From: a virus
Strand: one strand, 5' to 3'
DNA length: 22,114 nt
Virus record (IMG/VR): IMGVR_UViG_3300007541_000257
Coordinates: 1-22,114 of that record
Shown: positions 1 to 22,114 of the stretch, one piece after another
How positions within the stretch are numbered: position 1 is the first letter of the stretch
How the letters are laid out: every line of letters begins with the position of its first letter
Made by a program: the position numbers and the translations under genes
The notes under the pieces: generated by a model
Told to the model about the DNA's origin: nothing
The model's database searches: none
What the model saw: only the letters and a program-made list of their open reading frames with translations

Positions 1-135
1 ATGAACCACGCTGATCACACAACCTACGAACACATTATTCACATGTTTCTTTGCTGTATTGCTGGTCTAGGTATCGGCACCCTGGCAGTCTGGGGATATC
101 AAAAAATTAAAGAAAACAAGAACCACAACCCATGA
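1..135 (+). CDS. Small membrane protein of unknown function upstream of talC
   Basis: An ATG at the first base opens a 44-codon frame that ends in the ATGA overlap with talC. The start may be real, or the gene may extend upstream of the window. Residues about 11-33 form one hydrophobic segment (HMFLCCIAGLGIGTLAVWGY), followed by a short Lys/Asn-rich tail, so a single-pass membrane peptide is likely. I do not recognise a family. The 4-base overlap implies translational coupling to talC and membership of the same early operon. Confidence 0.6.
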   Translation: MNHADHTTYEHIIHMFLCCIAGLGIGTLAVWGYQKIKENKNHNP

Positions 136-785
136 AAATTTTTCTAGATACTGCTGATGTTGCCGAAATTGCAAAGGCACATGAAACTGGATTGATCAAT
201 GGGGTTACCACAAATCCAACTCTAATTAAGAAGAGTGGTCGTGATCCTGTTGAAGTTATTAAGGAGATCTCTTCTTCTTTTGCAAGTCTTGAATCAATCT
301 CTGCCGAGGTTGTTGCCGATACTGCAGAAGAAATGGTTGATCAGGCACAAGAATTCAATGGACTCTGGAATGTCACCATTAAAGTTCCTTGCACTGTAGA
401 GGGTCTTAAGGCATGTACTGCTCTTGCAATGACCAACTACAAAGTCAATGTGACCCTTGTGTTCTCTGTTGCTCAAGCAATTCTGGCAGAGAAGGCAGGT
501 GCTGCATATGTCTCACCATTCGTTGGTCGTTGGGTGGACAATGGAATTGATGGTGTTGAACTTATCAAAAACATTCGTCAGGTGTATACTGGCAATGGAC
601 AGTTCACAACAACTCAAATCCTGAGTGCATCTCTTCGTGATGTTCGTCAAGTTGAGCAATGTGCTTTGGTCGGCACTGATGTGGTTACAATTCCATCTAA
701 AGTTTTTTGGGGAATGTATAGTAATGTACTCACCGATAAAGGATTAGAACAATTTCAAAAAGATTGGGATCAAGTAAAGAAATGA
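132..785 (+). CDS. talC: Transaldolase, fructose-6-phosphate aldolase type
   Basis: A 217-residue TIM-barrel aldolase of the small FSA/TalC class, a well-known cyanophage auxiliary metabolic gene. Visible family signatures are the N-terminal FLDTAD, the GVTTNPTL loop (residues 24-31), the Schiff-base lysine in the strand VTIKVPCTVEGLKA (Lys84), and the SPFVGRWVD phosphate-binding loop. The length matches the family (about 215-220 residues), so the gene looks intact. The enzyme transfers dihydroxyacetone units in the non-oxidative pentose phosphate pathway. In infected cyanobacteria this is thought to favour NADPH and ribose-5-phosphate supply over carbon fixation. It overlaps the upstream peptide gene and the next gene by ATGA, so it is co-translated with them. 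Confidence 0.97.
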   Translation: MKIFLDTADVAEIAKAHETGLINGVTTNPTLIKKSGRDPVEVIKEISSSFASLESISAEVVADTAEEMVDQAQEFNGLWNVTIKVPCTVEGLKACTALAMTNYKVNVTLVFSVAQAILAEKAGAAYVSPFVGRWVDNGIDGVELIKNIRQVYTGNGQFTTTQILSASLRDVRQVEQCALVGTDVVTIPSKVFWGMYSNVLTDKGLEQFQKDWDQVKK

Positions 786-979
786 CTTTCACACAAACGT
801 CCGATAAACCCTATGATAGGCACCAGTATAAGGTGGTTCTGAATCATGAAAAAGTTTTCATCTTTGATAGTTGGGAAGAAGCAAACCAATTTTGGTGGAA
901 CAGTCCAAACAAAATGAATAGTCACATTGAGGTGATAGACAGATCAGAAACTGACTCTGGTAGGGGATTTGGTAGTTGA
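782..979 (+). CDS. Conserved small cyanophage protein of unknown function
   Basis: A 65-residue protein starting at the ATG that overlaps the talC stop (ATGA). An in-frame upstream start at 764 would lie inside talC and is less likely. It is hydrophilic with aromatic clusters (FDSWEEANQFWW) and a Gly/Ser-rich tail, and has no membrane segment or cysteine motif. I cannot assign a family. Its stop codon (977-979) lies inside an 8-bp inverted repeat that brackets the next -10 element. Confidence 0.75.
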   Translation: MTFTQTSDKPYDRHQYKVVLNHEKVFIFDSWEEANQFWWNSPNKMNSHIEVIDRSETDSGRGFGS

Positions 980-1005
980 CTTTGTGGTATAATACCTAAG
1001 TCAAC
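975..1005 (+). promoter_or_regulatory. Extended -10 promoter inside an inverted repeat
   Basis: TATAAT at 988-993 is preceded by TGG (985-987), giving an extended -10. No good -35 exists at 17 bp; the nearby TTGACT (976-981) is only 6 bp away. The element sits in a perfect 8-bp inverted repeat, GTTGACTT (975-982) and AAGTCAAC (998-1005), with a second inner dyad GGT/ACC (986-988/994-996). It would drive the gene at 1016. Confidence 0.55.
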
Positions 1006-1015
1006 ACAAAGGCAC

Positions 1016-1414
1016 ATGACCAACTTCCAAGCAGAAAGTAAAAAATCTGGCGATCAGTTTGAAACTATCGTCGAGGAAAACCTCAAAGAACTTGGATACG
1101 ATATTACAGGAACGAATGTCAAACTCAATGACATTGGCGTAAATGTTGACTATATTGCAGTTAAAGATGGCATCATTGAGTATGGTGAAGCGAAAGGTGG
1201 TAACCCTGGAGGAAAGAAACGTCCTGGTGCTCAGAGGACTGATAACGTAAAGAAAGCGATCTGCAACGGCGCTCTTCTTAAGCACTCTAATCCCGATGCA
1301 CGGTATGTAATTTATTTTTCTGCTCGTCCCAAAGAAGGTAATTCTTCTGATGAGATGATAAAGACTGCTCTCTCTGCTGGATATGTCGATGAAGTTCGAT
1401 ACATTGAACTTTGA
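1016..1414 (+). CDS. PD-(D/E)XK nuclease-like small protein
   Basis: A 132-residue protein whose centre reads like a restriction-endonuclease core: strand NVDYIAVKDGIIEYGEAKGG (residues 43-62) supplies Asp45 and the Glu58-X-Lys60 pair of a D-(X)n-ExK active site, and Glu20 in the first helix could be the conserved glutamate. A Lys/Arg/Gly-rich stretch (GGKKRPGAQR) follows and may contact nucleic acid. The fold assignment is from the motif only. The substrate is unknown; host DNA degradation or DNA repair are possibilities. The gene has its own candidate promoter (975-1005), and its stop codon lies inside the -35 box of the next promoter. Confidence 0.7.
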   Translation: MTNFQAESKKSGDQFETIVEENLKELGYDITGTNVKLNDIGVNVDYIAVKDGIIEYGEAKGGNPGGKKRPGAQRTDNVKKAICNGALLKHSNPDARYVIYFSARPKEGNSSDEMIKTALSAGYVDEVRYIEL

Positions 1415-1439
1415 CACTCTAATTTAATTCTGTTATAAT
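1411..1439 (+). promoter_or_regulatory. Consensus sigma70 promoter
   Basis: TTGACA (1411-1416), a 17-bp spacer and TATAAT (1434-1439) match the bacterial sigma70 consensus exactly, as expected for a cyanophage early promoter read by host RNA polymerase. The upstream stop codon TGA (1412-1414) is part of the -35 box. The expected transcription start, about 1446, falls in the loop of the terminator at 1441-1463. Confidence 0.9.
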
Positions 1440-1440
1440 G

Positions 1441-1463
1441 GGAGGAGTAATCCTCCTTTTTTT
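1441..1463 (+). terminator. Intrinsic terminator abutting the promoter
   Basis: GGAGGA (1441-1446), loop GTAA, TCCTCC (1451-1456), then seven T (1457-1463). It would end transcripts arriving from the talC side. RNA started at the adjacent promoter lacks most of the 5' arm and should escape it. Confidence 0.8.
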
Positions 1464-1772
1464 ATGAACGGAAATTTGGAACCAGAAGAAAGAGTAATGA
1501 ATGAAGATCATTGGTTACATGATTTTTATGATGCACTACGGAAATTGGGATGGGAAGCAAAGGATGACATCCAAGTAGATATTGGTGGCACTGTCGTTTC
1601 TGGTATTCATCAAGGAGAAAATTACAATGAGAAGTGGGCAACTCCTTATGGTGTTCGTAAATACAATAATGATGCGTTCATTGTAATTAAGAATCTCACC
1701 CGTAGTCCATTTGAACCCTCTAAACCCTTTCAAGGAGAATTTAAACAAGCACACCCATACGAAAAGAAATGA
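1464..1772 (+). CDS. Conserved hypothetical phage protein
   Basis: A 102-residue soluble protein. The ATG at 1464 follows the terminator T-run directly and has no Shine-Dalgarno. An internal ATG at 1497 (MNEDHWLHDF) is preceded by AGAAAGAG and is a credible alternative start. The sequence has a Trp-rich amphipathic N-terminal helix (HDFYDALRKLGWEA) and a Tyr/Trp/Lys-rich middle; no catalytic motif or membrane segment is visible. I do not recognise the family. It overlaps the glutaredoxin gene by ATGA and shares its promoter at 1411-1439. Confidence 0.7.
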   Translation: MNGNLEPEERVMNEDHWLHDFYDALRKLGWEAKDDIQVDIGGTVVSGIHQGENYNEKWATPYGVRKYNNDAFIVIKNLTRSPFEPSKPFQGEFKQAHPYEKK

Positions 1773-2005
1773 AGTTTACAGTTTATTCCAAATATGGTTG
1801 TCCATATTGTACAAAAACAATTCAGGTTTTAGAAAAATTAAACTTAGAGTATGTTGAATATAAACTTGGAGATGATTTTACCAGAGAAGAATTCTATGGT
1901 GAGTTCGGTAATGGTACAACTTTCCCCCAAGTTCTTGCAGATCAAACTAAACTAGGAGGATGCAGTGACACAATCAGATACCTCCAAGAAAAAAAGATCC
2001 TTTGA
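1769..2005 (+). CDS. Glutaredoxin
   Basis: A 78-residue thioredoxin-fold protein with the dithiol active site CPYC (residues 11-14), the cis-proline motif TFPQV and the glutathione-contacting GGCSDT segment, all in glutaredoxin order and spacing. The length is typical of bacterial and phage glutaredoxins. In T4-like phages such proteins (T4 nrdC is the analogue) supply electrons to ribonucleotide reductase for dNTP synthesis. It is translationally coupled to the preceding gene through ATGA. Its stop codon lies in a small hairpin (1994-2009), and a structured non-coding segment follows. Confidence 0.93.
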   Translation: MKFTVYSKYGCPYCTKTIQVLEKLNLEYVEYKLGDDFTREEFYGEFGNGTTFPQVLADQTKLGGCSDTIRYLQEKKIL

Positions 2006-2009
2006 TCTT
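1994..2009. other. Hairpin at the glutaredoxin stop codon
   Basis: AAGATC (1994-1999), loop CTTT, GATCTT (2004-2009). The plus strand has no T-run after it. On the minus strand it is followed by a run of T, but no minus-strand gene is present there, so a terminator role is doubtful. Confidence 0.4.
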
Positions 2010-2011
2010 GA

Positions 2012-2105
2012 AATAAATAGAGGGGTAGAACTAATGTTGGGAGGGAGATCAAAACCCCAAAGAGGCATTTTTCATGTAAAAATTGCCAAAATGATCTCCC
2101 TTTTT
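2012..2105 (+). ncRNA. Structured non-coding segment, possible small RNA or attenuator
   Basis: No ORF occupies this gap. AATAAATA (2012-2019) resembles a T4 late element. Downstream, GGGAGATCA (2043-2051) pairs perfectly with TGATCTCCC (2092-2100), which is followed by five T: an intrinsic terminator with a long loop. Inside that loop a second hairpin joins GGCATTTTT (2064-2072) with AAAAATTGCC (2078-2087, one-base bulge). GGGGT (2022-2026) can pair with ACCCC (2054-2058), which crosses the long stem and would require a pseudoknot or an alternative fold. A short RNA of about 75-80 nt is an inference from promoter-like element plus terminator. Confidence 0.4.
2043..2105 (+). terminator. Intrinsic terminator with branched loop
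   Basis: A 9-bp perfect stem (2043-2051 with 2092-2100) is followed by TTTTT at 2101-2105. The 40-nt loop contains its own hairpin. It probably ends the 1464-2005 transcription unit. Confidence 0.6.
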
Positions 2106-2109
2106 CGAA

Positions 2110-2166
2110 GAGAGATACATTTTACATTTGAATCCTCTTTTTCAATTAAGAAAAAATCTCTCGGAG
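2110..2166 (+). promoter_or_regulatory. Hairpin leader and ribosome binding site
   Basis: GAGAGAT (2110-2116) pairs with ATCTCTC (2156-2162), and TTTTTC (2138-2143) pairs with GAAAAA (2150-2155). The structure ends directly at the Shine-Dalgarno GGAG (2163-2166), 7 nt before the ATG at 2174, so folding could modulate ribosome access. Confidence 0.4.
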
Positions 2167-2173
2167 AAGAACT

Positions 2174-2407
2174 ATGACTGCTGCAACTATAACGATCTTT
2201 TCATTAATGACGTTTCTCTTTCTTGTTGTGGGACTCATAGGTGGTTGGGTTGCCAGAGAATACATGATGAACTACAGGGAAATTCCAAGACCACACCCTG
2301 AAATGTTTGATGGACAAGGCAATCTCATACCTGACGAAGTAATTGCATTTAATTTTGAGAACTATCATGACTACGAAGACAACAGCGACGAAGAAGACTA
2401 CGACTAA
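2174..2407 (+). CDS. Small single-pass membrane protein with acidic tail
   Basis: A 77-residue protein with a strong hydrophobic segment at residues 5-28 (ending in LVVGLIGGWVA), a short Tyr/Pro/Arg region, the conserved-looking MFDGQGNLIPDEVIAFNFENY, and a very acidic C-terminus. I recall similar proteins in related cyanophages, without a known function. GGAG at 2163-2166 supports the ATG. The last 41 bases overlap the next gene in another frame, and the acidic tail is encoded there. Confidence 0.8.
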   Translation: MTAATITIFSLMTFLFLVVGLIGGWVAREYMMNYREIPRPHPEMFDGQGNLIPDEVIAFNFENYHDYEDNSDEEDYD

Positions 2408-2987
2408 GCGAAACACTACTCAGACTACGCAGTCTGTTCAGACAACCCTCAACCTTCCTGCAAATCCATTTGCATTTGAAGTTCTTACACTCGCATCAAA
2501 GCAAAGAACGAAAGCAAAGAAAATTGAAGTGCTGAAAAAATATGAGCATGAATCACTCAAAGCATTGTTCATCTGGAACTTTGATGAGAGTGTAATCTCT
2601 TTGCTTCCTCCTGGCGAAGTTCCATACTCTAGTTTGAAAGACGAACAAGTTTCAAATGGAACTCTCAGCACAAAGATCAACCAGTTGGTTGGTACTATGG
2701 ATTATTTTGATACCGTTTCTCTTGGTAATGCTGCTGACTTGAAACAAGGTAAGACAACCATCCGAAAGGAGTGGAGAAGGTTTTATAATTTCATCAAGGG
2801 TGGTAATGATCAATTGAAGTCTCTTCGTAGGGAGACAATGTTTATTCAGATTCTTGAGGGTCTTCATCCACTTGATGCTGAAATTCTTTGCCTGGTTAAG
2901 GATAAGAATCTGGAAAGCAGGTATAGTATTTCTAAAGAAGTAGTATCAGAAGCATATCCAGATATTCAGTGGGGTGGTAGAAGTTGA
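2367..2987 (+). CDS. DUF6433-like conserved T4-type phage protein
   Basis: A 206-residue protein of unknown function widespread in T4-like phages. I recognise the family from the segment ALFIWNFDESVISLLPPGEV and the basic WRRFYNFIKGGNDQLKSLRR region, and place it in DUF6433 from memory. The ATG at 2367 is chosen over an in-frame TTG at 2343. Residues 1-25 are a Thr/Lys/Gln-rich, likely disordered extension, partly encoded by bases shared with the upstream gene. The rest looks helical and soluble. The stop TGA overlaps the next TTG start. Confidence 0.75.
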   Translation: MTTKTTATKKTTTKRNTTQTTQSVQTTLNLPANPFAFEVLTLASKQRTKAKKIEVLKKYEHESLKALFIWNFDESVISLLPPGEVPYSSLKDEQVSNGTLSTKINQLVGTMDYFDTVSLGNAADLKQGKTTIRKEWRRFYNFIKGGNDQLKSLRRETMFIQILEGLHPLDAEILCLVKDKNLESRYSISKEVVSEAYPDIQWGGRS

Positions 2988-3244
2988 GTTCTAAGATTAG
3001 AATTATACAAAGAGACTGTGATCCTGAAGCGGCAAATGATAGATCTCTACCTTGTACAAGTTACTTGGTAGAGTATATCCTGGATGGTGTAACTAAATGG
3101 GATCTAGTTATTTGTAGTAAAAAAGTAGATATTTTTGATCATTACTGGGATTTGTATCGTGAAGATTTGATTGGATTTAAACAATCGGAGGGAAGAACAA
3201 ACCCCAAACTATGGAATCCTCCTGGAGCTAAGAAAAAGAAATGA
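2984..3244 (+). CDS. Conserved small cyanophage protein, TTG start
   Basis: An 86-residue protein starting at a TTG that overlaps the upstream stop (TTGA). No ATG lies near the N-terminus, so TTG is the best start. The sequence SKIRIIQRDCDPEAAND, then PCTSYLVEYILDG, then a Trp/Tyr-rich DIFDHYWDLYREDL, resembles a conserved cyanophage hypothetical family I have seen but cannot name. The basic KKKK end and soluble character give no catalytic hint. It overlaps the following small gene by ATGA. Confidence 0.75.
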   Translation: MSSKIRIIQRDCDPEAANDRSLPCTSYLVEYILDGVTKWDLVICSKKVDIFDHYWDLYREDLIGFKQSEGRTNPKLWNPPGAKKKK

Positions 3245-3417
3245 CAGAAGATAACAATTTAAACATTGGAATTGACCTTGATGCAATTCAAAGTGTAAAG
3301 AAGAAGTACAAAAAATTAAAGAAGTACATGCGCTCTGGCATCTATCAAGTTAAGACCATGGATGGAACAGAGAGAGTCGTGTCTCAATTATTAAAAGACA
3401 ATGAAACTGTAACATAA
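3241..3417 (+). CDS. Small basic protein of unknown function
   Basis: A 58-codon frame beginning at the ATGA overlap with the previous stop. The middle is strongly basic (SVKKKYKKLKKYMRSG), followed by a short beta-like stretch (IYQVKTMDGTERVVSQLL). This suggests a nucleic-acid- or polymerase-binding peptide, but no family is recognised. It is the last gene of the unit before the promoter at 3432. Confidence 0.65.
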   Translation: MTEDNNLNIGIDLDAIQSVKKKYKKLKKYMRSGIYQVKTMDGTERVVSQLLKDNETVT

Positions 3418-3431
3418 GTTACAAAATAAAC

Positions 3432-3466
3432 TTGCTATATACACTATCAGGGGTTATAATACCCTT
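3432..3466 (+). promoter_or_regulatory. Sigma70 promoter with dyad around the -10
   Basis: TTGCTA (3432-3437), a 17-bp spacer and TATAAT (3455-3460). GGGT (3451-3454) and ACCC (3461-3464) flank the -10 hexamer as an exact inverted repeat. The start site would be near 3467, leaving a leader of only about 11 nt before the ATG at 3478. Confidence 0.75.
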
Positions 3467-3477
3467 ACGTTCATCCC

Positions 3478-3657
3478 ATGTTATCACTAGCACTCATCTT
3501 TTTTAGTCATGTCTCGCCCGAGAATTATCTTAGGTGTGAAGACCTCAACTGGTTGAGAGAGGGATTAGAGGAGACAACTCTTTTCACTCCCCTTGAGAAG
3601 TCTGATATTCTCATCCATTGGATGGAACATACGGACCCCCAATGCTTTGATAACTAG
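3478..3657 (+). CDS. Conserved small cyanophage protein
   Basis: A 59-residue frame from ATG 3478 to TAG 3657. The first ten residues are hydrophobic (MLSLALIFFS). They are followed by HVSPENYLRCEDLNWLREG, then LEKSDILIHWMEHTDPQC. I recall this pattern from hypothetical proteins of other cyanomyoviruses. It has two cysteines and a helical, soluble body; the N-terminus could be a weak signal or membrane anchor. No function is known. It is the first gene after the promoter at 3432-3460, and its leader has no Shine-Dalgarno. Confidence 0.7.
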   Translation: MLSLALIFFSHVSPENYLRCEDLNWLREGLEETTLFTPLEKSDILIHWMEHTDPQCFDN

Positions 3658-3671
3658 GACGCAAGTAGGAC

Positions 3672-3722
3672 GGCGGAACGGAACGTTCATTCGCTATTCG
3701 CAAATAGCGAACGCAAACCGCC
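3672..3722 (+). other. GC-rich nested hairpin in an intergenic leader
   Basis: TTCGCTATT (3690-3698), loop CGCA and AATAGCGAA (3703-3711) form a perfect 9-bp stem. GGCGG (3672-3676) and CCGCC (3718-3722) can close an outer stem. A tandem GGAACGGAAC precedes the inner stem. The segment is much richer in G+C than its surroundings and has no T-run, so it is probably an mRNA structure rather than a terminator. Confidence 0.6.
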
Positions 3723-3766
3723 CGAAGGAACGGGATTTAACCATCTCATTTCTTTGGAGTAAACCA

Positions 3767-3901
3767 ATGTCTAAAGTCGTTTATCGTGGTCAAGCATACG
3801 ACACTGTAGAGCGTCGTCAGCAACAATCACAAGCACAACAGCAACCTCAACAGCATAACGAAGCCTATCGTGGCATTAAGTTTGTCAAGGAGGACAAGTG
3901 A
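3767..3901 (+). CDS. DUF4278-like small protein shared with cyanobacteria
   Basis: A 44-residue protein with the N-terminal SKVVYRGQAYDT and the C-terminal repeat of the motif, AYRGIKF. These are the two hallmarks of the cyanobacterial DUF4278 family, separated by a Gln-rich linker. The ATG at 3767 is supported by GGAG (3757-3760); a longer in-frame reading through the upstream GC-rich hairpin is unlikely to be coding. The function is unknown. The family is common in cyanobacteria and their phages, which points to host-derived or shared ancestry. Its stop overlaps the next start by one base. Confidence 0.7.
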   Translation: MSKVVYRGQAYDTVERRQQQSQAQQQPQQHNEAYRGIKFVKEDK

Positions 3902-4011
3902 TGCAGAAACTCAATTTCCTTCAACTCATTAAAGAGAAGAAGCAAAAAGAAGATCGTCGTCACAAAGCAGAACTCTGCATGGCAGGTAACTGTCAGGTAG
4001 GCAAAAAGTGA
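3901..4011 (+). CDS. Very small basic protein
   Basis: A 36-residue frame starting at an ATG that shares one base with the preceding stop. It is strongly basic (KEKKQKEDRRHK) and has two cysteines six residues apart (CMAGNCQVGKK). No family is recognised. The tight overlaps on both sides are the main support for its being translated. Confidence 0.55.
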   Translation: MQKLNFLQLIKEKKQKEDRRHKAELCMAGNCQVGKK

Positions 4012-4094
4012 TTAGTTTAATCGGTGGAATCGTTTTAGGTTCTACTGCATTCATGCTCTTAATTTATGCTGAAGTATTATTGCTAAGTAAGTAA
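4008..4094 (+). CDS. 28-residue hydrophobic membrane peptide
   Basis: GTG at 4008 overlaps the previous stop (GTGA), and the TAA shares a base with the next ATG. The encoded peptide is almost entirely one transmembrane span (LIGGIVLGSTAFMLLIYAEV). Phages of cyanobacteria often carry tiny membrane subunits, but I cannot match this to a photosystem or cytochrome subunit. The evidence is the composition plus the overlap chain. Confidence 0.45.
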   Translation: MISLIGGIVLGSTAFMLLIYAEVLLLSK

Positions 4095-4249
4095 TGCAAA
4101 ATTACACATATCATCATGATGATATGGATAAAGATAACAGACCACCTGCCTGTTATCAGTTAAAGTACAGAGGTTGCAACTACTGGTCATGCTATCTCAT
4201 TCATTTGGATGAGTGGTTTGATAAACTACTAAAGTTTGAGGGGGATTGA
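4094..4249 (+). CDS. Small aromatic-rich protein
   Basis: A 51-residue frame beginning at ATG 4094 (one base shared with the preceding TAA). It is His/Tyr/Cys-rich (NYTYHHDDMD, then YRGCNYWSCYL) and ends with an amphipathic helix. Three cysteines in a short span could bind a metal, but there is no family match. The stop TGA (4247-4249) lies in the terminator loop and in the -35 box of the next promoter. Confidence 0.6.
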   Translation: MQNYTYHHDDMDKDNRPPACYQLKYRGCNYWSCYLIHLDEWFDKLLKFEGD

Positions 4250-4265
4250 CTCTCCCTCTTTTTTT
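4238..4265 (+). terminator. Intrinsic terminator overlapping the next promoter
   Basis: GAGGGGGA (4238-4245) pairs with TCTCCCTC (4251-4258), with one G-T wobble, around the loop TTGAC, and seven T follow (4259-4265). The loop is the -35 element of the promoter at 4246-4274. Confidence 0.8.
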
Positions 4266-4274
4266 GTGTATAAT
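4246..4274 (+). promoter_or_regulatory. Sigma70 promoter threaded through a terminator
   Basis: TTGACT (4246-4251), a 17-bp spacer and TATAAT (4269-4274). The spacer contains the 3' arm and T-run of the upstream terminator. It drives the 4296 gene and thyX. Confidence 0.88.
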
Positions 4275-4295
4275 GTGTAAAGAGAACTCTATTTT

Positions 4296-4478
4296 ATGGA
4301 CAGAGACAAACTAAAATTAATGATTCGGAATCTGGAGTTGTTAGTAGATTCTCTCAAAGCAGAAATCTATTCCGATATTGATGCATACAAACGTAAGTCT
4401 GATTACAAAGAAGTAGCATCGTATTTCCATGATTATGATGAAGTATTTGAAGATAGCGATTTGAACGAGGACTTTTGA
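4296..4478 (+). CDS. Small helical acidic protein
   Basis: A 60-residue protein with a leucine-patterned N-terminal helix (RDKLKLMIRNLELLVDSLKA) that could form a coiled coil, and a very acidic C-terminus (YDEVFEDSDLNEDF). It is similar in style to conserved cyanophage hypotheticals next to thyX; the function is unknown. It is the first gene of the thyX transcript, about 15 nt after the expected start site. The stop shares one base with the thyX ATG. Confidence 0.75.
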   Translation: MDRDKLKLMIRNLELLVDSLKAEIYSDIDAYKRKSDYKEVASYFHDYDEVFEDSDLNEDF

Positions 4479-5113
4479 TGACTGTTAAACTTATAAGTGT
4501 GACTCCTGACGCAGAGCAGACAATGGCATATGTTGCCAGGGTTTCTAATCCTGCCAATCAAGAGAATGACAACTATGCAGGACTTTTGCGTTACTGTATT
4601 AAGCACAATCACTGGAGTGTCTTTGAACAAAGTTTCATGACTCTTGAGATTGAAACTACTCGTGCCATCGCAGCTCAAATTTTGCGTCACCGTAGTTTCA
4701 CCTTTCAAGAATTTTCACAACGGTATGCTGATAGTTCCCTACTCTCGAAGGCGATCCCTCTTCCAGAACTCCGTCGTCAGGACACCAAGAATCGTCAGAA
4801 CAGTATTGATGACTTGGATCCGCTCATCATTGATAGGTTGGAGAAGCAGATGAATACTCTGTTTGATTCTGCAATGGCACTCTATCAACAGATGCTTGAG
4901 TCTGGTGTTGCAAAAGAGTGTGCCCGTAACGTTCTTCCTCTGTGTACTCCCACTCGTATCTATATGAGTGGTTCATGTCGCTCATGGATTCATTATATCA
5001 ATCTGCGTTCTGCAAACGGAACCCAAGCAGAACACATGAAGGTCGCAGAAGCATGTAGGGAAGTATTCAAAGAACAGTTTCCTACAGTTGCAGAAGCCCT
5101 TGAGTGGGTCTAA
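4478..5113 (+). CDS. thyX: FAD-dependent thymidylate synthase
   Basis: A 211-residue ThyX. The signature RHR-X7-S is complete in RHRSFTFQEFSQRY (residues about 70-83), and the ARVSNPANQ and HWSVFEQ segments are typical. The C-terminal SCRSWIHYINLR supplies the substrate-binding arginines. ThyX methylates dUMP to dTMP using methylenetetrahydrofolate, FAD and NAD(P)H, supporting phage DNA synthesis. The ATG at 4478 is used; the preceding in-frame TTG at 4475 overlaps the upstream stop. The length is normal. The TAA stop is embedded in a late-promoter-like TCTAAATA (5109-5116). Confidence 0.97.
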   Translation: MTVKLISVTPDAEQTMAYVARVSNPANQENDNYAGLLRYCIKHNHWSVFEQSFMTLEIETTRAIAAQILRHRSFTFQEFSQRYADSSLLSKAIPLPELRRQDTKNRQNSIDDLDPLIIDRLEKQMNTLFDSAMALYQQMLESGVAKECARNVLPLCTPTRIYMSGSCRSWIHYINLRSANGTQAEHMKVAEACREVFKEQFPTVAEALEWV

Positions 5114-5116
5114 ATA
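5109..5116 (+). promoter_or_regulatory. T4-late-like promoter element
   Basis: TCTAAATA differs from the T4 late -10 TATAAATA at one position and lies 22 nt before the ATG at 5138. The same octamer is found on the minus strand before gp4, and ACTAAATA precedes gp26. Confidence 0.45.
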
Positions 5117-5137
5117 AATTATCTTGAATTTATAACA

Positions 5138-5386
5138 ATGGCAACATACCCTGTAGTGAATAAAACCACTGGCGAACAAAAAGAAGTTGTGATGAGTATT
5201 CACGATTGGAATCAGTGGTTAGAGGATAACCCAGACTGGATTAGGGATTGGTCAGATCCTTCTACTTGTCCTTCTCCTGGAGAAGTCGGTGAGTGGAAAG
5301 ATAAACTGATCAACCGCAATCCTGGTTGGAATGATGTTTTACATAGGGCATCTAAAATGCCTGGTTCACGAGTAAAGAAAATCTAA
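5138..5386 (+). CDS. Conserved small phage protein, FmdB-like N-terminus
   Basis: An 82-residue protein. The opening TYPVVNKTTGEQKEVVMS resembles the beta-hairpin start of the small FmdB-like proteins common in T4-type phages, but the zinc cysteines of FmdB are absent (only one Cys). The C-terminal part NPGWNDVLHRASKMPGS also matches the family style, in which this region ends in a Lys-rich tail. The function is unknown. It precedes phoH with two bases between stop and start. Confidence 0.7.
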   Translation: MATYPVVNKTTGEQKEVVMSIHDWNQWLEDNPDWIRDWSDPSTCPSPGEVGEWKDKLINRNPGWNDVLHRASKMPGSRVKKI

Positions 5387-5388
5387 GT

Positions 5389-6150
5389 ATGCCTGCAAGA
5401 AAAAGAAAGAACGACTCCAATAGCGGTATTGGTAGCATGAGTTCACGACAAATGAAGAGAAAGAAACCGATTAACTCGGATATAATGGTTGACATCAAAC
5501 CGTTGACCGATAACCAAAAAAAGTTTTTTGATGCATACAAAGCAGGTAAGAACCTATTTGCATATGGAGCAGCAGGAACTGGTAAGACATTCATTGCACT
5601 CTACCTTGCACTCAAAGATGTGTTGAATGTAATGACTCCATATGAAAAAGTTTATGTGGTTCGTTCTCTAGTTGCAACTCGTGAGATTGGTTTCCTTCCA
5701 GGAGACCATGAAGATAAGTCTTCTCTCTATCAGATTCCATACAAGAATATGGTTAAGTACATGTTTGAGATGCAAGATGATAATGAGTTTGAAATGCTTT
5801 ACGGTGCATTGAAAGCACAAGAGACGATTCGTTTCTGGTCTACTTCTTTCCTTCGTGGAACTACGATGGATAACTGCATCATTATTGTTGATGAAATGCA
5901 GAACCTGAACTTCCACGAACTTGATTCTATTATCACTCGTGTGGGTGAGAATTGTAAGATCGTTTTCTGTGGTGATGCCGCACAGTCTGACCTTGTGAAG
6001 ACTAATGAAAGAAATGGTATTCTTGATTTCAAAAAGATTATCATGGCAATGACAGAAGACTTTGAGACTGTTGAGTATGATGTTAATGATATTGTTCGCT
6101 CTGGATTCGTCCGTAATTACATTATGACTAAAATTGCACTGGGTATTTGA
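5389..6150 (+). CDS. phoH: PhoH-like ATPase
   Basis: A 253-residue P-loop ATPase of the PhoH family, a common marker gene of marine phages. After a basic, Ser-rich N-terminus come the Q-like motif LTDNQKKFFDAY, Walker A GAAGTGKT (residues about 60-67), VRSLVATREIGFLPGD, Walker B IIIVDEMQN, and a sensor segment FCGDAAQSD. All key residues are present and the length is typical. PhoH belongs to the phosphate-starvation group in hosts; its role in phages is unsettled and may involve RNA metabolism or helicase activity. Its stop shares a base with the following exonuclease ATG. Confidence 0.96.
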   Translation: MPARKRKNDSNSGIGSMSSRQMKRKKPINSDIMVDIKPLTDNQKKFFDAYKAGKNLFAYGAAGTGKTFIALYLALKDVLNVMTPYEKVYVVRSLVATREIGFLPGDHEDKSSLYQIPYKNMVKYMFEMQDDNEFEMLYGALKAQETIRFWSTSFLRGTTMDNCIIIVDEMQNLNFHELDSIITRVGENCKIVFCGDAAQSDLVKTNERNGILDFKKIIMAMTEDFETVEYDVNDIVRSGFVRNYIMTKIALGI

Positions 6151-6836
6151 TGTTTGTTCATTTAGATTATTTGAAAGAAGAAGTTGATCTGGAAGCAACG
6201 AATATAGATGGGACTCGTTTTTATAAAGTCCCATCTGGAAAGATGTATCCATCAATTACTTCGGTCACAAGTTTTTACAACCGTGAAGTCTTCGTTCAAT
6301 GGAGAAAGAAAGTCGGTGAAGAAAAGGCAAACAAGATTACCAGGGAATCTACTTTTCGTGGAACAAAGTTTCATGATTGTGTAGAACTTTATATGAAGAA
6401 TACTCCAATCAGTGAGATTGAGATGCTTCCTTCAACAAAGTTTCTCCTCCTTGCGGCTAAACCTTATTTGGACCGTATAAATAATATACATGCTTTAGAG
6501 AAGTCACTGTATAGTGACTACCTTGGTCTTGCAGGTAGAGTTGACTGTATTGCAGAGTACGATGGCGAACTTGCAGTCATTGACTTTAAGACGGCAACAA
6601 AAATAAAACCAGAGGAATGGATTCAAAATTATTTTGTGCAAGAAACTGCATACGCTTGCATGTACTATGAAATGACTGGTATACCAGTGAAAAAACTTAT
6701 TACTATTATGGTAGCTGAAAATGGAGAATGTGTCGTCTACGAAAAGCGCAACAAGGGTCACTATATTAAACTTCTCACAGAGTACATCAGAAAATTTGTT
6801 GACTACAAAACAGGAACCTATGGAGAATCAGGTTGA
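6150..6836 (+). CDS. RecB/MGME1-like PD-(D/E)XK exonuclease
   Basis: A 228-residue nuclease. The core GRVDCIAEYDGELAVIDFKTA (residues about 129-149) shows the G-x-x-D and D-x-K arrangement of the RecB-type PD-(D/E)XK active site, followed by the conserved Q in YFVQETAYACMY (RecB motif III). The N-terminal YPSITSVTSF and RGTKFHDCVE (H and E of motif I) agree with the exonucleases of cyanophages annotated as mitochondrial genome maintenance exonuclease-like. It probably degrades or processes DNA ends during replication or recombination. ATG 6150 is preferred to the upstream TTG at 6147. Confidence 0.85.
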   Translation: MFVHLDYLKEEVDLEATNIDGTRFYKVPSGKMYPSITSVTSFYNREVFVQWRKKVGEEKANKITRESTFRGTKFHDCVELYMKNTPISEIEMLPSTKFLLLAAKPYLDRINNIHALEKSLYSDYLGLAGRVDCIAEYDGELAVIDFKTATKIKPEEWIQNYFVQETAYACMYYEMTGIPVKKLITIMVAENGECVVYEKRNKGHYIKLLTEYIRKFVDYKTGTYGESG

Positions 6837-7074
6837 AGATCTCATCAAAGAAAAATTTCTATGCCAAGCAAAGTTTGCCCAGGAAATTGAAAGTCTCGTA
6901 AAGAACAATGGTTTCAATTACATTGATGCAATTCTTACATTCTGTGAAGAAAACAAGATTGAAATGGAATCCGTGTCTAAACTGATTTCAAAACCATTGA
7001 AAGAGAAGTTAAAGTATGATGCAATTCAACTGAACTTCTTAAAGAAAACCACAAGAGCAAAACTTCCGCTATGA
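6820..7074 (+). CDS. 33: Late promoter transcription coactivator, gp33-like
   Basis: An 84-residue helical protein. The pattern FAQEIESLVKNNGFNYIDAI, then LTFCEENKIEMESVSKLISKPL, then EKLKYDAIQLNFL, ending in LPL, matches what I know of cyanophage gp33, the small coactivator linking RNA polymerase (beta flap) to the sliding clamp at late promoters. The acidic or hydrophobic C-terminal tail fits the clamp-binding role. The ATG at 6820 lies inside the exonuclease gene end (17-bp overlap); a longer in-frame reading from 6721 lies within the exonuclease gene. The neighbour gp59 supports a replication/late transcription cluster. Confidence 0.75.
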   Translation: MENQVEDLIKEKFLCQAKFAQEIESLVKNNGFNYIDAILTFCEENKIEMESVSKLISKPLKEKLKYDAIQLNFLKKTTRAKLPL

Positions 7075-7259
7075 TTTCCAAAAGTGAATTGATACATTAT
7101 AAAATTCAGGCAGCAATGCGTGAAAATGCATTTATTGATTCTGAATTAAAATATCTTGGAGAACGTTCTGGTCACCACTGGTATCTCATTGCAGGAGAAC
7201 ACGAAGTGATGGCGGAACAAATTGAAGAATTTGAAAATGTTTACGATGACACCGATTGA
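7071..7259 (+). CDS. Small protein between gp33 and gp59
   Basis: A 62-residue protein coupled to gp33 by ATGA. It has a helical N-terminus (SKSELIHYKIQAAMRENAF), a short beta-like core (GHHWYLIAGEHEVM) and an acidic end (EFENVYDDTD). No family is recognised. It overlaps gp59 by 14 bases if gp59 starts at 7246. Confidence 0.7.
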   Translation: MISKSELIHYKIQAAMRENAFIDSELKYLGERSGHHWYLIAGEHEVMAEQIEEFENVYDDTD

Positions 7260-7836
7260 TGTTTACAAGACTTATCTTGCATTTAAGAATCACTTCACTA
7301 AAGTAAGTTATAATTACTTTAAGTATTCTGGTAAGTCCAGAGCATCTGTTGAAGCATATAACAATCGTAAGGATCGTTATTTCTTTGAGAGAATGTCTCG
7401 GAAGAAAACAGATGAAGAGATTAAAGAATTCTTTCTCGCCAATTTCATAGAGTGTGATGATCCCGATCGCTTATGGATTGGCGAGATCATTCAGACTGGT
7501 AATGACAGTCACTCCTCCTGGTTGAAGAGGTTTCAAGGACTTACCTACCTGTTCAAGACAGAGGTAGAAGTCTTTGTGCATAAAGAAACCTTTCAAGAAT
7601 TATTCACAATCAAAGGTCAATCGCATCCTGAGATATTGAAGAAGTATCTCCAGGGTGCTTTGTCTATTGAAACAATGGTTATCCTTGACATGATTCTTGA
7701 TTATGTTAAAGACTTTGATGTAAAACTGAATGATCCAGTGTGGGAAACCGTCAGTTTTAAAATTAAAAAGTATAAACCATTTCTAAATATTGATGTGGAC
7801 AAATACAAAACAATTCTCAAAGAGCAAGTAGCATGA
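7246..7836 (+). CDS. 59: DNA helicase loader, gp59-like
   Basis: A 196-residue protein (T4 gp59 has 217). The start MTPIDVYKTYLAFKNHF and the downstream NRKDRYFFERMSRKK, FLANFIECDDPDRLWIGEI and FQGLTYLFKTEVE segments are the familiar gp59 pattern. It loads the replicative helicase gp41 onto gp32-coated single-stranded DNA at forks and recombination intermediates. ATG 7246 is chosen by comparison with family starts; ATG 7237 or TTG 7222 are alternatives. Placement just upstream of gp32, its direct partner, agrees with the role. It is coupled by ATGA to the next gene. Confidence 0.88.
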   Translation: MTPIDVYKTYLAFKNHFTKVSYNYFKYSGKSRASVEAYNNRKDRYFFERMSRKKTDEEIKEFFLANFIECDDPDRLWIGEIIQTGNDSHSSWLKRFQGLTYLFKTEVEVFVHKETFQELFTIKGQSHPEILKKYLQGALSIETMVILDMILDYVKDFDVKLNDPVWETVSFKIKKYKPFLNIDVDKYKTILKEQVA

Positions 7837-8165
7837 GCAGATTTTTTGATTCTGAAGTAGTAAGAGAGTCAGTTCTTGAACTGGAAGAACTTCAACAAAA
7901 ACTCTACAGTGAGATGATGAACATGCACACATTTTCCACTGAAGAAAAGAGAGAACACTTAGAAACTCTAAAAACATTTTTAGAGAAGCAAAAGATTTTC
8001 TTCTTCCGTATTTCTCTTTCTGATGATCCAGATGCACTGGAGATTAAGCAAAGAGTTATGGACGCAGCAAAAATGTTTGGTTACAATGAAATTGATGGCA
8101 TGGACAAGTTCTTTGAGCAACTTGATTACACCATCAAAAAACTGGAGAAATCCCTTGACAGGTAA
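7833..8165 (+). CDS. DUF1825-like protein shared with cyanobacteria
   Basis: A 110-residue helical protein. Its features line up with the cyanobacterial DUF1825 family: FFDSEVVRESVLELEELQQ at the N-terminus, FSTEEKREHLETLKTFLEKQKIF, the conserved RISLSDDPDA, and a C-terminal MDKFFEQLDYTIKKLEKSL helix. The family is nearly restricted to cyanobacteria and their phages, and its function is unknown. The gene is coupled to gp59 by ATGA, and its stop lies just inside the gp32 promoter. Co-occurrence with gp59 and gp32 hints at a replication-linked role, which is inference only. Confidence 0.82.
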   Translation: MSRFFDSEVVRESVLELEELQQKLYSEMMNMHTFSTEEKREHLETLKTFLEKQKIFFFRISLSDDPDALEIKQRVMDAAKMFGYNEIDGMDKFFEQLDYTIKKLEKSLDR

Positions 8166-8192
8166 GGGCACTTGCCCTATAATAGACCTGTC
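8155..8192 (+). promoter_or_regulatory. Consensus sigma70 promoter of gp32 inside a nested palindrome
   Basis: TTGACA (8155-8160), a 17-bp spacer and TATAAT (8178-8183). GACAGGT (8157-8163) and ACCTGTC (8186-8192) form an outer 7-bp inverted repeat; AGGGC (8165-8169) and GCCCT (8174-8178) form an inner stem filling the spacer. No T-run follows. It could be an operator, or a hairpin in read-through mRNA. Confidence 0.85.
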
Positions 8193-8232
8193 GTCAAATC
8201 CGACACATCCTAATCTATCCTAATTAATCCGT
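8189..8232 (+). promoter_or_regulatory. gp32 leader with hairpin and repeats
   Basis: TGTCG (8189-8193) pairs with CGACA (8201-8205). The rest of the leader is pyrimidine/AT-rich and unstructured, with ATCCTAAT repeated twice and a third partial copy TAATCC, and no Shine-Dalgarno before the ATG at 8233. T4 gp32 represses its own mRNA by binding an unstructured repeat region next to a folded nucleation site; this leader has a similar plan. Confidence 0.4.
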
Positions 8233-9159
8233 ATGTCTTTCGCAAATCTCAAGAAGCAGTCTCGCTCTGGTTCCCTCACCGACAAACTGATCAAGTCTGT
8301 TGAAAAACTCAACGACAAGGGAAGCAGTGGTGTAGATGAGCGCATCTGGAAACCAGCAGTTGATAAGTCTGGCAATGGTTATGCCATCATTCGTTTCCTC
8401 CCCGAACCTGAGGGTTGCGATCTTCCTTGGGCACGAGTCTATACTCATGCCTTCCAAGGTCCTGGTGGTTGGTTGATTGACCAATGTCTCACCACCAAAG
8501 ATCAAAAGTGTCCTGTCTGTGAGCACAACTCCACTCTGTGGAACAATGGTACTGACTCTGGCAAAGAGCAGGCACGTAAGCAAAAGCGTAAACTGTCATA
8601 TTACTCCAACATCTACGTTGTCGCTGATCCCGCAAATCCTGACAACGAAGGTAAGGTCTTCCTGTTTAAGTTCGGTAAGAAGATCTTTGACAAGATCATG
8701 GAAGCAATGAAACCCGAGTTCGCTGATGAAGAACCCATCAACCCCTTTGACTTCTGGCAGGGTGCAAACTTCAAACTGAAGATCCGTAAGGTTGAAGGTT
8801 ATCAGAACTACGACAAGTCTGAGTTTGATCGTCCTTCTGCTCTGTTTGATGACGATGACAAACTGGAGAAAGTGTACAATAATCTCCATGACCTGAATGA
8901 GTTCCTTGATCCTAAGAACTTCAAGTCCTATGATGACCTGAAGAAGCGTCTTGATTACACTCTTGGTGTCCGTGGCGTTCCTAAGTCCATGGATCCTGAG
9001 GTTCAAGAAGAGGAAGCACAGTGGGAGCGTGAGCGTCGTGGTGACTACTCTGAACCAACTGTCTCTCGTTCTGAACCTGAACTGCCGAGTTATGATTCTG
9101 AAAACTCGGAAGAAGAAGATGATTCCCTCAACTACTTCGCCCGACTGGTCAACTCCTGA
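8233..9159 (+). CDS. 32: Single-stranded DNA-binding protein gp32
   Basis: A 308-residue protein close to T4 gp32 (301). The N-terminal basic segment (FANLKKQSRSG) fits the cooperativity domain. The OB-fold core carries the zinc-binding set His72, Cys85, Cys93, Cys96 (last two as CPVC); the His-to-Cys spacing of 13 equals T4's, while Cys85-Cys93 is two residues shorter. The aromatic/basic residues KRKLSYYSNIYVV line the DNA groove. The C-terminus is strongly acidic (SENSEEEDDS), the protein-interaction tail that contacts gp59 and polymerase. The protein coats ssDNA in replication, recombination and repair. It forms a monocistronic unit with its own promoter and terminator. Confidence 0.97.
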   Translation: MSFANLKKQSRSGSLTDKLIKSVEKLNDKGSSGVDERIWKPAVDKSGNGYAIIRFLPEPEGCDLPWARVYTHAFQGPGGWLIDQCLTTKDQKCPVCEHNSTLWNNGTDSGKEQARKQKRKLSYYSNIYVVADPANPDNEGKVFLFKFGKKIFDKIMEAMKPEFADEEPINPFDFWQGANFKLKIRKVEGYQNYDKSEFDRPSALFDDDDKLEKVYNNLHDLNEFLDPKNFKSYDDLKKRLDYTLGVRGVPKSMDPEVQEEEAQWERERRGDYSEPTVSRSEPELPSYDSENSEEEDDSLNYFARLVNS

Positions 9160-9165
9160 TTCAGC

Positions 9166-9190
9166 AACCCTCCGAAAGGAGGGTTTTTTT
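9166..9190 (+). terminator. Intrinsic terminator after gp32
   Basis: AACCCTCC (9166-9173), tetraloop GAAA and GGAGGGTT (9178-9185), with a T-run through 9190. The T-run overlaps the stop codon of convergent gp53 (9189-9191). Confidence 0.93.
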
Positions 9191-9848
9191 ATACCCCAGA
9201 ATCCTTAGGATTGTAAGACCTCTTCATAGTTCTACTTACATACTGTGAGGAGGTTTGATGTCTCATCATATTTCTCATGTCACTTACAAATGCCGCCAAG
9301 TATTCTGGTTTTAATATTCTTATAACTCTCTTTGCTTCATTTATTCTGGTTTCATATTCATAATTTGTAACTGGTCCAACTGGATTTACAGTTTGAATTG
9401 TTCCACCAAAAGTTGTATATGTAAATTGGAAATCTGAATCTACTTCTAAACCACCTTCCAGAATAGTTCTGTTGTACTCATCTCTAATTTCAAATGTTTC
9501 ATAGTGATGAACAGAGTAGATGTTTTCGGTAGAACCATACTTATCAAGCAGGTAATTCTCCAGATCATTATGACTCAAAGGCCATTGATCTCTAATGCTG
9601 GTGATATTATTTGTGATGAGTATTACCCAATCCAATTCGGGATCGTCATAAACATTTTGTGCAACTATATCTGGTCTTGCACCTTCTGGAATCGTTCCAA
9701 ATTTAAATGCAGTGATTGCACTTTCTATATCAGATCTAAGTTTTGCTCTCTTGAAAATATTTTTGACTTCAATTCTTTCATCACTTCTATTTGCACCAGG
9801 CAAACGAGAAACGTAAGATATGTTGGGTAGTTCTCTAAAGTATGACAT
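9189..9848 (-). CDS. 53: Baseplate wedge subunit gp53
   Basis: A 219-residue protein. The hallmark region is ARPDIVAQNVYDDPELDWVILITNN (residues about 58-82, quoted in part), equivalent to the gp53/LysM-like pattern of T4 in which a mini-domain reads NPQLYWVLL. The C-terminal RVIRILKPEYLAAFVSDMRNMM matches the T4 helix that ends the protein (196 residues in T4). gp53 clamps the inner baseplate wedges around the hub. The gene is the last of the minus-strand late operon and converges with gp32. Its stop codon sits in the gp32 terminator T-run. Confidence 0.9.
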   Translation of the reverse strand: MSYFRELPNISYVSRLPGANRSDERIEVKNIFKRAKLRSDIESAITAFKFGTIPEGARPDIVAQNVYDDPELDWVILITNNITSIRDQWPLSHNDLENYLLDKYGSTENIYSVHHYETFEIRDEYNRTILEGGLEVDSDFQFTYTTFGGTIQTVNPVGPVTNYEYETRINEAKRVIRILKPEYLAAFVSDMRNMMRHQTSSQYVSRTMKRSYNPKDSGV

Positions 9849-9849
9849 T

Positions 9850-11589
9850 TTAGTAACCTACGTCATTTGGACTAATGGAATCTAAATCTCCAGTGGATCC
9901 TGCTGGGCCAGTGAATAATCTATCTCCAGTGACCTCTTGGTAATCGGTATCATAGATAGGTTCAAGTTCCTGAACTGTTAATGAAATCTGAATACTTACT
10001 GGTTGACCTCTTTCATATGATGCCCAGATTTGTTCTGGAGTATAATTGACACTGCATGACTTGATAGCACATGCTTTTATCTTATTTACTCCAGATATAT
10101 CGTTTCCACCTTGAGTTTTGAAATTCAATTTGAATATATTTGGGGTTCCTAGGAATAAAGAATTTCCACCAGCAGCACCACCACTGGTCCCTGTTTGTTT
10201 TTTAACTGCCATCCCTTGTTTAAAGAATCTGACAATTTTATTTACTTCCATTGCTTCATTTGAATCTCTAGGACTTAACTTCCAGGAAAATTGGAATGAC
10301 CTTAGAGTTGGTGAATTGAACAGTAATTCCATGTTACTGTTAGGAACTACTCCAAATCCTCTTGATAATATAGATTCTGGCGAAACTTGTATACCTGCCA
10401 TTGCTAAAATTCTAGAAGAGATAGCAGTTTTCACTAAAGCACCAGAATTTTGATTTCCCAATATTGTTTGAATTCCTTTTGCTCCTCCAGCATTGTTAAG
10501 TAGTGCGAGAAAAGTAGCAAGTCTTCCCATTCCACCAAGTCCAAATGCAGAAGCTGCACCACCTAGAGCGGCAGACTTAAGAACATCCCTTGGATTACTA
10601 GCAAATGCATTTAATACTGCAGCATTCAAATCATTCATTTGATCCTCACCCCAGTTTACGGAGTTGGAGTCAGAAATACTATTTGGCATTGGAAGTTTTG
10701 CCATTCCGATATATTTTTTAAGTGGAGTTTTTCGTGTACTTCCTGATGTTAATATATTTACTGACCCGCCCTTTTTGAATATATTATCTTTATATGGAGG
10801 TTTATAACTGTATTGAACTATTTGGATATAGTCTTGGGTAAATTGTGTATTGTCATAAATTGCATCTTTTGGATAACTAAAAGGTCCCTTTAATATACTT
10901 TCTAATTTGTCAGAACCAAATTCTACATTCAAATCTCCACTAATAAGAAGATTAGCAAAATCTATCTTTGTTTGTTGTTGAAGAAAATCTATTCCAGCTT
11001 CAATCCATTCATCTGCTTTCTCTGTAATTGCACTGAACAAATTATTTGGTGCTGTTGTGATTCCTGGACCAGGTGCTGTTGTGATTCCTGAAGATGCTTG
11101 CACCTTTCCATCCGTTCCAACTCCAGTTGCATTTTGTAGAACTGCATTTACTTTTGGCGGACTTTTAGTTCCGTTACTTGCTTTTGCTTCAGCTGTCCAT
11201 TTATTAGTAGCAAAAGTAGATTCATTCCTAATTACACCTAAAACATCATCTGCAGTTAGTGTTTTTTGTGCAGTGCCTATACCTACATTTAGGTCTCCAT
11301 TTTTTATGAGTGTCAATCCTTTTTGGGTGAAATTTGTTGATCCCCCTGGTACAGATTGGAATAGAACGGTAGAACTAGTTGGTTCAACTAATACAACTGT
11401 ACCATTATTTTGATTATATCTAATCTCAAGGGGAAACGCTCCAAGAGTTCCTCTTGAGTCAGTTGTTGTTCCACTATTATCATAAAAATAATTTTTAGTA
11501 CCAATTCTTACTGTTCCCTCAGTTAGTCCACCATTACCCAATTGTAATATATTTCCAGGACCAATGTCTATGTTTAGTTTTTCTGCCAT
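9850..11589 (-). CDS. 48: Baseplate tail tube cap gp48, with long N-terminal extension
   Basis: A 579-residue protein against 364 in T4. The C-terminal half carries the tube-like features, including SFQFSWKLSPRDSNEAMEVN and KIVRFFKQGMA near residues 428-460, and ends in IQISLTVQELEPIYDTDY, typical of tail-tube-fold proteins. The first 170 or so residues are Gly/Thr/Asn-rich, look fibre-like, and have no counterpart in T4. A 24-bp tandem duplication (about 11048-11090) encodes two GITTAP repeats. gp48 caps the hub and nucleates tube polymerisation with gp54. One base separates it from gp53 and none from the upstream gene. Confidence 0.85.
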   Translation of the reverse strand: MAEKLNIDIGPGNILQLGNGGLTEGTVRIGTKNYFYDNSGTTTDSRGTLGAFPLEIRYNQNNGTVVLVEPTSSTVLFQSVPGGSTNFTQKGLTLIKNGDLNVGIGTAQKTLTADDVLGVIRNESTFATNKWTAEAKASNGTKSPPKVNAVLQNATGVGTDGKVQASSGITTAPGPGITTAPNNLFSAITEKADEWIEAGIDFLQQQTKIDFANLLISGDLNVEFGSDKLESILKGPFSYPKDAIYDNTQFTQDYIQIVQYSYKPPYKDNIFKKGGSVNILTSGSTRKTPLKKYIGMAKLPMPNSISDSNSVNWGEDQMNDLNAAVLNAFASNPRDVLKSAALGGAASAFGLGGMGRLATFLALLNNAGGAKGIQTILGNQNSGALVKTAISSRILAMAGIQVSPESILSRGFGVVPNSNMELLFNSPTLRSFQFSWKLSPRDSNEAMEVNKIVRFFKQGMAVKKQTGTSGGAAGGNSLFLGTPNIFKLNFKTQGGNDISGVNKIKACAIKSCSVNYTPEQIWASYERGQPVSIQISLTVQELEPIYDTDYQEVTGDRLFTGPAGSTGDLDSISPNDVGY

Positions 11590-12378
11590 TTAACTATCCC
11601 AGACCATTTGGAGTTCTACTTTAGTGCCATCACGATCTACGAATCTTTCTGTCACCAATCTAGCAACACCTTCTAGTTCTTTATCTGGTATAATAAAAAT
11701 ATTATCCATGTTGCTAATGAAGTAACTATGCAATGTTTTCTTCGGTACATATGCTGATCCACCTTTATTTAGAAGGGAAGTTGCAACAGAATCACGATAA
11801 CTTGGATTCAGATAATGTACATTTGCACCAAGAATTTTGTCTTCTTGATATTCTAATATGTATGATAGTGGTCTTTGATCATAAAAACGATAGTCTTGAG
11901 GATAAGCAGCACTATATCCAAAGAAACAAAACTCACCTATTGATGGAAATCTTTGTTCTGCCACACGTTCTAATTCTAAGTACAATTGATTTGCATACCA
12001 ATCTGCATCTGTATTTGGTTGACCAATTGCTTTTTCTTTGATTCTTTCTTCAATGGTTGTATAATCAAGAAGATCTTCTAGTTCATCTTCTTCATCTTCA
12101 TACCCAGAAACATAATCTTCCAGATAACTATCTGGAGATTTGACTCTTGGTGGTTTTACTCTTATTACTGATTTTGGATGATAACTCTTTTCATACTTAG
12201 GATTTAACTTGATGATTAAAAGTAAGTCTTCTTTGTTTAATTTGCTGTATCCCCGAAGACCAATATACTTTGCTATTGCTTTTAACTCATCCGTGTCATG
12301 ACGCTCTAATGGAATACGATTTTTTCCATACTTAATCGTAACAGCAAGTTTATCTATGAATGATTGTGACTTTGCCAT
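11590..12378 (-). CDS. 2: Probable DNA end protector gp2
   Basis: A 262-residue protein (T4 gp2 has 274). Residues about 28-55 (TDELKAIAKYIGLRGYSKL) look like a SAP/HeH-type helix-turn-helix. After an acidic linker, the C-terminal domain contains GEFCFFGYSAAYPQDYRFYD, then PLSYILEYQEDKILGANVHYLNPSYR, a pattern of T4-type virion proteins. The order 2-4-53 region of T4 supports gp2, the protein bound to packaged DNA ends that blocks RecBCD. The Shine-Dalgarno AGGAG (12383-12387, minus) supports the start. Recognition is from context and partial similarity, so another virion protein remains possible. Confidence 0.6.
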   Translation of the reverse strand: MAKSQSFIDKLAVTIKYGKNRIPLERHDTDELKAIAKYIGLRGYSKLNKEDLLLIIKLNPKYEKSYHPKSVIRVKPPRVKSPDSYLEDYVSGYEDEEDELEDLLDYTTIEERIKEKAIGQPNTDADWYANQLYLELERVAEQRFPSIGEFCFFGYSAAYPQDYRFYDQRPLSYILEYQEDKILGANVHYLNPSYRDSVATSLLNKGGSAYVPKKTLHSYFISNMDNIFIIPDKELEGVARLVTERFVDRDGTKVELQMVWDS

Positions 12379-12815
12379 TATACTCCTAAGTCGTCTTCTG
12401 TCATGATCTTGAATTCATAATTACGATCAGCACAGAACTCTCTTGCTGCTTTCCACTTTGCTTGATTAACTACCCAAGTCTTTACAGAATTGGCCCATGC
12501 CTTTGTTCTTCTCTTGGGGTTTTGCGGTGGCATTTCTACTTGTCTTTTGGGTTTGATTTCAACAACTACTGTTCTGTACTTTCCAGTTTTATCTTTGTAC
12601 TTGATAAAAAAGTCTGGGAAGTAACGGTGAACTCTATTGTCAACTGGTGAGACATAAGGAATCCAAAATTCTTCTGATTGCCATTGATCAACTTCTTCCG
12701 TTAGATCACAATACCTCATGAACTTTCTTTCCCACAAAGAACGATAAACGATGTTTGTGGGATCGCCTTTATACTTTATTGGGTTCTCTGGAAGATAGCG
12801 TCCATGATATGACAT
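12378..12815 (-). CDS. 4: Head completion protein gp4
   Basis: A 145-residue protein (T4 gp4 has 150). The start at 12815, MSYHGRYLPENPIKYKGDPT, is the family N-terminus; a longer frame to 12878 would run across the divergent promoter region. The conserved NIVYRSLWERKFMRYCD, the HRYFPDFFIKYKD strand and VVVEIKPKRQ show a TnsA-like nuclease core with Asp68, Glu86 and Lys88. gp4 joins the filled head to the neck. It is the first gene of the minus-strand late operon, preceded by TCTAAATA 25 nt upstream, and its stop overlaps the gp2 start. Confidence 0.9.
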   Translation of the reverse strand: MSYHGRYLPENPIKYKGDPTNIVYRSLWERKFMRYCDLTEEVDQWQSEEFWIPYVSPVDNRVHRYFPDFFIKYKDKTGKYRTVVVEIKPKRQVEMPPQNPKRRTKAWANSVKTWVVNQAKWKAAREFCADRNYEFKIMTEDDLGV

Positions 12816-12823
12816 ACATATAA

Positions 12824-12848
12824 TATAAGTAGTTTCCAAGTATTTAGA
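12824..12848. promoter_or_regulatory. Divergent late promoter region
   Basis: On the minus strand TCTAAATA (12848 to 12841) matches the T4 late element TATAAATA at 7 of 8 positions and lies 25 nt before the gp4 start. On the plus strand TATAAGTA (12824-12831) also matches 7 of 8 and lies before the gene at 12848. Two late operons would thus diverge from a 32-bp gap. Confidence 0.5.
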
Positions 12849-13738
12849 TGGCAGAGTCCGCCGAACTCTATTATGCAAAGATGTCTCAAGTTTCCGCTAT
12901 CATTGGGAAACTGTCTCAAACATCTCAGTTCATGGTAAATCTAAACTTGGCAGCAAATGGTCAAGGTGTTAATCAACATTTAACAAATTCTGGATTACTT
13001 ACTAACCCAAAGTCTTATGACTTTCTTTGTTCTGACGTGACTCTTCCTGGTTCATCATTTGATATGAGTGAAGAGAGTGGTAGTCGCCAAGGTATGATTG
13101 AAAGATTTGCGACGAGAAGAATATATACAGATTTTGATTTGACTTTCTATGTTGATGATAATTACAACTCACTTCGTCTTTTGGAAGAGTGGATGAATTA
13201 TATTGATCCAATCCATTCATCTGCTGGTGCATATCAAGGATCTGGTAATGGACAAACTGGATTTAATGGTAGTAATAATTTTTACAGAATGAAGTATCCA
13301 AATGAATATAAAAAAGATATATCAGTAGTTAAGTTTGAAAGAAACTTCCTGGCAAATCCAAGTATTAGTGATTCTGGTTTTAGACCACAATCATTAGTAA
13401 AGTATACATTCATTGATGCGTTCCCAATGAATATTGTTGCCATTCCATTTTCTTATGAGTCTAGTACTATCACAAAGGTTACTGCCTCATTTAATTATAC
13501 TAGGTACATTGTAGAGAAGACTAGATTTGATACGCCAACCACAACTCCTAGCGGAGCACCCACAACGAATCCAGCAAATCCAGATCAACCAGTTAGGGGA
13601 CAAACTAGTCCACAATCTATTACTGATTCTGTTAGTGAAATTAGAGAAATGATAATCAGATCCCAAAATAGAATTAGAGAACAGGGTGGAACTCCTGCTA
13701 CTGCAGAAATAGCAGGACCACCTTCACCAATGAACTAA
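12848..13738 (+). CDS. 54: Tail-tube-fold baseplate protein, gp54-like
   Basis: A 296-residue protein (T4 gp54 has 320). The body has the pattern of tube proteins: SDVTLPGSSFD, then RRIYTDFDLTFYVDDNYNSL, then a helix LRLLEEWMNYI, and near residue 200 YTFIDAFPMNIVAIPFSYES, then VTASFNYTRYIV. This is the strand order of gp19/gp54-type domains. The last 65 or so residues are a Pro/Thr-rich linker and an Arg/Glu helix. It probably initiates the tail tube on the baseplate hub. A start at 12881 (MSQVSAIIGK) is an alternative. Position next to gp48's operon and gp26 supports a baseplate role; the main tail tube gp19 is the alternative identity. Confidence 0.6.
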   Translation: MAESAELYYAKMSQVSAIIGKLSQTSQFMVNLNLAANGQGVNQHLTNSGLLTNPKSYDFLCSDVTLPGSSFDMSEESGSRQGMIERFATRRIYTDFDLTFYVDDNYNSLRLLEEWMNYIDPIHSSAGAYQGSGNGQTGFNGSNNFYRMKYPNEYKKDISVVKFERNFLANPSISDSGFRPQSLVKYTFIDAFPMNIVAIPFSYESSTITKVTASFNYTRYIVEKTRFDTPTTTPSGAPTTNPANPDQPVRGQTSPQSITDSVSEIREMIIRSQNRIREQGGTPATAEIAGPPSPMN

Positions 13739-13741
13739 ATA
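13734..13741 (+). promoter_or_regulatory. T4-late-like promoter element before gp26
   Basis: ACTAAATA contains the stop codon of the preceding gene and lies 28 nt before the gp26 ATG. It shares the CTAAATA core with the elements at 5110 and before gp4. Confidence 0.45.
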
Positions 13742-13769
13742 ATCATACCTGAAAACTCTATAGGATATT

Positions 13770-14495
13770 ATGCCTTTACCAAAGATCTCCACACCAACAT
13801 ATGAGTTGGAATTGCCTTCATCTGGAAAGAAGATTAAATACAGACCATTTTTAGTTAGAGAAGAAAAGATTCTGATTCTTGCATTAGAGAGTGAGAATGT
13901 GGATCAGATTACAAATGCAATCAAGACAACGCTGAAAGATTGCATTCAAACTAGAGGAATTAAAGTAGAAGAACTTCCTACGTTTGATATTGAATATGTT
14001 TTCTTGAATGTACGTGGTAAGTCAGTTGGAGAATCAATTGATCTGGTTGTAACCTGTCCTGATGATGGAGAGACTACGGTTCCAGTCAAGATTTATATTG
14101 ACGAAATTTCTGTACAGAAAGATCCAAAGCACACCACAGATATTAATCTTGATGGAAAACTTACACTGCGTATGAAGTATCCATCTCTGAATCAATTTAT
14201 TCAGAACAACTTTGATTTTAATACTGATGATGAGTCTTCACTTGAGAAGTCATTTGAAATCATTGCATCCTGTATTGATATGATCTTTGATGCAGATGAG
14301 TGCTGGTCTGCTGCAGATAGTACCAAGAAAGAATTGATGTCCTGGTTAGATGGACTGAACTCAAGTCAGTTCAAGCAGATTGAAGACTTCTTTGCCACTA
14401 TGCCAAAACTTTCTCATACGTTTAAGGTTACCAATCCAAATACTGAGGTTGAAAGTGAAGTAACTCTGGAGGGACTGTCAAGTTTTTTCGGTTGA
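13770..14495 (+). CDS. 26: Baseplate hub/assembly protein gp26
   Basis: A 241-residue protein of the T4 gp26 family (208 in T4). Recognisable parts are the N-terminal YELELPSSGKKIKYRPFLVR, EEKILILALESENVDQI, CIQTRGIKVEELPTFDIEYV, VRGKSVGESIDLVVTCPDDG, and the C-terminal MSWLDGLNSSQFKQIEDFF. gp26 is needed for hub assembly, although T4 baseplate structures do not clearly contain it, so a chaperone role is likely. The last codons read AGT TTT TTC GGT TGA: T TTT TTC (14483-14489) is a canonical -1 slippery heptamer in frame, and GGAGGG lies 9 nt upstream. A -1 shift would fuse gp26 to gp51. Confidence 0.92.
   Translation: MPLPKISTPTYELELPSSGKKIKYRPFLVREEKILILALESENVDQITNAIKTTLKDCIQTRGIKVEELPTFDIEYVFLNVRGKSVGESIDLVVTCPDDGETTVPVKIYIDEISVQKDPKHTTDINLDGKLTLRMKYPSLNQFIQNNFDFNTDDESSLEKSFEIIASCIDMIFDADECWSAADSTKKELMSWLDGLNSSQFKQIEDFFATMPKLSHTFKVTNPNTEVESEVTLEGLSSFFG
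14468..14489 (+). promoter_or_regulatory. Candidate -1 programmed frameshift site
   Basis: SD-like GGAGGG (14468-14473), nine bases, then T TTT TTC (14483-14489) with TTT and TTC as gp26 codons. The next -1 codons CGG TTG ATT lead without a stop into the gp51 ATG at 14498. The spacing matches internal Shine-Dalgarno stimulators such as the one in E. coli dnaX. No strong downstream hairpin is evident. Confidence 0.6.
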
Positions 14496-14497
14496 TT

Positions 14498-14677
14498 ATG
14501 GCTCATATTGACCTTGAGTCATATTATAAATTGAATTTTGCCTTGATGCAGCATCATAAATACAGCTTAACAGAGATTGAAAATATGATGCCATGGGAGC
14601 GAGATATCTATCTTGCACTTCTGAATCAACACATTGAAGAGGAAAATCTAAAAGCACAGCAGCAGGCAAACTTATAA
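14498..14677 (+). CDS. 51: Baseplate hub assembly catalyst gp51-like
   Basis: A 59-residue protein, MAHIDLESYYKLNFALMQHH, then KYSLTEIENMMPWERDIYLALL. This matches the short proteins annotated gp51 in cyanophages; T4 gp51 is far longer (249), so the name is by tradition more than clear homology. The WERDIYLALLNQHIEEE helix strongly resembles the C-terminal parts of tail assembly chaperones made by -1 frameshift. No Shine-Dalgarno lies within range of the ATG (GGAGGG is 24 nt away), and the start is two bases after the gp26 stop. Expression may come from coupling, from frameshifting, or both. Confidence 0.75.
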   Translation: MAHIDLESYYKLNFALMQHHKYSLTEIENMMPWERDIYLALLNQHIEEENLKAQQQANL

Positions 14678-16249
14678 ATGTTTGAATCCATCTTTCCTTT
14701 TAAAAAACTTGGTAGCAAAATTAAATCGCTAAAGAAAAAGAAAGCGATGGATTTTGTCACTGGTGGACAAGCACCAGGTGCATCCATAGTGTCTGGTGCA
14801 AAAAATAATATTGTCAGTTTTCAAAGGAATAATATATCTCCACCTAGTCAGAATAATCTTGGTTCTGTAATTAATAATATTTCAAATACTCAGACTTATG
14901 GTAGAGCAACTGGTTATGATATTTTAGATTTCTTTGGGTCTAAGAAAACAGAAAGAAGACTACGAAAGAGTGTACAAAGACTTAGGAATTCTCTGGCAGA
15001 GACTTTTGAGATTGCTAAGTTTTTGAGAATCACAATCAATAGAATTGCCAAGCAGTTAAAAGATATCCCATCCATCTCTGGTGGAGGTGGTGGGGGTGGT
15101 GCCTTAGGTTTAATAATGGGTCTTATTGGTGGAGTTGTAAAATTAATAGGATCTGTAATCGGACAACTTGCTGGTTGGGTCATTTCATTATTTGCTAGAA
15201 TAGGATTAGGTGGAGTAGCAAAAAGTCTTTTACCAAAGATTGCTCTTGGTGGTATGGGAGTGCTTGGTGTTCTTGGACTTGGCGATACATTTATGAATAA
15301 AGTTCAAGCACAAGAAAATGAACTTGACATTCAAAGAAATACAGAAAAAAATACAGTAGAAAAGCAAACTAAATCTGCAGACACATTTGAAAAAATTATT
15401 AATAAGTTCAAACAAGCAGTAGATTTATTATTGTCTGGTGGAAAAGCAAAGAGGAATGGTGATGAAGGTGTGAGTCCAAGCGGTGGATTGATGGGAGAAG
15501 AGAGAACCACTCAATCAAATGCAGCATCCACTAGTGCATCACAAAAACAAGTTGCAGACGTTCTTACTGGTGAATTTAAACGTCAGGGATTGTCAGAGGA
15601 AGGGGCGAGACTTGCTACTGCAGAAATAGGTAGAGAGAATAGTTTACGCAAAGATTTAATACTTGGCACTCACATGGACAATGGTGTTAAGGCTTATGGT
15701 GCAGTGAGTTGGCAAGGTGGCAGAGAAAAAGTCCTTATGGATGAATTGAGAGCAAGAGGTATTGATCCAAGTGAAGCGGGACTAAAAGAAAGTGGTGATG
15801 AAGGAATTAAAGCAAATGCCGCTGCAATGATTAAGGAGATTCAATCAAGAGGTCATACTGAACTCTTGAGTCTCCTTCAGAAACAAACACTTAATGATGC
15901 AGAAAGGGACAAAGTTCGTCAATTATTCAAAGATAAGTATTTTGTTTATAATCAAAGTATACCATTACAAAGATCAAGAAACTGGTTTGATACAATCCAG
16001 GGAATGTATGGTGTAAATCCGAGTTCAACTCAAGTACGACAACCAGGAAGAATACCATCAAATCCAGAAGTATCAGTAATACAAGTACCTGGTGATTCTG
16101 GCGGAGTTCAGGCGGCATCTTCATCTGGAGGAGCACCATTAATACCTTCTCAAGTTAAGGGTCCATCAATTGCATTCTTACCTTCTAATAATTTTGATAG
16201 TTATGCTGGGTTGAGTGCAAAGATGATATACAACATTGTTGAGGCATAA
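14678..16249 (+). CDS. Tape-measure-like virion protein with lysozyme-like domain
   Basis: A 523-residue protein. Residues 1-130 are basic and helical. A Gly tract (135-141) leads into a hydrophobic region (142-205, such as LIMGLIGGVVKLIGSVIGQL) typical of tape measure proteins. Residues about 285-430 form a lysozyme-like domain: VADVLTGEFKRQGLSEEGAR, AEIGRENS with candidate catalytic Glu316, and YGAVSWQGGREKVL, as in phage tail lysozymes. The C-terminus is a Ser/Gly/Pro-rich linker. It follows the gp26/gp51 pair and precedes the M23 protein and gp27-like hub, the place of a tape measure. It could serve T4 gp29's role and cut peptidoglycan during DNA entry. Confidence 0.7.
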   Translation: MFESIFPFKKLGSKIKSLKKKKAMDFVTGGQAPGASIVSGAKNNIVSFQRNNISPPSQNNLGSVINNISNTQTYGRATGYDILDFFGSKKTERRLRKSVQRLRNSLAETFEIAKFLRITINRIAKQLKDIPSISGGGGGGGALGLIMGLIGGVVKLIGSVIGQLAGWVISLFARIGLGGVAKSLLPKIALGGMGVLGVLGLGDTFMNKVQAQENELDIQRNTEKNTVEKQTKSADTFEKIINKFKQAVDLLLSGGKAKRNGDEGVSPSGGLMGEERTTQSNAASTSASQKQVADVLTGEFKRQGLSEEGARLATAEIGRENSLRKDLILGTHMDNGVKAYGAVSWQGGREKVLMDELRARGIDPSEAGLKESGDEGIKANAAAMIKEIQSRGHTELLSLLQKQTLNDAERDKVRQLFKDKYFVYNQSIPLQRSRNWFDTIQGMYGVNPSSTQVRQPGRIPSNPEVSVIQVPGDSGGVQAASSSGGAPLIPSQVKGPSIAFLPSNNFDSYAGLSAKMIYNIVEA

Positions 16250-16254
16250 GGGAC

Positions 16255-18111
16255 ATGATCACTCTCATAAAGTCTCCACTCAAAAATTCAGCAAATAATA
16301 TTGTTGCCTCGCCCCAGACTAGAATGGTCAAGGCACTAGACTTTGACAAGAAGTCTGAGTATAAAAAATTTATCAAATGGATAGACTCTAGTACTAAAGA
16401 TCTAGAGAAGATAAAAATTCCATCAAAGAAAGAAATCAAGAAACTAGAAAAACTAGTTCTTGAGATGGACAGAGGAGGCGGTGGCCTTGGTGGATTACTT
16501 GGGTTACTTGGTGGGATTCCAGGTATGTTTCTTCCTGGTCTTGGTGGTCCTGATATCCCATTCATTAGAAGACCAAAACCACCAAGAGGTAAACCCAAAC
16601 CAAATTCATCCAAAGGTGGAGGACCAAAAATACCAAGGTTGAATCCTAAGCAACTGGGTAGAATGAACGATTCATTCTCCAGATATATTGCTGGCAAATC
16701 AAATCTTGGTGATCGTTTTAGACTTTTTAAAGGAGGAAGAATTGGTCTGCCTGGATTGTTCACTAAGGGTGGATTCAACGCACAGGGAGCATTAAAGGGT
16801 CAAGGATTCAAACTTCCAGGATTTGGAGGTGGACAGACTGCTACTGGAGGAGCACCCAAACTTGGTGGTGGAAGCACTAAAATGGGCGGCGCTCTTAAAA
16901 ATGCAGGAGGTTTTGCTAGGAGAGCATCTGGACCAGCAAGTCTTTTGTTTGCTGGACTAGATTATCAAGATAGAAAAACAGAAGGACAAACCGAGACACA
17001 AGCAATTAGTGGTGCAACGTCAAGTGCAGTTGGTGGAGCAGTTGCTGGATCTCTTGCGACTGCGATTGCATTAACAGTAATACCAGAACCATCTACTACG
17101 GTGGCAGGTTTGATTATGCTCGGTTCACTTGCTGCATCATATTTTGGTGGTAAGGCAGCAGGAAGTCTATCAGATAAAATAACTGGGGCAAATAAAACAA
17201 TAGATGCTAACAAAAAAATAACAGAAGAAAAGCAAAAAAGTGAAAATCAATTTTCTTCTGTACTTAAAACATTTAATGAAGCAGTTGATGGTCTTCTGAC
17301 ATTCGCACAAAGTGGAAAAAAAGTTGTAGATGGAGATACTGATGATAATATTCCGTTGAATCAAAGATTATACGGAACACCAAAAGAAGGTGGTGGTTAT
17401 GAATATACAGATCCAGATACTAACATAACTCTAACACCATCAGGTTCTTATGGACAACTTCGTGGAGATCGTATCCACAAAGGAGAGGACATTGCAACAA
17501 CGGTTGGGACTCCATTGAGAGCAATTAGTGATGGTGAAATTGTTGATTCTGACTATGAAAAAGGATGGGGTAACTTCTTAGTTTTTAGAGATGATAGAGG
17601 AACTCACCACCTTTATGGTCACATGCAAGAGGGTTACAAAAGAGGTGGACCAGTTAAGAAAGGAGATATTATTGGAAAAGTCGGACTTACTGGAAGAACA
17701 GATGGACCTCACCTACATTGGGAAACTGGAACTGGGTGGAATGGGGGACAGATAACGGGTCGTTTTGATCCCATGAGTGCATATAAAATATCAGATCCAT
17801 TCTTTACTTCTAAATCTAAACCTGGAGAAGAACCAAGCAGACCATTATCTGCACCATCAGTCCCAAGAGTACAACCAACACCAGAAGCAAGATCTCGGGT
17901 GGAAGTTCCAATGACTAGATCAGGTGGAGGGCAAACTGTAATTATCACGCAGGGACAAGGTGGAGGACCACAAGTAATACCACAACAAATTCCAATCCCA
18001 ATTCCAATGGGTGGTGGAGGTGGTGGTGTCGCAGTAGCATCAATACCTGAAGTTGTCCTATTAAATAGTTTGTGGAATACTCTACTCTTAACTAAACTTT
18101 CCTCAACGTAA
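16255..18111 (+). CDS. Gly-rich virion protein with M23 peptidase domain
   Basis: A 618-residue protein. A charged helical N-terminus (about 25-72) is followed by long Gly/Pro/Lys-rich stretches (75-225) and two hydrophobic segments (about 255-305). Residues about 395-515 are a LytM/M23 zinc endopeptidase with His408 and Asp412 (HKGED), HLYGH (His456) and the HLH pair at 486-488 in GPHLHWE, so all metal and catalytic positions look intact. A Pro/Gln/Gly-rich tail follows. It probably sits in the tail tube or hub and cuts peptide cross-links at infection. Shine-Dalgarno AAGGGA supports the ATG at 16255; its stop shares one base with the next start. Confidence 0.82.
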   Translation: MITLIKSPLKNSANNIVASPQTRMVKALDFDKKSEYKKFIKWIDSSTKDLEKIKIPSKKEIKKLEKLVLEMDRGGGGLGGLLGLLGGIPGMFLPGLGGPDIPFIRRPKPPRGKPKPNSSKGGGPKIPRLNPKQLGRMNDSFSRYIAGKSNLGDRFRLFKGGRIGLPGLFTKGGFNAQGALKGQGFKLPGFGGGQTATGGAPKLGGGSTKMGGALKNAGGFARRASGPASLLFAGLDYQDRKTEGQTETQAISGATSSAVGGAVAGSLATAIALTVIPEPSTTVAGLIMLGSLAASYFGGKAAGSLSDKITGANKTIDANKKITEEKQKSENQFSSVLKTFNEAVDGLLTFAQSGKKVVDGDTDDNIPLNQRLYGTPKEGGGYEYTDPDTNITLTPSGSYGQLRGDRIHKGEDIATTVGTPLRAISDGEIVDSDYEKGWGNFLVFRDDRGTHHLYGHMQEGYKRGGPVKKGDIIGKVGLTGRTDGPHLHWETGTGWNGGQITGRFDPMSAYKISDPFFTSKSKPGEEPSRPLSAPSVPRVQPTPEARSRVEVPMTRSGGGQTVIITQGQGGGPQVIPQQIPIPIPMGGGGGGVAVASIPEVVLLNSLWNTLLLTKLSST

Positions 18112-19400
18112 TGGCAGAAGCAGTATCGGGTTTACAATATAGATCAGTCGTCTTGCAATCTCTTGATGGAGATAATGCATTTGATATTTCTAATGCTGTA
18201 TTGTCAGTAGATTATTTTGAAGATATTCTTGAACCATGTGTAACAATGACAATGCAAATCACTAATGCATATGGATTGTTCAATGGACTTCCTATTCGTG
18301 GCGGAGAGAGATTGTTCCTAGAAGCAGAGACGGCATCGGGAGAGTTCGCTGTTGACCAGATGTATGTCTACAAAGTGAGCGGACTTGAAGCAGAAAAGAC
18401 ATCCGAGAACTTTACTTTACATTTAGTCTCTAGAGAGTTTCTTACAAATGAAACTGCAAGATGTGCTACCAAGTATTCGGGAAAAGTCAATCAATCTGTA
18501 ATAAAAATTCTTAGAGAAGATTTAAAGACAACTAACTTTAAGTCTGAGAATATAGAAGAGACCTCAAATACTTTTAGTTTCATTGGAAACATGAAGAAAC
18601 CTTTGCATGTTTTGCAATGGTTGGGTCCAAAGTCTGTATCTGCTGTCACAAAGAAAACTGGAACTGACGGAAAAGATAAAACAGAACAAGGACTTGCAAA
18701 GGGAACTGCGGGATTTTTATTCTATGAAAATAAAGATGGATTCAACTTTAGAAGTATTGACAAAATTGTAACAAAAACAGAAAGTAAGTACAGTTACAAG
18801 TATAATGGAAAAGTAATTGAAGCAGGAAACATTGAAAATAATTTCTCAATTTTGAATTACTTCTTTGAAAAGAATATTGATTTAAGAAAAGCATTGCGTG
18901 TTGGAATGTACGCCAACAAAACATACTTTTATAATAGAGAGAATCATACATTCTCAATCTATGATTACTATCTCCAGGATGAAATTAAAAATGCTTCTCA
19001 ACTTGGTAATCAAGAAAGTATTGTTGTGTCTGAAGCATTAGGAAAATCATTCTCTAGAATCATGGTTAGGACTTCTGATCATGGTGTACTATCACCTGCT
19101 GGTGGTACTGCACAATCGGGAAGAGATATTTCAGATCAAGCAAAAGCATATTCTAGATACAATTTGCTGTTCACACAGGCACTAAATATTCTTATACCAT
19201 GTAACATAAATCTAAAAGTAGGAGACATAATTTATTGTGAATTCCCCGAAATGAATTCTGGAAAAACAAGAGAAATTGATTCAGAAACAAGCGGCAATTA
19301 TGTTATACGGGAGTTGAGACATCATTTTTCTGCTCAACAAAACACAACATCTCTCAAACTAATGAGAGATTCTTATGGAGTTTATGGACCAAATCAATAG
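18111..19400 (+). CDS. Baseplate hub protein, gp27-like
   Basis: A 429-residue protein (T4 gp27 has 391). N-terminal tube-like strands (YRSVVLQSLDGDNAFDISNA, YFEDILEPCVTMTMQITNAY) lead to the hub-type insertion KPLHVLQWLGPKS and GTAGFLFYENKDGFNFRSID. The C-terminal LIPCNINLKVGDIIYCEFPE and GNYVIRELRHHFS are the closing barrel seen in gp27/gpD-like hubs. gp27 forms the trimeric torus between tube and spike. Its position just before the gp5-like gene supports this. The start TAATG shares a base with the upstream stop. The family is clear at the pattern level; exact orthology to gp27 is inference. Confidence 0.75.
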   Translation: MAEAVSGLQYRSVVLQSLDGDNAFDISNAVLSVDYFEDILEPCVTMTMQITNAYGLFNGLPIRGGERLFLEAETASGEFAVDQMYVYKVSGLEAEKTSENFTLHLVSREFLTNETARCATKYSGKVNQSVIKILREDLKTTNFKSENIEETSNTFSFIGNMKKPLHVLQWLGPKSVSAVTKKTGTDGKDKTEQGLAKGTAGFLFYENKDGFNFRSIDKIVTKTESKYSYKYNGKVIEAGNIENNFSILNYFFEKNIDLRKALRVGMYANKTYFYNRENHTFSIYDYYLQDEIKNASQLGNQESIVVSEALGKSFSRIMVRTSDHGVLSPAGGTAQSGRDISDQAKAYSRYNLLFTQALNILIPCNINLKVGDIIYCEFPEMNSGKTREIDSETSGNYVIRELRHHFSAQQNTTSLKLMRDSYGVYGPNQ

Positions 19401-19405
19401 GGAGG
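19401..19405 (+). promoter_or_regulatory. Strong Shine-Dalgarno for the CP12-like gene
   Basis: GGAGG lies three bases before the ATG at 19409, and extends from AGGGAGGAA. It is the strongest ribosome site seen in this late operon and suggests high expression of the small protein. Confidence 0.6.
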
Positions 19406-19408
19406 AAC

Positions 19409-19621
19409 ATGGAAAACATTGATCAGCACATTAGAAAGGATGAGGATCTTCTGAGTGATCCCACTATTTCTGCACAGTCAAGAAGACATACGGAAGAAGA
19501 ATTAGAAGCACTGAAAGCATATAAAGAGAACCATCCAGGGGAAACTCATGACCCCACACCATTAGAACTCTATTGTGATACACATCCTGATGCGTCCGAA
19601 TGTAGAGTTTACGACGACTGA
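19409..19621 (+). CDS. cp12: CP12-like Calvin cycle regulator
   Basis: A 70-residue acidic protein. Its C-terminus, DPTPLELYCDTHPDASECRV followed by YDD, matches the CP12 C-terminal region, including the Cys56-X8-Cys65 pair that forms the GAPDH-binding disulphide and the final Tyr-Asp-Asp. The N-terminal cysteine pair that engages phosphoribulokinase in host CP12 is absent, and the usual AWD-VEE motif is replaced by RRHTEEELEAL. CP12 inactivates GAPDH and PRK and so slows carbon fixation; cyanophage CP12 is a recognised auxiliary gene. Here it lies inside the structural operon between gp27-like and gp5-like genes. The assignment rests on the C-terminal motif. Confidence 0.8.
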   Translation: MENIDQHIRKDEDLLSDPTISAQSRRHTEEELEALKAYKENHPGETHDPTPLELYCDTHPDASECRVYDD

Positions 19622-21861
19622 TGATTGAAGAATCTCTATTAAAATCTAACCTTCTTGGTAGAGATGGTTTTGTCTGGTGGATTGGCAGAGTTGCCCATCC
19701 AGATTATTGGAAGGCCATCAATACCGTAATGGATCAATCTGGCGAAAAAGGTCAGAGATGTAAGGTTAGGATCATTGGTTACCATCCATTTGACAGCACA
19801 CTTAAGGAGGAAGATCTTCCTTGGGCAGATGTGTTGATGGATCCAATAAGTGGAAGTGGTCAAGGTGGAATAGGACAGACACTTTCACTTCAAGGTGGAG
19901 AAACCTGCGTTGGTTTCTTCATGGATGGGGAAGAAGCACAACAACCAGTTATCTTTGGTCTTCTTCATCGCAATGAAAATGTAGAGAATAGTTTCTCAAA
20001 CGCAGAATTAAAGTTAGAGAAAAGTTCTAGATTCCAACCATTCACAGGTAATAGAGCAAACAAACCAACTAACGCAAAGAAAATAGAAACAGAACCAGTT
20101 TCTCCAGGACAACAAGGAAAGATAACAAAACCTTCTATTGATTCAACTAAAACAGAACAATCAAACACTGTTATTGGTGGTTCCTGTAGTGCTGCGGCAA
20201 GAGCATTTGAAATAAAAGCAACTAAGACTGAAATAGTTCCAAGTAACTGTGGTGATGATGCGATTGGCAAACTGACACAAATACTTACGGACTTTATCGC
20301 ATTCACCAACATGCTAGATTTTGCTGCTGGTGCATTTGTAGATCCACTTCTTAATAAGATTGTGGATATGCCAGCAAAGATCAAAAAGATTGTAAGGACA
20401 ACACAATCTGTGGTCAAGAGTGTGATGAATAATGTTAGAGATGGACTATTTGGAAAATTGACAGTTACCTTTAGTACATGGTTGGGTAATATAAATTTAA
20501 AAAATCCAGCATCTTACTTAACTGATCCTGCAGCACAAAAGGGTTTTATGAAAACCCTTGCAACCATATATTGTATTTTTGAAAAGTTAATTCAAGATAT
20601 TATTGGATTCTTGACTAACTTGTTCCAGACTATGATTGGTAATATTATCAACGGACCAGTTTGTGCAGCAGAACAATTTGTATCTGCAATTTTTGCAAAG
20701 ATATTTGATCTTTTAGAGAAGGCACTGGAACCAATTATGTCTGGATTGAATTGGTTAATGGGTGGATTCGGAAAGGTGAGAGATGTGTTGAGAAAAGTAA
20801 GCAGCGTTGCATCTGCAATCTACAGTTTCATTGGATGTGATGGATTGAAGTGTACCACCCCAAGCAAGTGGGTCTCTTCAGCAAATGCAGCACTTAAGCA
20901 GGCTGCTACAAAGTGGCAAAAGCAACTAGATCAGATTGATATCTTTGATAATATTGCAAAAGACCTTGATCAATTTGGCAAAACAGCAGAGAAAGATATT
21001 GCTAACTTCTTTGGGACAGATGAAGATAATAAAATACCAGAATATAATGGTATGAGAGTTGGAAATATCTTAAGCACTGTTGATGGATTGACTGGAGGGA
21101 ATTCTGCTGGTTCACTTAATAGGGGACTTGGATCTATTGAAAGTGCAGTTGCAACCTCTAGTCTATTTGGTGGAGATAACTCAATCTTCAATGCATGTAA
21201 TCAAAAGATCAACAACCCAACAAGTCAACTTGATTTGATTCCAATGCCACTTGGGTACAGATATAATAGGTGTATCCCACCAGAGATGGAGGTATTCGGT
21301 GATGGTGTTGGTGCATCATTGAGACCAATTGTTTCTAGATTTGGTTCTATACTTTCAGTACAAGTTCTTAATGGTGGAACTGGATATGATAATGATACAT
21401 CAGTTGCAGTTATTGATAATACTGGACATGGAACTGGGGCAAGAGTTCAATTAATATTAAAGGATGGATCTATTGATAAAGTAGCAGTTATAAATCCAGG
21501 ACTTGGTTATTGTTCTGGTTCCGACCAGGGTATTGTTGATGAAAATGTTAGGGCGACTGTAGAAGATATATTCATTGAAGCGCCAGGTGTCGGGTACGAT
21601 AGTACTAATGATACGGCATCTATTGGTGATGTTCAGTTCCCATTACTGACAACTCCAAATGGATCTATCATTAATATTCAAATTCCAAATGGATTTGATT
21701 TTGAGTTTGATGACTATCCAGAGATCACCATAAATACAAACACTGGACAAGGAGCATCCTTGATTCCAATTATGGCATACAAGCCACTATCCAATACGGA
21801 TAATCTTGCTGATACAAGAAGAACTCTGGTTGGTATTACAAGTGTTATTGATTGTATATGA
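19621..21861 (+). CDS. 5: Baseplate hub protein gp5-like, without lysozyme domain
   Basis: A 746-residue protein (T4 gp5 has 575). Residues about 12-118 are the gp5-type OB-fold: FVWWIGRVAHPDYW, CKVRIIGYHPFDST, EDLPWADVLMDPISGSGQGG, VGFFMDGEEAQQPVIFGLLH. A Lys/Thr/Pro-rich linker follows. The T4 lysozyme domain is not visible; instead long hydrophobic helices occupy about residues 215-420 (IIGFLTNLFQTMIGNIINGP among them). The C-terminal 180 residues are beta-rich with repeated G-x-G-Y motifs near 586, 627 and 656. It likely seats the spike on the gp27 torus. Start and upstream stop share one base; the end overlaps the next gene by ATGA. Confidence 0.85.
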   Translation: MIEESLLKSNLLGRDGFVWWIGRVAHPDYWKAINTVMDQSGEKGQRCKVRIIGYHPFDSTLKEEDLPWADVLMDPISGSGQGGIGQTLSLQGGETCVGFFMDGEEAQQPVIFGLLHRNENVENSFSNAELKLEKSSRFQPFTGNRANKPTNAKKIETEPVSPGQQGKITKPSIDSTKTEQSNTVIGGSCSAAARAFEIKATKTEIVPSNCGDDAIGKLTQILTDFIAFTNMLDFAAGAFVDPLLNKIVDMPAKIKKIVRTTQSVVKSVMNNVRDGLFGKLTVTFSTWLGNINLKNPASYLTDPAAQKGFMKTLATIYCIFEKLIQDIIGFLTNLFQTMIGNIINGPVCAAEQFVSAIFAKIFDLLEKALEPIMSGLNWLMGGFGKVRDVLRKVSSVASAIYSFIGCDGLKCTTPSKWVSSANAALKQAATKWQKQLDQIDIFDNIAKDLDQFGKTAEKDIANFFGTDEDNKIPEYNGMRVGNILSTVDGLTGGNSAGSLNRGLGSIESAVATSSLFGGDNSIFNACNQKINNPTSQLDLIPMPLGYRYNRCIPPEMEVFGDGVGASLRPIVSRFGSILSVQVLNGGTGYDNDTSVAVIDNTGHGTGARVQLILKDGSIDKVAVINPGLGYCSGSDQGIVDENVRATVEDIFIEAPGVGYDSTNDTASIGDVQFPLLTTPNGSIINIQIPNGFDFEFDDYPEITINTNTGQGASLIPIMAYKPLSNTDNLADTRRTLVGITSVIDCI

Positions 21862-22114
21862 CAGAAGAAGAAGTAAAAAAACTAATAAAAGAAGAACTGA
21901 AATCTTTTAGTAAAGATTATTATAGGGAGACACATCCTGGGTTTGAAGTGACTTCTGGTAATAAGACAGTTGGTCATGGTGAAGGTGATTACTGTTTAAC
22001 AACCGATAGTCTACAAGGATTTCATTTTTATAAGGATGGTGTTTATAAAATACTTTCTAATAAGTCAATGGAATTTCGCTCTGGTGAAAAATCCAATGAT
22101 AAAGAAATTTGCAT
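21858..22114 (+). CDS. Partial gene, probable spike-associated structural protein
   Basis: The frame starts at the ATGA overlap with gp5 and runs off the window after 85 codons. A charged helical N-terminus (TEEEVKKLIKEELKSF) is followed by beta-like sequence with GHGEGDYCLTTDSLQGFHFY, then KDGVYKILSNKSMEFRSGEK. Similar proteins next to gp5 in cyanophages look like beta-helical spike or spike-tip proteins. The C-terminal part, needed for a firm call, is missing. Confidence 0.65.
   Translation, partial: MTEEEVKKLIKEELKSFSKDYYRETHPGFEVTSGNKTVGHGEGDYCLTTDSLQGFHFYKDGVYKILSNKSMEFRSGEKSNDKEIC

Follow-up and report, generated by a model that had tools for sequence, protein, structure and literature searches.

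The window, a virus fragment analysed over its whole length of 22,114 nucleotides (Table 1), is by its gene content part of a marine T4-like cyanophage genome. A short ORF, homologous to the annotated SRSM4_010 of S-RSM4 and like it ending at the TGA of a TTGA, is followed downstream by a 60-aa ORF, thyX, a small predicted regulator, phoH, an exonuclease, a helicase loader and gp32, in this order. The junction between the two parts (4238-4274) reads GAGGGGGA TTGAC TCTCCCTC TTTTTTT GTG TATAAT. The first-pass annotation had described the TTGAC loop of an 8-bp stem as a -35 element that also holds the upstream stop codon, and the 3' arm with seven T as the 17-bp spacer before TATAAT; on direct reading, both descriptions proved exact.

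Table 1. Features read or predicted in the window, with their positions and strand.
Feature	Position	Strand	Remarks
Window	1-22,114		IMG/VR record IMGVR_UViG_3300007541_000257; virus fragment, 22 kb
Second promoter, TTGACA-N17-TATAAT	1411-1439	+	TGA at 1412-1414 is the stop of ORF 1016-1414
Register B terminator, GGGAGGA(GTAA)TCCTCC-T7	1440-1463	+	Begins right after the -10 box; runs into ATG 1464
Upstream ORF, 51 aa	4094-4249	+	TGA stop inside terminator loop and -35 box
Terminator 5' arm, GAGGGGGA	4238-4245	+	Within upstream ORF; direct reading and folding
Hairpin loop, TTGAC	4246-4250	+	Direct reading
-35 box, TTGACT	4246-4251	+	First five bases are the hairpin loop
TGA stop of ORF 4094-4249	4247-4249	+	Inside both loop and -35 box
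Terminator 3' arm, TCTCCCTC	4251-4258	+	First base common to the -35 box
T7 tract	4259-4265	+	Terminator U-tract and part of the 17-bp spacer
17-nt spacer	4252-4268	+	Between -35 and -10 boxes
-10 box, TATAAT	4269-4274	+	Predicted transcription start at ~4281
First downstream ORF, 60 aa	4296-4478	+	PHROG 878 match; function unknown
thyX, thymidylate synthase	4478-5113	+	phrog_85, 3.9e-89; first named gene of its cluster

The stem at 4238-4258 comprises eight pairs, one of them G-U, around a loop of 5 nt, with the T-run following directly. Folded alone, this segment reached -11.7 kcal/mol (z -3.3), and none of 200 shuffled versions was as good. Sequence features expected of an intrinsic terminator are present at 4238, namely a GC-rich stem of at least 6 bp, a short loop, an immediate U-tract and a position where a same-strand gene ends. 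The overlapping promoter matches the sigma70 consensus at 11 of 12 positions, and its spacer falls within the usual 16-18 bp. A T4-type late promoter was rejected, as the TATAAATA -10 motif is absent and the -10 box is TATAAT followed by GTGTAA. A known RNA family was rejected, as no Rfam family was found in the window at gathering score, and an attenuator or riboswitch leader does not fit the site at 4246, where the terminator is not downstream of the predicted start.

Two further signals were noted around gp32. Just after the gene (9166-9185) lies an ordinary GAAA-loop terminator, AACCCTCCGAAAGGAGGGTT-T5. The gp32 promoter (8155-8183, extending to ~8200) stands within nested inverted repeats, with GGGCACTTGCCC in the spacer and TTGACAGGT...ACCTGTCGTCAA around it.

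Conservation at thyX and frequency against chance

The thyX loci used for comparison were IMG/VR relatives, a limited sample of best matches that may include near relatives and in which one locus (L004) probably represents the window's own phage. A terminator fused to a promoter in this manner was found at most 700 nt upstream of thyX in 58 of the 77 loci with enough upstream sequence among the matches listed, the sigma70 promoter at 4246 thus being kept in position among relatives. An intact strict terminator was absent from this place in the remaining 19, two of which (L048 and L057) are visibly fusions cut by the contig end. The layout is repeated with differing stems, as in gcgtgtc(TTGACA)gacacgc, gagggttc(TTGAC)gaaccctc and gcaccc(TTGACA)gggtgc.

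For the analysis of covariation, 33 distinct elements were placed on one axis in an ungapped alignment. Paired bases filled 98.3% of the cells, two-sided changes occurred at all seven stem pairs, and the covariation score was 1.13, compared with 0.28 after shuffling and at most 0.42 in slid controls. As possession of a stem had been the criterion for choosing these elements, their pairing percentage is inflated, and the unselected counts given below weigh more. With letters that vary between phages and a layout that is kept, the element looks like a selected two-in-one gene boundary of marine T4-like cyanophages and not like a coincidence.

The same data bear on the idea that a repressor or activator binds the inverted repeat as a DNA operator over the -35 box, and that the repeat is not an RNA terminator. 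Palindromes over -35 boxes are common operator sites, and some gp32 promoters carry a long hairpin with no T-run; however, the stem letters vary almost freely with pairing kept and G-U pairs tolerated, unlike a protein-binding site, and the flanks are asymmetric, being T-rich after the 3' arm in 126 of 190 cases but A-rich before the 5' arm in 23 of 190. Neither the conserved repeat nor the strand-symmetric flanks of a palindromic operator were seen in the fused elements. The polarity of the U-tract, the covariation and the gene-end position together favour a terminator, and an operator appears improbable.

Overlaps were counted in 12 cultured cyanophage genomes (2.27 Mb; S-PRM1 covered to 120 kb). 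A promoter with its -35 box in the loop was carried by 25 of 442 strict terminators, compared with a mean of 0.83 fusions per set in dinucleotide shuffles of the same genomes, and spacer 17 accounted for 20 cases, every other spacer for 0-5. The enrichment over shuffled sequence that the first-pass annotation had named as support for a general rule was thus obtained, with a peak at spacer 17. Strict fusions numbered 1-4 per cultured genome, except for Syn9 and P-HM2 (0 in both), and none were found in a search of the T4 genome. Among the cultured carriers of the element are S-RSM4 (3664, minus strand), S-WAM2 (182798), S-H9-1 (55608, minus strand), P-SSM2 (142801) and Bellamy (184228). Of the proposed recurrent design, the recurrence itself held, as it exceeds chance, shows covarying stems and terminator-type T-runs and keeps a fixed 17-bp register; as a general rule for operon boundaries throughout the genome it did not, because only 25 of the 442 strict terminators are fused, with 0-4 per cultured genome and none in Syn9, P-HM2 or, as far as searched, T4.

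IMG/VR was also scanned with the exact pattern TTGAC-N8-T6-N4-TATAAT, which is silent on the presence of a stem and returned at least 120 stretches. Among the matches listed, 65 of 121 sites had a stem that was centred on the -35 box and measured 6 bp or more. The hairpin was found in 55 of the 75 clearly cyanophage-like contigs among the matches listed, or in 64 of 75 when nine branched forms (see below) were included. Control centres placed elsewhere on the first ~80 of the pattern-picked loci gave 12 of 637. With the same pattern in GTDB genomes, a hairpin was seen at 8 of 121 bacterial sites, several of them from one Clostridia repeat. When 386 Cyanobacteriota genomes were scanned with a pattern much like it, 30 sites were obtained, none with a hairpin. 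On these 30 sites, a design derived from the host was rejected, and the fusion is taken as a trait of the phage. A recurrent element close to AAATGGTAAAAGCT-TTGAC-TTTTGCCATTTTTTGTAG-TATAAT, whose loop is also the -35 box, was observed in Clostridia MAGs (L229, L240, L279, L282 and L328).

Mere chance, or the packing of two AT-rich signals into a compact genome, is favoured by the shortness of the intergenic spaces, where terminators and promoters both belong. This account, largely refuted already by the register peak, is very hard to reconcile with 25 fusions against 0.83 in shuffles, with the use of just two registers (see below) and with a hairpin that is present at pattern-picked phage sites but lacking at host sites, and we give it almost no weight.

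The two registers and the sharing of stop codons

The site at 1411 had been cited as a companion of the one at 4246. It does show a recurrent overlap of terminator and promoter, but in a different arrangement, as its -35 and -10 boxes precede the hairpin; a common register for both sites was therefore discarded. In register A, exemplified by 4246, the loop is the -35 box, and in register B the stem starts 0-3 nt after the -10 box. Terminator-promoter overlaps in cyanophages take just these two registers, with almost nothing between them: in the 12 genomes, eight strict cases were assigned to register A, ten to register B and one to the interval, compared with 0.1 and 0.0 in shuffles for the two registers. 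Starts of -35 boxes at the loop reached 2.17 per position in the cultured genomes and 7.0 in the thyX loci; the values were 0.65 and 0.30, respectively, at the register B offset and mostly 0.0-0.2 elsewhere.

In register B, with its stem beginning 0-3 nt past the -10 box, the start is predicted within the 5' arm, so that RNA made from this promoter should be missing part of the hairpin. RNA of site 1411 folded from its predicted start formed no structure, compared with -10.8 kcal/mol for the full hairpin. At 4246, the whole hairpin precedes the predicted start and so cannot stop transcripts of its own promoter. Judged from these positions, both registers should follow one logic, in which the terminator acts on upstream transcripts and spares those of its own promoter.

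Among the register B cases are some at the end of psbD (Syn9 168292, S-PM2d 129313, S-RSM4 and others), which was seen to carry a -35-like TTGCCA supplied by the codons for LPRGNAL-stop, followed by TATAAT or TATACT and by a register B hairpin that extends as far as the following ATG. Since this TTGCCA is conserved coding sequence, some register B cases may owe their -35 box to the protein.

An upstream ORF has its stop codon within -60 to +40 of the element in 105 of 126 distinct fused sites, and at 21 of them the TGA of TTGA is itself the stop of an ORF of 40 codons or more. Both window promoters (4246 and 1411) take the stop of the upstream ORF from the TGA in their -35 box. In the 12 genomes, 40 of 431 promoter-like TTGA (9.3%) ended an ORF, compared with 3.8% of other TTGA (Fisher P 4e-7).

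In E. coli, a translating ribosome almost completely represses a terminator lying a few bases past the gene (PMC4824070). As the 5' arm at 4238 is itself coding, termination may weaken whenever the upstream ORF is translated, and a closely following ribosome that could silence the 4238 terminator is the main doubt about its function. The element might even exploit this effect, with a ribosome at the loop TGA covering the hairpin, so that a well-translated ORF would give read-through and untranslated RNA would be terminated. The exact stops at 21 of 126 sites, the equivalent stop in the homologous S-RSM4 ORF and the repression of E. coli terminators by ribosomes near stops (PMC4824070) agree with such gating. 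Against it, the stop lies further upstream in most fused sites, TTGA includes TGA and makes sharing cheap, and hairpin-free promoters share it too; overall, we regard gating as unlikely.

A proposed composite boundary between gene clusters

The reading that best accommodates these observations, to which we assign a probability of roughly 0.78, is that of a composite gene-cluster boundary in which a Rho-independent terminator and a host sigma70 promoter occupy the same 37 bases. A host RNA polymerase that comes through the small-ORF operon upstream would transcribe the GAGGGGGA/UCUCCCUC hairpin and seven U and be released within the spacer. As DNA, the same bases would bind the sigma70 holoenzyme, with the loop TTGAC as the -35 box and TATAAT 17 bp on, and a restart near 4281 would drive the next cluster (60-aa ORF, thyX, phoH and replication genes). 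Termination and initiation are both inferred from sequence, and on this basis the element is best read as a compact insulator that would end upstream transcription and restart it with the host enzyme. Cyanobacteria appear to lack Rho, and their termination is thought to be intrinsic (PMC7843447, PMC3219970). With Rho apparently absent, operons are expected to end at hairpins, and the gain would be insulation combined with compactness.

Insulation may not be the only outcome. In bacteria, RNA polymerase often stays on the DNA after terminating at a hairpin and restarts at the nearest promoter (PMC11347151), and a polymerase freed of its RNA in the U-tract could likewise restart in place, in which case the clusters would be coupled, not insulated. 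Shared bases provide the shortest possible distance between terminator and promoter, and overlapping sites greatly exceed tandem non-overlapping ones in number, both as such recycling would have it. The overlap is explained equally well by compactness and insulation, however, the evidence for recycling comes from other bacteria, and in E. coli it spans up to ~1000 bp, which makes an overlap unnecessary; we regard recycling as rather unlikely. Of similarly low probability is the broader proposal of a widespread and hitherto undescribed class of phage boundaries, in which terminator and promoter would be one, in two fixed registers, and would couple transcripts through in-place restart or instead gate read-through by translation of the upstream ORF. 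What the sequences support of the original idea is a recurrent design in two registers that is concentrated at certain junctions.

The composite boundary resembles an intrinsic terminator in its GC-rich stem, short loop, U-tract right after the stem and position at a gene end. It differs from ordinary terminators in that the loop is a -35 TTGAC and the U-tract ends just before a -10 box; in non-fused cyanophage terminators, UUCG and GNRA-type loops lead the list. In E. coli, the frd terminator, which is also the ampC attenuator, overlaps the start region of the next operon. In that case, the terminator comes after the promoter and its hairpin works within the ampC leader, whereas the hairpin at 4246 ends before the predicted start and at 1411 the start is predicted within the 5' arm. 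That a terminator may overlap a neighbouring promoter is hence known in principle; the use of a terminator loop as the -35 box is apparently new, no description of it having been found in the open-access literature searched, although an earlier account may exist elsewhere. Sullivan et al. (2010) made separate predictions of promoters and of terminators in cyanophages.

With the sigma70-type early promoters of T4-like cyanophages, the element shares the arrangement TTGAC-N17-TATAAT, but its spacer and -35 box are made of terminator parts. Such host-type early promoters were proposed for S-PM2 and Syn9 and, according to a review, not found in S-RSM4 (PMC2984593), in which we located one fused site upstream of td. 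Engineered bifunctional terminator-promoter elements of yeast are likewise meant to end and start units with one short piece of DNA, but they are synthetic and eukaryotic and do not share a hairpin loop with a -35 box (PMC10298055). T4-like cyanophages lack the polymerase modifiers of T4 as well as MotA/AsiA, and the ordering of their early and middle transcription has been described as unclear (PMC2984593). Where replication and nucleotide clusters begin, the element marks boundaries that are exact and testable, and it lends itself, as a natural system, to a clean test of whether polymerase is recycled after termination. Being small, uniting terminator and promoter and allowing its stem to be changed freely, such an element would also be useful in building gene circuits for cyanobacteria.

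Other junctions and related forms

Fusions were found mainly upstream of thyX, and also at the junctions of hsp20 with the DNA polymerase cluster (hsp20|gp43) and of cobS with the clamp gene (cobS|gp45), adjoining hli and GC684, and upstream of rnh. The fused junctions are mostly the heads of replication and nucleotide clusters. A single site kept by descent alone was excluded by the occurrences at these several other places (hsp20|gp43, cobS|gp45, hli, GC684 and rnh). P-HM2 contains an imperfect fusion upstream of gp55.

In a branched form, an inner CTGG-CAAAAT-CCAG hairpin (CTGGCAAAATCCAG) is followed by TTGAC, the outer 3' arm, T6 and the -10 box. This form was located at hsp20|gp43 in S-SM2 (121655); it also occurs in Bellamy (136457) and S9220M01 (120425), and in further loci (L129, L163, L182, L195, L204, L205 and L208). 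A conserved ATCGTCGCCGCA-like stretch precedes the branched terminator in many cases.

At four sites (S-PM2d 136343, S-RSM4 193928, S-WAM2 186303 and S-H9-1 52109), a long hairpin, GGCACAGGGG...CCCCTGTGCC, that lacks a T-run was observed to hold the -35 box in its loop. All four lie just before gp32, whose position was checked in S-PM2d and S-RSM4. Given these hairpins without a T-run, a hairpin around a -35 box is not necessarily a terminator.

At the end of psbA in S-PM2d (~127049), a promoter-like stretch is followed by a UUCG hairpin, the T-run of which merges into the late-promoter motif TATAAATA. A late-promoter motif built from the T-run, with NATAAATA located 4-6 nt past the stem, was present in 7 of 263 terminators.
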